Positions 1-64,000 of a stretch of DNA of 64,000 nt are shown piece by piece. The notes under the pieces are model-generated. The model did no database searches. It saw only the letters and a program-made list of their open reading frames with translations, and had not been told where the DNA came from. The stretch is from Aceticella autotrophica (GTDB taxonomy: Bacteria; Bacillota; Thermoanaerobacteria; Thermoanaerobacterales; Thermoanaerobacteraceae), in assembly GCF_017357865.1 (NCBI RefSeq), contig NZ_CP060096.1, forward strand, positions 1,847,001 through 1,911,000, written 5' to 3'. Each line of letters begins with the position of its first letter. Positions within the stretch are counted from its first letter, which is position 1. A program made the position numbers and the translations under genes.

Positions 1-553
1 TAAGGTAATTTATACCCATTTTTGAACATCCTATTGCAAGAGTATTTGCCATGTTGTTCCTACCGTCACCTACAAAAACAAGTTTTGTACCCTTTAGATA
101 TCCAAATTCCTCTTCTATAGTCATAAGGTCTGCCAGAACCTGAGTTGGATGATATTCGTCAGTCAAGCCGTTATAAACCGGAATTCCTGAATACTTTGCA
201 AGCGCATTAACGGTTTCCTGTTTAAAACCTCTAAACTCTATGGCATCAAACATTCTTCCAAGAACCCTTGCAGTGTCTTCAATCGATTCCTTCGCTCCAA
301 GCTGTATATCATTCATCGAAAGAAAAACGGGATGCCCGCCTTCTTCACCAAATGCAGTTTCAAATGCACACCTCGTCCTAGTGGACCTTTTTTCAAATAT
401 CAGTGCGATAGTCTTTCCCAGAAATCTCTGATGTATAACTCCAGCCCTTCTATCTGCTTTTACCTTTTTTGCAATATCTATAAGATAGCTTATTTCCTGG
501 GGTGTATAATCTTTTAAGGATAAAAGACACCTTCCTTTTAAATTAAATGCCAT
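1..553 (-). CDS. argF: ornithine carbamoyltransferase, N-terminal part (cut by window edge)
   Basis: Transfers the carbamoyl group of carbamoyl phosphate to ornithine, giving citrulline in arginine synthesis (or the reverse in arginine catabolism); cytoplasmic. About 184 N-terminal residues are in the window and the C-terminal part lies beyond base 1. The carbamoyl-phosphate motif STRTR is at residues 57-61. The stretch [13 protein letters not shown] and the N-terminal pattern [15 protein letters not shown] are typical of ornithine rather than aspartate transcarbamylases. The ATG at 551-553 is preceded by a strong AGGAGG. carAB, which makes the substrate, lies 13 kb away. The catabolic form (arcB) cannot be excluded because the rest of the gene and its neighbours are missing. 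Confidence 0.9.
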
Positions 554-627
554 AATAAACCTCCTTTAATTAATCTACTCTTAATTTTATATTATTTATT
601 AATTTTCGTAAAGTATTACACCATAAA

Positions 628-1788
628 TTATTCACTTTTATATACCATTTTACCATTAATAAATACAAATTTTACCTTTGTCCTAAGGTCTGTAGGATTT
701 CCATCAAATACAGTTATATCGGCATCTTTACCTTTTTCTATGCTTCCTACTGTTTTATCAATTCCTGTGATTTCAGCAGGATAAATTGTAATAGCTTTTA
801 ATGCCTCCATCTCCTCCATTCCTTCTTTAACAGCAAGACCTGCACAAAGTGGAAGATAATTTATCGGAATTACCGGATGGTCTGTCATTATAGCAATTTT
901 AAGACCGGCATTTGAAAGTATGCCCGGTGTCTTAAATGAAAGATGAGTAAGCTCTATTTTAGACCTTTCAGATAATGACGGACCTACAATACATTTTGCA
1001 TTTTTTTCTACAAGGTAATCAGCAATCAAATGACCTTCCGTACAATGGTCAAGAGTAATATCAACATTAAACTCCTTTGCAATCCTAAGCGCCGTAAATA
1101 TATCATCAGCCCTGTGGGCATGTGCCTTTAAAGGTATCTCATGTTTTAAAACCTTGACAAGGACTTCAAGACCTAAATCCCTTTCAGGTCTCTTTTCAGG
1201 GTCATCTGCAAACTTTTCCATGTTTTCCATGTATTCCTGCGCCTTTACCAACTCCTGCCTCAACAGTGCTGCAACCGCCATCCTTGTTATTGGCATTTTG
1301 TGCTGTTCATTATATACTGATTTAGGATTTTCCCCAAAGGCTATTTTAACCGCAGCAGGCTCCTTTACAATCATGTCGTCTATCCTTTTGCCAAATGTCT
1401 TTATTGCTGCAAATTGCCCTCCTATGACATTGGCACTTCCGGGACCTGTTACAACGGTTGTAACACCTGCTTTATAAGCTTCTTCAAAGTATTTATCCAT
1501 GGGATTTATACCGTCGATTGCTCTCATCTGGGGTGTTACGGGGTCTGTCGCTTCATTGCCGTCAGCCCCCTCAAATCCCATCGCATTTTCCCACAAGCCC
1601 AGATGGCAATGTGCATCAATCATACCGGGCATAACAATAAAACCGGCTGTATCTATAACCTCAGCATCAGAAGGTACAACCAAATTTTCCCCTACATCCA
1701 TGATTTTACCCTTATCTATGACAACATCTGCCTTATCATAATTTTCACCTGACATTGTCAGGACATTTCCTCCTTTTAAAACATACAT
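628..1788 (-). CDS. metal-dependent amidohydrolase (imidazolonepropionase-like)
   Basis: A 386-residue cytoplasmic hydrolase of the amidohydrolase superfamily; the substrate is unknown. The short N-terminal beta sandwich is followed by the metal-binding HxH (H60, H62 in DAHCHLG). Further likely metal ligands are H223/H225 in KAHAHR, H248 in LDHCTEG and D303 in MTDHP, and the C terminus returns to the small domain (GSIEKGKDADITVFDG). All expected ligand motifs are present, so it should be active. The family includes imidazolonepropionase-, prolidase- and adenine deaminase-like enzymes, but no hut or other pathway genes flank it. ATG start with AGGGGG upstream. It is in line with argF but separated from it by about 75 bases. 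Confidence 0.85.
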   Translation of the reverse strand: MYVLKGGNVLTMSGENYDKADVVIDKGKIMDVGENLVVPSDAEVIDTAGFIVMPGMIDAHCHLGLWENAMGFEGADGNEATDPVTPQMRAIDGINPMDKYFEEAYKAGVTTVVTGPGSANVIGGQFAAIKTFGKRIDDMIVKEPAAVKIAFGENPKSVYNEQHKMPITRMAVAALLRQELVKAQEYMENMEKFADDPEKRPERDLGLEVLVKVLKHEIPLKAHAHRADDIFTALRIAKEFNVDITLDHCTEGHLIADYLVEKNAKCIVGPSLSERSKIELTHLSFKTPGILSNAGLKIAIMTDHPVIPINYLPLCAGLAVKEGMEEMEALKAITIYPAEITGIDKTVGSIEKGKDADITVFDGNPTDLRTKVKFVFINGKMVYKSE

Positions 1789-1833
1789 TACGAAATCCCC
1801 CTTATATTTAATACGACAAATATTATATTCTCA

Positions 1834-2526
1834 TTATCTTGATTTATCAATTCTATTTAGCTTTTTCATGATTTTATCTTTATTCAACATACCAATTATA
1901 AAAAGCATTAATGCTATTACTGAAATGCTTCCGGCTAATAGATAATTCTTGCTTTGAAAGTTTGCACCTATACATGCCGAAAAAACTATCCCCGGAAGCC
2001 TTGCAAAAAGTGTTATTAAAAAAAAATTATAAAACTTAACAGGTGTCAATCCTGCAATATATGAAAGGGCATCCTTAGGCAGACCCGGAATAAAAAACAA
2101 CAGAAACAGTATAAATTCACCTTTGGGATTATTTATAACATAATTGAATTTTTTAAGTTTTTCCTCAGATATTATGCTGCGAACAAAATCATACCCCAAA
2201 AATTTTGCCATTAAAAAACATATCAGCGAGCCGATCGTTATCCCAATTACCGAATATATCGTACCCATTAAAGTTCCATAAAGATAACCCCCTGCAACCT
2301 GCACAACCTCACCCGGGATTATAAAAATAACCACCTGGATTATTTGTACCGCAATAAATACCAGTATCCCCAGAGTTCCAAAGCTGTGTATCCATTCCTC
2401 AAATTTCTTGGGGTCTTTTAAGAGCAGTGTTAAATCTCTTCCAAAGGTTAAAGTAAGTAAAATTAACCCAATTATAAAAATCGCAAGTAATAATATCTTC
2501 AGCATATCAATTCTATCTTTCTTCAT
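1834..2526 (-). CDS. TVP38/TMEM64 (DedA-related) membrane protein
   Basis: A 230-residue integral membrane protein with about five to six hydrophobic segments. The family signature is in the centre of the protein: a PGEVVQVAGGYLYG loop around residues 70-85 and FIPGLPKDALSYIAGLTP around 145-162. Related proteins (SNARE-associated/VTT domain) are linked to membrane lipid transport and undecaprenyl-phosphate or phospholipid recycling; the exact substrate here is unknown. A basic C terminus follows the last membrane segment. The ATG start is preceded by AAGGAGAAAGGGT. It lies 30 bases downstream of the PrpE-like gene and 46 bases upstream of the amidohydrolase, so co-transcription is possible. 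Confidence 0.85.
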   Translation of the reverse strand: MKKDRIDMLKILLLAIFIIGLILLTLTFGRDLTLLLKDPKKFEEWIHSFGTLGILVFIAVQIIQVVIFIIPGEVVQVAGGYLYGTLMGTIYSVIGITIGSLICFLMAKFLGYDFVRSIISEEKLKKFNYVINNPKGEFILFLLFFIPGLPKDALSYIAGLTPVKFYNFFLITLFARLPGIVFSACIGANFQSKNYLLAGSISVIALMLFIIGMLNKDKIMKKLNRIDKSR

Positions 2527-2556
2527 ACCCTTTCTCCTTAAATGAATTTCTCATAT

Positions 2557-3291
2557 TTACATATTCTCTCTGAATTTATCCTTATCAAAGGACAGTGTTG
2601 ATTTTACGCTGACGATTTCTTTCTCGGGATATCTCAAAGCAGTAAGCTTTCCTCCAAAAACACAGCCGGTATCTATATTTGCAGTGTTATTTATAAAATA
2701 GGGCTCTTTTACAGGTGTATGACCATAAACAACAAAAGCTTCACCTTTGTAATCAGCCGCCCAATTGCGCCTTGCAGGAGTTCCGTCAGGGTTCACCTCA
2801 CCTGTTATATCTCCATAAAGGACAAATCGCTTAACCTTCTTGTCATAACGTCCTACATATTTTTCGGGTATACCGGCATGTGCCACAATAAGCCTTCCAT
2901 TATCAAGCAAGAGGTACAGCGGGGCGTTTTCATACAATTCTATGAAATGTGTCGAAATAATCCTTCTTTCTTCTGTAGATAAAGCCCTTAATTCAGCAAC
3001 AGTCGTTTCAAGCCCATGTGTTATTTGCACATCATGCCCTATGAAAAACCTATAAAGCTTGTCACAGTGGTTCCCCGGTACATACAAAGCCTTCTTTTCC
3101 CTGACATGTTTATATACAAATTCAATGACTTTTATTGAGTTATACCCTCTGTCGGCAAGGTCTCCAAGGAATACTAAAATCCTACCTTCATGATGATATA
3201 TACCTTCCCTATATTTATAACCCATTTTTTCTACAAGGTCAATCAATTCATTATAGCATCCATGCACATCCCCTATTATGTCATATCCCAT
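2557..3291 (-). CDS. prpE: PrpE-like bis(5'-nucleosyl)-tetraphosphatase / metallophosphoesterase
   Basis: Calcineurin-like phosphoesterase of 244 residues, the same length as Bacillus PrpE, which hydrolyses diadenosine tetraphosphate asymmetrically. Metal-binding motifs appear in order: GDVHG near residue 8, GDLADRG near 43, GNH near 73, AHAG near 143 and YGHTP near 193. The ATG at 3289-3291 follows GGAGG with a 9-base spacing; an adjacent in-frame TTG just upstream is a poorer start. The gene sits downstream of prfB but behind the prfB terminator, so it probably has its own promoter. Other serine/threonine-type phosphatases share these motifs, so the substrate is inferred from length and motif spacing. 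Confidence 0.8.
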
Positions 3292-3334
3292 CAAATTTTA
3301 CCTCCAAAATATACATAATTAACCTCTTTATATT

Positions 3335-3361
3335 AAAAAAAGGATATCAAAAAGATACCCC
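3335..3361 (-). terminator. Rho-independent terminator of prfB
   Basis: On the minus strand, directly after the prfB stop, GGGTATC and GATATCC pair around a TTTTT loop (one G-U pair) and are followed by seven T residues. This separates prfB from the PrpE-like gene. Confidence 0.8.
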
Positions 3362-4460
3362 TTATGAAACCAATTGTCTTAAATATACATTGATAAACTC
3401 ATCAATCTCTCCGTCCATTACAGCACTTACATTACCTATTTCAACATTTGTCCTGTGGTCTTTAACAAGTGTATAGGGCTGAAAAATATATGACCTTATC
3501 TGATTACCCCATCCAGCTTCTTTGTATTGTCCTTTAAGGTCATCAATCTTTTCTTTTTGCTCTTTTACCATCAAATCCATAAGTTTTGCCTTAAGCATCT
3601 TCATAGCAGTTTCCTTGTTGGACATCTGAGAACGTTCTGACTGGCACTGAACAATTATTCCCGTGGGAATGTGTGTAATCCTTATTGCAGACTCTGTCTT
3701 ATTTACATGCTGACCACCGGCTCCCGATGACCTGAAGGTATCAATCTTAAGGTCATCAGGCTTAATGCTGATGGAAATATCATCATCTATTTCAGGCAAA
3801 ACCTCAACTAAGGCAAATGAGGTATGTCTCCTGCCGGCGGCATCAAAGGGTGATATCCTGACAAGCCTGTGAACACCTGCTTCACATTTGAGATATCCAT
3901 ATGCAAAAGGACCTTTTACCATTACAGCTACATTTTTAATGCCTGCATCATCACCTGTCAGATAATCCACTATCTCAACCTCGTACCCTTTATGAGAAGC
4001 CCATCTTGTATACATACGCAAAAGCATCTCTGTCCAATCCTGCGCCTCCGTACCTCCAGCCCCTGCATGTATGGAAAGTATGGCATTACCCCTGTCATAT
4101 TTGCCGCTTAACAATGTCCTTATTTTTATATCCTTAAGCCTTCTATTTAGTTCCCTGTATTCCTGCTCCACTTCCTGCAAAAGTGATTCATCATTTTCCT
4201 CTAATCCAAGTTCAACAAGGGCATTTAAGTTTTCCCAATCTGAAACAAGGGAATTATATTCAGAAATGGTTTCTTTTAAGTCCTTTGCCCTTTTTGATAA
4301 TTCCTGAGAAGCTTTCAAGTCATTCCAGAAATCCGGTACAGACATCTTCTTCTCTATTTCCTCGACCTCTCTTTTAGCGCCTTCTATGTCAAAGAGAAGC
4401 CCCCATTTCTTTAATTGTATTTATCATATTTGCTACTTCCGATTTGTAATCTTCTAACAA
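3362..4460 (-). CDS. prfB: peptide chain release factor 2, with programmed +1 frameshift
   Basis: Recognises UGA and UAA stop codons and releases the finished peptide. The first 23 codons are read from a TTG at 4458-4460 (GGGGAG lies 8 bases upstream) to CTT at 4392-4394. An in-frame TGA (4389-4391) follows. Skipping one base moves reading to GAC (4388-4390), and the remaining 342 codons run to TAA at 3362-3364, giving 365 residues, the normal RF2 length. The tRNA-mimic SPF-equivalent region and the catalytic GAGGQHVNKTESAIR are intact. The frameshift site CTTTGAC with an upstream GGGGG is the classic autoregulatory signal: low RF2 lets ribosomes shift and make more RF2. It follows secA, a common clostridial order. 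Confidence 0.95.
4388..4404 (-). promoter_or_regulatory. prfB: prfB +1 recoding site
   Basis: Slippery CTT-TGA-C occupies 4394-4388 on the minus strand, with an internal Shine-Dalgarno-like GGGGG at 4404-4400 five bases upstream of CTT. The zero-frame TGA is conserved RF2 autoregulation, not damage. Confidence 0.95.
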
Positions 4461-4506
4461 TTTTTCATCTCCCCATTATAAAAACTTCTTAAGTCATTGC
4501 AATTTA

Positions 4507-7194
4507 TTATAAATTGGCGCCACAGCATTTTTTGTATTTTTTCCCGCTGCCGCATGGGCATGGGTCATTCCTTCCAACTTTTTTACCCTTTACAACAGGT
4601 TTTTTAACGCTGTCATCACTTCCCTGTCTTGCTGCCACCGGTATTGCAACCTGTTCTCTTTGAGGCATTTTATCATTTCCGATTTCAATATGATAAAGGA
4701 ACTTTATCGTATCCTCCTGAATGGAATTGATTAATTCCTCAAACATCTCAAAACCGATTTTTTTATATTCAATAACAGGGTCAATCTGCCCATATGCCCT
4801 TAATCCTATCCCCTGACGAAGCTGATCCATATCGTCTATATGGTCCATCCATTTTGTATCGACAACCTTTAAAAGAACAACCCTTTCGATCTCCCTCATT
4901 TGAGGTCCTATTTGAGCTTCCTTTTTCTCGTACTGTTTTACGGCTTCCTCATAAATTATATCTGTCAGCGCCTCTTTATCAAGCCTGTCATAACCAACAT
5001 CAATTACAACACTTCCTTTATCAAGGAACATATCGTAAAGATGATTTAAAAGACCCTCAATATCCCATTCCTCAGGATATTTGCTGTTTGCCGTATATAT
5101 CTCGACATTTTTCTCTATAACGCTTTTGACCATGTCTAATATATACTGTCTTAAATCCTCTCCTTCCAATACCTTCCTTCTTTCCTTATAAATTATTTCC
5201 CTCTGTTTGTTCATTACATCATCATATTGAAGGACATTTTTCCTTACATCAAAGTTTATGCCTTCAACCTTTTTCTGCGCCTGCTCAATCTGTTTTGTCA
5301 ATATTCCATGCTCTATGGGCTGGTCATCTTCAATCCCAAGTGAATTCATCATGTTTTTTATCCTCTCAGACCCAAAAAGCCTCATTAAATCATCCTCCAA
5401 GGATATATAAAACTTCGATTCACCAGGGTCTCCCTGACGCCCGGAACGCCCTCTCAACTGGTTGTCAATCCTTCTTGATTCATGCCTTTCTGTACCTATT
5501 ATATAGAGCCCTCCAAGCTTAACAACCTCATCATGTTCCTTTTCTGTTTCTTTTTTTATCTCAGCCAAAAGCTCTTGGAATCTCTCCCTTGCCTTTCTTA
5601 TTTCATCGTTTTTTATGGGTCCGTAACCTGAAGCCTCATGTATAATCTCGCTTGAATATCCTTCCTCCAGCATTTTTTTCTTTGCCAAAAAATCAGGATT
5701 TCCTCCAAGGATAATATCCGTACCACGTCCAGCCATATTTGTTGCAATCGTTACAGCGCCTTTCCTGCCTGCCTGTGCAATGATTTCAGCCTCTTTTTCA
5801 TGGTATTTGGCATTTAAAACCTGATGCTTTATTCCCAACCTTTTCAGCATATTGCTTATCTTTTCGGATTTTTCTATTGTTATAGTACCGACAAGAACAG
5901 GCTGCCCCTTCTTATGATGTTCAACAATATCTTCTACAACCGCCTTAAACTTTGCTTCCTCTGTCTTGTATATTACATCATGAGCATCTATTCTAATCAT
6001 TTCTTGATTTGTAGGTATAACCACAACATCAAGACCATAAATCGCCCTGAATTCCTGTTCCTCAGTCTGGGCTGTGCCTGTCATGCCGGCAAGCTTATCA
6101 TACATTCTGAAATAATTCTGAAAGGTGATTGTAGCAAGCGTCTTGCTTTCCCTTTCTACCTTAACACCCTCTTTTGCCTCAATAGCCTGATGCAAGCCTT
6201 CACTGTACCTTCTGCCGAACATAAGCCTTCCGGTAAATTCATCAACGATAATAACTTCCCCGTCTTTTACAACATAGTCCTTATCCCTCTTCATTATGGC
6301 ATGGGCTTTAAGGGCTTGATTTATATGATGGGATATCTCCATATTGTCAAGGTCGGCAAGGTTTTTCAGGTTGAAAAACTTCTCTGCCTTACCGATACCC
6401 TTTTCCGTCAGGCTTACCGCATGAGCCTTTTCATCAATCGTATAATCTTCTTCATTTTTTAATGTCCTTACAAAGGTATCCGCCTGTTTATATAAGGCTG
6501 TTGACTTTTCTCCAACGCCGGATATTATAAGGGGTGTTCTTGCCTCATCTATCAATATGCTGTCTACCTCATCAACTATGGCATAGTTAAGATGCCTTTG
6601 AACCATTTCCTCCCTGTATATAACCATATTATCCCTTAAATAATCAAAGCCGAATTCGTTGTTTGTACCATAGGTTATATCGGCACCATAGGCTTTTTTC
6701 CGTTCTGCCGGGTCCATATCATGCAGTATCACACCAACGCTTAAGCCGAGGAATTCATATATCCTTCCCATCCAGTCACGATCCCTTTTTGCAAGATAGT
6801 CGTTAACCGTAACGATATGAACCCCTTTCCCTTCAAGAGCATTCAGGTATGCCGGCAATGTCGCAACAAGGGTTTTACCTTCACCTGTCTTCATTTCGGC
6901 AATACGTCCCTGATGAAGGACAATACCGCCGATTATCTGCACCTTAAAATGCTTCATCTTTAATGTCCTCCATGCTGCTTCCCTTACTGCGGCAAAAGCC
7001 TCAGGAAGTATGTCATCAAGGGTTTCTCCTTCTTTTATCCTTTTTTTAAATTCCTCCGTTTTTCCGCGTAATTCATCATCAGTAAGTTTCGACATCTTTT
7101 CATCATATGACAAAACCTCGTCTGCAATAGGTTCAATTCTCCTAACTTCCTTCTCACTGTAATTTCCAAATATTTTTTCTAAAATACCAAACAT
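4507..7194 (-). CDS. secA: protein translocase ATPase SecA
   Basis: Motor ATPase that drives preproteins through SecYEG at the membrane. 895 residues from an ATG at 7192-7194, with AGAAGG 8 bases upstream; an in-frame GTG three codons earlier lies too near that site. Domains in order: nucleotide-binding domain 1 with the Walker A-like [10 protein letters not shown] and [12 protein letters not shown], preprotein cross-linking region, nucleotide-binding domain 2 ([11 protein letters not shown]), helical scaffold and wing, then the C-terminal zinc motif [13 protein letters not shown] that binds SecB or lipids. Full family length, no defects seen. It lies upstream of prfB with 46 bases between them. 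The many signal-peptide proteins in the window, such as the SLH proteins, are likely clients. Confidence 0.97.
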
Positions 7195-7272
7195 TCTTTT
7201 CACCTTCTAAAGTTTTTTCATCAATAATACATTATATCATTTGTAAATATATATTACAAGAAAAGAAAAATC

Positions 7273-7845
7273 TCAGCCCTCGACTTCCTTATATTTTTTC
7301 CCTGTCTTTTTCAGCATTGCATTTGTAACCATTAAAAACGTACCTGTAAATATCAAGAGGTCCCCAATGCTGAAAGCCTTTGGCAGCGGATACGGCTTTG
7401 GCAAAAATAAAACATCCGATAAAAACTTTAGCCTTGTTGACGCGGTCAATGCCTGATGTGTTGCAATGCCGTCTGATAAAAGACCGGGTATCAGATGGTA
7501 TAAGCCTGCCGCTTTCAAGGCATCAATGGATACGGGCATCCTTCCTCCGTTTGCAAATATCACGATAAAGTTTAAAAATATGCCAAAGCCTATTATCATC
7601 ATATATCTATTATGCCTGTTATACCATAATCCTATGAAAAGCATAAGGTAATCAAGAAAATGAATAAATGCCCTGTATGACATAATAACGGGAAAACGGT
7701 CGGAAAGATTTAAAAGCCCAAATTCAAATAAAAACCCTAAAATAAAAAAAACCGGTTTCTTTATGTCAATATCTGCAATGCCGCTTATTTTTCCGCCTCT
7801 AATCAAACCATAAATCAAAGAAATACCCAGTGAATCAAAAATCAT
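7273..7845 (-). CDS. DUF5317-family membrane protein
   Basis: About 190 residues with roughly five hydrophobic segments and the conserved-looking loop FANGGRMPVS, which marks the DUF5317 family; the function is unknown. The start is taken as ATG at 7843-7845, because AGGAGGAG lies 7 bases upstream. An in-frame ATG 11 codons earlier has no such site and lies deeper inside the preceding gene. The chosen start overlaps the end of the HD-GYP gene by 11 bases, so the two are probably translationally coupled and may act together in the membrane. A tryptophan-poor C terminus ends in basic residues. It precedes secA but is not related to secretion by anything visible. Confidence 0.75.
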   Translation of the reverse strand: MIFDSLGISLIYGLIRGGKISGIADIDIKKPVFFILGFLFEFGLLNLSDRFPVIMSYRAFIHFLDYLMLFIGLWYNRHNRYMMIIGFGIFLNFIVIFANGGRMPVSIDALKAAGLYHLIPGLLSDGIATHQALTASTRLKFLSDVLFLPKPYPLPKAFSIGDLLIFTGTFLMVTNAMLKKTGKKYKEVEG

Positions 7846-9109
7846 GTCTAAACTCCTCCTTGTTTCTTTTAAACGCATTTTTAAAAGCTTTTATAACCTT
7901 AGGGCTAAACTGCGTTCCTTCATTTCCAATAATGATTTTATAAGCCTCCTCCTTAGAAAAAGCCTTGCGGTAAGGTCTGTCGGAAACCAAGGCATCAAAA
8001 ACATCGGCAAGTGAAAGTATCTGGGCTTCCAGCGGTATTTCCTCTCCTTTTATGCCGTCGGGATACCCGCTTCCGTCATACCACTCATGATGGTATTTTA
8101 CCCACAGGCAGGCATGTTTCAATGCAGGAACATCCTTCAATATCTCATAGCCTTTTTGCGGATGGTCCTTTATTACGCTGAATTCTTCATCGGTAAGCTT
8201 CCCCGGCTTGTTTAAAACCTCCTCCTTCACGCCGATCTTCCCTACATCATGTAAAAGGGCTGCAATCCTTACTGACTCAATATGTGATTCACTTAAACCA
8301 AGCTCCCTTGACAGAATAACGGAAAGCCTTTCGACGCTTTTTGAATGTCCCGCTGTATACTTATCCTTTGCCTCAAGGGATTTTATAAGGACATTTATCG
8401 TATCATAATAAGACTCCTTTGCCTTCATATAAAGCTGAAACATATATCTTATCATAAAAAGAGGGATAAAAAGCAAAGCAAGGCTTGCATAGCCAATCTT
8501 AACAAAAGCCTCCGACATGACTATGCCGAGAAAGGCAAGGAAAATAAAATCCGGTATTGTCCATTTAATTTCATTTGTCAAAACATATGTAAGCGGTTTT
8601 CTCATTAAAAATGATAACAATAAAGCCACAAAGGCGGTGTTTAAAACGTAATACGTGATTGCAGCCGATAAAGCAGGGATAAGGTATCTTGGGTATACAT
8701 ATGTGCCGAAAGCACCGCCTGTATATTTATATATTAAGCCGGCAGTGCCGACACTTAGAGCTATTTGCGATATATTGAACAATGTCTTGTAATAGGGTGT
8801 ATTAAATATATGCCATACCTTCCCGTCCGCTTGTCTTCCAACCCTTCCTATCATGCCGATTGAGGCAATTAAAGAGGCTTCATATGGTCCGAATATTAAA
8901 AGCGCCATTAAATCAACCGCATAAGCGACAGATACACTGAAGTCTTTCACTATGTATACAGGCAGGGATTCGGCTAAGGCGGAAAAACATCCGAATATAA
9001 TCACATCTATGATCCTATATAAAGGCATATTACATGCCGAATATACAATAAAAGGCAAGCCTGAGGCGATTATCAATGTTATATATATCTTAACACTTCT
9101 GTTTAACAT
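7835..9109 (-). CDS. membrane-anchored HD-GYP domain phosphodiesterase
   Basis: Likely degrades cyclic di-GMP. 424 residues from ATG at 9107-9109 (AGGAGGTC just upstream; a longer in-frame start exists but would add about 17 unlikely residues). The N-terminal half has about six or seven membrane segments resembling a MASE-type sensor region without HAMP or PAS. A short helix (YDTINVLIKSLEAKDKYTAGH) leads to the HD-GYP domain, with HDVGKIG, HHEWYDGSGYPDG and ADVFDAL motifs all intact. Overlaps the DUF5317 gene; a 27-residue micropeptide gene lies 41 bases upstream. The stimulus sensed is unknown; some HD-GYP proteins act on other cyclic dinucleotides. Confidence 0.88.
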   Translation of the reverse strand: MLNRSVKIYITLIIASGLPFIVYSACNMPLYRIIDVIIFGCFSALAESLPVYIVKDFSVSVAYAVDLMALLIFGPYEASLIASIGMIGRVGRQADGKVWHIFNTPYYKTLFNISQIALSVGTAGLIYKYTGGAFGTYVYPRYLIPALSAAITYYVLNTAFVALLLSFLMRKPLTYVLTNEIKWTIPDFIFLAFLGIVMSEAFVKIGYASLALLFIPLFMIRYMFQLYMKAKESYYDTINVLIKSLEAKDKYTAGHSKSVERLSVILSRELGLSESHIESVRIAALLHDVGKIGVKEEVLNKPGKLTDEEFSVIKDHPQKGYEILKDVPALKHACLWVKYHHEWYDGSGYPDGIKGEEIPLEAQILSLADVFDALVSDRPYRKAFSKEEAYKIIIGNEGTQFSPKVIKAFKNAFKRNKEEFRHDF

Positions 9110-9150
9110 AAAGACCTCCTTTTTTATTTTAAAAAAGACCCCAAAGCCGC

Positions 9151-9234
9151 TTAACTCCACGCAAAATTCGCACCTCCCGCCAGTGCAAGTGCCATTAAAA
9201 CCAACAGTATTTTTACAAGTGTTGCTTTATTCAT
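9151..9234 (-). CDS. 27-residue hydrophobic micropeptide
   Basis: A short reading frame with an excellent translation signal: ATG at 9232-9234 preceded by AGGAGG with a 7-base spacing, ending in TAA at 9151-9153. The peptide begins MNKATLVKILLVLMALALAG and ends in GANFAWS. This is a basic N terminus, one hydrophobic helix of about 17 residues, then a small-residue C terminus that could be a signal-peptidase-like or membrane-anchored tail. It is the first gene after a structured leader and lies 41 bases before the HD-GYP gene. It resembles a small membrane regulator or a secreted-peptide precursor, but no family is recognised. A chance frame cannot be fully ruled out. Confidence 0.6.
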   Translation of the reverse strand: MNKATLVKILLVLMALALAGGANFAWS

Positions 9235-9249
9235 CTCAAAACCTCCTTT

Positions 9250-9322
9250 GACGATAAGCTCCTCTGCCCTTTGGCTTCAGTCGTCGCTACGCTAAACATG
9301 TTTTAAGCGGCCGGGGTTCAAA
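9250..9322 (-). other. structured, GC-rich spacer upstream of the micropeptide
   Basis: This spacer between the 216-residue protein and the micropeptide is richer in G and C than its surroundings and can fold. On the minus strand GACGA...TCGTC encloses AAGC...GCTT (9254-9289), and CGCT/AGCG flank an AAACATGTTT core just upstream (about 9288-9308). It does not match a riboswitch consensus that I recognise. It could be an RNA processing or leader element. Confidence 0.4.
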
Positions 9323-9973
9323 TCAGCTGTTTAAGATTGCGGTTATGCGCCTGTTTAAGGCATCAAGGGCAGCTTTTACAACCGCCTCCCCCTCATCCTT
9401 TTTAACAAGGCACGAACCTATAAGAAGTTCCTCATACTGATGTGTCACATGCATCAATGCGACAACAACCACATTTGTTTTTGCTATCTGAAATATATCA
9501 ACATCTTCAAGAAGAAGTATATGCTCACTTGTAATGACCTTTTTAATGCAATCAAGCACGGCATTAACCAAAAGCCTGTATTTCATCCTCTTGGTGTTTA
9601 TACCGCTTGAAAATCCCTCATATGACTCGCTGCCACGTATAAGTGTAACGGCAGCTTCTGCCCTTATGCCGTTAGTCATAAAAGAGCAATTTGAAAATAT
9701 AAACCTGCTGTCATTATAAACCCTGCCTCCTGTATCTATCTGTGCAATGCTTATTATCTTGTAATTCACTTCTATATCAAACTCTGCCATCAAAGCAGAT
9801 TGCACATCCCTTGCAATTTGCTTTGCACTCCTCGAACTATCTGAAAGGACATGTATTTCCGTTATTTCGCTGTTGTTTGCAACCACCCTGCTGGATATCA
9901 CACTTTGAACCTTATTTATCAATTCCTCCATGGAACTGATAACATCTTTCGTTAAATCCGCCACAATCTTCAC
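9323..9973 (-). CDS. conserved-looking protein of unknown function (216 residues)
   Basis: I cannot assign a function. There is no signal peptide or clear membrane segment. Residues 1-35 form an amphipathic helix with an internal ATG-rich start. Residues 40-80 contain EIHVLSDSSRSAKQIARDVQ and a beta-strand pattern ending KIISIAQID. Residues 95-145 contain AAVTLIRGSESYEGFSSG followed by a long helix, and the C terminus repeats an alternating strand-helix layout (VVVVALMHVTHQYEELLIG). The overall pattern of paired alpha/beta units hints at a small ligand-binding or dimerisation fold. It lies between hpf and the micropeptide/HD-GYP genes in the same direction. Start ATG at 9971-9973; the ribosome site is weak. 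Confidence 0.7.
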   Translation of the reverse strand: MKIVADLTKDVISSMEELINKVQSVISSRVVANNSEITEIHVLSDSSRSAKQIARDVQSALMAEFDIEVNYKIISIAQIDTGGRVYNDSRFIFSNCSFMTNGIRAEAAVTLIRGSESYEGFSSGINTKRMKYRLLVNAVLDCIKKVITSEHILLLEDVDIFQIAKTNVVVVALMHVTHQYEELLIGSCLVKKDEGEAVVKAALDALNRRITAILNS

Positions 9974-10039
9974 ATCCTATCATACTTTTTATTTCTCTAT
10001 ATGAATAATATTCTACATAAAACATCAATTTCCTTCTTT

Positions 10040-10078
10040 TTTATAAAAAAAATTTGAGGTTTTTCCTCAAATTTTTTC
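10040..10078 (-). terminator. Rho-independent terminator of hpf
   Basis: AAATTTGAGG and CCTCAAATTT (10050-10059 and 10065-10074) pair around a five-base loop. On the minus strand the hairpin is followed by a T-rich run. It lies 16 bases after the hpf stop. Confidence 0.85.
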
Positions 10079-10093
10079 AAAACATGGTTTTGC

Positions 10094-10633
10094 TTAGACG
10101 GTAGGTTCTATAAGTCCGTATTTCCCGTCCTTTCTTTTATACACAACAGAGAAATCCTCTGTATCTGAATTAGTAAATACAAAGAAATTATGCCCCAAAA
10201 GGTTCATCTGTAATATTGCCTCTTCTACAGACATGGGCTTAATAAAGAATTTTTTCGTCTTTACAACCTCGAATTCTTTTGTTTCTTCACCGTTTTCCCC
10301 TATGTATTCCTGTGGGATATCAAACCTTATGGAATCATTAGCAAAGCTGTTTTTAATCTTTGTCTTATATTTCATTATCTGTCTTTCTATCTTTTCAGCA
10401 ACACTATCAATCGATACATACATATCATTACTGACTTCCTCTGCCCTGAACAGCATTCCCTTAAAGGGGATAGTTGCTTCGGCAATCTGGCTGTTCTTCT
10501 GTACGCTCAGTACCACCCTTGCCTCGGTATCTTTTGTAAAAAACCTTCCAATCTTATTAAGGCTCTTTTCAACCGCTGTCCTGAGCCCATCAGTTATTAC
10601 CATGCCGTTTTTCCCACTAACTGTTATCTTCAT
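10094..10633 (-). CDS. hpf: ribosome hibernation promoting factor, long form
   Basis: Binds the 30S decoding site and, through its C-terminal domain, pairs ribosomes into inactive 100S dimers under starvation. 179 residues. The N-terminal S30AE-type domain (1-100) contains MKITVSGKNGMVITDGLRTAVEKSL and the ATIPFKGMLFRAEE strand. The C-terminal dimerisation domain (about 120-179) contains MSVEEAILQMNLLGHNFFVF and the closing YKRKDGKYGLIEP. ATG at 10631-10633, with AAAGGGG 9 bases upstream; an in-frame TTG three codons earlier abuts the ribosome site and is rejected. Single-gene unit with its own terminator; the DnaA-box cluster lies about 100 bases upstream of the start. Confidence 0.95.
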   Translation of the reverse strand: MKITVSGKNGMVITDGLRTAVEKSLNKIGRFFTKDTEARVVLSVQKNSQIAEATIPFKGMLFRAEEVSNDMYVSIDSVAEKIERQIMKYKTKIKNSFANDSIRFDIPQEYIGENGEETKEFEVVKTKKFFIKPMSVEEAILQMNLLGHNFFVFTNSDTEDFSVVYKRKDGKYGLIEPTV

Positions 10634-10731
10634 AAAATACAACCCCTTTCTTTTTCTGTCTAAGTATTATTTTACATGAAAAACAATCGTCCTGCAAGTA
10701 AGCAAAAAATTTGAAGGATTTTAAATACCAT

Positions 10732-10784
10732 TGTTGATAATGTGGAAAAAAAATTGTGGATAATGTGGATAAGTCTGTTGATAA
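10732..10784 (+). promoter_or_regulatory. cluster of tandem DnaA boxes
   Basis: Five 9-mers in the same orientation: TGTTGATAA (10732), TGTGGAAAA (10741), TGTGGATAA (10755), TGTGGATAA (10764) and TGTTGATAA (10776). TGTGGATAA is the exact complement of the consensus DnaA box TTATCCACA and occurs twice. The boxes lie between the hpf start and the zinc-ribbon gene. No dnaA, dnaN or rpmH is nearby, so this is a DnaA-binding regulatory or titration site rather than the usual origin. Binding is inferred from sequence only. Confidence 0.75.
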
Positions 10785-10838
10785 CCTGAAAATACTAACT
10801 TAACAATGTTAAAAAGTTTATAAATCGTGGCATGACTA

Positions 10839-10862
10839 AAGGGTACCCTCCCGGATACCCTT
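10839..10862. terminator. inverted repeat after the zinc-ribbon gene
   Basis: AAGGGTA and TACCCTT pair around a ten-base GC-rich loop, 38 bases beyond the end of the zinc-ribbon gene. There is no clear T-tract, so termination is only possible. Confidence 0.4.
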
Positions 10863-10899
10863 ATATAATCCTCTTTACTTAGAACAAAAGTGAAGGGGA

Positions 10900-11097
10900 T
10901 TAGTTACCAGCTCCAAAAGGCTTCCTTTCTCTTCTGGAGTCAAACTGGTGGTTTCTTTGTTTTTTCGCATCCCTGCATGCCTTACACCTTACAGGTGCAT
11001 TCTGAAAACCCTTTTCTGCGTAAAATTCCTGTTCGCCTGCCGTCCATACAAACTCCTTGCCGCAGTCCTTGCAAACCAATGTCTTATCCTGATACAT
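10900..11097 (-). CDS. small zinc-ribbon protein
   Basis: 65 residues of the probable zinc-ribbon (zf-trcl) type. Four cysteines in two CxxC pairs, CKDCG near residue 9 and CKAC near 38, should bind one zinc ion. Between them lies FVWTAGEQEFYAEKGF, and the C-terminal half is basic (KKQRNHQFDSRRERKP), suggesting nucleic-acid or ribosome contact. The function of the family is not established. ATG at 11095-11097 with GAGGGG ten bases upstream; a GTG six codons upstream overlaps that site and is less likely. Monocistronic between the flagellar operon and hpf, in the same direction. Confidence 0.8.
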   Translation of the reverse strand: MYQDKTLVCKDCGKEFVWTAGEQEFYAEKGFQNAPVRCKACRDAKKQRNHQFDSRRERKPFGAGN

Positions 11098-11230
11098 AAT
11101 AAATAATCCCCTCACTTTTATTAATATTCACAGTATAATTTTACTTATACTCTTTTTTATTATACCACCAATTTTAATTCTTAGCAATGAAAAATTTGGG
11201 AATATAAAATTAAAAAAATAGAGCATCATA

Positions 11231-11254
11231 AAAAGCGTTTTTTAACGCTTTTTA
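11231..11254 (-). terminator. terminator of the flagellar operon
   Basis: AAAAGCGTT and AACGCTTTT pair around a short TTTT loop and continue into T residues on the minus strand. The hairpin includes the last codons and stop of the FliT/FlgN-like gene. Confidence 0.8.
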
Positions 11255-11715
11255 TCCACAAAATAGCTTTCAGGGGAATAATATTTCATATATTCAATAT
11301 ATCCGCTTTTCTGATTTGATAATTCAACCAACTTGGTTTCAGCCTTTTTATATACGATATTTAAAGCTTCAATATTTTTATCGTCTTTTTCCTTTATCTT
11401 ATCCATGATTGACTTAATATCAATTAGAACCCCTTTTAATCTGCTTATATCTGATGAAGGATTATTGAAAACAACATCAAAAATGCTGTCAATCTTTTTT
11501 TCTTTTTTAAAGGAATTATATGCAGGAACAAAATTTACATCCAGCATATCAACCCTTTCAATTATTCCTTGCTTCTCTGACAATATCTTCTTAATATCAT
11601 CAAGATTTTGCGAACTTATAGCAATACCAAGCTTTTCTGAAAGTTCTAAAAGCATCTTCAGTAAATTTAATTTGTTATGAGCAATCTCTATAAGGGTTTT
11701 AATTTCATACGACAT
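11242..11715 (-). CDS. FliT/FlgN-like flagellar chaperone (putative)
   Basis: 157 residues, almost entirely helical and charged, with heptad-like spacing (LLKMLLELSEKL; IKSIMDKIKEKDDKNIEAL), which suits a small export chaperone. It is immediately downstream of fliS in a flaG-fliD-fliS operon, where Bacillus has fliT, so the role is inferred mainly from position. FliT or FlgN proteins bind the cap protein FliD or hook-associated proteins before export. ATG at 11713-11715 with GAAGGG nine bases upstream; an in-frame TTG three codons earlier directly abuts that site. It starts five bases after the fliS stop. The sequence itself is too diverged for firm naming. Confidence 0.6.
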   Translation of the reverse strand: MSYEIKTLIEIAHNKLNLLKMLLELSEKLGIAISSQNLDDIKKILSEKQGIIERVDMLDVNFVPAYNSFKKEKKIDSIFDVVFNNPSSDISRLKGVLIDIKSIMDKIKEKDDKNIEALNIVYKKAETKLVELSNQKSGYIEYMKYYSPESYFVDKKR

Positions 11716-11720
11716 AAATT

Positions 11721-12107
11721 TCAACCCTTCGCATATACTTTACTGCGTATCCTGTTCAGTGCCTCAGACCACGCTTCTTTTAAATCCTTAACAAGTTCCT
11801 TGACTTCATCAAGAATACTTATATCTTTTTTCAGATTCGCCTCGATCAGCCTTCTCATGATATAGTCATACATGCTGTATAGGTTTTTTGATATATCATA
11901 TTCCATGTCAAGTGTGGCAGAGAGCTCCGATACAATATCCTGTGCCCTTATTATGCTGTTATTTGCCCTTTCAAAGTCTTTGTTTTCAATGGCAATTTTG
12001 GCTTCCTCAGTAAAACGAAGTATTCCATTGTATAACATCAAGACAAGCTCTTCCGGACTTGCTGTCAAAATAGAATTCTCTTTATACTGCTGATAAGGAT
12101 TAATCAT
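11721..12107 (-). CDS. fliS: flagellin export chaperone FliS
   Basis: 128 residues. Keeps flagellin unfolded-like and prevents premature polymerisation before type III export. Family features are the N-terminal PYQQYKENSILTASPEELVLMLYNG, a four-helix layout, and the C-terminal helix with LVKDLKEAWSEAL. ATG at 12105-12107 follows AAGGGGGAT with 7 bases between. A longer in-frame start would overlap fliD and has no better site. It begins 19 bases after the fliD stop, so the two are co-transcribed. Confidence 0.93.
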   Translation of the reverse strand: MINPYQQYKENSILTASPEELVLMLYNGILRFTEEAKIAIENKDFERANNSIIRAQDIVSELSATLDMEYDISKNLYSMYDYIMRRLIEANLKKDISILDEVKELVKDLKEAWSEALNRIRSKVYAKG

Positions 12108-12126
12108 CCCATATCCCCCTTTTTTA

Positions 12127-13611
12127 TCATCTTGCCGTTCCTCCAAGCTGCTGGCTTAGCCATGCACTCTGTGAATTCATCTGGCTCATATAGGTTTCAA
12201 GCTGAGTAAACTGGTTGTAATATTTCTGCTCAAGATTACTAAGATAATCCTGCATATCTGCTATCCTCTTATTAATATCGCTTACCTGATTTCCAATAAA
12301 GCTGTTGTCATAAAATTGATACTGGCTTCCTCCCGCTTCCTGTGTTATTAAATTAATGCCGTTGTTTAGGGCATCATACAGCTTTGGAGCCACACCTTGC
12401 GATATTACAGTAGTACCTTGCGTTGTCGTTTTTGTAAATATATCTATTACCTGCTGCGGATTGTTTTGTATGGCATTCCTAAGCTTAGTTTCATCAATAT
12501 AAAGCTTGCCTCCTTCAAAGTACTGACCTGAGGTTATCCCGATTGCGCTTAAAGAACCATTTGCAACACCATCTACGCTGGCGGATACAGCCTTCCTCAA
12601 AGAGAAATAAATGCTTGAAAGGGTGCCGTCATTAGCCAAATCTCCTGACCTTGCTTTCTGCTGCCACAATGTTATATCACTGTCTTTCATCGCCTGCTTT
12701 TGTGCATCTGTAAGAGGCTTGTAATCATAATATCTTTTTTCCGTAAGTTTTGTGTTTATCTTTGTAATTATATCATTATAGCTGTTAACAAAACTTTTTA
12801 TGGAATTAAATATTTTATCAACATCTGTTGAAACAGATAAGGATGTTGTGCCTATACCTGTTAAAGTTACATTTATACCTGCAACCGTTACATTATTTGT
12901 CTGACTTTGAATACCTGTAACACCATTAAAATCAAATACAGCATTCTGACCTGTTGCATTTATACCGGTAGTCGGAAGTCCTAAATTTGAAAGAACCGTC
13001 TGACCGTTTGCATCGTTTGCCGATAAATTAATATTTGAATTTGTACCGGTGGTATTAGTCAATAAAAATAATCTGCCTAAACCACTATCATAAGTGGCGC
13101 TTACGCCGGTATTCGGAGTCAAATTATTTATTGCGGTTAAAACATCATTTATCCCTGCATCTTTTTTTATTACTAAAGATTGGTTATTTAATGTTAATGT
13201 CACGTCAAAACCTGTATTATTTATTGTAGTTGCAGTTATTTGATTACTTGTATATGTTGCTGCCTTTGCTAATTGACTTACGTTTAAAGTATATGACCCA
13301 TTAACTGCACCTGTTGTTGCCGTAGCTGTTGCAATAGATGTATTTGAGGAAACTGTTTTGGCAAGAAAAGTACCCTGCAGTTTAAGATTAAACACGTTGT
13401 TGTCCCTTAATGATAGAAGCTGTGTGTTTATATCTCTTAAATCCTCCTGCTTCCATTGAAGAAACTGTTTCTGCTGTCCTAATTCATCAAGAGGTATACT
13501 GGCAGCCTGCATCAACTTCTTTACAATAGAATCTGTATCAAGCCCTGAAGCAAGTCCCCCCATTCTCAGCAAATTACTGGTATTGTAAATATTCATGCTT
13601 ATCGGATCCAT
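12127..13611 (-). CDS. fliD: flagellar filament cap protein FliD (HAP2)
   Basis: 494 residues. Caps the growing flagellar filament and guides flagellin assembly outside the cell. The N-terminal domain carries GLASGLDTDSIVKKLMQA, the hallmark of the family. The centre is rich in Thr, Asn and Gly with low-complexity beta repeats, as is usual for the exposed variable domain. The C-terminal region ends in a coiled coil (ISDINKRIADMQDYLSNLEQ and on) with LETYMSQMNSQSAWL. ATG at 13609-13611 with GGGGGG six bases upstream. It overlaps no gene but starts 16 bases after the flaG stop. FliS and a FliT-like chaperone follow. Confidence 0.95.
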   Translation of the reverse strand: MDPISMNIYNTSNLLRMGGLASGLDTDSIVKKLMQAASIPLDELGQQKQFLQWKQEDLRDINTQLLSLRDNNVFNLKLQGTFLAKTVSSNTSIATATATTGAVNGSYTLNVSQLAKAATYTSNQITATTINNTGFDVTLTLNNQSLVIKKDAGINDVLTAINNLTPNTGVSATYDSGLGRLFLLTNTTGTNSNINLSANDANGQTVLSNLGLPTTGINATGQNAVFDFNGVTGIQSQTNNVTVAGINVTLTGIGTTSLSVSTDVDKIFNSIKSFVNSYNDIITKINTKLTEKRYYDYKPLTDAQKQAMKDSDITLWQQKARSGDLANDGTLSSIYFSLRKAVSASVDGVANGSLSAIGITSGQYFEGGKLYIDETKLRNAIQNNPQQVIDIFTKTTTQGTTVISQGVAPKLYDALNNGINLITQEAGGSQYQFYDNSFIGNQVSDINKRIADMQDYLSNLEQKYYNQFTQLETYMSQMNSQSAWLSQQLGGTAR

Positions 13612-13627
13612 TTTTATCCCCCCTAAG

Positions 13628-13957
13628 TTATATCTTCCTATCGACAAAAAGTCCAGCTATCTTCCATAGACCGGCAACCAAATCAAGTATTTTCTCCGGC
13701 GGTATTTCATCAATAACCTGATTTGTCTGACTGTCTACAATCTTGACGATAACCGTATTTGTCGGCTTATGTACTGAAAATTCAAAATATTTATTATTGC
13801 TGATGTTTATTTTATTGTTTTCATTTGATATTTTTTCTTTCAGCATACCATCATCAACAGGTTTGCATAATATGTCCTTAACCCTTGAAATTTCATTCGA
13901 AATATCATCATTATTTAATTGCGACTGTCCTCCTTCTAATAACAATCTCTGAATCAT
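13628..13957 (-). CDS. flaG: FlaG family flagellar protein
   Basis: 109 residues. FlaG proteins affect filament length and usually lie directly upstream of fliD; the mechanism is unclear. The conserved part is the C-terminal half: KYFEFSVHKPTNTVIVKIVD, then QVIDEIPPEKILDLVAGLWK. The N-terminal half is a polar linker. ATG at 13955-13957 follows GGGGG at an 8-base spacing. First gene of the flagellar operon seen here. No sigma-28 promoter is obvious to me upstream. Confidence 0.9.
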   Translation of the reverse strand: MIQRLLLEGGQSQLNNDDISNEISRVKDILCKPVDDGMLKEKISNENNKINISNNKYFEFSVHKPTNTVIVKIVDSQTNQVIDEIPPEKILDLVAGLWKIAGLFVDRKI

Positions 13958-14038
13958 TTTTGTTACCCCCTGAAATTTATTCTATCACTTGTTTTATCAT
14001 ATACTTTATTATCGACATTATATAAAAAAAGTTTAAAA

Positions 14039-14072
14039 AAATAGCAAAGGAAAAATCTTTGCTATTTCTCTG
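14039..14072 (-). terminator. terminator of carAB
   Basis: AAATAGCAAAG (14039-14049) and CTTTGCTATTT (14057-14067) form an 11-base-pair stem with a seven-base loop. On the minus strand a T-rich run follows. It lies 24 bases after the carB stop. Confidence 0.85.
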
Positions 14073-14090
14073 TAATTCATGTATCTTAAA

Positions 14091-17000
14091 TCAAAATCTT
14101 ATTATGTCTATTGTATTCATGTTAAGTTTTGAATTTATACAATTCAGCATGCCTCTTGCCGTATCAAGAGATGTTATGCAGGGTATTGACAGCTTTATTG
14201 CCTTACTTCTGATGTTGAATCCATCCCTTAAGGGTTCCTTCCCATGTGTCGGTGTATTTATCACAAGCCGTATATCGCCGGATACCATCAAGTCTAGTAT
14301 ATTGGGATGACCCTCATTAAGCTTGTTTGCCTGTATTGTTTTAACACCATGTTTATTAAGAAATTCCGCTGTCCCTTCCGTGGCAAATATTCCAAAACCC
14401 AGTTCAGAAAACTCTTTTGCAATTTTAAGCGCTTCTTCTTTATCTGTTTCTGCAACTGTTATGAGTATATTACCTTCTGAGGGTATATCTATTCCTGCCC
14501 CAATCATGCCTTTATATAATGCTTCTGACAAGTCTTTTCCTATGCCGAGAACTTCTCCTGTTGACTTCATCTCAGGTCCAAGCGCAATCTCTATATCCGG
14601 CAGTTTCTGGAAAGAAAAAACAGGTACTTTTATGGCAACGTATTTGCTTTCCTTATAAAGCCCTGTGCCATATCCCATATCTTTAAGCTTTTCTCCTAGT
14701 ATGGCATATGTTGCAAGCTCTATCATAGGCACCCCTGTAACCTTGCTTATATATGGTACAGTCCTTGATGAGCGTGGATTGACCTCTATTACATAAACCT
14801 CGTCATTATATATTACATACTGTACATTTATAATTCCCTTCGCATTTAAGCCCTTTGCCAATTTCCACGTATATTCGACAATTTTTGCCTTTATATCATC
14901 ACTTAAGCTGTAAGAAGGATATATTGAAATGCTGTCGCCGGAATGAATACCTGCCCTCTCAAGGTGTTCCATTATTCCCGGTATTAATAAGTCTTCACCG
15001 TCTGAAATTGCATCAACCTCAACTTCTTTACCCATCAGATATTTATCTATTAAAACAGGATATTTATCAGAAAACTTAAATGCACTGCTTATATACTTTA
15101 AAAGCTCCTCTTCTGAATAAACCACCTGCATCCCCTGTCCCCCAAGAACATATGATGGTCTTACAAGAACAGGGTATCCAAGACTATCCGCAGCCTTCAA
15201 AGCTTCGTCAATACCTTTTACTCCAAATCCTTTAGGTCTTTTTATATTAACCCTTTCAAGAAGGGCATCAAATTTATCCCTGTCTTCTGCTATATCTGTA
15301 TCCGCAGGGGATGTGCCAAGTATCTTAATTCCAAGCCTTTTTAATTCATTGATAAGTTTAATGGCTGTCTGACCGCCAAATTGAACAATTACTCCTTCAG
15401 GTTTTTCCTTCATTATAACCGATAAAACATCCTCTAAGGTGATAGGCTCAAAATAAAGCCTGTCAGATGTATCAAAGTCAGTGCTTACGGTTTCCGGATT
15501 GTTGTTTATCACGATTGCCTCATATCCCTTTTCTTTTAATGCCCAAATAGAATGCACAAGACAGTAATCAAATTCTATACCCTGTCCAATCCTTATTGGT
15601 CCGGAACCAATTGCAACAACCTTTGGCTTGTCAGATACCGTAACCTCATCAAAACCATCATATGTTGAGTAATAATATGGTGATACTGCCTCAAATTCAG
15701 CCGCACATGTATCAACAATTTTATACGAAGGATAAATGTCATTCTTAAATCTTAAATTTCTTACATCATCTTCCTTCAATCCGCAAAGACAAGCAATAGC
15801 TTTATCTGAAAACCCTTTTTTCTTTGCTTCAAGCAGTATATTTTTATCAGAAATACCATACTTGATTAAATTTTTTTCTAATCTTATAATATTTGCTATC
15901 TTATTGAGGAAAAATTTGCTTATCTTGGTTATCGAATGAAGCTCTTCAACAGTAATGCCTCTCCTTAAAGCCTCTGCTAAGGCAAATATCCTTTCGTCAT
16001 CTTCTTTTTTTATTTTATATATTATTTCTTCATTTGAAAGACTCTTAAAGGTTTTTATTTCAATATAATCAAAACCGATTTCAAGTGACCTTATACCTTT
16101 TAAAAGGGCTGCTTCAAAGGAGGTGCCTATTGCCATTATCTCTCCCGTTGCCTTCATCTGTGTACCCAGTTTCCTATCGGCAGAATAAAATTTGTCAAAG
16201 GGCCATCGTGGTATTTTTACAACAACATAGTCTAACGCCGGTTCAAAACATGCATATGTTTTCCCCGTAACAGCATTTTTTATTTCGTCAAGCCCGTATC
16301 CAAGAGCAATTTTTGCAGCAACTTTAGCAATGGGATATCCTGTGGCTTTTGATGCAAGCGCACTTGAACGGCTTACTCTGGGATTTACTTCAATCACATA
16401 ATATTCCATGCTTTCAGGATTTAAAGCAAACTGTACATTACATCCCCCTTCTATTTCAAGTGCATCAATTATCTTGAGGGAAGATGTCCTTAACATTTGG
16501 TATTCTTTGTCTGACAGTGTCTGGGATGGTGCAACAACGATACTGTCTCCCGTGTGTATACCGACAGGATCGATATTCTCCATATTACATACAGTTATAC
16601 AATTGCCTTTTTTATCCCTCATTACCTCATATTCAATCTCTTTCCAGCCATATACGCTTTTTTCTATCAAGACCTGACATGTCCTGCTGTACATAAGTCC
16701 TGTTGATACAATTTCCTTAAGCTGTTTCTCATCCCTTGCAATGCCTCCTCCGGTACCTCCAAGGGTATATGCAGGTCTTACTATAACCGGATAGCCTATT
16801 TTAGAAGCTATATCCAGTGCCTCATCTATACTTTCAGCAGTATGGGATTCAAGTATAGGTTCTTTGATTGAAAGCATTAATTCCCTGAAAAGTTCCCTGT
16901 CCTCCGCTTTTTTAATTGATTCTATTTTAGTGCCGATAAGCTTAACACCATATTTATCAAGTATCCCCATATCATTTAGCTCAACCGCTAAGTTCAGCCC

Positions 17001-17267
17001 TGTTTGTCCGCCTAAGGTTGATAAAAGACCATCAGGTCTTTCCTTTTCTATAATTTTACTTACAATCTCGGCTTTCAAGGGTTCTATATAGACTTTATCA
17101 GCAATATTCTTATCTGTCATTATTGTTGCAGGGTTGCTGTTTACAAGTACAACCTCAACCCCTTCTTCCCTCAATGCCCTGCATCCTTGTGTGCCGGAAT
17201 AATCAAATTCCGCTGCCTGTCCTATTATAATCGGACCCGAGCCTATAACCATCACCTTTTTATACAT
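14091..17267 (-). CDS. carB: carbamoyl-phosphate synthase large subunit
   Basis: 1058 residues. Makes carbamoyl phosphate from bicarbonate, ATP and ammonia passed from the small subunit. Two homologous ATP-grasp halves are seen: residues about 1-400 with [19 protein letters not shown] and the GGTGGGIA loop, and about 550-930 with [16 protein letters not shown] and VLGGQGM. Between them is an oligomerisation region, and the C terminus (from about 935) is the MGS-fold allosteric domain, where UMP or ornithine normally acts. Full length. The start overlaps carA by 16 bases, indicating coupling. Expression should follow the PyrR attenuator upstream of carA, hence pyrimidine supply. Confidence 0.97.
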
Positions 17268-18331
17268 GATATACCCTCCTTTACCATCTTGATAAATTCA
17301 TCAAAGAGAAATAACATATCATTAGGTCCCGGAGATGCTTCAGGGTGAAATTGCACGCTAAACACCGGTAATTTCTTATGTCTTATTCCTTCAACCGTTC
17401 CATCGTTTATATTTATATGGGTTATTTCCACATCCTCAGGAAGGCTTTCCGGAATAACCGTATAACCATGATTTTGCGCTGTTATAAATGTCCTGCCTGA
17501 TTTTAAATCCTTCACAGGATGATTTGAACCTCTATGTCCATATTTTAATTTGCAGGTATCTCCCCCAAAAGCCAACGCCAAAATCTGATGTCCAAGACAT
17601 ATGCCAAATATCGGCAATTTTCCGATCAGGTTTTTTACCGTTTCAATACCATAATCGACATCTTTGGGATCACCCGGACCATTTGATAGGAGAACTCCAT
17701 CGGGATTCATCTGAAGAATTTGTTTATAAGTGGTAGTAGATGGGAAAACAGTTATATCGGCATTGCGGATTTTTAAATTCTCAAGAATGTTTTTCTTTGT
17801 TCCATAATCAATAACCGCTATTTTCGGACCTTTTGCAGGAATATGATATATTTTTTTCGTCATTACATTTCTAACATGGTCACTTTCATTATATTGGTTA
17901 ATAAGGCATTTTTTATAATCAAGGTCAATCAAATTATCTGTAATCATGCCTTTCATCGTGCCTTTTTCTCTTAAAATTTTAGTCAGGGCTCTTGTATCAA
18001 TTCCTTCTATTCCAACAATTTCATTCATTTTAAGATATTCATCAAGGTTATACTGTGCTCTGAAATTGTCTGGTATTTCACAACTTTCCCTAACAATAAA
18101 ACCTCTTACTTGAGGTTTTGTTGACTGAAAATCTTCGTTATTAATACCATAGTTGCCAATTAAAGGGTATGTCATCGTAACAATCTGACCATAATACGAC
18201 GGGTCTGTAAGGACCTCCTGATAACCTGTCATACCTGTATTAAAAACGACTTCGCCTATGGCAGTACCACATTTACCCATGGAAATTCCTGTATATATAG
18301 AACCATCTTCCAATAAAAGATATGCTTTCAT
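17252..18331 (-). CDS. carA: carbamoyl-phosphate synthase small (glutaminase) subunit
   Basis: 359 residues. Hydrolyses glutamine and channels ammonia to CarB. The N-terminal domain begins [19 protein letters not shown]. The C-terminal class I amidotransferase domain carries the nucleophile elbow GICLGHQ and the His/Glu pair in [12 protein letters not shown], all intact. ATG start at 18329-18331 with AAAGGAG nearby. First gene after a 150-base leader that holds a PyrR-type attenuator, so the pair is most likely the pyrimidine-regulated enzyme; the arginine-regulated form would lack this leader. Confidence 0.97.
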
Positions 18332-18381
18332 GTTTTTACTCCTTTCTATCGTCGCAGCATTAGTTTAAAGGCAAAATAAAA

Positions 18382-18405
18382 CCTCCTGCCCGGCTTGGCA
18401 AGAGG
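18382..18405 (-). terminator. attenuator terminator in the carA leader
   Basis: On the minus strand CCTCTTGCC pairs with GGCAGGAGG around a short loop, followed by TTTTATTTT. It lies about 50 bases before carA and can be disrupted by the antiterminator formed with the PyrR hairpin. Confidence 0.85.
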
Positions 18406-18435
18406 TATATAATTCCCCTCATAATTATAATGCAA

Positions 18436-18465
18436 CCTTGCCAGCCTCACGGACTAGTTTAAAGG
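18436..18465 (-). promoter_or_regulatory. PyrR-binding hairpin (anti-antiterminator) of carAB
   Basis: The minus strand reads CCTTTAAACTAGTCCGTGAG followed by GCTGGCAAGG. This contains the AGUCCnGUGAGGCU loop and the closing CCUU/AAGG stem typical of PyrR sites in Firmicutes pyr leaders. Its 3' part GGCTGGCAAGG is complementary to the 5' arm of the downstream terminator (with one bulge), so binding of PyrR-UMP should expose the terminator and stop transcription. pyrR itself is not in the window. Confidence 0.88.
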
Positions 18466-18487
18466 TATAATATTGCTTTTCCATAGT

Positions 18488-18516
18488 ATTCTATCAGATT
18501 AAAATATATATGTCAA
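18488..18516 (-). promoter_or_regulatory. sigma-A type promoter of carAB
   Basis: TTGACA (18511-18516) and TAGAAT (18488-18493) on the minus strand with a 17-base spacer. The expected start near 18480 gives a leader of about 150 bases containing the complete attenuator. Confidence 0.8.
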
Positions 18517-18544
18517 ATTATTTTATTTTTTTTAAGGAAAAAAA

Positions 18545-19615
18545 TTACTCTCTTATATCAATAAATCCATCACTGTTTATGGAGGCTTCTTCAAATGTAG
18601 GCATCTTATTCATGGCATAAAGTGCGGAATCAATAATCTGAAAGGCTAAAGGACAGCCTGAACCTTCTCCAAGCCTCATATGGAGGTTCAAGATTGGCTC
18701 AACGCCTATTTCCTTCATCATGTATACTGCACCCGGCTCTTCTGAAAGATGTGATGGAAATATATAATCTCTTACATGTTCATTTAGCCTTACAGCACAA
18801 AGTGCCGCTGCAGATGATATCAGCCCGTCAATAACAATGGGTCTTTTGTTCTTAGCCGCTCCTAAGAAACACCCACACATACCTGCAATATCAAATCCGC
18901 CTACCTTTGAAATAACATCAATGGGGTCTTTGGAATCAGGAGCATGTAACTCAATTGCCCTCTTTACAACTCTTTTTTTGTTTTCATACTGTTCTTCAGT
19001 AAGCCCTGCACCTTTTCCAACTGTTAAATCCGGAGATAACCCTGAAATAGCACTTAAAACCGCAGCACTTGTTGTCGTATTGCCTATACCCATTTCTCCT
19101 GTACCAAAAATATCATACCCTTTTTTGCATAAATCATCGACAATTTCTATACCCGCTTCAATGGCAGAAATCGCCTCCTTATATGACATAGCAGGTTCTT
19201 TTACCATGTTTTTTGTACCCATGGCAATCTTTTTATTAATTACTAATGGATTATTAATGACTGCATCAACACCAATATCCACAACGGTGATATCTGTCCC
19301 TGTAAATTCTGATAAAACAGTTACCCCTGTAAAATTCTTGGTTAAATTTTGTGTAAGTATGGCGGTTAGTTCCTTAGGACATGCACTGACCCCTTCTTCT
19401 ACAACTCCATTATCTGCACACATTACTATGATGTTGCGCTTATTTATCTTATTATAAATCTTCCCTGTTATTGCTGCCATTTTTGCCGCAATATCTTCCA
19501 GTGTGCCAAGGCTTCCTATAGGCTTTGCAAGGTTGTCAATCCTCTGCATCGCAGCCTTTTTAGCCTCATAATCTCCAGGTTCAATTATATTTAGTGTTTT
19601 TTTAAATAATTCCAT
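18545..19615 (-). CDS. cobT: nicotinate-nucleotide:dimethylbenzimidazole phosphoribosyltransferase
   Basis: 356 residues, the same length as Salmonella CobT. Makes alpha-ribazole phosphate for the lower ligand loop of cobamides. The catalytic glutamate falls at residue 317 in GEGSG, exactly the Salmonella position. Other family motifs are ADNGVVEEGVSACP, GTGEMGIGNTTTSAA and FPSHLSEEPG. ATG at 19613-19615 with AGAGGTG upstream. It stands alone with its own promoter: no other cob genes and no cobalamin riboswitch are visible, which suggests salvage or remodelling, with the rest of the pathway elsewhere. Confidence 0.95.
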   Translation of the reverse strand: MELFKKTLNIIEPGDYEAKKAAMQRIDNLAKPIGSLGTLEDIAAKMAAITGKIYNKINKRNIIVMCADNGVVEEGVSACPKELTAILTQNLTKNFTGVTVLSEFTGTDITVVDIGVDAVINNPLVINKKIAMGTKNMVKEPAMSYKEAISAIEAGIEIVDDLCKKGYDIFGTGEMGIGNTTTSAAVLSAISGLSPDLTVGKGAGLTEEQYENKKRVVKRAIELHAPDSKDPIDVISKVGGFDIAGMCGCFLGAAKNKRPIVIDGLISSAAALCAVRLNEHVRDYIFPSHLSEEPGAVYMMKEIGVEPILNLHMRLGEGSGCPLAFQIIDSALYAMNKMPTFEEASINSDGFIDIRE

Positions 19616-19664
19616 ATATTCACCTCTTTTTGCATGAAAATTTCTACGCAACTTAACAGTAATA

Positions 19665-19693
19665 ATTATAATATTTATTAAAAATTATATCAA
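19665..19693 (-). promoter_or_regulatory. predicted promoter of cobT
   Basis: TTGATA (19688-19693) and TATAAT (19665-19670) on the minus strand, spacer 17 bases, about 50 bases before the cobT start. Confidence 0.65.
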
Positions 19694-19720
19694 GTTGACC
19701 TTCTCACTGCATTGATTTTA

Positions 19721-19754
19721 CATAAATAAATATCATAGTAAAAGTTTATTTATG
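19721..19754. repeat. inverted repeat between cobT and asnB
   Basis: CATAAATAAA (19721-19730) and TTTATTTATG (19745-19754) are perfect 10-base arms 14 bases apart. It lies between the two divergent promoters, upstream of both, and could be an operator. Confidence 0.5.
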
Positions 19755-19770
19755 CAAAAGGCAAAATATG

Positions 19771-19799
19771 TTCAACAATAATATGGTTATACATATAAT
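19771..19799 (+). promoter_or_regulatory. predicted promoter of asnB
   Basis: TTCAAC (19771-19776) and TATAAT (19794-19799) with a 17-base spacer; the -35 box is weak. An 80-base leader would precede asnB. Confidence 0.5.
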
Positions 19800-19879
19800 A
19801 TTAAATAGATGAATTTTAATTTCATGGTAAATAATTCTTTTGTACCCTATTTATAAAGAATTAATAAGGAGGCACTTAA

Positions 19880-21724
19880 ATGTGTGGTATAGCAGGTTGG
19901 GTTAATTTTGACATGGATTTATCTCATCAGAACAAAATTATTACAAAGATGTCTGAAACACTTTTTAATAGGGGACCTGACAGTTCCGGAACATGGCTTA
20001 CAGAACATGCTGCATTTGCCCACAGAAGGCTCATTGTAATAGACCCGAAAGGCGGTATCCAGCCAATGATAAAAAAATACGGTAATAAGACATATGTCAT
20101 AGTATATAATGGTGAGCTGTACAATACTTATGAACTAAGAAAAGAGCTTTTATCCTATGGCTATGCTTTTGAAAGCCATTCTGATACAGAGGTTCTTCTT
20201 ACATCATATATACAGTGGGGTTCTGATTGTGTAAAAAAATTAAACGGGATATTCGCATTTGCTGTTTGGGATGAAAGTGAAAACAAGGTTTTTCTTGCAA
20301 GGGACCACCTTGGTATAAAACCTCTTTTTTATACCATAAAAAATGGCTCTTTTATATTTGCATCGGAAATTAAAGGTATTCTTGCACATCCATATATAGA
20401 TGCAGAGGTTGATTCGGAAGGTCTTGGAGAGATATTTGTTATGGGTCCGACACGCACACCGGGAAATGGCATTTTCCGAGGCATAAATGAACTTAAAGCA
20501 GGGCATTACTTAGTATTCAATCCCAGTGGTTTGAAAACCTATTGTTACTGGTCTTTAAAAAGCTGTCCACATAAAGATGACCTGAAAACAACCTCTGAAA
20601 AGATAAGGTATTTCCTTGATGATGCATCAAAAAGACAGCTTGTATCTGATGTGCCTTTGTGTTCTCTCCTTTCAGGCGGTTTGGATTCTACCGCTATATC
20701 GGTATTTGCAAATGAAAAACTTAAAGACTTATGTAATCAGCTTATAACATATTCTGTCGATTATATCGGAAATGACAAATACTTTATGCCAAACCAATTC
20801 CAGCCGAATACAGATGCTGATTTTGTGGGGAGGGTTTCAAAAGAACTTGGTACAAAACACAATTACGTATTTATAGACAATGAAAAACTATCCTATGCCT
20901 TAATACCAGCCCTTTATGCAAAAGACTTGCCAGGCATGGCAGATATTGATTCATCCCTGTATCTTTTCTTAAAAGAGGTAAAAAAAGGTGCTACTGTTGC
21001 TCTTTCAGGTGAAGGAGCTGATGAGATTTTTGGCGGATATCCATGGTTCAAAGACAAAACTGCAATAGAAACTCCTACATTTCCATGGATCAGAATGATA
21101 GATCAGCGAATGAAGCTGCTTTCTCCACATATCGTAGAAAAGATCCGTCCCAAAGAATACCTTAACGACCGATATGCCGAAGCACTGAAGGAAGTCCCAA
21201 AACTAACAGATGAAAATGCTTTTGACTCACGTATGAGAGAAATATTCTACCTCAATATCACCAGATTTCTTGCAATGCTGCTGGACAGAATGGACAGAAT
21301 GAGTATGGCTTCCGGACTTGAGGTTCGGGTACCTTTCCTTGATTACAGGCTTGTTGAATATGTATGGAATATCCCGTGGAAAATGAAAAACTTAAATGAC
21401 ATGGAAAAGGGGCTGCTTCGCCATGCTTTGAAAGATGACCTGCCGGAAGAAGTAATTAAAAGAAAAAAAAGCCCATATCCTAAAACACATAATCCCATAT
21501 TCAGAAATACAGTAAAAAAATGGGTTAACGAAATACTTGACGATCCTGCTTCACCTTTATTACAGCTTGTCAACAAAGAAGAAGTAGCAAAACTTATTGA
21601 AACAGATGCAAAGGAATTTGACCCTGCATGGTTTTCACAGCTTATGGGGGGACCTCAGCTTTTTGCATATCTTTTTCAAGTTAATACATGGCTTAAGGAC
21701 TATAAGGTAAAAATCTTGGTTTGA
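19880..21724 (+). CDS. asnB: asparagine synthase, glutamine-hydrolysing
   Basis: 614 residues. Makes asparagine from aspartate, ATP and glutamine-derived ammonia. Begins MCGIAGW: after removal of Met, Cys2 is the glutaminase nucleophile. The N-terminal Ntn domain (to about 210) includes NRGPDSSG and YNGELYN. The C-terminal synthetase domain has the pyrophosphate loop SGGLDSTA near residue 266 and GEGADEIFGGY near 375. A long C-terminal tail is typical of the AsnB type. AAGGAGG precedes the ATG by about 7 bases. One of only four plus-strand genes, divergent from cobT and convergent with glyA. Confidence 0.95.
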   Translation: MCGIAGWVNFDMDLSHQNKIITKMSETLFNRGPDSSGTWLTEHAAFAHRRLIVIDPKGGIQPMIKKYGNKTYVIVYNGELYNTYELRKELLSYGYAFESHSDTEVLLTSYIQWGSDCVKKLNGIFAFAVWDESENKVFLARDHLGIKPLFYTIKNGSFIFASEIKGILAHPYIDAEVDSEGLGEIFVMGPTRTPGNGIFRGINELKAGHYLVFNPSGLKTYCYWSLKSCPHKDDLKTTSEKIRYFLDDASKRQLVSDVPLCSLLSGGLDSTAISVFANEKLKDLCNQLITYSVDYIGNDKYFMPNQFQPNTDADFVGRVSKELGTKHNYVFIDNEKLSYALIPALYAKDLPGMADIDSSLYLFLKEVKKGATVALSGEGADEIFGGYPWFKDKTAIETPTFPWIRMIDQRMKLLSPHIVEKIRPKEYLNDRYAEALKEVPKLTDENAFDSRMREIFYLNITRFLAMLLDRMDRMSMASGLEVRVPFLDYRLVEYVWNIPWKMKNLNDMEKGLLRHALKDDLPEEVIKRKKSPYPKTHNPIFRNTVKKWVNEILDDPASPLLQLVNKEEVAKLIETDAKEFDPAWFSQLMGGPQLFAYLFQVNTWLKDYKVKILV

Positions 21725-21733
21725 AATATTATT

Positions 21734-21777
21734 AATATGAGGAACAAAGGCGATACCCTGCCTCTGTTCCTCATATT
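21734..21777. terminator. long hairpin between asnB and glyA
   Basis: AATATGAGGAACA and TGTTCCTCATATT form a 13-base-pair stem (outer arms about 21734-21746 and 21765-21777) with an inner AGGC/GCCT. It lies between two convergent genes. The T-tracts are weak on both sides, so it may act as a two-way boundary. Confidence 0.65.
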
Positions 21778-21864
21778 GCAAAAGTGTATTCACTTTTCCT
21801 GCAAGCTGTCTTTAAGCATTTCCTCAGTTGTACCGGGTATATTTCCGCATTTACTCCCATCAAT

Positions 21865-23097
21865 TTATTCATAAAGGGGGTATTTATCTATTAAAGCCTT
21901 TACTCTTGTTTTTGCCTTATCTATATAATCTGCATCTTTTAAAACATTGCAGATTATATCGGCAATTTCATCCATATCCTGTTCCTTCATGCCTCTTGTT
22001 GTTACAGCAGCTGTACCAAGCCTTATACCGGATGTGATATTAGCTCCCAGCGGGTCAAAAGGTATGGCATTTTTATTCGTGGTAATTCCTATATCATCAA
22101 GCCTTTTCTCAAGTTCTTTTCCTGTTACGCCGGTATTTCTCAAATCCAAAAGAAGCAGATGATTGTCGGTACCACCAGATACAAGGTTTAACTTTCTATT
22201 TAAAAGCCCTTGTGCCAGTGCCTTGGCATTTTTCACAATCTGTCTTTGATACTCCTTAAATTCTTCTGACAAGGCTTCTTTAAAACAGACAGCCTTCGCA
22301 GCAATAACATGCATCAGCGGTCCTCCCTGTACTCCGGGAAATACCGTTTTATCAATAGCCTTTGCATATGCTTCCTTACAAAGTATTGCTCCGCCTCTTG
22401 GTCCTCTCAAGGTCTTATGTGTTGTTGTTGTAACAACGTCTGCATATTCTACAGGATTCGGATGTAATCCTGCTGCAACAAGCCCTGCTATATGTGCCAT
22501 ATCCACCATCAAATATGCATTGACACTGTCTGCAATCTCACGAAATCTCTTGAAATCTATAATCCTCGGATATGCACTGGCACCGGCAACAATAAGTTTA
22601 GGCTTGTGACACATTGCCAATCTTTCCACTTCATTATAGTCTATGTATCCTGTATCTTTTCCTATACCATATGATACTACATTATAAATCTTTCCTGAAA
22701 AATTTGCCTTGCTTCCGTGTGTAAGATGACCTCCGTGGGATAAATTCATTCCCATTATAGTATCCCCCGGTTTCAGTAATGCAAAATACACAGTCATATT
22801 TGCCTGTGCACCTGAATGCGGCTGTACATTTCCATGAGAACCACCAAATAATTCCTTTAATCTTTTTATCGCCAAATCTTCGACAATGTCAACAAATTCG
22901 CAGCCCCCATAATATCTTTTCCCTGGATAACCTTCTGCATATTTATTTGTAAGCGGTGACCCCATTGCCTCCATAACTGCAGGACTTACAAAATTTTCTG
23001 ATGCTATAAGTTCTATTTTATTCCTTTGCCTATCAATTTCTTTTTCAATAGCATCCGCTATTTCAGGATCCGTTCTTCTTATTATTTCAATATCCAT
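21865..23097 (-). CDS. glyA: serine hydroxymethyltransferase
   Basis: 410 residues. PLP enzyme that converts serine and tetrahydrofolate to glycine and methylene-THF. Motifs: [19 protein letters not shown] at the N terminus, [14 protein letters not shown], and the PLP lysine in [17 protein letters not shown] at 23095-23097 with AGGAGG and 7 bases; a longer in-frame start ten codons upstream has no ribosome site. Immediately after the stop (TAA at 21865-21867) the same frame stays open for about 24 more codons. In B. subtilis glyA lies near upp and rpiB; here it has moved. Confidence 0.97.
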
Positions 23098-23130
23098 TAG
23101 TTTACCTCCTGTATTTAACTTTACCATTAT

Positions 23131-23159
23131 ATTATAAAGATTTTTAAAATTTTCTTCAA
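23131..23159 (-). promoter_or_regulatory. predicted promoter of glyA
   Basis: TTGAAG (23154-23159) and TATAAT (23131-23136) on the minus strand, spacer 17 bases. Confidence 0.65.
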
Positions 23160-23211
23160 ATAAAAATTTTTAATATTTAACAGCAAATTAACATATTTAA
23201 CACTGATTTAA

Positions 23212-23239
23212 TTTACATTTTCATATATTGCTGTATAAT
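23212..23239 (+). promoter_or_regulatory. plus-strand promoter with no gene behind it
   Basis: TTTACA (23212-23217) and TATAAT (23234-23239), spacer 16. A second candidate, TTGATT (23289-23294) and TATAAT (23312-23317), spacer 17, follows. Both point at the terminator at 23357-23381 and away from glyA. Confidence 0.45.
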
Positions 23240-23245
23240 AGAAAT

Positions 23246-23381
23246 GAAATCCTGATTACAACCCCCTATCCCTTAAAATCTTTTTCTCTTGATTTTTTTG
23301 TTAATTAAATGTATAATGACTTTGTCAAAACAATAACTCCCCCTTTAAAAGATAACCCCTGGAAATTATCCAGGGCATTTT
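23246..23381 (+). ncRNA. candidate orphan small RNA
   Basis: A predicted plus-strand unit of about 70 to 135 bases between a promoter and an intrinsic terminator, with no frame longer than a few codons. The stretch also carries the upstream region of glyA and the 3' flank of the dipeptidase gene, so it is otherwise empty intergenic sequence. The call is from signal arrangement only; no known RNA family is recognised. Confidence 0.3.
23357..23381. terminator. terminator hairpin beyond the dipeptidase gene
   Basis: CCCTGG (23357-23362) and CCAGGG (23370-23375) pair around AAATTAT. On the plus strand CATTTTTT follows, a good intrinsic terminator; on the minus strand GTTATCTTTT follows, so it can also end the dipeptidase transcript. 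Confidence 0.7.
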
Positions 23382-23386
23382 TTCAT

Positions 23387-24319
23387 TTAAATTATCTTTT
23401 TTATAAGCCGTTCAAAATTTTCATGGCATATCAAATCTATATCCTTCTCTTTATAACCCCTTCTTTTTAATCCGTCTATTATCTTGGGAAAACATGATAC
23501 ATCATAAAGGTCCTCCGGTACATCGTCAATTCCGTCGAAATCAGAACCAAAACCTACATATTCAGAACCTACAAGTCCACATATATGGTCTATATGACAT
23601 ATAACATCCTCAACCGATGCTTTACCGCTTTCCTTTAAAAATTCCGGTGCGAAATTTATACCTATTACACCGCCTTTACCGGCTATTGCTTTAATTTGCT
23701 CGTCTGTTAAATTCCTTTTATGAGAACACAGGGCTTTACAATCAGAATGTGATGCAATAACAGGTTTTTTGCTTATTTCCATTACATTCCAAAATCCTTT
23801 TTCGTTAAGATGTGAAACATCAATTATCATTCCAAGCTTATTCATCTCTTTTACGACATCTTTTCCAAAGCTTGTGAGTCCTGATTCTGCTACGCCTTCC
23901 ACACCATCCCCAAGGTCATTTCTTAAACTCCATGTTAATGTTAATGCCCTCACCCCAAGCCTGTAAAACATCCTTAAAAGGGCTATATCACCCTCTAACG
24001 CTTCTCCTCCTTCAATTGAAAGCATTACTCCAATCTTATTTTCTTTTTCTATTCTATCTATATCTTCGCCATTTAATACAAGCATTAATTTATCGTTTTT
24101 TTTAATTAATTGGTATAGCTTATCTATCATTTTAAGCGCAATTGTAGCAGCATTTTTTCTCATATACTTAGGGTCAATAAATGCGGCAAAAACCTGAAGA
24201 TGTACATTCCCCTCCTGTAATCTTTCGATGTCAATATGTCCTTCCTTACTCCTTTTTGTTATATCATAATCTTTCTCAATCAATTGATACAATGTATCAC
24301 AGTGAAAATCAACAAACAT
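23387..24319 (-). CDS. membrane dipeptidase (peptidase family M19)
   Basis: 310 residues. Zinc-dependent dipeptidase of the renal-dipeptidase family, cleaving dipeptides including those with D-residues. Metal and active-site motifs: DFHCDT near residue 4, SIEGGEAL near 105, DVSHLNEKGF and the second His in IASHSDC, then GSDFDGID near 253. No signal peptide, so it is cytoplasmic despite the family name. ATG start with GGGAGAG upstream. Single gene with a terminator behind it. Confidence 0.92.
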   Translation of the reverse strand: MFVDFHCDTLYQLIEKDYDITKRSKEGHIDIERLQEGNVHLQVFAAFIDPKYMRKNAATIALKMIDKLYQLIKKNDKLMLVLNGEDIDRIEKENKIGVMLSIEGGEALEGDIALLRMFYRLGVRALTLTWSLRNDLGDGVEGVAESGLTSFGKDVVKEMNKLGMIIDVSHLNEKGFWNVMEISKKPVIASHSDCKALCSHKRNLTDEQIKAIAGKGGVIGINFAPEFLKESGKASVEDVICHIDHICGLVGSEYVGFGSDFDGIDDVPEDLYDVSCFPKIIDGLKRRGYKEKDIDLICHENFERLIKKII

Positions 24320-24435
24320 AATATCTCTCCCGCCAAAAAATATTATAGAGCCAAAGGTGAAACCTCATCCATTAAGTTTATATATATGAACCATAATTCT
24401 TTATTCCTCACTTCATTTAAAAATATTTATGTTTA

Positions 24436-24657
24436 TTAAAAATCATCGGAATTTTTCTGCCTCTCAATTTCTTTTTTTAAATTCCTCTTTTTAATAAATT
24501 CACGTTTTTCTTCTAAAATATATAACCGTGCCAATTTTAAACCGTCACGTACGCCATCGCAATAATTAAACTTGGATTTTTCATCAGATGAAGCTGATTT
24601 TATTTTTTCCCGTATCTCATCTGTTATTTTATTTATTTTACTTATAAGATTTTCCAT
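24436..24657 (-). CDS. small charged protein of unknown function
   Basis: 73 residues, not recognised. It is highly charged and probably all helical: residues 1-25 form an amphipathic Lys/Glu helix, residues 33-47 contain a possible turn (CDGVRDGLKLARLYI), and the C terminus is Lys/Glu/Arg-rich. One cysteine. No membrane segment. AAAGGAG at the proper distance before ATG at 24655-24657 makes it a credible gene. Monocistronic, divergent from the PIG-L gene. Confidence 0.65.
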   Translation of the reverse strand: MENLISKINKITDEIREKIKSASSDEKSKFNYCDGVRDGLKLARLYILEEKREFIKKRNLKKEIERQKNSDDF

Positions 24658-25037
24658 TTTTATCTCCTTTCAAAAGTATTTACACAATTGCTTATATCCT
24701 TTACATTATCACTAAATAGTATTTTCTGTCTGACGCCTTGTCGCATAATTCTGCAAGTTCATGATCCATATATAACCTCATTTTAAGCAGTTCATGAACT
24801 GTTAAAATAAAACTGTAATATGTCTATAAATTCTAACACAATTATAATATTATTATGAGCAAATATCAATATTAATACCCTTTTCATAAGCAACATAAAG
24901 CAAAGCTTATTATCCATAATATATAAGGAATAGATTTAAAATGAGCAATATTATGCGTCATAGTGGATAATTTTATTTTTGTAACAATTTATTCATAAAT
25001 TTATGATATAATTACAATATAAAAAGGAGGCAAGAGA
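24658..25037. other. 380-base divergent intergenic region
   Basis: Between the small charged protein and the PIG-L gene. It holds a 14-base palindrome CAGTTCATGAACTG (24788-24801) and a second AGTTCATGA half-site at 24756-24764. A TATAAT-like sequence (about 25005-25015, GATATAATTA) stands before the PIG-L ribosome site. No gene or known RNA was seen. Confidence 0.5.
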
Positions 25038-26435
25038 ATGGAGAAAAAACATATGGCATTAACTTTTTTTCTGCTTATTGTAATATTTACGTTATATATC
25101 ATGAATTTTAAAACGGCTGTAGCAAATTTTATGGAAAAAAAGCCTTTGCCACCATTTGATGACCCGGGGCAGAGAATATTGGTCATTGTACCACATCCTG
25201 ACGACGAAACACTGGGAATGGCTGGTATTATACAAAGAGCAATAGCATTAAACAGACCTGTTAAAGTCGTTGTCGTAACAGATGGCGAAAGTTATAAAAA
25301 AGCTGCTGCAACATGCAGTGGACATTCCAATCCAACAGCAAAAGACTTTTATGAACTTGGACTCATACGTCAAAAAGAGAGTATTGCAGCAATGTCCGAA
25401 TTAAATCTTCCAAGAAAGGATTTGATTTTTTTAGGATTTGCAGACGGCAGTACCCGGTTTTTATGGAGCGATTTTTGGGATAATGATAAACCGAGGGTCA
25501 GCGGCGGAACCCATGTTGCATACTCACCGTACAGTGATGTTTATAAACCCGGCATCCCTTATACAGGACAAAATTTAGTAAATTGCCTGCAAGAGATAAT
25601 AAGCACATTTAAACCAACAGATATATATTATCCGCAAGCTGATGATATACATCCGGACCATTGGGCTGTAAGCAATTTTGTAAGATATACCATAACCGCA
25701 ATGAATATAAACGTCCAAGAGCACATGTTCCTTACACATCATCCACAATGGCCTGTACCTTGGCTTTTGGATAAAAATAAACCTTTGCTGTCTCCTGTTG
25801 ATATGAAAGACAGCAATTCAAACTGGCAGATATTTGAATTGAATAATAATGAAATCAACAAAAAGGAACTTGCCGTTAAAAAGTATAAAACACAAATCGA
25901 CGTAATGGAACCCTTTTTATTATCTTTTGTAAGAAAAAATGAGTTGTTTGCTACGAAACCTGTTATAAAAATCCCTGTGCTGGATACAAAACCTGACCTT
26001 ATGAGTAAGGAACTTCCCTGTACCCTTTTAAAAATACAAACAGGCGGAATCCTAAGTCAGGAGATATACAGAAGTGCTGATTTAACCAAACTATCCGCTT
26101 TTATCTACAACAATCATATGTATATAGGAATGCAATGTGTTGCGCCTATTTCAAAAAAAGTGGTATACCATATTGAAATGAGATTGTTTTATAAAAATGA
26201 CATTAAAAGGATTGATTTGGGACTTGTAGAGGGAAAAATGTATCAATATAAAAAAGCCGAAAACAGCCTTACAAATGTTATGGCCTCAAAACCATTGATA
26301 TATAAAAACACTGTATGGGTCAATTTAAATATACCAAATACACACGATATAAAATATATATTTATGGGAGCAGATTCAATTTACAAAGGAAGATTAATAG
26401 ATAAAATCCCTTGGAATATGTATAGAATTCAGTAA
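25038..26435 (+). CDS. membrane-anchored PIG-L family deacetylase
   Basis: 465 residues. Zinc-dependent N-deacetylase family acting on GlcNAc-type groups (LmbE/PIG-L). A single hydrophobic segment at residues about 7-24 follows MEKKHMAL and is probably a membrane anchor with the rest outside. Catalytic motifs PHPDDE near 54-59 and HPDHWA near 210 are both present. The C-terminal 170 residues form a separate beta-rich domain of unknown type. AAGGAGG is 8 bases before ATG. The substrate is unknown, but cell-surface GlcNAc is plausible, given other envelope genes in this region. Ends at a shared terminator with the his operon. Confidence 0.85.
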   Translation: MEKKHMALTFFLLIVIFTLYIMNFKTAVANFMEKKPLPPFDDPGQRILVIVPHPDDETLGMAGIIQRAIALNRPVKVVVVTDGESYKKAAATCSGHSNPTAKDFYELGLIRQKESIAAMSELNLPRKDLIFLGFADGSTRFLWSDFWDNDKPRVSGGTHVAYSPYSDVYKPGIPYTGQNLVNCLQEIISTFKPTDIYYPQADDIHPDHWAVSNFVRYTITAMNINVQEHMFLTHHPQWPVPWLLDKNKPLLSPVDMKDSNSNWQIFELNNNEINKKELAVKKYKTQIDVMEPFLLSFVRKNELFATKPVIKIPVLDTKPDLMSKELPCTLLKIQTGGILSQEIYRSADLTKLSAFIYNNHMYIGMQCVAPISKKVVYHIEMRLFYKNDIKRIDLGLVEGKMYQYKKAENSLTNVMASKPLIYKNTVWVNLNIPNTHDIKYIFMGADSIYKGRLIDKIPWNMYRIQ

Positions 26436-26436
26436 A

Positions 26437-26463
26437 GAGACATCTCACTCAGATGCCTCTTTT
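26437..26463. terminator. shared terminator of the PIG-L gene and the his operon
   Basis: AGAGACATCT and AGATGCCTCT pair around CACTC. The plus strand continues in TTTTTT, and the minus strand runs TCTTTACTG. It overlaps the last codons of hisIE. Confidence 0.75.
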
Positions 26464-27098
26464 TTCTTTTTATGTTCTTTTTTAAATTCCTCAGGTGCAT
26501 TAAATCTTTTGGCAAGTTCAGTATATATATCCTGAAATAAAATATCCTTTTCCACCATCATCACCATAATATGATATAAAAGGTCTGCCGTTTCATATAT
26601 TATTTCTTCTTTTGAATCCTCCTTTGCCGCTATCACTATTTCCGTGCTTTCTTCACCGATTTTTTTAAGTATCTTGTTAATTCCTTTATCAAAAAGGTAA
26701 TTTGTATATGAACCCTCAAGGGGGTTTTCTTTCCTGTCCTTTATCCTTTGATAAACCTTCTCAAGAATATTAGCAATATTATCATTTTCAATATTCAAAA
26801 TGTCCCTATAAAAACAGCTTATATGTCCGGTATGGCAAGCTGGTCCGGCTGCTTCCACCTCTATCAGAAGCGTGTCTTCATCACAGTCATATGATATTTT
26901 CTTAACTTTTTGTATGTTACCGGACGTTTCACCTTTATGCCATAATTTTTTTCGGCTTCTTGAGAAAAAAAATGTTTCGCCTTTTTCAAGGGTTAATTTT
27001 AAACTTTCCTCATTCATATATGCCATCATAAGAACCTCTTTTGTTTTGCAGTCCTGTATAATTGCAGGAATAAGCCCTCTTTCATCAAATTTTAACAT
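26445..27098 (-). CDS. hisIE: bifunctional phosphoribosyl-AMP cyclohydrolase / phosphoribosyl-ATP pyrophosphatase
   Basis: 217 residues, steps 2 and 3 of histidine synthesis. The N-terminal HisI domain (1-108) has the LWHKGETSG motif and the zinc cysteine pair near [11 protein letters not shown] and AGPACHTG. The C-terminal HisE domain (112-217) has the [12 protein letters not shown] and [12 protein letters not shown] helices with the metal-binding glutamates. Last gene of the his operon; ATG with GGAGG upstream. Confidence 0.96.
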
Positions 27099-27120
27099 TT
27101 TTTTACCTCCATAATAAGTT

Positions 27121-27885
27121 TTATACCATACGGACAGGTATATTAAACCTCATCAGATATTCCTTTAAATCCCTTATCTTAAGTTCACCATAATGAAATA
27201 ATGATGCGGCTAAAGCAGCATCTGCCTTTCCCTCTGTCAGCACCTCTTTGAAATGCTCTTTATTACCGGCACCTCCTGAGGCAATTATCGGAATCCTTAC
27301 TTCTTCACTTATTATACGGGTTAATTCAACATCATAACCGTTTTTTGTACCATCTGCATCCATACTTGTTAAAAGTATTTCGCCGGCGCCGAGATTTTCC
27401 GCTTTTTTAGCCCATTTCACAGCATCAATCCCAGTATTTATCCTGCCGCCGTTTATATATACCTCAAAGCCGCTGTTATCCGCCTTTCTTTTAGCATCTA
27501 TTGCAATAACAACACACTGACTTCCGAATTTATCAGATGCTTCTTTTATTAAATTCGGATTTTTTACAGCCTCAGAATTTACTGATATCTTATCGGCACC
27601 AGCTTTTAATATCTTTCTAAAATCCTCTACTGTCCTTATTCCTCCGCCTACCGTCATAGGAATAAAAACCTTCTCAGAGGTTTTTTTTACAACCTCTATC
27701 ATAATATCGCGTTTTTCATGTGAAGCAGTAATATCAAGAAAAACTATCTCATCAGCACCGGCTTTGTTATATTGTTCCGCTATATCAACAGGGTCTCCCG
27801 CATCCTTAAGATTTACAAAATTAACCCCTTTAACAACCCTTCCGTCTTTAACATCAAGACACGGAATGATTCTTTTTGTAAGCAT
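27121..27885 (-). CDS. hisF: imidazole glycerol phosphate synthase, cyclase subunit
   Basis: 254 residues, a (beta/alpha)8 barrel working with HisH to make imidazole glycerol phosphate and AICAR. The catalytic aspartates are in [13 protein letters not shown] (near residue 11) and [13 protein letters not shown] (near 130). [10 protein letters not shown] and ASGGAG phosphate loops are present. The ATG shares one base with the hisA stop (TAATG), a sign of coupled translation. Confidence 0.97.
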
Positions 27886-28592
27886 TATACCGCCTCCAAT
27901 GCATCTTTTAAATTCAGCTTGCCTGTATAAAGAGCTTTACCAAGGATTGCGCCATAGACATCCATATTTTTTAGTTTAATAATATCCTCAACCGTTGTTA
28001 TTCCGCCGGATGCAATAACATTTAAACCCGATTTTAAAATGCTTTTTAATGCCTCATAATTTGGTCCCTGAAGCATCCCATCCTTTGATATATCGGTAAA
28101 TATGATTGTCTTAACACCGAGTTTTTTCATATCCAAAGCAAGGTCTAAGTCCTTAATACCGGATTTTTCTATCCAGCCTTTTGCTGCAACATTGCCGTCT
28201 TTCGAATCTATTCCGATTATTATTTTTTCTTTGTATTTCATTATTAGTTCGGACACTAAATCCCTGTCATAAACAGCAATACTCCCCAGTATTAAATAAT
28301 CTATACCTATTGTCCTTAATAATTCAACTGTTTTAATATCCCTTATACCACCGCCTACTTCTATTTCGGCATCACATGAATTTCTTATTTTCTCTATTGC
28401 TTTAATATTTATTATATGCCCTTCCTTTGCTCCCTCAAGGTCAACCACATGTATTCGAGTTGCACCTAAATCATACCACATCTTTGCAGCATCTGACGGA
28501 TCTTCATAATATACCGTAGTTGTATCATAATCACCTTTTGTAAGCCTAACACATTTTCCATCAATAATATCAATTGCAGGTATAATAATCAT
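27885..28592 (-). CDS. hisA: phosphoribosylformimino-AICAR-phosphate isomerase
   Basis: 235 residues. Half-barrel duplicated protein that opens the ribose ring in step 4 of histidine synthesis. Motifs: [14 protein letters not shown] at the N terminus (catalytic Asp), EVGGGIRD and [13 protein letters not shown] (second Asp), and ASGGITT. It overlaps hisH by four bases (ATGA). Confidence 0.97.
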
Positions 28593-29197
28593 TTAATCAT
28601 CTCTCCAAAGTTTTTTAATATTTTAAGTCCTATATCACCGCTTTTTTCCGGATGAAACTGGCATGAAAATATATTGTCCTTACAAACAACTGCCGGTATC
28701 TGTACATCATAATTAGTAACCGCACAGAGTGCGGCATCATCACCTTTGACAAGATAGTATGAATGGACAAAATATACACAATCACCATTCTCAATCCCTT
28801 TTAAAAGAGGGGTTTCCTTCTTTATTTCAAGTGAATTCCAACCTATATGAGGCACTTTAAGGTCTGTTTTTATTTCTTTGATTTCTCCTTTTAAAAAGCC
28901 AAGCCCTTTGGTTTCTTTGATTTCATAACTTTTTTCAAAAATCAGCTGCATACCAAGGCAGATACCGAGAAACGGTTTCCCATTCCCTACTTCCTCTTTT
29001 ATCACCTCTGTAAGACCTTTTTTGTCAAGTACCTCCATTGCATCTGGAAAAGCGCCGACTCCAGGCAGTACAAGAGCCTTTGCATTTTTAATAGAATTTT
29101 TATCATTAATAATCGAAACATTATTATATCCAATATACTGAAATGCCTTCTCGACACTTCTTAAATTTCCCATACCATAATCAATTATGCCTATCAA
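28589..29197 (-). CDS. hisH: imidazole glycerol phosphate synthase, glutaminase subunit
   Basis: 202 residues. Class I glutamine amidotransferase that feeds ammonia to HisF. The nucleophile is in GICLGMQ near residue 82, and the catalytic His/Glu are in CQFHPEKSG near residue 182. Begins MIGIIDYGMGNLRSV. Overlaps hisA and lies 22 bases after hisB. Confidence 0.97.
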   Translation of the reverse strand: MIGIIDYGMGNLRSVEKAFQYIGYNNVSIINDKNSIKNAKALVLPGVGAFPDAMEVLDKKGLTEVIKEEVGNGKPFLGICLGMQLIFEKSYEIKETKGLGFLKGEIKEIKTDLKVPHIGWNSLEIKKETPLLKGIENGDCVYFVHSYYLVKGDDAALCAVTNYDVQIPAVVCKDNIFSCQFHPEKSGDIGLKILKNFGEMIK

Positions 29198-29219
29198 GAT
29201 AATTATCCCCCTTATAGCA

Positions 29220-29804
29220 TCATAACAGACCTTTTGTTGAAGGAACGCCGCAAGTGCGGTCGTCTATTCTTGTAGCATCATCAAGAGCTCTTCCAAAGGC
29301 TTTAAAGACCGCTTCTATTATATGATGCGTATTTTTACCATGGAGCAGCTCTACATGAAGTGTTATACCTCCATTAAATGCAAACGCCCTGAAGAATTCT
29401 TCTACTGTTTCAGTTTCAAATCCCCCAAGCAGCGGCATATTTAATTCAACATCATAATACAGGTATGGTCTGCCGCTAATATCAACCGCTACCCTTGCAA
29501 GTGTTTCATCCATAGGAACAGTAGACACACCATATCGTTTTATGGATTTTTTATCCCCCAATGCTTTTAAAAAAGCCTGTCCAATAGTTATACCGATATC
29601 TTCTATCGTATGATGCGTATCTACATATAAATCGCCTTTTGCTTTAACTGAAATATCAAAAAGACCATGTTTTGAAAATAATGTAAGCATATGATCGAAA
29701 AATCCTATGCCGGTATCTATGGTGGAATTCCCTCTTCCATCAATATCCATGCTCACACATATGTCTGTTTCACCGGTTTTTCTGACAATTTCCCCTTTTC
29801 TCAT
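29220..29804 (-). CDS. hisB: imidazoleglycerol-phosphate dehydratase
   Basis: 194 residues, monofunctional form. Manganese enzyme removing water from imidazole glycerol phosphate. Both metal motifs are present: DTHHTIEDIGI near residue 63 and GKNTHHIIEAVFK near 161. The ATG at 29802-29804 overlaps the hisC stop as ATGA, and AGAGGTG is five bases upstream. An in-frame start seven codons earlier lies inside hisC and has a poorer site. Confidence 0.96.
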   Translation of the reverse strand: MRKGEIVRKTGETDICVSMDIDGRGNSTIDTGIGFFDHMLTLFSKHGLFDISVKAKGDLYVDTHHTIEDIGITIGQAFLKALGDKKSIKRYGVSTVPMDETLARVAVDISGRPYLYYDVELNMPLLGGFETETVEEFFRAFAFNGGITLHVELLHGKNTHHIIEAVFKAFGRALDDATRIDDRTCGVPSTKGLL

Positions 29805-30856
29805 GCCAACACCTCTTTCAGACATTTTATAAGATAATTATTTGCTTCCCTTGTTCCAACCGTTATCCTTAGTGTTCCGCAAAGCCCCGGACTGTTGGAA
29901 AAATTTCTTACAAGAATACCTCTTTCAATAAGGCTTTTATATACATAATCGGCATCCTGAAATTTCGCAAGTATAAAATTCGCTCTTGACGGATATAGCT
30001 TTATACCGTTTATACCCTTAAGTCCTTCATAAAGATACTGCCTTTCATTAATGATATATTCGATCCTGTCTTTAAATACTTCGCTTTCAAGCACATTGAG
30101 GGCAAGAGCCTGCGAAACACTGTTTACATTATAAGGTGCTTTAACTAAATTAAGACATTTTATGATTTCCGGATTTGCCGCAAGATAACCTACCCGTATT
30201 CCTGCAAGAGAGAAAGCCTTTGACATTGTCCTTAAAACAATCAGATTTTCATATTTATTTATTAAATCCACAACTGTTTCACCATCAAATTCATAATATG
30301 CCTCATCAACTACCACAATCCCTTTTTTTAATTGAAGTATTTTTATTATATCTTCCCTTTTCATTACATTGCCTGTCGGATTATTAGGAGTACACAGGAT
30401 AATGACTTTTGGATTATATTTATCAATTGCATCTGAAAATTTATCCACATCATAAGAATAATCCTCATTGAGGCTAACCTCTATCTGCTTTGCTCCCGCA
30501 ATCTGGGAATATACCTTATACATGGCGAAGGAGGGGAGAGGATATACAACACCGTCATTTTTATTAACAAAGGATAGCATTATAAGATGGATAAGCTCAT
30601 CACCGCCATTGCCTATCATTATATTTTCCTCGGATACACCTAAGTATTCCGAAAGCTTTCTCTTTAATTTTCGGCTTATAGGGTCAGGATATCTGTTTAC
30701 ATTTGCAGCAGCGATGATTTCGCTTAAAGCTTCCATAGTCCTTTCCGGAAGTCTAAAAGGTGTTTCATTTGCATCCATCTTATACTTACATTCAATATCA
30801 TTTACTTCATAATTTTTAAATCCCTTTATTTCTTCTCTCAATAGATCGCTGATCAT
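29801..30856 (-). CDS. hisC: histidinol-phosphate aminotransferase
   Basis: 351 residues. PLP aminotransferase, fold type I. The PLP-lysine motif is LRTMSKAFSLAGIRVGY near residue 212, the NPTG motif (TPNNPTGN) lies near 157, and the C-terminal LRITVGT binds phosphate. ATG with GGAGG upstream. Sits between hisD and hisB. Confidence 0.96.
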   Translation of the reverse strand: MISDLLREEIKGFKNYEVNDIECKYKMDANETPFRLPERTMEALSEIIAAANVNRYPDPISRKLKRKLSEYLGVSEENIMIGNGGDELIHLIMLSFVNKNDGVVYPLPSFAMYKVYSQIAGAKQIEVSLNEDYSYDVDKFSDAIDKYNPKVIILCTPNNPTGNVMKREDIIKILQLKKGIVVVDEAYYEFDGETVVDLINKYENLIVLRTMSKAFSLAGIRVGYLAANPEIIKCLNLVKAPYNVNSVSQALALNVLESEVFKDRIEYIINERQYLYEGLKGINGIKLYPSRANFILAKFQDADYVYKSLIERGILVRNFSNSPGLCGTLRITVGTREANNYLIKCLKEVLA

Positions 30857-30895
30857 AAATCTACCTCCATGATTTATTAGTGAAAGAATATACCC

Positions 30896-32182
30896 TTAGG
30901 TGAACCTGATTTTTATGGAATTGGCATGTGCCGTCAAGCCTTCTGATTCTGCAAGCCTTATAATGTCACTGGATACTTCTTTCAAAGAGCCTTCGTCATA
31001 ATACAAAACACTCATCTTTTTAATAAAATCCTCTACAGCTAAGGGTGAAAAAAATCTCGCTGTACCACTTGTTGGAAGAACATGATTAGGTCCTGCCATA
31101 TAATCCCCCAGAGGCTCAGGTGAATTTTCTCCTAAGAATACAGCACCGGCATTTTTAACCTTGCCAAGCATTTCAAACGGATTCCTGATATCCAGTTCTA
31201 AGTGTTCAGGTGCCAAAGCATTTGCTATATTAAAAGCCTCCTCAATATCCTTCACAACAATTATTTCTCCATAATTCTCTATGGATTTTTTTATAATCTC
31301 TTTTCTCTCAAGATACCATGTCTGTCTTTCTATTTCCTTATCAACTTTTTCAGCTAATTCATAAGATGTCGTTACAAGCACCGCGGAAGCCATAACATCA
31401 TGTTCTGACTGTGCAAGCAAATCTGCAGCAACATATCGCGGATTTGCCGAATCATCTGCTATAATCAGTACCTCACTGGGACCTGCCACCATATCTATAT
31501 CTACATATCCGTATAATGCCCTTTTGGCAACAGCCACATATATATTTCCGGGACCAACGATTTTGTCCACTTTCGGTACAGACTCAGTCCCAAATGCCAA
31601 TGCCGCAACCGCCTGCGCTCCGCCAGCCTTATATATTTCATCAATACCAGCCTCATTTGCAGCAACCAGTACATACGGATTTATCCCATTTTTATTAGGC
31701 GGCGTTACCATTATAATTTTTTCAACCCCTGCAACCTTTGCCGGTATCCCGTTCATCAAAACAGATGAAGGATATGCCGCTGTTCCGCCCGGTACATATA
31801 TACCGACTTTTTCAAGGGGTCTTATCTTTTGTCCATAAATTATCCCATCTTTAAAATCTATCCAGGTGTTTTGTTTCTGTTTTTCATGAAATTCCGTAAT
31901 GTTCTTTATGGCTTTTCTTACGGCGGAAACAAAATTTTCATCTGTTTTTTTATATGCGTCATCTATTTCTTCTTTGGTTACTTTTATAGAACTACTGTTT
32001 ATATCAACACCGTCAAATTTATAAGTATAATCAAATAATGCCGTATCGCCATTTTCTCTGATATTTTTTATTATTCCTTCTACAACACCGTTGACTTCTT
32101 TATTATCAAGCTTTGTTCTGCTGGATATTTTCATATATATGTCCTTATCAATACCTTCTTTGAAATCATATATTCTTATCAT
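30896..32182 (-). CDS. hisD: histidinol dehydrogenase
   Basis: 428 residues. Zinc and NAD-dependent oxidation of histidinol to histidine, the last two steps. Motifs: [16 protein letters not shown] near 123, [14 protein letters not shown] near 228, LLAQSEHD near 253 and [14 protein letters not shown] near 362 with the metal and catalytic histidines. ATG preceded by AGGAGG. Confidence 0.97.
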
Positions 32183-32208
32183 TTTTCTCCTCCTCTTTTA
32201 TTTACGCC

Positions 32209-32847
32209 TTAAATATTATCTTTATCGATGATTTTTTTAATATCATATATTATTTCCTTAATCCTGTCGCTTTTTGTTTTTATACTGGCTTTATTGACAA
32301 TAAGCCTTGCACTTGATTGAAATATTTCATCATGTATTATAAGTCCGTTTTCTTTTAAAGTCCTGCCGGTTTCGACAATATCCACTATTACCTCCGATAA
32401 TCCCACGATCGGCGCTAATTCCACAGATCCATTCAGCTTTATGATTTCAACATTTTCACCTTTTTGTTTATAATGGCTTTCCGCAATACGGGGAAATTTT
32501 GTGGCAACCCTTTTATTGCTTAAAAAATTATCTTTTATATCCATAAGTCCTGCAACTACCATTTTACATTTGCCAAATTTCAAATCAAGAATTTCATAGC
32601 AGTCCCTTTTTTGTTCCAAAAGAATATCCTTTCCGCTGACGCCTAAATCTGCAGCCCCATGTTCAACATATGTCGGTACATCAAAAGGCTTCACAAGTAT
32701 AAATTTCAAGCGGCTGTTTTCATCTGTAATAACAAGCCTGCGTGAAATATCAGCTACGGTATTATGTGAAAATCCGGCTTTTTCAAAAATATTAAGGGAT
32801 ATTTCAGCCATTCTGCCTTTTGGCAGTGCAATCGTAATATATTCCAT
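32209..32847 (-). CDS. hisG: ATP phosphoribosyltransferase catalytic subunit, short form
   Basis: 212 residues. First step of histidine synthesis. The short form lacks the C-terminal regulatory domain and needs HisZ, which is the next gene upstream. Motifs: ALPKGRMAEISL at the N terminus, GVSGKDIL near 72, and DIVETGRTLKENGL in the PRPP loop near 161. ATG at 32845-32847 with AGGTG six bases upstream; an in-frame GTG three codons earlier sits inside that site. Starts two bases after the hisZ stop. Confidence 0.96.
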   Translation of the reverse strand: MEYITIALPKGRMAEISLNIFEKAGFSHNTVADISRRLVITDENSRLKFILVKPFDVPTYVEHGAADLGVSGKDILLEQKRDCYEILDLKFGKCKMVVAGLMDIKDNFLSNKRVATKFPRIAESHYKQKGENVEIIKLNGSVELAPIVGLSEVIVDIVETGRTLKENGLIIHDEIFQSSARLIVNKASIKTKSDRIKEIIYDIKKIIDKDNI

Positions 32848-32848
32848 G

Positions 32849-33997
32849 TTAATCACCTATCTCTATTATTTTATCATATTTTTCTCTGCTGAAAGTTTCG
32901 TTGTTCTTTTCGCTTAATTCTACAATATTTCCCTCGTCCCTAAGGCTTAAGGCATATTTATATGCTTTTTCTCTACTGCCTTTTGAATAAACAATAGATA
33001 TCCTGCATGGCTCATTATCGAACCTTACCCCTTGCTTTTGAAGCGCCAGCATTACCCTTTCAACGCTTATGGCAAATCCTGTCGCCGGCATATCCTTCCC
33101 GAAATTTTTTAAGAGATTGTCGTATCTGCCGCCTGCACATATCGCATAACCAATCCCTTTAACAAAACATCTGAATATAAGCCCCGTATAATAATTTATC
33201 CTCTGCACCATACCGAGGTCAAACATTATATAATCATCCATACCATAATCTTTTAAAATCTCATATACATTTTCAAGATATTTAAGGGCTTTTAGAGTCT
33301 TTTCTGTTTTATATATCTCTTTCGCTTTTTCAATAACATCATAACTGCCAAAAAGCAGCGGCAATTCACTAATTAACTTATAATTAGCACCTGTTATATG
33401 ATTAACACAAAGAAATTCCTCTATGCCTGATTGATTTTTTTGTTCAAGCAGTTCTTTTAATCTATGACTTTTTAAACCATCAAGGTTCAGTCCCTCAAGG
33501 ACAGCTTCAAAAAATTCCGCCTGTCCTATATCAACCTTAAAATCTTTTAATCCGATTTTTTTTAGAGATTCCACTGCAACGGAAATACATTCCGCATCAG
33601 AAATTTCACGATTTACTCCTATAAGTTCGATACCCGCCTGTGTAAATTCCCTCATCTTTCCCACTTGAGGGTCCTCATATCTATAAGCATTTGCAACATA
33701 ACAAAACTTTAACGGAGATACACCTCCACATTTTGTTGCCGCTATTCTCGCAATCTGTGTTGTAACATCCGGTCTCAATGTCAGTATGTTCCCTTTTTTG
33801 TCAAAAAACCTATAAAGGTTATTTTCATCAAATAACTTAGTAGAACCTGTAAAGTTTTCATAAAACTCAAAAGTCGGCGGCATAACCTCTTTATATCCGC
33901 ACTTTATAAAGGTATCCCTCAGTTTCTCTTCTATATGATGCTTTAATCTGTATTCATCAGGCATGAAATCTTGTACTCCATCTGGTAAATAATACAT
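32849..33997 (-). CDS. hisZ: ATP phosphoribosyltransferase regulatory subunit
   Basis: 382 residues. Paralogue of histidyl-tRNA synthetase without its own charging role; it forms the hetero-octamer with HisG and carries histidine feedback. Class II synthetase motifs are seen: PDGVQDFMPDEYRLKHHIEE (1), FRDD-equivalent around KFCYVANAYRYEDPQ (2) and GGRYDNLL (3). Lacks an anticodon-binding tail of normal size. First gene of the his operon, 57 bases after the predicted transcription start. Confidence 0.93.
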   Translation of the reverse strand: MYYLPDGVQDFMPDEYRLKHHIEEKLRDTFIKCGYKEVMPPTFEFYENFTGSTKLFDENNLYRFFDKKGNILTLRPDVTTQIARIAATKCGGVSPLKFCYVANAYRYEDPQVGKMREFTQAGIELIGVNREISDAECISVAVESLKKIGLKDFKVDIGQAEFFEAVLEGLNLDGLKSHRLKELLEQKNQSGIEEFLCVNHITGANYKLISELPLLFGSYDVIEKAKEIYKTEKTLKALKYLENVYEILKDYGMDDYIMFDLGMVQRINYYTGLIFRCFVKGIGYAICAGGRYDNLLKNFGKDMPATGFAISVERVMLALQKQGVRFDNEPCRISIVYSKGSREKAYKYALSLRDEGNIVELSEKNNETFSREKYDKIIEIGD

Positions 33998-34060
33998 TGA
34001 AACACCTCACGTCTTACTTTATTATTGTAAAGCACTAAAGCATTGAATTCTATTGTAGTT

Positions 34061-34089
34061 ATCTTATACTAAATTTTACAATATGTCAA
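34061..34089 (-). promoter_or_regulatory. promoter of the histidine operon
   Basis: TTGACA (34084-34089) and TAAGAT (34061-34066) on the minus strand, spacer 17 bases. Immediately upstream (34090-34106 on the plus strand) lies an A/T tract that could act as an UP element; it is also the duplicated target of the insertion sequence. The leader to hisZ is about 57 bases, too short for a T-box or peptide attenuator. Confidence 0.8.
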
Positions 34090-34106
34090 GAAAAAAAATA
34101 AAGTTG
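34090..34106 (+). repeat. direct repeat at the left end of the IS element
   Basis: GAAAAAAAATAAAGTTG here recurs exactly at 35876-35892, beyond the right end of the insertion sequence. Read as the target-site duplication. The similarity continues for ten more bases (TGTAATTATT, with one extra G in the right copy), so the true repeat could be 27 to 28 bases. Confidence 0.75.
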
Positions 34107-34130
34107 TGTAATTATTCTGTGATAATGTCA
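34107..34130 (+). repeat. left terminal inverted repeat of the IS element
   Basis: TGTAATTATTCTGTGATAAT plus GTCA. It matches the reverse complement of 35852-35875 at 20 of 24 positions. A subterminal repeat follows at 34136-34160. Confidence 0.75.
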
Positions 34131-34181
34131 TATTGAATTTATTCTGATAAAATGTCATGTATGAGAGAGGAGATATTCAAT

Positions 34182-35519
34182 ATGACTCAAAAAGAAATAA
34201 GTCGTCTTAGAGTTATCAATCAGACTATTGATAAAATTATAACCGTAAGAGAAGCTGCTGAGCTTCTGGGCCTCAGTGAACGCCAAGTAATAAGGTTAAA
34301 AGGAGGGGTTTTAAAAGATGGTCCTGCGTTCATAATTCATAAAAATAGAGGTAGGAAGCCTAAGCATGCTCTCTCGGATGAAATCGGAACCAAAATTGTT
34401 GAGTTAAAACAAACAAAGTACCAAGAGGCTAATTTCATGCATTTTTCTGAGTTACTGGAAGAACATGAAAATATTAATGTGAGTTATTCTACAATATATA
34501 GGATATTGACTAAAGAGGGTATTAAAAGCCCTAAAAAACATCGTAAGCGTAAATCTCATCATCGAAGAAAGAGAAAGCCTCAAAAGGGAATGCTGGTTCA
34601 GATTGATGCTTCTCCACATGAATGGATCATAGGAGATAAATCATTTACTCTACATGGAGCTATAGATGACGCTACCGGTGAAATTCTTGCACTTTTTTTT
34701 GCTCCTAACGAGTGTATGGAAGGATATTTCGAAGTCATAAGACAAATCGTTAACAACCATGGTATCCCTATCAGTATATATTCTGACCGTCACACTATCT
34801 TTGTCTCTCCTAATAGCGGTAAACTATCTATAGAAGAACAATTAGAGGGAAAGACAGTTAATTTTACTCAGTTTGAAAGAGCTATGGGAGAGCTTGGAAT
34901 CAACGTTATTAAGGCTAATTCTCCACAAGCTAAAGGCCGCATTGAAAAGCTATGGGATACGCTTCAAAGCAGGCTTCCTGTTGAGTTTAAGATTCATGGA
35001 ATTGATACTATGAAAGCTGCTAATGCATTTTTATCGCAATTTATTGTCGCTTACAATGAAAAGTTTGGTGTCGAACCTGAAAATCCTGAACATGCTTTTA
35101 GAACGCTTGATTCTAATATTAACCTTGATTATATCTTATGCGTAAAGGAAGAGCGTACTATCATTGAAGGGTCTGTTTTTTCTTACAAGGGTAAGTATTA
35201 TCAACTTATCAAGAATGGTAAAAAGGCTCCAGCTATGCCCAAAGCTAAACTTACTGTCTTAAGTAGTTCTAAAATAGGCGTAAAAGCTTTCTATGCTGAT
35301 GTTATATATGATACTTTGCTTCTTGATGAACGTCCAAAAAAAGAATCTTTAAAGTTATCTAAAGAGAAAACTGTGAAACAAACTATAGTAAAGCCAAGTG
35401 CCGATCACCCATGGCGGCATGCACAAAAGAAGAAGCCCAATTACGCGTATGAAGAAACCGATCGTGAGATCGTTGAAATGCTTAATCAGCTTTTCAATTC
35501 TACGCGTGCATGGGCATAG
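34182..35519 (+). CDS. DDE transposase, ISNCY/IS1202 type
   Basis: 445 residues from ATG at 34182, with GAGAGGAG ahead; a longer in-frame start ten codons upstream has no such site. An N-terminal helix-turn-helix (TVREAAELLGLSERQVIRLK, residues about 15-40) recognises the ends. A basic linker follows (KKHRKRKSHHRRKRKPQ). The catalytic core has QIDASPHEW (first Asp), YSDRHTIF (second Asp) and SPQAKGRIEKLWDTL (Glu) and is intact. The C-terminal region is basic. No frameshift, so it may be active. Confidence 0.92.
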   Translation: MTQKEISRLRVINQTIDKIITVREAAELLGLSERQVIRLKGGVLKDGPAFIIHKNRGRKPKHALSDEIGTKIVELKQTKYQEANFMHFSELLEEHENINVSYSTIYRILTKEGIKSPKKHRKRKSHHRRKRKPQKGMLVQIDASPHEWIIGDKSFTLHGAIDDATGEILALFFAPNECMEGYFEVIRQIVNNHGIPISIYSDRHTIFVSPNSGKLSIEEQLEGKTVNFTQFERAMGELGINVIKANSPQAKGRIEKLWDTLQSRLPVEFKIHGIDTMKAANAFLSQFIVAYNEKFGVEPENPEHAFRTLDSNINLDYILCVKEERTIIEGSVFSYKGKYYQLIKNGKKAPAMPKAKLTVLSSSKIGVKAFYADVIYDTLLLDERPKKESLKLSKEKTVKQTIVKPSADHPWRHAQKKKPNYAYEETDREIVEMLNQLFNSTRAWA

Positions 35520-35611
35520 AAAAATATTGTCATATATTATGATACTCGCTTTGATGGTATTTATCAAGGCTTAATTTCCTATGCCTTTTTTAAGGTTTCT
35601 CTTTTAAAGAG

Positions 35612-35673
35612 ATGTATAGAATAAATTGCATGTTTTTATGTCTTTAGATTACAAGACATAATATTCTATACAT
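35612..35673. repeat. composite hairpin inside the IS element
   Basis: ATGTATAGAATA (35612-35623) pairs with TATTCTATACAT (35662-35673). Nested inside, TTATGTCTT (35636-35644) pairs with AAGACATAA (35653-35661). It lies about 90 bases after the transposase stop. Confidence 0.65.
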
Positions 35674-35851
35674 AGTATATCTACAATTAACGCGTGCTTT
35701 GAAAGGCTCTTCGACAATTTTATATTATTATCAATTCAAAATCTTTTGCTACAATTTTACTTCGTTTTAAGAAAAATTTGTTACCATCACTGAAACATAA
35801 AAGCATATTTAAACATGACATTTTCACTGAATAAATTTGCTCTTTTTTAGG

Positions 35852-35875
35852 TGACATTTTCACAGACTATTGACA
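35852..35875 (-). repeat. right terminal inverted repeat of the IS element
   Basis: Reverse complement TGTCAATAGTCTGTGAAAAT plus GTCA, matching the left end at 20 of 24 positions. The target repeat follows at 35876-35892. Confidence 0.75.
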
Positions 35876-35924
35876 GAAAAAAAATAAAGTTGGTGTAATT
35901 ATTCTAATATCACCAACAAAGTGG

Positions 35925-35959
35925 ACATGACATTTGGGGACGTACCTTAATTGTCACAT
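35925..35959. repeat. REP-like palindrome, first copy
   Basis: TGACATTTGGGGACGTACCT followed by TAATTGTCACAT: arms TGACA/TGTCA with imperfect inner pairing around ACGTA. Shares TTTGGGGACGTACC with the clean palindrome at 37901-37939. Lies directly after the stop of the 553-residue SLH gene. Confidence 0.65.
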
Positions 35960-35961
35960 AA

Positions 35962-37623
35962 TTAATATTTAACAAATATATCTCGCAATTCTTCATTTAA
36001 GGTCTCCCATGCATAAACAGAATATCCGTCGGCATTTACCGCACCATCAAGAGCTCCTTTCATTTCTGAAGCCGAGGGAAGCGGCAGCCCGTCACATAAA
36101 ACACAACCCTGTAATACAACCTCTATATTTACACTCGAAGTTGCACTATTTTTAACCAATTTTATAGAATCACTTACAAACTTTCTTGTATCATCATATG
36201 TATAGTTAATATTTGAAGTATGCCAATAATCCATCAGTGCAATCGCATTAAAATACCTGCTCATTGCCGCATATGGATATTGAGGTCTTTGCTGCGGAGG
36301 ATATGTGATTGCAATAAAAGGCATATTTGACGGTAACCCCTTTAATGCTTGATTAGCATAATCTTCAACCATTTTTGATGCTTTTGCCTGATCGGTTTCC
36401 GGTAATTCTTCGATATCTGCTGCTATTCCATCAAGGTGATAACCCTCAGGTGTAGTATAGTTTGCCACCTTATCCGTTAATTGGGCATCAGAGGAAATAT
36501 CTTTAAAATCGGTATATATCCAGCCAATCACCTGTATACCGGCTCTATGTGCAGCAGGAAGCAATGTGTCTATCCAATTTTTATATTGATCCGGAAAACC
36601 CACTGTACTTGTTGCAACTTCAAGATAAATATGTGTGACACCTCCGCTTTTTAAGCGGCTTAAATCGGCTCCGTTTGGAAGGTTTGTATAAATACTGCAC
36701 CAAATTCCCTTCCCTGCAAATGGTTTAACTTTATTTAGCGAATTATTAAGGCTTCGAGATGGTTCATTATTGTATACAGGATACGCTTCATTATACGGTG
36801 CTGTAAGCCATTCTGCAATCCAGCCTGTAACACCATCAGATGTTTTAACTTTATACCAATCTCCTGATTTTTTGTTTGCTGATAAAATATCTCCTCTTTT
36901 AACAACACTTAAAACATTATATCCTGTTCCGGCGCCGCTTCTAATATTAACAGCACCCGCATTGACTATTAATTTCAAAGAAACATCAGATACAACCGGA
37001 TTTGTTTCCTTATTAATTGCCCTCTGAAGAATGACAACCGTTTCCGCCCTTGTTATGTCATTTTGCGGTTGAAATGTACCGTCAGAATACCCTGATATTA
37101 AACCATTTGTTGCTACGGCATCAACGGCGTTTTTTGCCCAATCCGATATTTTATTTGAATCCTTGAATTTATTGAGTGCATCATAATTTGTCGCTTGAGG
37201 CAATTTTAATAATCTTGATATAATTGACGCTGTTTCTTCTCTTGTGATAAATTTATCTGGTTTCATCATATTATTGTCATATCCTGATATGTAACCTGCT
37301 GCCACTCCCTTTTGTATGTCATTGTAATACCAGTCCGATGATTTTACATCCGTGAAATTTATCTTTACCTCATCTTTAAAGCCAAAGCTCCTATTGACTA
37401 ATGCAACAAATTCCGCCCTTGTTATCAGATTATCAGGTCTAAAGGTATTATCTTCATAACCGCTGACAAAACCCTTTGATACAAAGCTGCAAATCTCCTT
37501 TTCCGCCCAATGTCCTTTAATATCTTTGAAAGATATATTTGTTGCTGCAAAAGCCAAAGGTATACCGTTTATAAAAAAAACTAAGATCAAAATAAAAAAT
37601 GCGACACCTTTTTTGGATTTCAT
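35962..37623 (-). CDS. secreted SLH-SH3b-TIM-barrel surface protein
   Basis: 553 residues. A signal peptide (residues 1-27, cleaved after AFA) is followed by three S-layer-homology repeats (about 30-75, 90-135 and 150-205; GYEDNTFRPDNLITRAEF is typical). These anchor it to secondary cell-wall polymers. A bacterial SH3 domain follows (213-270, NIRSGAGTGYNVLSVV and GVTGWIAEWL). The C-terminal 250 residues look like a glycoside-hydrolase-type barrel, with IAADIEELPETD as a possible acidic active-site loop; the substrate is unknown. AGGGGGAG precedes the ATG. Paralogous in design to the next gene, but with the SLH domains at the opposite end. Confidence 0.85.
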   Translation of the reverse strand: MKSKKGVAFFILILVFFINGIPLAFAATNISFKDIKGHWAEKEICSFVSKGFVSGYEDNTFRPDNLITRAEFVALVNRSFGFKDEVKINFTDVKSSDWYYNDIQKGVAAGYISGYDNNMMKPDKFITREETASIISRLLKLPQATNYDALNKFKDSNKISDWAKNAVDAVATNGLISGYSDGTFQPQNDITRAETVVILQRAINKETNPVVSDVSLKLIVNAGAVNIRSGAGTGYNVLSVVKRGDILSANKKSGDWYKVKTSDGVTGWIAEWLTAPYNEAYPVYNNEPSRSLNNSLNKVKPFAGKGIWCSIYTNLPNGADLSRLKSGGVTHIYLEVATSTVGFPDQYKNWIDTLLPAAHRAGIQVIGWIYTDFKDISSDAQLTDKVANYTTPEGYHLDGIAADIEELPETDQAKASKMVEDYANQALKGLPSNMPFIAITYPPQQRPQYPYAAMSRYFNAIALMDYWHTSNINYTYDDTRKFVSDSIKLVKNSATSSVNIEVVLQGCVLCDGLPLPSASEMKGALDGAVNADGYSVYAWETLNEELRDIFVKY

Positions 37624-37793
37624 CAGATTGTTTCTCCCCCTTTAGTCATGTTGAATAATATTAATGTTGCTTATATTTGTATATATCGACATTAATCTTA
37701 TATATGTTAATAATAACAATTTTGCATTACAATAAAGTAACAAAACCATTACAATTTTGTTAAAAAATAAGGCTGATATGCTCTATTTTTATC

Positions 37794-37886
37794 TCACATT
37801 ATTACCGATATGTTGAATTGCTCTCCCGGCTGGATTATTGCATGGAAATGGTCTGGCATGATTACAAATCTAACATTAAGGGTGGG
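37794..37886 (-). pseudogene. fragment of a REP-associated tyrosine transposase (IS200-like)
   Basis: On the minus strand 30 codons read PTLNVRFVIMPDHFHAIIQP and on to a TGA. VIMPDHFHAII is the metal-binding HUH motif of Y1 (IS200/RAYT) transposases. The start, the catalytic tyrosine helix and all other parts are missing, and stops flank the piece. It lies next to a REP-like palindrome, the usual partner of these enzymes. Clear relic. Confidence 0.75.
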
Positions 37887-37900
37887 CTACTAATAAAATC

Positions 37901-37939
37901 AAATGTGACATTCGGGGTACGTCCCCAAATGTCACATTT
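37901..37939. repeat. REP-like palindrome, second copy
   Basis: Arms AAATGTGACATTCGGGG (37901-37917) and CCCCAAATGTCACATTT (37923-37939), one mismatch, loop TACGT. Two bases after the stop of the 1244-residue gene, so it may also act as a terminator, although no T-tract follows. Confidence 0.8.
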
Positions 37940-37941
37940 AT

Positions 37942-40900
37942 CTATATCTTGCTCATCTGATTTAACATCCTATATATCATGGCTGATGCCATTTCCCTTG
38001 TTGATGCGGCATCAGGCATGAGGCTGCATTGACCTGACCCGCTGATGATACCGGTATCACAGGCAATTGCCATGGATTCTTTAGCCCAATCCTGCACCTT
38101 GTCCTTATCAATAAACCTATCAAGCACAGAAATATTAGCTTTTGAGAGGAATTTGGGAACATGATTTTTCCGTAATGCATTAATAATCATTGCTGTCATT
38201 TCTTCCCTTGATATTTCAGCATCAGGTCTAAATTCCTTTCCATATCCGGATATGAGTCCTGCCTGTTTGCCTGCTTCAATTGCCCCATAATACCAATCAT
38301 TCGGACTGACATCGGTAAAGGAAGGCACAGCAGGATTCTTTCCATTTAGTCCAAGTGACCTTACAAGCATTGATACAAATTCAGCCCTTGTAACTTCTTT
38401 ATCAGGCTTAAAGGTATTATCTTCATAACCTGATATTATGCCCTTTGATGCAAGAGCTAAAATATTCTGCTTTGCCCAACAGGAATCTATGTCAGTGAAT
38501 TTATTGGCAAGATTATTTGACACCTTTGCCTTAATGCTTATTTCATTACTTTCATCAATGATTTGTCCGCTTGCATCAAATGCAGACACCTTATAAACAT
38601 AATCCATATCAGGCTGCAGATTCTCATCAATAAATTTATTGAGAGAAACCCTTGCTATTTCATTATTATTGCGATATACGATATACCCAGCTACATCTGA
38701 ATTTTGTACATCAGTCTTCCAATCAAGCATTACTTTATTTTCATATATCCCGGATGTTTTCAATTTGCCGTATATTGATGCGCCTACAATATCCCTTGCA
38801 GTAGAATTTACAATAAAACTTAACTCTTTATTTGCACCCCTTTCAAGATTATACTTAAATGTATCCAGAATATCTACAGTGATCTCAGATTCACCTTTAT
38901 CCCCGTATATCTTAAGTTTCCCCTCATCTACTGAAGCAACTTCCGGATTGCTGGATTTTATACTATACTGTGTTTTATCAAGATACATTATTTGTGAATT
39001 GTTATCATCAAATAAAGCCTTTATCTTTAAAGGGGTTTCTTTATTATTCTTAATATTGTCGCAAGACAATTCAACCTGAAACTCCTTAACCTTATGGTTA
39101 TCAAAAAATCTTTTTCCGGAGGAAAAGCCGTCAATTATATTTATCATTTTAGTTACATCACTATACATCCTTTTTTTAATCTCTGCATTTAAACTATTAT
39201 CAGAATTTATAGTATTTAATAGATTTACTATACTTTTTCCCATATCTCCGTCATTTGCAGGCTTTGCTTTATTTATCAATACTTTGTATCTTTGAGCATC
39301 TTCATCATTCATACCTCCATACTTAACGTATACGGCGTTTATCTTCCTTATCATCTCATCCAGCATAACATTTATTGAATTAACAGGATTGCCGGTAGTT
39401 ATAGCCGGCATACTGTACACCCCAAGTTTTAATGCCTTATCATATCCGCCGTTAAATAATGACTCAAACTCAAAAATCCCTATACCGTTTGTACCTGTAT
39501 CTCTAATTGCCTTTATCTGTTCTAAAAAAGTCCTGTAATCAATCCCTGTATATGTTCCGATTCCAACCGTAATATCTGAATGGCCCTTTGCAAAAGCCCA
39601 TGTGTTTTGAATATCTTTAACCACGGGAGGCACGTCAATATTGTATGACATCGGTATCAGATTATTGATGTAATCCCGCTTCGTCCAATCCCTCGAATCT
39701 TGGAAAATATCCGTTAGTGCTTTGTCATAATTTGGCCATACATCCGCCGATATCTGCAAATCAGGTTTAATTGACCTTATCTCGGAAATTATTCTGTATG
39801 CAAATGTTGTGATGATTTTTACCCTGAAATCACACCATTTCTGCCATAATGCATCACCGGGATGTAAGGTTATAGGGTCAACGGCTGTGATATTTTTGAA
39901 TAACTGCCTTGTATATGTATCATATCCATAATCATCTGAATAACCACCAGGTAATGGATATCTCATATAGTCAAACTGTATTCCATCAAGGTCATATTTT
40001 TTAACAAGGCTTTTATAAAGGTCTGATAAAAAATCACGTACCTCAACGAGTGATGGATTTAAGAAATTTCCGTTAGAATTCATTTTTCTATCTAAATTTG
40101 CCCATTCAGGCTTTCTATCAAGAACAGGTTTATCAACAGCAAAGTCCTCCACCCATGCATGAACCTCCATTCCTCTTGCATGGGCTTCCTTAATATATGC
40201 CCCAAGTACATCAAAACCGTTATACATTGGATTTTGCTGCATTATATCATTTCCGGTAGGATATACCGCATATCCGCCCCAATATGTTTCAAGATATATC
40301 GTATTAATATTCAAGTCTTTCAGCATATCAAGGTGCTTTTTCACTTCATCAACAGTAGTTTCTTTTGGTCTTACCCAAACCGCCCTGTTTTCAACCTTAA
40401 CAGATTCAAATGCCATAAAAAAGGCATTGTTTGCATCATTTTTAATATTATTAACCGTATTTACCGCATCTTTATACTGCCCTTCATCTATTTGCGATTT
40501 TAAAGCCGGCAATTTCTGTCCTGCCGTATCTATAAGACTCTGTACCTTATCATAGGGTATGTCAAGGAACTGCCTTTTGGCTGTGTCAAGATTGTCTTGT
40601 GCTGATTTTATGCTGTATTTTGCCATATCTATGTAGGAATCCGGCGTAAATATAACCACAGCTTCTTTCCTATCTTTGTTTATTACAACCGTTGAACCCA
40701 AGATGGCATGATTTTGAAGCCACGATACCATAATACCATGCCCAGATAAAACATACCCTCCTTGTGGTATATTTGAATCATTCCCTCCGGTTTGAATTAT
40801 TTTACCTTCACTGCCGACAACAACCTCATATCCATATGAATTTGTTTTTGTGGATGTGCCATATGATGAATCATATAAAATGATTTCATTAGTACCTCTA

Positions 40901-41676
40901 AAGGCATTTATTTTATTTAAAGTTATACTGTTTACCTTAAAGTTTTCATCGGTTGTTGTAGGAATATCTACCTTTGAAATTACTAATCTATCCCCCACCT
41001 GAATTTGATTGATAAAATCATTATTATTTCCTGTAAATGACATAACATATCCATTTGCAGGTATGTATGTACCTTTAAATCCATTGCTGTTTTTATACGC
41101 TACTACACCATTTACAACAATAAATTCGCATGTATTTTCAGTAAATGGCTTAGTATAATCCCCAAAGTTTTTTGTGTATACAGCAATTTTGTTTTCTTCT
41201 CTGTCCTTATTTATGATATCAATCGGATATTTATTTCCATTACTCAAAGTGATTGATGGTCCGGTTATTACCTCCGGTAAAGTAAAACCCTCTATTTTTA
41301 CTTCATTGCCTGCTTTAAGATTTTGTGAAATCCATTTTGCTCCGTCACCTATGCCTGATACAACAAATCCGCCGGGAGAAATATTTATTGAATCCGGATT
41401 ATAAACAACATTCATAACTATATATTTATCGAATTGTCTGCTAACGGTCGCCGCAGATAAGGACTTATCAGGTTTTTTATAGCTTTGGCTGTTTGTGTAC
41501 AATATTATCTCATTGTCTGATGAAAAAGCTTCATTTACTTTATCAATTTTTATACCCTGCTCATTGGTTTTTAAAAAAATATTATTATCCGCCGCATATG
41601 CATTTGTGGATTTTTGCAGTACTATAACTACCCCAAAGATACAAATAAGTAATAATAAATATTTGCAAAACTTCAC
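37942..41676 (-). CDS. large secreted SLH protein with GHL10-type hydrolase-like domain
   Basis: 1244 residues. GTG start (AAGGGG upstream) and a signal peptide (1-28). Three repeats of about 95 residues follow (roughly 45-345), each with the pattern IxLYxxxYG..., then IPxxGYVxSGxG, W or F, and a hydrophobic end. A helical linker (350-420) precedes a glycosyl-hydrolase-like 10 domain (about 430-760; RAVWVRPKETT, YLETYWGGYAVYP, DGIQFDYMRYP, PMSYN). Beta-rich and fibronectin-III-like parts lie at about 900-1080, and three SLH repeats at about 1088-1244. It should be fixed on the cell surface and act on a glycan; activity is inferred only. Confidence 0.85.
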   Translation of the reverse strand: MKFCKYLLLLICIFGVVIVLQKSTNAYAADNNIFLKTNEQGIKIDKVNEAFSSDNEIILYTNSQSYKKPDKSLSAATVSRQFDKYIVMNVVYNPDSINISPGGFVVSGIGDGAKWISQNLKAGNEVKIEGFTLPEVITGPSITLSNGNKYPIDIINKDREENKIAVYTKNFGDYTKPFTENTCEFIVVNGVVAYKNSNGFKGTYIPANGYVMSFTGNNNDFINQIQVGDRLVISKVDIPTTTDENFKVNSITLNKINAFRGTNEIILYDSSYGTSTKTNSYGYEVVVGSEGKIIQTGGNDSNIPQGGYVLSGHGIMVSWLQNHAILGSTVVINKDRKEAVVIFTPDSYIDMAKYSIKSAQDNLDTAKRQFLDIPYDKVQSLIDTAGQKLPALKSQIDEGQYKDAVNTVNNIKNDANNAFFMAFESVKVENRAVWVRPKETTVDEVKKHLDMLKDLNINTIYLETYWGGYAVYPTGNDIMQQNPMYNGFDVLGAYIKEAHARGMEVHAWVEDFAVDKPVLDRKPEWANLDRKMNSNGNFLNPSLVEVRDFLSDLYKSLVKKYDLDGIQFDYMRYPLPGGYSDDYGYDTYTRQLFKNITAVDPITLHPGDALWQKWCDFRVKIITTFAYRIISEIRSIKPDLQISADVWPNYDKALTDIFQDSRDWTKRDYINNLIPMSYNIDVPPVVKDIQNTWAFAKGHSDITVGIGTYTGIDYRTFLEQIKAIRDTGTNGIGIFEFESLFNGGYDKALKLGVYSMPAITTGNPVNSINVMLDEMIRKINAVYVKYGGMNDEDAQRYKVLINKAKPANDGDMGKSIVNLLNTINSDNSLNAEIKKRMYSDVTKMINIIDGFSSGKRFFDNHKVKEFQVELSCDNIKNNKETPLKIKALFDDNNSQIMYLDKTQYSIKSSNPEVASVDEGKLKIYGDKGESEITVDILDTFKYNLERGANKELSFIVNSTARDIVGASIYGKLKTSGIYENKVMLDWKTDVQNSDVAGYIVYRNNNEIARVSLNKFIDENLQPDMDYVYKVSAFDASGQIIDESNEISIKAKVSNNLANKFTDIDSCWAKQNILALASKGIISGYEDNTFKPDKEVTRAEFVSMLVRSLGLNGKNPAVPSFTDVSPNDWYYGAIEAGKQAGLISGYGKEFRPDAEISREEMTAMIINALRKNHVPKFLSKANISVLDRFIDKDKVQDWAKESMAIACDTGIISGSGQCSLMPDAASTREMASAMIYRMLNQMSKI

Positions 41677-41731
41677 TTTTATATCATCCCCTTATATTAA
41701 TAAGACCTATTAAGGTCATTAAATCATCCTT

Positions 41732-41771
41732 ATATATTCTACATAAATCTGATATATTCTACATAAATCTG
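41732..41771 (+). repeat. perfect 20-base tandem duplication upstream of clpB
   Basis: ATATATTCTACATAAATCTG is present twice in direct succession (41732-41751 and 41752-41771). It lies about 95 bases before the clpB start and may belong to its control region. Confidence 0.8.
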
Positions 41772-41865
41772 AAAATTCCTTCTTATATGCAAAATATCTT
41801 GTTAAATATGGTATAATTATATTATAACATATAATAAAAACTATATTCAGAAAGGGGATATTGCG

Positions 41866-44460
41866 ATGAATGTTGATAAACTTACCTTAAAAGTGCAGGA
41901 GGCAATAAATGAGGCTCAGAAAATAGCAATAAAAAATAATAATCAGCAGATAGACTCGATACATTTGTTTGCAGCTTTAATAGAACAGGAAAATGGTCTG
42001 ATACCAAATATATTCGGAAAAATGGGTATTGATATAAAGAAATTAAGGGAAGAAATAGATGCTGAACTTGATAAATTACCTAAGGTTTTTGGTGAAGGGG
42101 CTAAAAATGCATCAATATATATTACCAGAAGATTTGAGGAAATTTTTATAAAAGCAGAGGATATATCAAAAACCTTCAAGGACTTATATGTCAGTGCAGA
42201 GCATGTCATGCTGGCATTAATGGATGTTGACGCTAAAGGACCTGTTGGCAGTATCCTTAGAAAATTCGGTATTACAAAAGAGGAATTTTTAAAAGTGTTA
42301 AATCAGGTAAGAGGAAATCAAAGGGTGGAATCCCAAGACCCTGAGGGAACCTATGATGCGCTTGCAAGATATGGAAGAAATCTCATTGATGATGCAAAAT
42401 CCCATAAATTAGACCCCGTTATCGGCAGAGATGACGAAATAAGGCGTGTTGTAAGAATCTTATTAAGAAGAACAAAAAACAATCCTGTCCTTATTGGAGA
42501 CCCGGGCGTAGGTAAAACAGCCATTGTTGAAGGTTTAGCGGAAAGAATCGTAAGAGGAGATATCCCTGAAGGTTTAAAGGATAAAATTATATTTTCACTT
42601 GACATGGGTTCCCTTATAGCCGGTGCAAAATTCAGAGGAGAATTTGAGGAAAGATTGAAATCAGTCCTTAAAGAAGTCCAAAGAAGCGAAGGTAAGATTA
42701 TTCTCTTCATTGACGAGATTCATACAATAGTAGGCGCCGGTAAAACAGAAGGGGCTTTAGATGCCGGAAACATTATAAAACCCATGCTTGCAAGAGGAGA
42801 ACTTCACTGCATAGGTGCAACCACTTTTGACGAATATAGAAAATACATTGAAAAAGATAAGGCTTTAGAAAGAAGATTTCAACCTGTTATTGTAGATGAG
42901 CCATCAATAGAAGAAAGTATCTCAATATTAAGAGGCTTAAAAGAAAGATTTGAAATTCATCATGGTGTAAGAATCCATGACAGTGCAATTGTAGCAGCTG
43001 TAAAACTTTCCCACAGATATATAACCGACAGATTTTTGCCGGATAAGGCAATTGATTTGATAGATGAAGCTGCTGCCATGATAAGGTCTGAAATAGACAG
43101 CCTTCCGGCAGAGTTGGATGATATCAGAAGGAAAATATTCCAATTGGAGATTGAAAAAGAGGCACTTGTTAATGAGAATGACCCGGCTTCAAAACAAAGA
43201 TTGGAACAAATCAATAAAGAACTGAGCAATCTAAAAGATATTGACCATGAGATGACCGCAAAATACGAAAAAGAAAAAGAATTGATAACAGATATAAAAA
43301 ATTTAAAGCAAAAGCTTGATGATGCAAAAGGACAGCTTGAAAAAGCCGAAATAGCTTACGACCTAAACAAGGTATCTGAATTAAAATACGGCTTAATTCC
43401 CCAGATAGAAAAAGAAATTCAGCAAAAGGAAAGCATTATTAAAGAAAATTACAGCACTGCTTTGTTGAAAGAAGAGGTTACAGAAAATGAAATCTCTGAA
43501 ATAGTATCAAAGTGGACAGGCATTCCTGTATCAAAATTGCTGGAAAGTGAAAAGAAAAAATTACTAATGCTTGAAGAAGAACTGAAGAAAAGGGTTATAG
43601 GACAGGAAGAAGCGGTTCATGCGGTATCAAACGCTGTAATAAGAGCAAGAGCCGGAATGAAGGACCCAAAAAAGCCAATCGGTTCATTTATATTCTTAGG
43701 TCCTACAGGGGTAGGGAAAACACAACTGGCAAAATCCCTCGCACAGCTCCTTTTTGACAGCGAAGAAAATATAATAAGAATTGATATGTCGGAATATATG
43801 GAGAAACATTCTGTTTCAAGATTAATCGGTGCACCTCCCGGATATGTCGGATACGAAGAAGGAGGACAGCTTACAGAAGCAGTCAGAAGAAAACCCTATA
43901 GCGTCATACTCTTTGATGAAATAGAGAAGGCTCATGACGATGTATTCAATATCTTTCTTCAAATATTGGATGACGGAAGGCTTACTGATAACAAAGGCAA
44001 AACCGTCAATTTCAACAACTGCATTTTAATCATGACTTCAAATATCGGCAGCGAGTACCTGCTGGAAAATACCAATAGAAAAATGATTGACGAATATATC
44101 AAGGAAAAAGTACAAAATGCACTTAAAAGCAGATTTAAACCGGAATTCTTAAACAGGCTTGATGATATTATTATGTTTAAGCCATTAACTATTGAAGAAA
44201 TACAAAAAATTGTAGATATTTTCTTAGAGGATATAAACTTAAGGCTTAAAGAGAAAAATATAAAACTGGCTTTATCTGAAAAAGCCAAAAAATTCATTGC
44301 AGAAAAAGGATATGACCCCGTATATGGCGCAAGACCCCTTAAAAGATACATTGAAAGCAATCTGGAAATATTAATTGCAAGAAAGCTCATTTCCGGCGAA
44401 ATACAGGAAGGTTCTGAGATTACAATTGATGAAGAAGGCGGAAAATTTATTTTTAAATAA
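41866..44460 (+). CDS. clpB: ATP-dependent disaggregase ClpB
   Basis: 864 residues. Hexameric Hsp100 that threads aggregated proteins with DnaK. N domain (1-145) begins [23 protein letters not shown]1 has [13 protein letters not shown] near 206, followed by a long middle coiled coil (about 400-525) rich in Lys/Glu. AAA2 has [14 protein letters not shown] near 607 and the sensor motif [11 protein letters not shown]. The long middle domain separates it from ClpC. ATG at 41866 with AAAGGGGAT upstream. No HrcA (CIRCE) element is seen; a 20-base tandem repeat precedes it. Convergent with murA. Confidence 0.95.
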
Positions 44461-44464
44461 TTTT

Positions 44465-44486
44465 AGGTGTACCATTTGGTACACCT
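44465..44486. terminator. hairpin between clpB and murA
   Basis: AGGTGTACC and GGTACACCT pair around ATTT. It follows clpB by four bases and overlaps the murA stop. T-rich sequence is modest on both sides, so it may serve both genes. Confidence 0.65.
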
Positions 44487-45736
44487 TATTCTCTATATAT
44501 GATTGCGCCAAGGTTTTTCAACTTTTCTTCAATCCTTACATAACCTCTATCAATATGATATATATCATTTATTTCTGTCCTGTCTTCTGCAACAAGTCCC
44601 GCAAGTACAAGAGCCGCACCTGCTCTTAAATCCGTTGCTTTAACTTCGGCTCCTGAAAGATGACCGATTCCTGTTACAACTGCGCTTCTTCCTTCTATCT
44701 TGATATCTGCTCCCATCCTTTTAAGTTCATCAACATGCATAAACCTGTTTTCAAAGACCGTTTCGATTATTACACTTGTTCCCTTTGCCACTGACATCAT
44801 TGCCATCATCTGTGCCTGCATATCCGTAGGAAAACCCGGATATGGAAGTGTCTTTATATCAACCGCTTTAAAATCATTGCATCCTTTAATCCTGAGACCC
44901 CCGGCTTCTTCCACTACGGTAATGCCGCATTCAATTAACTTTGCAATAATCGGCTTCACATGGTCAACAATGACATTTTCTATCAATACATCCCCACCTG
45001 TCATTGCTGCTGCAACCATGAAGGTTCCTGCTTCAATCCTGTCAGGTATTACCGTATGTTCAGTACCTTTCAGCTTTTTTACCCCTTCTATCCTAATGGA
45101 ATCAGTCCCTGCACCTTTTATATTTGCCCCCATTTTATTGAGAAAATTTGCCAAATCCACTATCTCAGGTTCTTCAGCCGCATTTTCTATCACTGTAAGC
45201 CCATCTGCAAAGACCGCAGCCATCATTATATTTTCCGTTGCACCAACACTGGGAAAATCAAGATATATCTTTTTTCCGGTCAGTTTGTCTGCTTTTGCTT
45301 CCACAAATCCGTGCCCTATATTTATATCGGCTCCCAATGCCTGAAATCCTTTGAGATGAAGGTCTATGGGTCTTGTTCCTATTGCACAACCCCCCGGCAT
45401 GGATATTCGTGCGTGTCCCAGTCTTGCAAGTAATGGTCCCATTACAAGGAAGGAGGCTCTCATCTTTTTTACAAGGTCATATGGTGCTTCTACTTCTTTG
45501 ATATCAACCTTAATACTCAATTTGCCATCTTTATACACACAATCTGCCCCAAGATATTTTATAAGTTCTATTATGACATTGACATCCCGCAATTCAGGAA
45601 TATCATCAATAAATACCTCGTCAGATGACAACAATGATGCTGCAATAATCGGCAAAACCGAATTTTTTGCCCCGCTAATCCTTACTGTTCCCTTTAAGGG
45701 AGGGCTTTTTTGTGCAACTATTTTCGTTGGTACCAC
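44486..45736 (-). CDS. murA: UDP-N-acetylglucosamine 1-carboxyvinyltransferase
   Basis: 416 residues. First committed step of peptidoglycan synthesis, adding enolpyruvate from PEP to UDP-GlcNAc; cytoplasmic. The fosfomycin-target cysteine lies in [13 protein letters not shown] near residue 116. Other motifs: [11 protein letters not shown] at the N terminus and [14 protein letters not shown] near 297. The start is doubtful: a GTG at 45734-45736 overlaps the AGAAGG site, and no other in-frame start is better. YwmB is encoded immediately upstream, as in Bacillus. Confidence 0.95.
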
Positions 45737-45745
45737 CTTCTATCG

Positions 45746-46501
45746 TTAATATTCCATTGCTATGATTGGAGTAGCTACCCAGATATAGGTTTTTTTATCA
45801 TAAGTGCTATAACGCATAGCTATGTTCAAATTTATTTTTTCACTTCCAATCTCAATATATTCCTTAATTTTATTTGTGTGTGCAGAAATACTTAAAACAT
45901 TTTGATCCTCCATCCCTTCTATCTTTACCGCTGACATTTTTTCCATCACTCCTTTTACTATACTACTAACCTTTTCTTTTTTCAACTGACCATCAAAGGT
46001 ACCAACAAAACATACTGCAATCTTAGGGGATAATTTGAATCTGTCATATGCCTTCTTAACATTATCCCTCTCTTCTTGTATATCCACTTTCTTATTAAGG
46101 CTATAATCATCAATTAAAATATATGTCTCACATAATACCCCGCTTTTAATACTTTGTACCGCAATACTTATCTTTTTTGAATTCAAAACATCATATTCTA
46201 CATTAAGCTGATTTAAATTCTCTTGTTTTAATTCAGATATTTTTGCCTTTTTTTCATTGATATTCATGTCTTTCATAATTTTTTTTGCATATCCCTTCAT
46301 TACATCAGTAGTTGTAAATTTATCATTCAACTTAGCCCATGCATTAACATTTGAATATTCATAATGTGCTCCGGTTGATGAAAAACTTTCCTTCAAAAGT
46401 GATATATCATAACTCTTTGCCGAAAAAACCCCTATTTGTGCATTTACAAAAGCAATACTTCCGATGATCGCTAAAATACATATTAATAACTTTTTAAACA
46501 T
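45746..46501 (-). CDS. ywmB: YwmB-family secreted or anchored protein
   Basis: 251 residues. A signal peptide or N-terminal anchor (MFKKLLICILAIIGSIAFVNA, about 21 residues) is followed by a domain that resembles the YwmB family in length and in its place directly upstream of murA. The name TATA-box-binding-fold is used for this family; the function is unknown. Charged middle region (KKAKISELKQEN) and a beta-rich C terminus ending in AMRYSTYDKKTYIWVATP. GGAGGG five bases before the ATG. Nine bases before murA, so co-transcribed. Confidence 0.8.
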   Translation of the reverse strand: MFKKLLICILAIIGSIAFVNAQIGVFSAKSYDISLLKESFSSTGAHYEYSNVNAWAKLNDKFTTTDVMKGYAKKIMKDMNINEKKAKISELKQENLNQLNVEYDVLNSKKISIAVQSIKSGVLCETYILIDDYSLNKKVDIQEERDNVKKAYDRFKLSPKIAVCFVGTFDGQLKKEKVSSIVKGVMEKMSAVKIEGMEDQNVLSISAHTNKIKEYIEIGSEKINLNIAMRYSTYDKKTYIWVATPIIAMEY

Positions 46502-46558
46502 AATAACCCTCCATTTATCAAGCTCATCTTAAAACTCCATTCCATAAAATTAAAAGGG

Positions 46559-46617
46559 GGCGGATAATACAAGTGAATTCACAAGGGGGATAATAAATTC
46601 ACCGTATCTTCCGCCCA
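46559..46617 (-). terminator. long imperfect inverted repeat after the epimerase gene
   Basis: GGGCGGA (46559-46565) and TCCGCCC (46611-46617) are the outer arms of a roughly 22-base imperfect stem with a GTGAATTCAC core on one side. On the minus strand CCTTTTAATTTT follows, so it can end the UDP-GlcNAc epimerase transcript. Confidence 0.55.
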
Positions 46618-46707
46618 TCCTATTATAATTATTAACAGTATTTTATTTTTTATTCAAATTTTAAAATTTGTTTCAAAGAAAAGCTTAAATTAAAAAGCGG
46701 GGTTTAA

Positions 46708-47859
46708 TTATCTCCCGCCTTTATATTCTTCAGGTCTTTCTTTTAATACACCGAATGAATATTTTATTGCTTTTAAAATTCTTTCCGATGCATTTCCATC
46801 CCCATACGGATTTACGGCATTCGCCATTTTATTGTATTCCTCTTTATTCTCTAAAAGAAGTTTTGCTTCATTATACAGGCTCTCAGAATCTGTACCTATT
46901 ATCTTTACAGTACCCGCTTCCACCGCCTCAGGTCTTTCTGTAACATCTCTTAAGACAAGCACCGGTTTCCCCAGTGCCGGCACCTCTTCCTGAAGCCCGC
47001 CGGAATCTGTCATAACCATATAGCATTTCGCCAAAAGATTATGCATTTCATCTGTATCAAGGGGGTCTAAAAGAAGAACATTATCAATGCCGTCAAGTAT
47101 ATTATACACTGTATCACGTACTACCGGATTTTTATGAACAGGATATATTAAATATGTATCTTTAAAATCAACAGCTATATTTCTCAAAGCATTACAAATA
47201 TCTTCCAATGGTTTGCCCCAATTTTCTCTTCTGTGTGCTGTTACAACGATAACCCGCTTTTTATCATAATATAGTTTGTTAAGTCTTTCCTCTCTAAATA
47301 TGTAACCATCCTTTACCGTATATTTCATGGCATCAATGACGGTATTTCCCGTAATAAATATATCCCCCTCATCAACACCCTCTGATAAAAGATTGCCTTT
47401 TGCTGTTTTAGTCGGGGCAAAATGCAAATCTGTCAAGACGCCTGTAAGCCTCCTGTTAATCTCTTCAGGATACGGAAACCATTTGTCATGGGACCTTAAA
47501 CCTGCTTCAACATGTCCCACCTTAATCTTTTTATAAAAAGCTGATAATGCACCGGCAAATGTCGTTGTCGTATCACCATGGACAAGAATCAAATCCGGCT
47601 TGGCTTTCTCCAAGATATCATCAAGCCCCTTGAGAACTGACATCGTTATGGAAGATAAAGTCTGCTTTTCCTTCATTACATCAAGGTCATACCGTGGTTT
47701 TATATCAAAAAGCCTCAGTACCTGGTCAAGCATATCCCGGTGCTGGGCTGTTACACATACAACAGAATCAATTTCACTATCGCTGTTAAGTGCTTTTACA
47801 AGGGGTGCCATCTTAATTGCTTCAGGTCTTGTTCCAAATATTGACATAACTTTTAGCAT
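46708..47859 (-). CDS. wecB: UDP-N-acetylglucosamine 2-epimerase (non-hydrolysing)
   Basis: 383 residues. Interconverts UDP-GlcNAc and UDP-ManNAc for teichoic-acid-type or secondary cell-wall polymers. Motifs: MSIFGTRPEAIKMAPLVKAL at the N terminus, HVEAGLRSHDKWFPYPEEINR near 112, TAHRREN near 213, and the feedback-site SGGLQEE near 288. ATG at 47857-47859 with GGAGG upstream. It follows the lipid-linked sugar transferase gene. SLH domains in this organism need pyruvylated ManNAc-containing polymers, so the two may be linked. Confidence 0.95.
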   Translation of the reverse strand: MLKVMSIFGTRPEAIKMAPLVKALNSDSEIDSVVCVTAQHRDMLDQVLRLFDIKPRYDLDVMKEKQTLSSITMSVLKGLDDILEKAKPDLILVHGDTTTTFAGALSAFYKKIKVGHVEAGLRSHDKWFPYPEEINRRLTGVLTDLHFAPTKTAKGNLLSEGVDEGDIFITGNTVIDAMKYTVKDGYIFREERLNKLYYDKKRVIVVTAHRRENWGKPLEDICNALRNIAVDFKDTYLIYPVHKNPVVRDTVYNILDGIDNVLLLDPLDTDEMHNLLAKCYMVMTDSGGLQEEVPALGKPVLVLRDVTERPEAVEAGTVKIIGTDSESLYNEAKLLLENKEEYNKMANAVNPYGDGNASERILKAIKYSFGVLKERPEEYKGGR

Positions 47860-47914
47860 ATTGAATTCCTCCATTACTTACACTTAATATTTTTAGAAGC
47901 ATCAGCTTAATAGC

Positions 47915-48955
47915 TTAATTTGCATTCATATGTTTGGAACCATGCCGTCCCACAAGCCCCATCCTTTCAGCGCCCCACATTACGATAAATACCACTATAC
48001 AAAGGATGACTAATCCCTTTACACCGCTTATATATGATATAACCACAGCACTTATACCAAGAAATAGGCTTACCCCATACATAACAAGAACTGCCTGTAT
48101 CTGTGTAAGTCCCATCTCAAGCAGTCTGTGGTGAAGATGCCCTTTATCCGGCTGCATTATTGGTTTGCCGTTTTTTGTTCTTCTGATTATTGCAAAGGTT
48201 GTATCAAATATAGGAACCCCAAGGGCTAAAATAGGTACGGCTATTGCTATTGCTGCCGCAGATTTGACAGCACCCTGTATTGATACTGCTGAAAGCACGA
48301 ACCCTAAAAACATAGAGCCTGTATCCCCCATAAATATTTTTGCAGGATTAAAATTATACGGCAAAAACCCTAAGGCTGCCCCTGTAACAGCCGCTGTAAC
48401 AATCGCTGCTTCATATCTTCCATTAATTAACGATACTATAAAAAGTGAGCCTGATGATATAATGGCAATACCTGCCGCAAGCCCGTCCAATCCGTCAATA
48501 AGGTTCATTGCATTCGTAATTCCAACAACCCAGAAAAGTGTAAGCGGAAGTGCAAATATTCCGAGATATATCATCCCGTTTCCAAAGGGATTAGTTAGCC
48601 AGTCTATCTTAACACCGCCAATAATAAGCACCGTTGCAGCTACTATTTGACCCAAAAGCTTTACCTTCGGGGATAATTCATATTTATCGTCAAATATTCC
48701 TAATACGGCAATTATTGTGCATCCTGCTGCTATACAGAAAGTTTCCTCTGTCTTTGGCAAAAACAGGAGTATACTGATAATGGCTCCAAGGTAAATTGCA
48801 GCACCTCCCAGTCTTGGTATCGGTTTTTTGTGAACACGCCTTCCATCCTTTGGTATATCAATAGCTCCAATAACAAAAGCCAGTTTCTTTGCCGCAGGTG
48901 TAGCTAAAAGTGCAACTATAAGTGCTACAGCAAACGACAACAAGTATATTTTCAT
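47915..48955 (-). CDS. tagO: undecaprenyl-phosphate GlcNAc-1-phosphate transferase (TagO/WecA type)
   Basis: 346 residues. Integral membrane enzyme starting a cell-wall polymer on undecaprenyl phosphate. About ten membrane segments. The conserved loops are VHKKPIPRLGGAAIYLG near residue 45, DDKYELSPKVKLLGQ near 93, NAMNLIDGLDGLAAG near 149 and KIFMGDTGSMFLGF near 210. The cytoplasmic HLHHRLLEMG near 274 marks the WecA/TagO group rather than MraY. ATG with AGGAGG upstream. Forms a cassette with wecB. Confidence 0.93.
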   Translation of the reverse strand: MKIYLLSFAVALIVALLATPAAKKLAFVIGAIDIPKDGRRVHKKPIPRLGGAAIYLGAIISILLFLPKTEETFCIAAGCTIIAVLGIFDDKYELSPKVKLLGQIVAATVLIIGGVKIDWLTNPFGNGMIYLGIFALPLTLFWVVGITNAMNLIDGLDGLAAGIAIISSGSLFIVSLINGRYEAAIVTAAVTGAALGFLPYNFNPAKIFMGDTGSMFLGFVLSAVSIQGAVKSAAAIAIAVPILALGVPIFDTTFAIIRRTKNGKPIMQPDKGHLHHRLLEMGLTQIQAVLVMYGVSLFLGISAVVISYISGVKGLVILCIVVFIVMWGAERMGLVGRHGSKHMNAN

Positions 48956-49043
48956 ATGTTAAACCTCCTTAGCTTTTTGAGCATAAATTCTGATAAAACA
49001 TCGGTTCGTTTTTACTATCAAAAAACCACCTGCCAAAGCTATT

Positions 49044-49487
49044 TTACCTTTCAATTTTTACTATGTCAAGTCCGGCTTCCTTTATAAACTCCATCGACAG
49101 CTCATCCGGATACCCTTCTTGATAGACAATCCTTTTTATCCCTGCATTAATCAGCATCTTAGCACACAAAGAACATGGACATACATTCACATAAATTGTA
49201 GCATCTTTTGTGCTTACACCGTTTAAAGCCGCCTGTATAATAGCATTTTGTTCGGCATGTATCCCTCTGCAAAGCTCATGCCTCTCGCCAGACGGTATTT
49301 TAAGTTTCTCCCTCATACATCCGGTTTCTTCACAGTGCTTTAAACCTGATGGCGCCCCATTATAACCTGTTGAGATTATATGCATGTCCTTTACGATTAC
49401 CGCTCCAACATGCTTCCTTAAACAAGTAGAACGCATTTTCACTATATCTACTATCTGCATGAAATATTCATCCCAAGAAGGTCTCAT
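49044..49487 (-). CDS. deoxycytidylate deaminase
   Basis: 147 residues. Converts dCMP to dUMP for thymidylate synthesis. Zinc and active-site motifs are GIHAEQNAI (His and catalytic Glu) near residue 72 and [13 protein letters not shown] near 103. The extra N-terminal zinc-type residues seen in family members ([20 protein letters not shown]) are present. Similar to ComEB of Bacillus. ATG with GGAGGTG upstream. Next gene in the same direction is upp, 40 bases upstream. Confidence 0.93.
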
Positions 49488-49527
49488 ACCTTACACCTCC
49501 GATATACTTGCACATGATTGCGTGAAT

Positions 49528-50624
<1,097 letters not shown>

Positions 50625-50660
50625 ATCAATACGCTCCTATTCTCCAAATTTCAATATTAA

Positions 50661-51107
50661 TCACTCAAAAATCTTTTTTAAAATAAGATTAACCGCATTA
50701 TATAAATTTTTTGCCGTAGTACGGTATACCTCTTTATCCTTCCCAAAGGGGTCTGATATATCCCCTTTTAAGCTTACGAATTCATTGATTGTATAAATTT
50801 TACCGTTATATTCCGGATATTTAGACTTTATAACACGTTTTTGCGATTCCGTCATTGTAAAAATAAAATCAGCGTCCTTTATATGTTCTCTTTTGAGACT
50901 TTTAGATACATGTCCCGATATGTCAATACCATAATCTTCTTTTAGCACCTCAACTGCTTCCTTTGCAGCCGAATCCCCATCAAAGGCAAATGTGCCCGCA
51001 GACTGTGCCGAAGCTTTTATCCCCTTCTTTTCTGCCAGTGCATTAAAAATCCCTTCTGCCATACTGCTCCTACAGGTATTACCTGTGCATACAAAAAGCA
51101 CCTTCAT
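50661..51107 (-). CDS. ywlE: low-molecular-weight protein phosphatase (YwlE-like)
   Basis: 148 residues. The active site is the P-loop VCTGNTCRSSMAEG at residues 5-18, with the general-acid Asp in ISDPFGKD near 119. In Bacillus the syntenic YwlE is a protein-arginine phosphatase; the Thr in the loop (GNTCRS) supports arginine rather than tyrosine specificity. ATG at 51105-51107, GGAGG five bases upstream; a TTG four codons earlier overlaps the ribosome site. Between rpiB and sua5. Confidence 0.9.
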   Translation of the reverse strand: MKVLFVCTGNTCRSSMAEGIFNALAEKKGIKASAQSAGTFAFDGDSAAKEAVEVLKEDYGIDISGHVSKSLKREHIKDADFIFTMTESQKRVIKSKYPEYNGKIYTINEFVSLKGDISDPFGKDKEVYRTTAKNLYNAVNLILKKIFE

Positions 51108-51123
51108 TTTTACCTCCAAATAT

Positions 51124-52173
51124 CTACACTAATATTTCTTTATAACCGGCAGCTTTTTCAAGCCTGTTCATTACAGCAAGTCCAATCTCGTCACATGAAA
51201 ATCCTTCTGAATATACAATATCAATACCTTGATTGTCAAATTCCCTCAAGACATCAAACAGATTTTTCGCAATTGTTTCAGGATTATTCCTGTCTCCTAC
51301 GACAATAACATATCCCTTGCAATACTGTGGCGACGTTTGCTCTGTAGCCATTATACCAACTTTTTTCCCATTATTCAATTGGATTTCCGTTAATTCTTGT
51401 ATCTTTTTTATGACATTTTCAAGATTGCCTTTAACAATATAAATTTCTGCATTCGGCGAATAATGCTTATATTTCATTCCCGGCGCCTTTGCCTTTAAAT
51501 CCCCTGATGATTCTTCAGATACCGCCAAATCAACCTTTACCTCACCAATAACTTTTTCAATCATTTCCTTTGTTATACTGCCGGGTCGTAAAATGATGGG
51601 AATTTCTTCCGTCATATCAAGAACAGTTGATTCTACGCCAACATCACATCTTCCACCGTCAATTATTACATCAACCTTCCCGTTAAGGTCATGTATTACA
51701 TGAGAAACTTCCGTTGGACTAGGCTTGCCGGAAAGATTTGCGCTGGGGGCAGATATGGGTACCCCGGCATGCTTTATTAAAAGATGGGCAATTCGGTTTG
51801 AAGGCATCCTAAGAGCTACAGTATTTGTCCCTGCCGTATTTATATAAGGTACAATGTCTGATTTTTCAAATATCATAGTCAGGGGACCGGGCCAGAATTT
51901 TTTCATGAGTATTACTGCCTTATATGGTATCTCTTTAACATATCTATGTAAATCTTCAAATTCAGCTATGTGAAGAATAAGAGGATTGTCCTGCGGTCTT
52001 CCTTTGGCAATAAATATCTTTTTTACCGCATCTTCATTTAAGGAATTTGCCCCAAGCCCATATACGGTTTCTGTTGGAAATGCTACAAGCCCTCCCTCCC
52101 TTAATACCTTCGCTGCTTCCTCAATTAATTTTATATCCGGATTATTTTTATCAAGTTTAATAATTTTCGTCAT
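51124..52173 (-). CDS. ywlC: L-threonylcarbamoyladenylate synthase (Sua5/YwlC)
   Basis: 349 residues. Makes threonylcarbamoyl-AMP for the t6A37 modification of ANN-decoding tRNAs. The YrdC domain (1-210) has EGGLVAFPTETVYGLGANSL near 29, KGRPQDNPLILH near 59, PSANLSGKPSPT near 146 and LRPGSIT near 198. A linker and a C-terminal Sua5 domain (from about 235) follow. The ATG at 52171-52173 follows GGAAG; an upstream extension of 41 residues would overlap the ZIP gene and is rejected. Starts 15 bases after the ZIP gene stop. Confidence 0.93.
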   Translation of the reverse strand: MTKIIKLDKNNPDIKLIEEAAKVLREGGLVAFPTETVYGLGANSLNEDAVKKIFIAKGRPQDNPLILHIAEFEDLHRYVKEIPYKAVILMKKFWPGPLTMIFEKSDIVPYINTAGTNTVALRMPSNRIAHLLIKHAGVPISAPSANLSGKPSPTEVSHVIHDLNGKVDVIIDGGRCDVGVESTVLDMTEEIPIILRPGSITKEMIEKVIGEVKVDLAVSEESSGDLKAKAPGMKYKHYSPNAEIYIVKGNLENVIKKIQELTEIQLNNGKKVGIMATEQTSPQYCKGYVIVVGDRNNPETIAKNLFDVLREFDNQGIDIVYSEGFSCDEIGLAVMNRLEKAAGYKEILV

Positions 52174-52187
52174 ATATATACTTCCTT

Positions 52188-52910
52188 TCATAAAAGCTCT
52201 GTTATTATTATACCACCAATAACCCCTGCAATCATTCCTATAACCGATATTCTTCCCTTGTATAGGTCTCTTGACTGCGGTATCATTTCGCCGCATATAA
52301 CGTAAAGCATTGCACCGCCGGCAATCCCGAGATTCAAAGAAATAAAAAAGGGTGATATCTCACCCATATATACACCTGCTATCGTGCCTATCCCCGTAGG
52401 AATACCTGCAAGAATTGCATATATCATATTTTTCAGAGGTGTTACACCCCCTAAGGACAAGGGTGTAGCCATCGCTATACCTTCAGGCACATCATGCAGC
52501 ACAATAACAAGGGCAATGCTTATCCCAAAAGCTTTTGAAGCCATAAAGCCGGAACCAACAGCTAAGCCTTCCGGAAAATTGTGTACCGCTATCGCAAGTC
52601 CCATTATAATTCCTTCTTTAAGATAATCATTTTTTTTATGCCCTGATGTAGATACTAAATCATCAAATATTATCACAATAAGTACACCTACAATCATGCC
52701 AAATAAACCTGTCATATAACTGTGTACTTCAAATGCATGCGGCAGAAGGTCAAATGTAACCACAGAAAGCATCAGCCCCCCGGCAAATCCCATTATCGTG
52801 CTTAAAAACCTGTTGGAGGGATTTCTATATAAAAAGGTTAATGCCCCACCTGAACCGGTACCTACTATCCCGATAAAAAAACCTAATAATATCACATTTA
52901 AGGCATCCAT
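52188..52910 (-). CDS. ZIP-family divalent metal transporter
   Basis: 240 residues, about eight membrane segments. Metal-binding motifs: AVHNFPEGLAVG (segment 4) and VLHDVPEGIAMATPLS (segment 5). Substrate is zinc or another divalent cation. The second segment includes GFAGGLMLSVVTFDLLPHAFE. A short His-poor loop (STSGHKKNDY) lies between segments 3 and 4. Located where Bacillus has the unrelated manganese exporter MntP (ywlD). Confidence 0.9.
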   Translation of the reverse strand: MDALNVILLGFFIGIVGTGSGGALTFLYRNPSNRFLSTIMGFAGGLMLSVVTFDLLPHAFEVHSYMTGLFGMIVGVLIVIIFDDLVSTSGHKKNDYLKEGIIMGLAIAVHNFPEGLAVGSGFMASKAFGISIALVIVLHDVPEGIAMATPLSLGGVTPLKNMIYAILAGIPTGIGTIAGVYMGEISPFFISLNLGIAGGAMLYVICGEMIPQSRDLYKGRISVIGMIAGVIGGIIITELL

Positions 52911-52978
52911 AATTAGTCCTCTTTCCCTTTTACTTTATCTACCTTAAATGTATTCCCTCATATCTTCTAATATGATAA

Positions 52979-54043
52979 TTAATTTATATTTTTCAGTTTT
53001 TCTGTCTGATCCTCGGTAATCAATGCATCAATTATTTCATCAAGATTGCCGTCCAAAACAAACTGCAGCTTATAAAGGGTAAGTCCAATCCTATGATCCG
53101 TAATTCTGCCCTGAGGATAATTATATGTCCTTATCCGTTCACTTCTATCACCGGTTCCTACCTGTGATTTCCTTGTTTCAGACATCTCCTTCTCTTTTTC
53201 TTCCTGCGCCATTTCATAAAGCCTTGCCCTCAGTATCTTCATGGCACGCTCCCTGTTCTGCAGCTGTGACCTTTCATCCTGACATGTTATAACAATACCT
53301 GTCGGAATATGTGTAAGCCTTACCGCTGAATCAGTGGTATTTACGCTCTGTCCCCCATGTCCGCCTGACCTGAAAACATCAAGTTTTATATCATTGGGAT
53401 TTATCTCCACATCCACATCTTCCGCTTCAGGAAGCACCGCAACTGTTGCCGTTGATGTGTGAATCCTGCCTCCTGCTTCAGTTGTCGGTATTCTCTGAAC
53501 CCTGTGTACACCACTTTCATATTTCAAACGGCTGTATACGCCTTTACCGGATATATTAAATATGATTTCCTTAAAACCGCCCAGCTCTGTGGGATTTGAA
53601 CTCATTATTTCGGTTTTCCAGCGCCTTTTTTCAGCATACATTGTATACATTCTAAACAAATCATATGCAAAAAGCGCTGCTTCTTCACCACCGGCGCCAG
53701 CCCTTATCTCCATAATTACATCCTTCACATCATTAGGATCCTTAGGTATTAAAAGAAGTTTTATTTCATTCTCAATTTCTTCCTTCTTTTTTTTAAGTTC
53801 CTCGAGCTCCTGCTCTGCCATATCCTTCATATCAGGGTCATCGCTTTCTAAGAGCTCTTTTGTTTCTTCTATATCCTCAATGACCTTTTTATATTCCCTG
53901 TATTTTGTTACGATTTCTTCTAATGCCGCATGCTCTTTAACAAACTTCTGCCATTCCTCCCTGTTCGATATAATCTCAGGATCACTTATCTTCTTGCTTA
54001 AATCTACATATCTGTTTTCTATATCTTGAATTTTATCAATCAT
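52979..54043 (-). CDS. prfA: peptide chain release factor 1
   Basis: 354 residues. Reads UAG and UAA. Includes the PxT-type anticodon tripeptide in [15 protein letters not shown] near residue 184 and the catalytic [19 protein letters not shown] near 226. The N-terminal half is a long coiled coil. ATG with GAGGTG upstream. prmC, which methylates the GGQ glutamine, is 45 bases upstream. Confidence 0.96.
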
Positions 54044-54088
54044 TATCTCAATTTCACCTCGAATTTAGATTATATCACAATATAACCT

Positions 54089-54934
54089 TTATGAAAATAA
54101 TTCCCTTTTTCCGATAACAACCCTATCGATTCCCTGTAAATCCTTGATTACCTCTAAACTAAAAAAATTAGCGTTTTTAAGTAAATCCTTAACTTCACCT
54201 GCTTGATTATAACCTACTTCAAAAGCAATATAACCATCAGCTTTTAAATGTTTTCCGGCATCTTTTATAATTCTTCTGTAAAATAAAAGCCCGTCTTTGC
54301 CTCCGTCAAGAGCTATTAAAGGCTCTTTTTGCACCTCCTCCTGAAGTTTTTCAATATCTTTACTTCTTATATACGGAGGATTTGATATAATAAAGTCAAA
54401 TTCTGCCTCGTCAGGCAGTGAAGAATACAAATCACTTTTGATAAATTTAATTTTCCCATCAACAGCATTTCTTTTGGCATTTTTTTTAGCAATTGCAAGG
54501 GCATCATTGCTTATGTCAACCGCATATCCTTTTGAATTAATGGAATATTTAGCTATACTTACAGCGATTGCCCCGCTTCCCGTTCCTATATCAAGGAAGC
54601 GTGAATTTGGTTTTAATCTTTTTAATACTTCTTCCACAAGTATTTCCGTTTCTGGTCTCGGTATTAAAACAGCCGGACTTACCTCGAATTCAAGCCCCAT
54701 AAAACATTTTTTCCCAACAATATATTGATATGGTATATTCTTTTTTCTCTCAGAGATTAATCCGAAGAAATGCTTTAAGTCTTCCTCTTTAAGGTCTGTA
54801 TCCCTGTTTATAATTATATATCTCCTGTCAGTATCAAGAGTAAAGGCTAAAAAAAGCTCTGATTCAAAGCGGGGATTTTCGCAGACAGACTTTAGCATTT
54901 CTGCTCCCGCCAAAACAGCCTCATATACTTTCAA
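54089..54934 (-). CDS. prmC: release-factor glutamine N5-methyltransferase PrmC
   Basis: 281 residues. Methylates the GGQ glutamine of PrfA and PrfB with SAM. Motifs: the SAM loop FLDIGTGSGAIAVSIA near residue 110 and the catalytic NPPYI near 180. The TTG at 54932-54934 is chosen because AGGAGG sits 8 bases upstream; an ATG ten codons earlier lies further inside the DUF1385 gene with no such site. The start overlaps that gene by 14 bases. Confidence 0.93.
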   Translation of the reverse strand: MKVYEAVLAGAEMLKSVCENPRFESELFLAFTLDTDRRYIIINRDTDLKEEDLKHFFGLISERKKNIPYQYIVGKKCFMGLEFEVSPAVLIPRPETEILVEEVLKRLKPNSRFLDIGTGSGAIAVSIAKYSINSKGYAVDISNDALAIAKKNAKRNAVDGKIKFIKSDLYSSLPDEAEFDFIISNPPYIRSKDIEKLQEEVQKEPLIALDGGKDGLLFYRRIIKDAGKHLKADGYIAFEVGYNQAGEVKDLLKNANFFSLEVIKDLQGIDRVVIGKRELFS

Positions 54935-55844
54935 AAGCCTTTCCTCCTTCGTCTTCAAGGACACTTTTAAGTGATGTTATTGCAACCTCAAGCTGGCTGT
55001 CATCAGGTTCTTTTGTTGTTAATTTTTGAAGCAAGAGACCGGGGTATGTCAGCATAGCAATTATCCTGTTGTCACTTCTTCCTGCAAGTTTTATTAGCTC
55101 ATAAGAAATGCCAGCCACAACGGGAAGCAATAAAATCCTGCTTATTATTCTAATATAAAGTGAAGGCCATTTTAAAAATGAGAATACAATTATTGACACT
55201 ATCATAACAATGAATAAAAAATTAGTACCGCATCTCGGATGAAGTGTCGTATATTTACGGGCATTTTCAACCGTTAATTCTTCTTCATACTCAAAACAAT
55301 GTATTGTTTTATGTTCTGCCCCATGGTATTGAAACACCCTTTTTATATCCTTCATTTGAGAAATAAGCACAAGATATAATAAAAATATAACAACCCTTAT
55401 GAAACCTTCAAAAAAATTGATTAATATAGTATTTTTAGTGAATTCTTTTAGAAAACCTGCAATATATGTCGGTCCAATAAAAAATATAATTATAGATATG
55501 ATCAGTGATAAAGCGACTGAAAAATACATTGCTATATCATCAAGCTTATCACCAAACAATTTTTTGAGAAAATTATCAAACCTTGTCGGTTTCATATCTT
55601 CATCTTCAATCAAGCCGGCTGAATACGTAAGAGCCTTGGCTCCAATAATAAGGGAATCGATAAGCGCAAAAGTACCCCTTATAAAAGGTAATGAAAAGAA
55701 TTTATTTTTTTTCGTTAAAGGCTCAGTCATTTCCTTTTTGACAATTATATCGCTATCTTTCCTTACTGCTATCGCAACACTGTTATGTCCTCTCATCATA
55801 ACACCTTCTATTACCGCCTGACCGCCGATATCAGTCTTTTTCAC
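54921..55844 (-). CDS. DUF1385 (YqhQ-like) membrane protein
   Basis: 307 residues, function unknown. Family signature at the N terminus: DIGGQAVIEGVMMRGHNSVA (residues 4-23). A middle of three to four membrane segments is followed by YHGAEHKTIHCFEY near 177 and RCGTNFLF near 205. A metal or nucleotide role has been suggested for the HxxE-type motif but is not established. GTG start with AAGGAGG upstream. Overlaps prmC at its end; often found with prmC-prfA in Firmicutes. Confidence 0.88.
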   Translation of the reverse strand: MKKTDIGGQAVIEGVMMRGHNSVAIAVRKDSDIIVKKEMTEPLTKKNKFFSLPFIRGTFALIDSLIIGAKALTYSAGLIEDEDMKPTRFDNFLKKLFGDKLDDIAMYFSVALSLIISIIIFFIGPTYIAGFLKEFTKNTILINFFEGFIRVVIFLLYLVLISQMKDIKRVFQYHGAEHKTIHCFEYEEELTVENARKYTTLHPRCGTNFLFIVMIVSIIVFSFLKWPSLYIRIISRILLLPVVAGISYELIKLAGRSDNRIIAMLTYPGLLLQKLTTKEPDDSQLEVAITSLKSVLEDEGGKAFESI

Positions 55845-55876
55845 ACTATCCCTCCTTTACTCTATGTTATTGTATC

Positions 55877-55921
55877 AAGAGGACGGTTCTACCTCACGCA
55901 TATCAGTAGAACCGTCCTCTT
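55877..55921. repeat. perfect 16-base inverted repeat between rpmE and the DUF1385 gene
   Basis: AAGAGGACGGTTCTAC (55877-55892) and GTAGAACCGTCCTCTT (55906-55921), loop 13 bases. No T-tract follows on the minus strand. The GGACGG/CCGTCC core is of the kind seen in REP-like elements; it may also end rpmE. Confidence 0.75.
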
Positions 55922-55939
55922 TAGTATCTACGGTCAAAA

Positions 55940-56149
55940 TTATTTTTTTGCAGAATCAAATCTCTTTTTAAACCGTTCAACCCTTCCGCCTGTATCAACT
56001 ATCTTCTGATGTCCTGTAAAAAATGGGTGGCATTTTGAACATATTTCAACCTTCAGTTCTCTTTTTGTAGAACCGGTCAAAAATGTATTACCACATGCGC
56101 ATTTAACAACAGCATCATGATAATATTCCGGATGTATTCCTTCTTTCAC
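55940..56149 (-). CDS. rpmE: ribosomal protein bL31, zinc-binding form
   Basis: 69 residues. Large-subunit protein at the central protuberance. Begins KEGIHPEYY after its start codon. The zinc ligands are in CACGN and [10 protein letters not shown], so this is the zinc form and not the YtiA-type replacement. GTG at 56147-56149 with AGAGGTG six bases upstream; an earlier in-frame TTG lies too close to it. Followed by the DUF1385 gene and preceded by rho, as in Bacillus. Confidence 0.95.
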
Positions 56150-56211
56150 TGTCTTCACCTCTTTCAAACCGAATTACACTTGAATAATTATATCATATAT
56201 GATTTATAATA

Positions 56212-57741
56212 TCAAGATTTGTAGAATTGCATCAGCTGTGACCTTATACCCTCTATAAATTCATTGTTTGTTTTTGTCCTCATTAATTTTTCTATAAGCA
56301 TTTCTGTAACCTCTCCCTGTGGCACACTGCTCATGGCTTTTCTAATCATAAACATTGCTTCAATTTCCCTCGGTGTAAGTAAAAGTTCTTCTCTCCTTGT
56401 TCCCGATTTATAAATATCAATCGCAGGGAATATACGTCTTTCCTGTAATCTCCTGTCAAGGTGAAGCTCCATATTGCCTGTCCCTTTAAACTCTTCAAAT
56501 ATTACATCATCCATGCGGCTTCCTGTTTCGATTAATGAAGTGGCAAGTATTGTAAGGCTTCCGCCTTCCTCTATATTCCTGGCAGCGCCAAAAAACCTCT
56601 TAGGGGGATGAAGCGCAGATGGGTCAATACCGCCTGACAAGGTTCTTCCAGATGGAGGCGTAACAAGATTATATGCCCTTGCAAGTCTTGTTATACTGTC
56701 CATAAGTATAACTACATCTTTTTTATATTCAACAAGTCTTTTAGCATATTCTAAAACCATTTCCGCAACCTTCGTGTGGTGTTCCGGAAGTTCGTCAAAT
56801 GTAGAATAAACAACTTCCCCATTTATAGACCTCTTCATATCGGTAACTTCTTCAGGTCTTTCATCAACAAGTAAAACAATCAAATGAATTTCGGGATGAT
56901 TCTTGGAAATGCTGTTGGCAAATTTTTTAAGAAGGGTTGTTTTACCCGCTTTAGGAGGTGCTACAATCATGCCCCTCTGTCCTTTTCCAATTGGTGCAAT
57001 TATATCCACAAGCCTCATCGCAAGCTCAGTCGGATTTGTTTCCAGTTTGATTTTTTCCTGTGGAAAAATAGGTGTAAGTTCATCGAAAGGAATTCTTCTC
57101 TTTGCTAATTCAGGATTTTCATCATTTATTGACTCGACATAAAGAATAGCTGAATATTTTTCTCCTTCTCTCGGTATCCTTGTAATTCCTCTTACCTTAT
57201 CGCCGATTTTTAAGCCAAAACGCCTTATCTGCGATTGAGAAATATATATATCCTTAGAACCCTGCATGAAATTTTCTACCCTTAGAAAGCCATATCCATC
57301 AGGCATTATATCAAGAACACCTTCTGCCACAATATCTCCTTGTGTCTCAATAAGTTCTTTCAATGGCTCCGAAACTTCCCCTACTAATGGCAGCCCTTCT
57401 TTTATGAATGAATTTATTCTTTCACCATTTTTTTCTTTTATCTTTACCGTTGTATCTTGATTTAAGTCCTCAATTTCTTGCACTGCCCCTTTAAGATTTT
57501 CATCAACTACTTTTAAATTCAACATCTCATTATTATCCTCTCTTGTTTCTTCCTTCTCAATCTCTTTTTCTTCTTTCGCTTCTTCTCTTGTTTCTTCTTT
57601 AATACCTACCCGTTTTGATTCTTCTTCTATAATATCTCTTAATTGCTGTTTTCTGTATTTTGTAATGCTTTTTATACCAAGGCTTCTTGCTAATTCCCTC
57701 AATTCCATAAGGGACTTGCCTTCTAATTCTTTTAAATCCAA
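56212..57741 (-). CDS. rho: transcription termination factor Rho
   Basis: 509 residues. RNA helicase that ends untranslated transcripts. The N-terminal SAP-like segment (1-45) is followed by a very acidic, Glu/Lys-rich insert (about 45-105). The RNA-binding CSD-like domain (about 130-205) carries GYGFLR and [14 protein letters not shown]. The ATPase core carries Walker [13 protein letters not shown] near 267, the Walker [16 protein letters not shown] near 349 and the Q/R loop motif [12 protein letters not shown] start with AGGAGG about 11 bases upstream. A 295-base leader precedes it. Confidence 0.95.
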
Positions 57742-57906
57742 ATAAAAGGCACCTCCTATCTAAGATTTTTTAATTTTTTTAATTCAAAATTACTATGGAA
57801 TTTTTAAATTGATTGAGAAAAAAATAAAAAGGACAGGCATTGTATTTAGATAATGCACATTATTTTTTTTATAACTATTACTCCTCCATAAATACACTAT
57901 ATATTT

Positions 57907-57935
57907 ATTTTATTTTTACTTTTATAAAATGTCAA
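57907..57935 (-). promoter_or_regulatory. predicted promoter of rho
   Basis: TTGACA (57930-57935) and TAAAAT (57907-57912) on the minus strand with a 17-base spacer. Confidence 0.65.
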
Positions 57936-58008
57936 GTAAAAATTCTAATTTTTTCTGATTTATTTTTATTTTTTACAATATAATTATATTTTATACCATA
58001 GAAATTTA

Positions 58009-58035
58009 AAAAGATGGGACATTCTCCCATCTTTT
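58009..58035 (-). terminator. terminator after the transaldolase gene
   Basis: AAAAGATGGGA and TCCCATCTTTT pair around CATTC. On the minus strand TTTTTAAATTT follows. It starts one base after the transaldolase stop. Confidence 0.85.
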
Positions 58036-58036
58036 A

Positions 58037-58684
58037 TTATTTATTTTGCACGCTTTCCCAATCCTTTAAAAATCGTTCAATTCCTATGTCTGTAAGCGGA
58101 TGTTTAATCATCTGCATTATAACCTTATATGGAACAGTAGCAATATCCGCACCTGCTTTTGCTGCTTCCAGCACATGCATAGGATGCCTTATACTTGCAA
58201 CAATGACCTCAGTTCTAATATTATAATTTTTATAAATTTTTACAATATCCTCAACAAGCTTAATACCGTCTGTTGATATGTCATCAAGCCTTCCTACAAA
58301 AGGGCTGACATATGAGGCACCTGCACGGGCTGCCAAAAGAGCCTGAGTTGCTGAAAATATCAATGTTACATTTGTATTTATTCCTTCTTTTGAAAGGCAT
58401 TTAACCGCTTTTAAACCTTCTGCCGTCATAGGTATCTTTATAACGATGTTTTTATGAATCTTTGAAAGATTTCTTGCCTCATTAATCATCCCTTGGCTGT
58501 CTTCAGAAATAACCTCCGCACTTATAGGTCCATCTACGATTGTAGTAATTTCCTTGACAACCTCCACAAAATCCCTGCCTTCTTTTGCAATTAAAGAAGG
58601 ATTTGTCGTTACGCCGCATATTATGCCAAGGGCATTTGCCTCCTTTATCTCGTTAACATTTGCAGTATCAATAAAAAATTTCAA
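58037..58684 (-). CDS. tal: transaldolase / fructose-6-phosphate aldolase (TalC type)
   Basis: 215 residues, the short single-domain form. Transfers dihydroxyacetone units in the pentose phosphate pathway or cleaves fructose 6-phosphate. Motifs: [11 protein letters not shown] at the N terminus, [15 protein letters not shown] near 27, the Schiff-base lysine in [14 protein letters not shown] near 83, and [11 protein letters not shown] near 131. TTG at 58682-58684 with GGGAGGGG 5 bases upstream. It begins just after the fba stop, as in Bacillus. Confidence 0.92.
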
Positions 58685-58685
58685 A

Positions 58686-59537
58686 TTAACCCCTCCCGGC
58701 TGAACCAAAAAGTTTCATTTTATTCATTACAACTTCCTTCATCGCCTCTTTGCAAGGTCCTAAAATTTTCCTTGGGTCATACACAACCTTGTCCTTATCA
58801 ATTATATCCCTCAACCTTGCTGTAAATGCCTGCCTGATATCTGTATCAATATTAATCTTATTAATGCCGAGGCTTACAGCCCTCTCAATGGAATCAGCCG
58901 GAACTCCGGATGCCCCATGTAAGACTAAAGGCATATTGAGCATACCTTTAATCGTCTTGAGCCTGTCAAAATCCAGCTTTGGTTCACCCTTATAAGGACC
59001 GTGGGCGGTACCTATGGATATTGCAAGATAATCAACACCCGTTTCTTTTGCGAATTTATAAGCCTCTGCAGGGTCTGTCATGGCTGCTTCCCTCTCTGTA
59101 ACAGTCACATTGTCCTCTGTACCGCCGATTTTACCGATTTCCGCCTCTACAGATACGCCCATGCCATGAGCAATTTTAACAACATTCTTTGTTACTTCTA
59201 TATTTTCTTCAAGGGGTAATTTAGATGCATCCATCATAACAGAAGTCCAACCATATCTCAGGCATTTCATCACAATATTGAAATCCGTTCCATGGTCTAA
59301 ATGCAATGCTATAGGAACTGATGCCTTTTGAGCGAGTGTCCTGACAATTGCAGAAATAACCTCAATTCCTCCATATTTTAAGCCGCCTTCGCTAACCTCT
59401 ACAATAGCTGGTGATTTCATCTCTTCGGCAGCTTCAACTATAGCCTGCGTTATTTCAAGATTGCTTGTATTAAACGCACCAACTGCATAACCATCCTTAT
59501 GTGCTTTTGATAATAAATCTATCCCAGTAACTAACAT
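58686..59537 (-). CDS. fba: class II fructose-bisphosphate aldolase
   Basis: 283 residues. Zinc-dependent cleavage and synthesis of fructose 1,6-bisphosphate in glycolysis and gluconeogenesis. Metal and active-site motifs: LHLDHGTD near residue 81, [14 protein letters not shown] near 134, [10 protein letters not shown] near 178 and LHGASGVP near 208. ATG at 59535-59537, AGGAGG 8 bases upstream; an in-frame GTG three codons earlier overlaps it. Ends at the transaldolase start. Confidence 0.95.
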
Positions 59538-59580
59538 AGATAGCACCTCCTCAGAATTATTTTACCCGAATAAAAAATAT

Positions 59581-59606
59581 AAAGCAAGGTAAAAAATTCC
59601 TTGCCT
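59581..59606 (-). terminator. terminator after the receiver-domain gene
   Basis: AAGGCAAGG and CCTTGCTTT pair around AATTTTTTA; ATATTTTTT follows on the minus strand. It separates the receiver gene from fba. Confidence 0.8.
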
Positions 59607-59959
59607 TATACAATTAAATTCCCTTTTAATTTTTTTTTGATTAAATCTTTTAACTTAAAAATATCAAAAGGCTTCATAATAAAAGTATAATCTTTAAATG
59701 TTTCATCAGGCTCATCTGCCGACATTAAAACCAGTTCCGTATCAGGATATATATGCATTAATCTGTTTAAATACATTAATATGTCATTTTTTCCGACATG
59801 AATATCAAACAACCCAATATCAGGTAAAAATTCTGAGAACCTGTTTTCTATTCCGCTGATATCAGAACATGTCATAACCTCAAAGCCATCCATTTCAAAA
59901 AACTCTTTCAACAAAAAACATAAACTGCTATTGTCATCAACTATCAAGAGCCTCCCCAT
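59606..59959 (-). CDS. stand-alone response-regulator receiver protein (Spo0F position)
   Basis: 117 residues, a CheY-like receiver domain with no output domain. The acidic pair is in IVDDNSSL (residues 8-9), the phospho-Asp lies in LFDIHVGKND near residue 52, Ser replaces the usual Thr in VLMSADE near 78, and the conserved Lys is in IMKPFDI near 98. Upstream of fba-transaldolase, exactly where Bacillus has spo0F, the phosphorelay intermediate. It may be that protein, but the sequence is diverged, so phosphorelay membership is inference. AGGTGG lies ahead of ATG. Confidence 0.75.
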   Translation of the reverse strand: MGRLLIVDDNSSLCFLLKEFFEMDGFEVMTCSDISGIENRFSEFLPDIGLFDIHVGKNDILMYLNRLMHIYPDTELVLMSADEPDETFKDYTFIMKPFDIFKLKDLIKKKLKGNLIV

Positions 59960-59981
59960 ATTTTTACATCCACCTTTTTAT

Positions 59982-60023
59982 TCAGTTATGCACAATCTTC
60001 AGCCTCCGCTCCGTTTCGCTCAT
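59982..60023 (-). other. 13-codon open frame in a GC-rich spacer
   Basis: MSETERRLKIVHN is encoded between the FAD-oxidoreductase gene and the receiver gene. No convincing ribosome site was seen. The surrounding bases share a CTTCAG...CGCT...CG pattern with the structured spacer at 9250-9322 (13 of 17 positions). Confidence 0.3.
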
Positions 60024-60102
60024 ACCCACAATATTATAATATTCTACAAAAAATTAAATATTCCTCCCGCTTTTTGACTTAAATTACATTTTATTTTAAA
60101 TA

Positions 60103-61992
60103 TTATTTTTTAAGATGATTATATAAGGATAATGTCATATCATACGCATCTGAAAATGTTACATATTTCTCATTTTTCATATGATTATATGCTTTATCGC
60201 TTATTAATCCCTTTTTATGAGCAATTTCAAATAAGTTGTCTTTATTAGCATCAATCTTATCCTTGTATCCGCCGTATATCAATAAAATTTTTGAGGCGTC
60301 TTCTTTATTTATAGGTTTATTAACAATCAAATACTTAAGATCCGATATATTGCTGTTGACTATTTCCGCTCTGCTTGGAATCGCATTTCTAATCATGCTT
60401 GAAAGCATATAGTAGAAGGAAATACTCTCGATATTTTTATTGAATTTAAAATCATTATTATATCCCGGCACAATAAGTCCCCAGTGCAGGACAAATTTCA
60501 ACCCTTCAAACGACCAGTTATTTTCTGCTTCATTTTTTACTTTAAAGGGTTTTAAATACACCCCTTGACTTACAAGCAGAGACTGTATGTTTTTAATATC
60601 CTGCGGAGTTTCCATTATTTGAACATAACTTTTATTCTTGCAAATCGAATATGCCGCAGCCACACCTGCCGCATCTCCTTCCGCCATCCCTATCGGAATT
60701 GTTCTTGCAGAGCCTGCCGCAAGATGGCTGTATGAGGCGGACCTGCCCACAACAAGCATATTCGTAACCTTAGTTGGTACAATACATCTAAATGGAACAG
60801 CATACATCATAGGCTTGCCGTAGACAAATCCCGTATCGTTTGGTGATGTAGCCTGTATATCGACAGGGTATGACCCAATGGCAATCCTATCGTCAAAATC
60901 CCTGTTAAAAACCACATCATTTATTGAAAGGGTATAATACCCTTTAATATGCCTTGTTTCCCTTATATAAAGCTCTGATGCAGTACCGTCAAGTTCTGCA
61001 TTTTCAAATCCGGGGATATTTTTATTGAAAAATTCCACAATCCTCGGCAGCTCAGACTTAGCCAGTTCCATGCCTTTTTGGATTGATTCATGGTTAAGTC
61101 CGTCAACACCGTAAATAAGCAGGGCATTAACAAGAACCGTACCGTCGTCCTGCTTCCCAAGATTAAGTCCTCTCAGCCTCAACATGGAAGTTGATGGCTT
61201 GTAATTTTTCGTGATGTCGGCAAATCCGCTTGCAGAGGTATTATCAATGTGTGTATGTGCTATCTTGTCTTCCTTGATTAACTTTATAAGATTATCCCAA
61301 TTTATCCCTTTTAATTTAAAGATCAGCGTCGATGCCTGTACCCTGCCTTTTATGCCTATATCCTCTGCGCCAACCGTATAAGGTACACCTGCTGATGCAG
61401 CAACATCTGCATTCTGTGTGGCATCAATTATTCTTTTACCGTAGTAGCTGATATCTTTCCCGTCTTTTTTAACCACAACACCGATGATTTTATTTCCATT
61501 CAGTATAGGCTTTTCAAAAACCGTATTCAAGGAGAGTGTAATATTCTTCTCATCCTTTACAAGGTTCATAAAAACATCTTTTGCACGGTTCACATCAAAT
61601 GATGTTACCGAACCAATCCCTTTATAAAATTCCTTGAATGTACCCTGTGTCAGCAGTGTACCGTCAGGTCCCCTGCTCATATCAATTGTATTAAGCATTC
61701 CATATGTCATTAGACCTCCTAATCCGTCACGCTTATCTATCAAAAGAACCTTCGCATTATTCTTTGCAGCCGAAACCGATGCCGCAATACCTTCAGGTTC
61801 AGCGCCAACAACAATCACATCATATTGACCCGACTTATCCTCTGGCAGATTCATTTTTTCCGGTGAAGGCAGCCTCTCATTTTTTATGGCAAAATTTTGC
61901 CCGCCTCTGCCCCTTATATAAAAATACCCGCTAAGAACAACAATTGCTAAAATAACAATTGAAAGTAATATTTTAACATATTTTTTTTGCAA
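60103..61992 (-). CDS. membrane-anchored FAD-dependent oxidoreductase
   Basis: 629 residues. An N-terminal hydrophobic helix (about 9-26) anchors it, with the rest probably outside the cytoplasm. The FAD-binding motif is YDVIVVGAEPEGIAASVSAA near residues 58-77; the usual GxGxxG is varied to GAEPEG. GGLMTYGMLNT near 92 and a second Rossmann-type strand near GSARTIPIGMAEGDAAGVAA follow, typical of the FAD_oxidored (PF12831) group. Reactions for this group are largely unknown. TTG start with GGGGTGA five bases upstream. It is alone, between the GtrA gene and the receiver gene. Confidence 0.82.
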   Translation of the reverse strand: MQKKYVKILLSIVILAIVVLSGYFYIRGRGGQNFAIKNERLPSPEKMNLPEDKSGQYDVIVVGAEPEGIAASVSAAKNNAKVLLIDKRDGLGGLMTYGMLNTIDMSRGPDGTLLTQGTFKEFYKGIGSVTSFDVNRAKDVFMNLVKDEKNITLSLNTVFEKPILNGNKIIGVVVKKDGKDISYYGKRIIDATQNADVAASAGVPYTVGAEDIGIKGRVQASTLIFKLKGINWDNLIKLIKEDKIAHTHIDNTSASGFADITKNYKPSTSMLRLRGLNLGKQDDGTVLVNALLIYGVDGLNHESIQKGMELAKSELPRIVEFFNKNIPGFENAELDGTASELYIRETRHIKGYYTLSINDVVFNRDFDDRIAIGSYPVDIQATSPNDTGFVYGKPMMYAVPFRCIVPTKVTNMLVVGRSASYSHLAAGSARTIPIGMAEGDAAGVAAAYSICKNKSYVQIMETPQDIKNIQSLLVSQGVYLKPFKVKNEAENNWSFEGLKFVLHWGLIVPGYNNDFKFNKNIESISFYYMLSSMIRNAIPSRAEIVNSNISDLKYLIVNKPINKEDASKILLIYGGYKDKIDANKDNLFEIAHKKGLISDKAYNHMKNEKYVTFSDAYDMTLSLYNHLKK

Positions 61993-62032
61993 TTATATCA
62001 CCCCGTTAAAATTTTGCATCATAATATGAATT

Positions 62033-62443
62033 TTAAGAATCTTCCTTGTGAACATAACGAAATACCCAAAATTTATTTCCCATAAAATTAACTGTCATGG
62101 AAACAACTGTCGCAATAATTTTCCCGTACATCACACCAAAATAATCTTTCAAAACATACAAGACAAAAAGAGATACAGCGAGTGATACTATATTCGTCAA
62201 GACGAACTTTATTACATCGGAACCCTTCAATCTGCCTTTTGCCTCAAATGTCCAGTTTTTATTCATAATAAAGCTGTTTATGACACCGCAGCTATATGAT
62301 ATCACCTGTGCAATCATACAATAAACTCCAAGAAAGTTTAAAAGGGTAAAAACGGAAAAATCCACTAATGTATTCACAACACCGACGATATTAAACTTTA
62401 TAAACTGGATTATTTCATCCTTATACTCTTTTATTATCTTCAT
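62033..62443 (-). CDS. GtrA-family flippase-like membrane protein
   Basis: 136 residues with four membrane segments, GtrA type; thought to translocate polyprenyl-phosphate sugars. Motifs: FIKFNIVGVVNTLVDFSVF near residue 11, SYSCGVINSFIMNKNWTF near 53 and NFMGNKFWVFRYV at the C terminus. ATG at 62441-62443 lies 22 bases inside the GT2 gene; the ribosome site is weak, and translational coupling is likely. Longer in-frame starts lie deep in the GT2 gene. Confidence 0.85.
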   Translation of the reverse strand: MKIIKEYKDEIIQFIKFNIVGVVNTLVDFSVFTLLNFLGVYCMIAQVISYSCGVINSFIMNKNWTFEAKGRLKGSDVIKFVLTNIVSLAVSLFVLYVLKDYFGVMYGKIIATVVSMTVNFMGNKFWVFRYVHKEDS

Positions 62444-63395
62444 TATTTTTATCAAAACCCACTTTCTTTGAAATAATGTATAGAGGCCTGTTCCTCGTTT
62501 CATCATAGATTCTGCCGATATATTCGCCAAATACCCCCAAAATCATAAAATTAATTCCTGCAAAAAAGCCGTTTACTGCAATCATTATTCCCCACATCGA
62601 AATATGCGATATACCAAAAATTCTTAGAATAAGTACAGCCAAAAGATAAATTGCGCTTATTGCCGATAAAAAACCTCCAAGCCTTAAAGGAATCTTTAAA
62701 GGTACATAGGAAAAAGACGTTATGCCGTCCATTGCAAGCTTCAACATCTTCTTTAAGGTATATTTCGTCTCACCGGCAAGCCTTGGGTCCCTTATATACG
62801 GAACAGCAGTCTGCTTAAAGCCTGCCCAGCTTATAAGACCTCTTACATAACGATTTTTTTCCCTGACAGAATTGAAGGAATTCATCACATCGCAGACTTT
62901 GCGGTCTATTAAACGGAAATCTCCTGTATCAACCGGTATGTCAATATTTGTCATACTTTTTAATAATCTATAAAAAAGCCTTGCGGTAAATAGCTTAAAG
63001 AAAGACTCTCCCTTTCTTTCAAGCCTTTTGCCGTATACAACATCATATCCTTCCTTCCACTTCTCTATCATCTTTAGAATAACCTCCGGAGGGTCCTGCA
63101 AATCAGCATCGATAACAACAACAGCATCGCCTTTTGCATTATCCATACCGGCGGTTATAGCTATCTGATGACCAAAATTCCTTGAAAAATTAATTAGCTT
63201 GACATGTGAATCATTATCACATATCCCTGTTAATATTTCATCTGTCCCGTCACGGCTCCCATCATTGACAAATATAAGCTCATATGGCTCGTTTGTAGTA
63301 TCCATAACATTCTTAAGCCTCTTATATGATTCCTCTATCAATGATTCCTCATTAAATGCAGGTATTACAATGGAATATTTAATACCTTCCGACAT
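62421..63395 (-). CDS. GT2-family glycosyltransferase (polyprenyl-phosphate sugar synthase type)
   Basis: 324 residues. N-terminal GT-A domain: SIVIPAFNEESLIEESYKRL near residue 8, the DXD-like VVVIDADLQDPPEV near 91 and DFRLIDRKV near 158. Two C-terminal membrane segments (about 230-300) follow. It resembles dolichyl-/undecaprenyl-phosphate sugar synthases such as GtrB or YkcC. It pairs with the GtrA-like protein, which suggests making and flipping a lipid-linked sugar. ATG with AAGGAGAT upstream. The sugar is unknown. Confidence 0.9.
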   Translation of the reverse strand: MSEGIKYSIVIPAFNEESLIEESYKRLKNVMDTTNEPYELIFVNDGSRDGTDEILTGICDNDSHVKLINFSRNFGHQIAITAGMDNAKGDAVVVIDADLQDPPEVILKMIEKWKEGYDVVYGKRLERKGESFFKLFTARLFYRLLKSMTNIDIPVDTGDFRLIDRKVCDVMNSFNSVREKNRYVRGLISWAGFKQTAVPYIRDPRLAGETKYTLKKMLKLAMDGITSFSYVPLKIPLRLGGFLSAISAIYLLAVLILRIFGISHISMWGIMIAVNGFFAGINFMILGVFGEYIGRIYDETRNRPLYIISKKVGFDKNNEDNKRV

Positions 63396-63471
63396 GGTGT
63401 ATTATCTCCTTTCTTTATTATATCATTTGTATGATATATTACAATTTAGCGATCTTATTTTAAAAAATTCA

Positions 63472-63500
63472 TCAGACAAAGTACCTGTCCCCTTGTCTTA
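63472..63500. repeat. REP-like palindrome after the truncated membrane gene
   Basis: AGACAAAGTACCTGTCCCCTTGTCTTA: arms AGACAA and TTGTCT around a GTCCCC-containing loop. The type resembles the other palindromes at 35.9, 37.9 and 55.9 kb in having GTCCCC or CCGTCC centres beside gene ends. It overlaps the gene end at 63498. Confidence 0.5.
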
Positions 63501-64000
63501 CACAACAAAAAAATAATTATTAATAAATGCGATAACGTATATGGTATTTAATCCTAAAAATAACCATGTATAAAAAATATTAATCAGTTTGTTTTCTGAC
63601 GCCGCTTCAGCAATATAAACAAAGACCGGTACAGAAACCATCATATACCTTACAATGCTTGTCATAAAGATTGCTGTTGAATATGGTATAACAAGAAGCA
63701 AGAGTCCATATATAAAGAAGATTATATCCTGAAAACTAATTTTTCCTTCAAAATACCTGTAAACAAATGTACCTATATAGACTAAAAACACAGCCGTTGA
63801 AATCACAAACGATATAAGCCCGTTATCCCATCCGCCGGGTGCATTAAAATAAGGATATCTAAAGTAGTTAAAATACGCTGCAAGCGGAAATGTAGTGCTT
63901 CTGCCCCAATTGAATTCTTCATGAATCGCAGCAAGAAAATCCCCTGTAAGCCCTTTTAAATACCAAAAATAAATAAACAAAGGTATCCCTGCAATTAAAC
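63498..64000 (-). CDS. multipass membrane protein, glycosyltransferase-like (start cut by window edge)
   Basis: The gene continues past base 64000, so only the C-terminal 167 or so residues are seen. At least four membrane segments: LVYIGTFVYRYFEG, IIFFIYGLLLLVIPYSTAIF, IVRYMMVSVPVFVYIAEAAS and LFLGLNTIYVIAFINNYFFV. The loop FNWGRSTTFPLAAYFNYFR recalls mannosyltransferase-type (PIG-V/GPI18-like) families. No catalytic motif is visible, so the assignment is tentative. It is upstream of the GT2 and GtrA genes and probably in one cluster with them. Confidence 0.55.
   Translation of the reverse strand, partial: LIAGIPLFIYFWYLKGLTGDFLAAIHEEFNWGRSTTFPLAAYFNYFRYPYFNAPGGWDNGLISFVISTAVFLVYIGTFVYRYFEGKISFQDIIFFIYGLLLLVIPYSTAIFMTSIVRYMMVSVPVFVYIAEAASENKLINIFYTWLFLGLNTIYVIAFINNYFFVV

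Follow-up and report, generated by a model that had tools for sequence, protein, structure and literature searches.

Clusters of DnaA boxes outside oriC are, as such, already known. In Bacillus subtilis they were reportedly described as DnaA-box clusters (DBCs) by Okumura et al. in 2012, and the control of initiation outside oriC has, to our knowledge, been little studied in Clostridia. In Escherichia coli, the extra-oriC DnaA-box loci datA, DARS1 and DARS2 occupy conserved chromosomal positions and influence initiation. Two reviews state that joint deletion of six B. subtilis clusters leads to early initiation (PMC5295017, PMC13220808), and the former describes the titration effect as modest and as strong only with the six-fold deletion (PMC5295017). 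The B. subtilis gcp (tsaD)/ydiF 3′ region is among the eight strongest DnaA regions of that organism in vitro and among the most ATP-selective, with a Kd of 0.15 uM for DnaA and a 16-fold ATP preference at 55 nM (PMC4447404).

Here we examined a cluster in a 64-kb window (the whole stretch of DNA analysed, contig positions 1847001-1911000), which belongs to a single chromosome of 2,267,618 bases (2.27 Mb) with dnaA at its start. As in the B. subtilis DBCs, the boxes are intergenic and outside oriC, and a second conserved site shares its gene position with the gcp (tsaD) 3′-end region. On the other hand, no DnaA region retrieved for B. subtilis is located at hpf (yvyD), whereas the comFC-hpf site described here has a three-box core conserved across many Clostridia. 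The E. coli loci differ in sequence architecture and depend on IHF (and Fis). The sda/yqeG and ywlC promoters of B. subtilis, at which DnaA acts as a transcription factor, likewise have DnaA boxes upstream of a gene, but in our case the boxes keep no constant distance from the downstream gene. The bipartite Firmicute oriC, with a DnaA-trio in the dnaA-dnaN gap, also contains an abutting head-to-tail box pair; unlike it, the hpf cluster has no DnaA-trio and neither dnaA nor dnaN nearby. Our literature search, which had partial coverage, did not turn up any account of this locus or of its being conserved in Clostridia.

Layout and rarity of the box cluster

The following features were identified in the window, box numbers running along the hpf strand:

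10094..10630, minus strand: hpf, long-form ribosome hibernation promoting factor (PF02482, E 3e-24, and PF16321, E 2e-29), the downstream neighbour
10732..10740, minus strand: box 5, TTATCAACA, 1 mismatch to the consensus, outside the widely conserved core
10741..10749, minus strand: box 4, TTTTCCACA, 1 mismatch, outside the widely conserved core
10755..10763, minus strand: box 3, TTATCCACA, exact, abutting box 2 (9-bp pitch)
10764..10772, minus strand: box 2, TTATCCACA, exact, 12 bp from box 1
10776..10784, minus strand: box 1, TTATCAACA, 1 mismatch, 5′ member of the conserved core
10755..10784, minus strand: the conserved three-box core, TTATCAACA-GAC-TTATCCACA-TTATCCACA
10900..11097, minus strand: zf_Tbcl zinc-ribbon gene (PF13451, E 2e-26), the upstream neighbour, with its 3′ end towards the cluster
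11242..11724, minus strand: FlgN-like gene (PF05130), the end of a flagellar gene run upstream

Read along the hpf strand, the cluster (10732-10784, upstream of hpf) is TTATCAACA-GAC-TTATCCACA-TTATCCACA-(5 nt)-TTTTCCACA-TTATCAACA, with start-to-start pitches of 12, 9, 14 and 9 for successive boxes 1-5. A first-pass annotation had described five head-to-tail DnaA-box-like 9-mers within 53 bases, two of them exact, between hpf and a zinc-ribbon gene and far from replication genes, and had likened them to the Bacillus-type clusters outside oriC. This description was borne out, with all five 9-mers found at these positions on the minus strand, Pfam matches agreeing on both neighbours and dnaA at a distance of 410 kb (18% of the chromosome). 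The likeness to the Bacillus type also stood, as the cluster combines several boxes, a short intergenic stretch, a location outside oriC and conservation. A further exact box, on the plus strand at 11252-11260, overlaps the 3′ end of the FlgN-like gene beside a terminator-like hairpin.

Such density was not reproduced in 100 dinucleotide-preserving shuffles of the whole 64-kb window, where the maximum number of TTWTCMACA sites per 53 bp was 1 in 99 shuffles and 2 in the remaining one, against 5 in the real window. Pattern searches of the AT-rich host genome returned about 350 TTWTCMACA sites, and three close ones occurred in only three places, the hpf cluster included. The other two (contig 473420 and 1104409) were rejected as they lie inside paralogous coding sequences encoding ...VDNVDN..., and thus the hpf cluster is the only intergenic one of this density. 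Where VDNVDN codons produce triple boxes, the match is a coincidence of coding, and box counts can be misled by it. The genome-wide count of exact boxes proposed in the first-pass annotation gave 50, and the reversed control pattern 56; exact boxes are thus not over-represented, and it is their clustering which is unusual.

The boxes of the host oriC are weak, and no exact consensus box was found there. The forms TTATTCACA, TTATGCACA and TTATACACA are present upstream of dnaA, and the dnaA-dnaN gap contains an abutting ATATCAACA/TTATCAACA pair followed by the DnaA-trio tract TTACTATTACTACTACTA. The host DnaA has the DHTT box-recognition signature. Judged by consensus match, the hpf cluster would probably be the best DnaA target of the genome.

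The three-box core at hpf and tsaD

We searched 299 genomes of the phylum with the pattern TTATCAACANNNTTATCCACATTATCCACA, allowing up to 3 mismatches and using the reversed pattern as control, a plain search which was chosen over a sequence-only covariance model as the clearer of the two. The core was present in 146 of the 299 genomes and in 102 of 210 genera, while the reversed control gave 0 throughout. Among the matches listed, 57 genomes had both the core and hpf; in 48 of these the two share a strand, with the core upstream, and in no linked case was it downstream of hpf or on the opposite strand. The distance from the core to the hpf C-terminal domain in these 48 listed genomes was at most 1.3 kb in 32, 2.7-3.7 kb in 13 and 8-9.4 kb in 3. 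Working outward from hpf, we gathered 80 hpf loci by protein similarity and scored 79 of them over 700 bp upstream; the core (up to 2 mismatches) was detected in 19 and in none of 1,580 shuffled upstream sequences.

The core was found at hpf in taxa as distant as Thermoanaerobacter, Geosporobacter, Maledivibacter, Herbinix, Lachnospira and Ca. Desulfopertinax, with strand and the spacing of 12 and 9 constant among core-bearing hpf loci. In the alignment, the box columns were invariant or nearly so and the flanks variable, a contrast that supports, although it does not strictly define, an extra-oriC cluster. The first-pass annotation had named presence at the same locus in relatives as the test on which the cluster should stand or fall, and it recurs at hpf across many distant Clostridia. 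The core was not at hpf in several relatives, namely Thermoanaerobacterium, Thermosediminibacter and Ammonifex. One group of Clostridia (L038-L051) has further boxes at fixed offsets from the core (-31 direct, +56 and +158 reverse), suggesting a larger putative nucleoprotein site of about 200 bp.

The gene order at the hpf site is flgN, zf_Tbcl or (usually) comFC, then the core, then an amino-acid ABC transporter, a cspA-like leader or nothing, followed by hpf and secA. In 17 loci, the gap between the 3′ end of the upstream gene and the core measures 9-340 bp (median 81), against 175-3,300 bp (median 503) between the core and hpf. The transporter often stands between the core and hpf, as it does in Thermoanaerobacter wiegelii and others, and the core is kept; in the Thermoanaerobacter bin L036, most of the transporter is gone, with an apparent ATPase remnant that suggests its loss, and the core is still present. 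That the core persists with or without the transporter argues against its being retained on account of a position at the hpf promoter. Among L034, L035, L036, L181 and L182, the transporter operon between core and hpf is present in some and absent in others. The mean distance of the site from dnaA was 0.17 chromosome length against 0.25 for a uniform distribution (8 genomes, P about 0.06), which is a trend only.

In six relatives, the interval from the upstream gene, which encodes FlgN or ComF, to the core contains a raiA (ModT) RNA. No raiA RNA was detected in the 64-kb window, nor was there a match in the host genome, a search for which the control was uninformative. This RNA was rejected as the conserved element because the window lacks it and because conservation of the cluster does not depend on its presence. 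DnaA goes unmentioned in the ModT paper.

Most of the other core copies (n=20 fetched) map to the tsaD (gcp) 3′ end and have the opposite orientation to that gene. From a sample of 16 named Bacilli, Ammoniphilus and two Halobacillus also have the core at the tsaD 3′ end. In the host, this end carries a weaker, partly decayed group:

contig about 1843038-1843126 (L183:1328-1413): tsaD box group, ATATCCACA, TTATCCACA, TTTTCCACA and TTATCCTCA, 3.9 kb left of the window and 14.7 kb from the hpf cluster

As B. subtilis DnaA binds at gcp/ydiF, the presence of the core at tsaD links it independently to DnaA.

Probable replication control and competing explanations

We consider it somewhat better than an even bet (probability about 0.6), from sequence and by analogy, that this is a conserved extra-oriC DnaA-box cluster which sequesters or modulates DnaA and thereby tunes initiation. 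Because the arrangement recurs here in many distant Clostridia, it is probably a real replication control site and not an hpf switch. The first-pass annotation had proposed a specific coupling of DnaA to hpf, and a broader form of this idea is that the cluster is a DnaA-responsive operator of the downstream unit (hpf, or the intervening ABC transporter) that couples hibernation-factor expression to replication status. It agrees with the core being upstream of and co-oriented with hpf in 48 of 48 linked cases among the matches listed, and with the B. subtilis DnaA repressing or activating several genes beside its clusters (PMC4447404), although yvyD, the B. subtilis hpf, is not named in that paper. 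A weak promoter-like site also overlaps box 4 in the window, but such matches are common in this AT-rich region. A DnaA-regulated hpf promoter would be marked by boxes at a constant distance from the hpf start or promoter, and this was not found; instead, anything from 175 bp to 3.3 kb, with genes intervening, separates the core from hpf, while the distance to the upstream gene stays short. In Thermoactinomyces and Laceyella (L072:811-840, L080:872-901), the core is reversed and lies between ABC transporter genes upstream of hpf, and the same core at tsaD sits at a gene's 3′ end. Thus, the specific DnaA-hpf coupling was not supported in the form proposed, given a core that is tight to the upstream gene, survives an intervening ABC operon and recurs at tsaD. 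An operator is rather doubtful in our view; DnaA control of hpf is possible, as a second choice after a role in replication.

The abutting box pair resembles the pair beside the DnaA-trio in the host oriC, as might be expected of a secondary or relic replication origin. However, no DnaA-trio run, by which an origin would be recognised, was present within 300 bp at any of 41 sites (0/41), the host dnaA-dnaN gap does have one, and normal oriC elements sit around dnaA; we rejected a secondary origin as very improbable. DnaA is identified as the ligand from sequence evidence, so the sites might be bound by another protein, e.g. a nucleoid or segregation protein, but two exact and several near-consensus boxes, together with a tsaD twin whose B. 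subtilis counterpart is proven to bind DnaA (PMC4447404), make this improbable. Chance or a mutational artefact would draw on the abundance of TTWTCMACA sites in an AT-rich genome; the shuffles, the reversed-pattern controls, the conserved synteny and the recurrence of the cluster at this locus in distant relatives leave it next to no credence.

Proposed role and meaning for Clostridia

Under the replication-control reading, the fixed core, with a weaker box, 3 bp and two abutting strong boxes, would nucleate cooperative DnaA binding, and DnaA would be bound intergenically, beside the 3′ end of the upstream gene. The cluster would withhold a pool of DnaA from the origin, perhaps preferentially as ATP-DnaA by analogy with B. 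subtilis gcp/ydiF, and its duplication after initiation may help to prevent premature re-initiation. We infer DnaA binding in the host, the effects on titration or nucleotide state and the effect on timing; by analogy, the cluster is best read as functionally like datA.

Perhaps the two syntenic DnaA loci of Clostridia (comFC-hpf and tsaD), built on one three-box core and with the tsaD one older than the split from Bacilli, form a conserved initiation-control system, in which occupancy of the comFC-hpf site may also couple hpf, and raiA (ModT) RNA in genomes that have it there, to the state of replication; we offer this tentatively, as a possibility that we do not favour over its opposite. With a recognisable core placed at two defined loci, binding and deletion experiments have precise targets. 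The DnaA core may explain why sequence in the intergenic region between raiA RNA and hpf is constrained. Titration of the initiator, which the weak B. subtilis phenotype did not settle, becomes testable in a second large group of bacteria.
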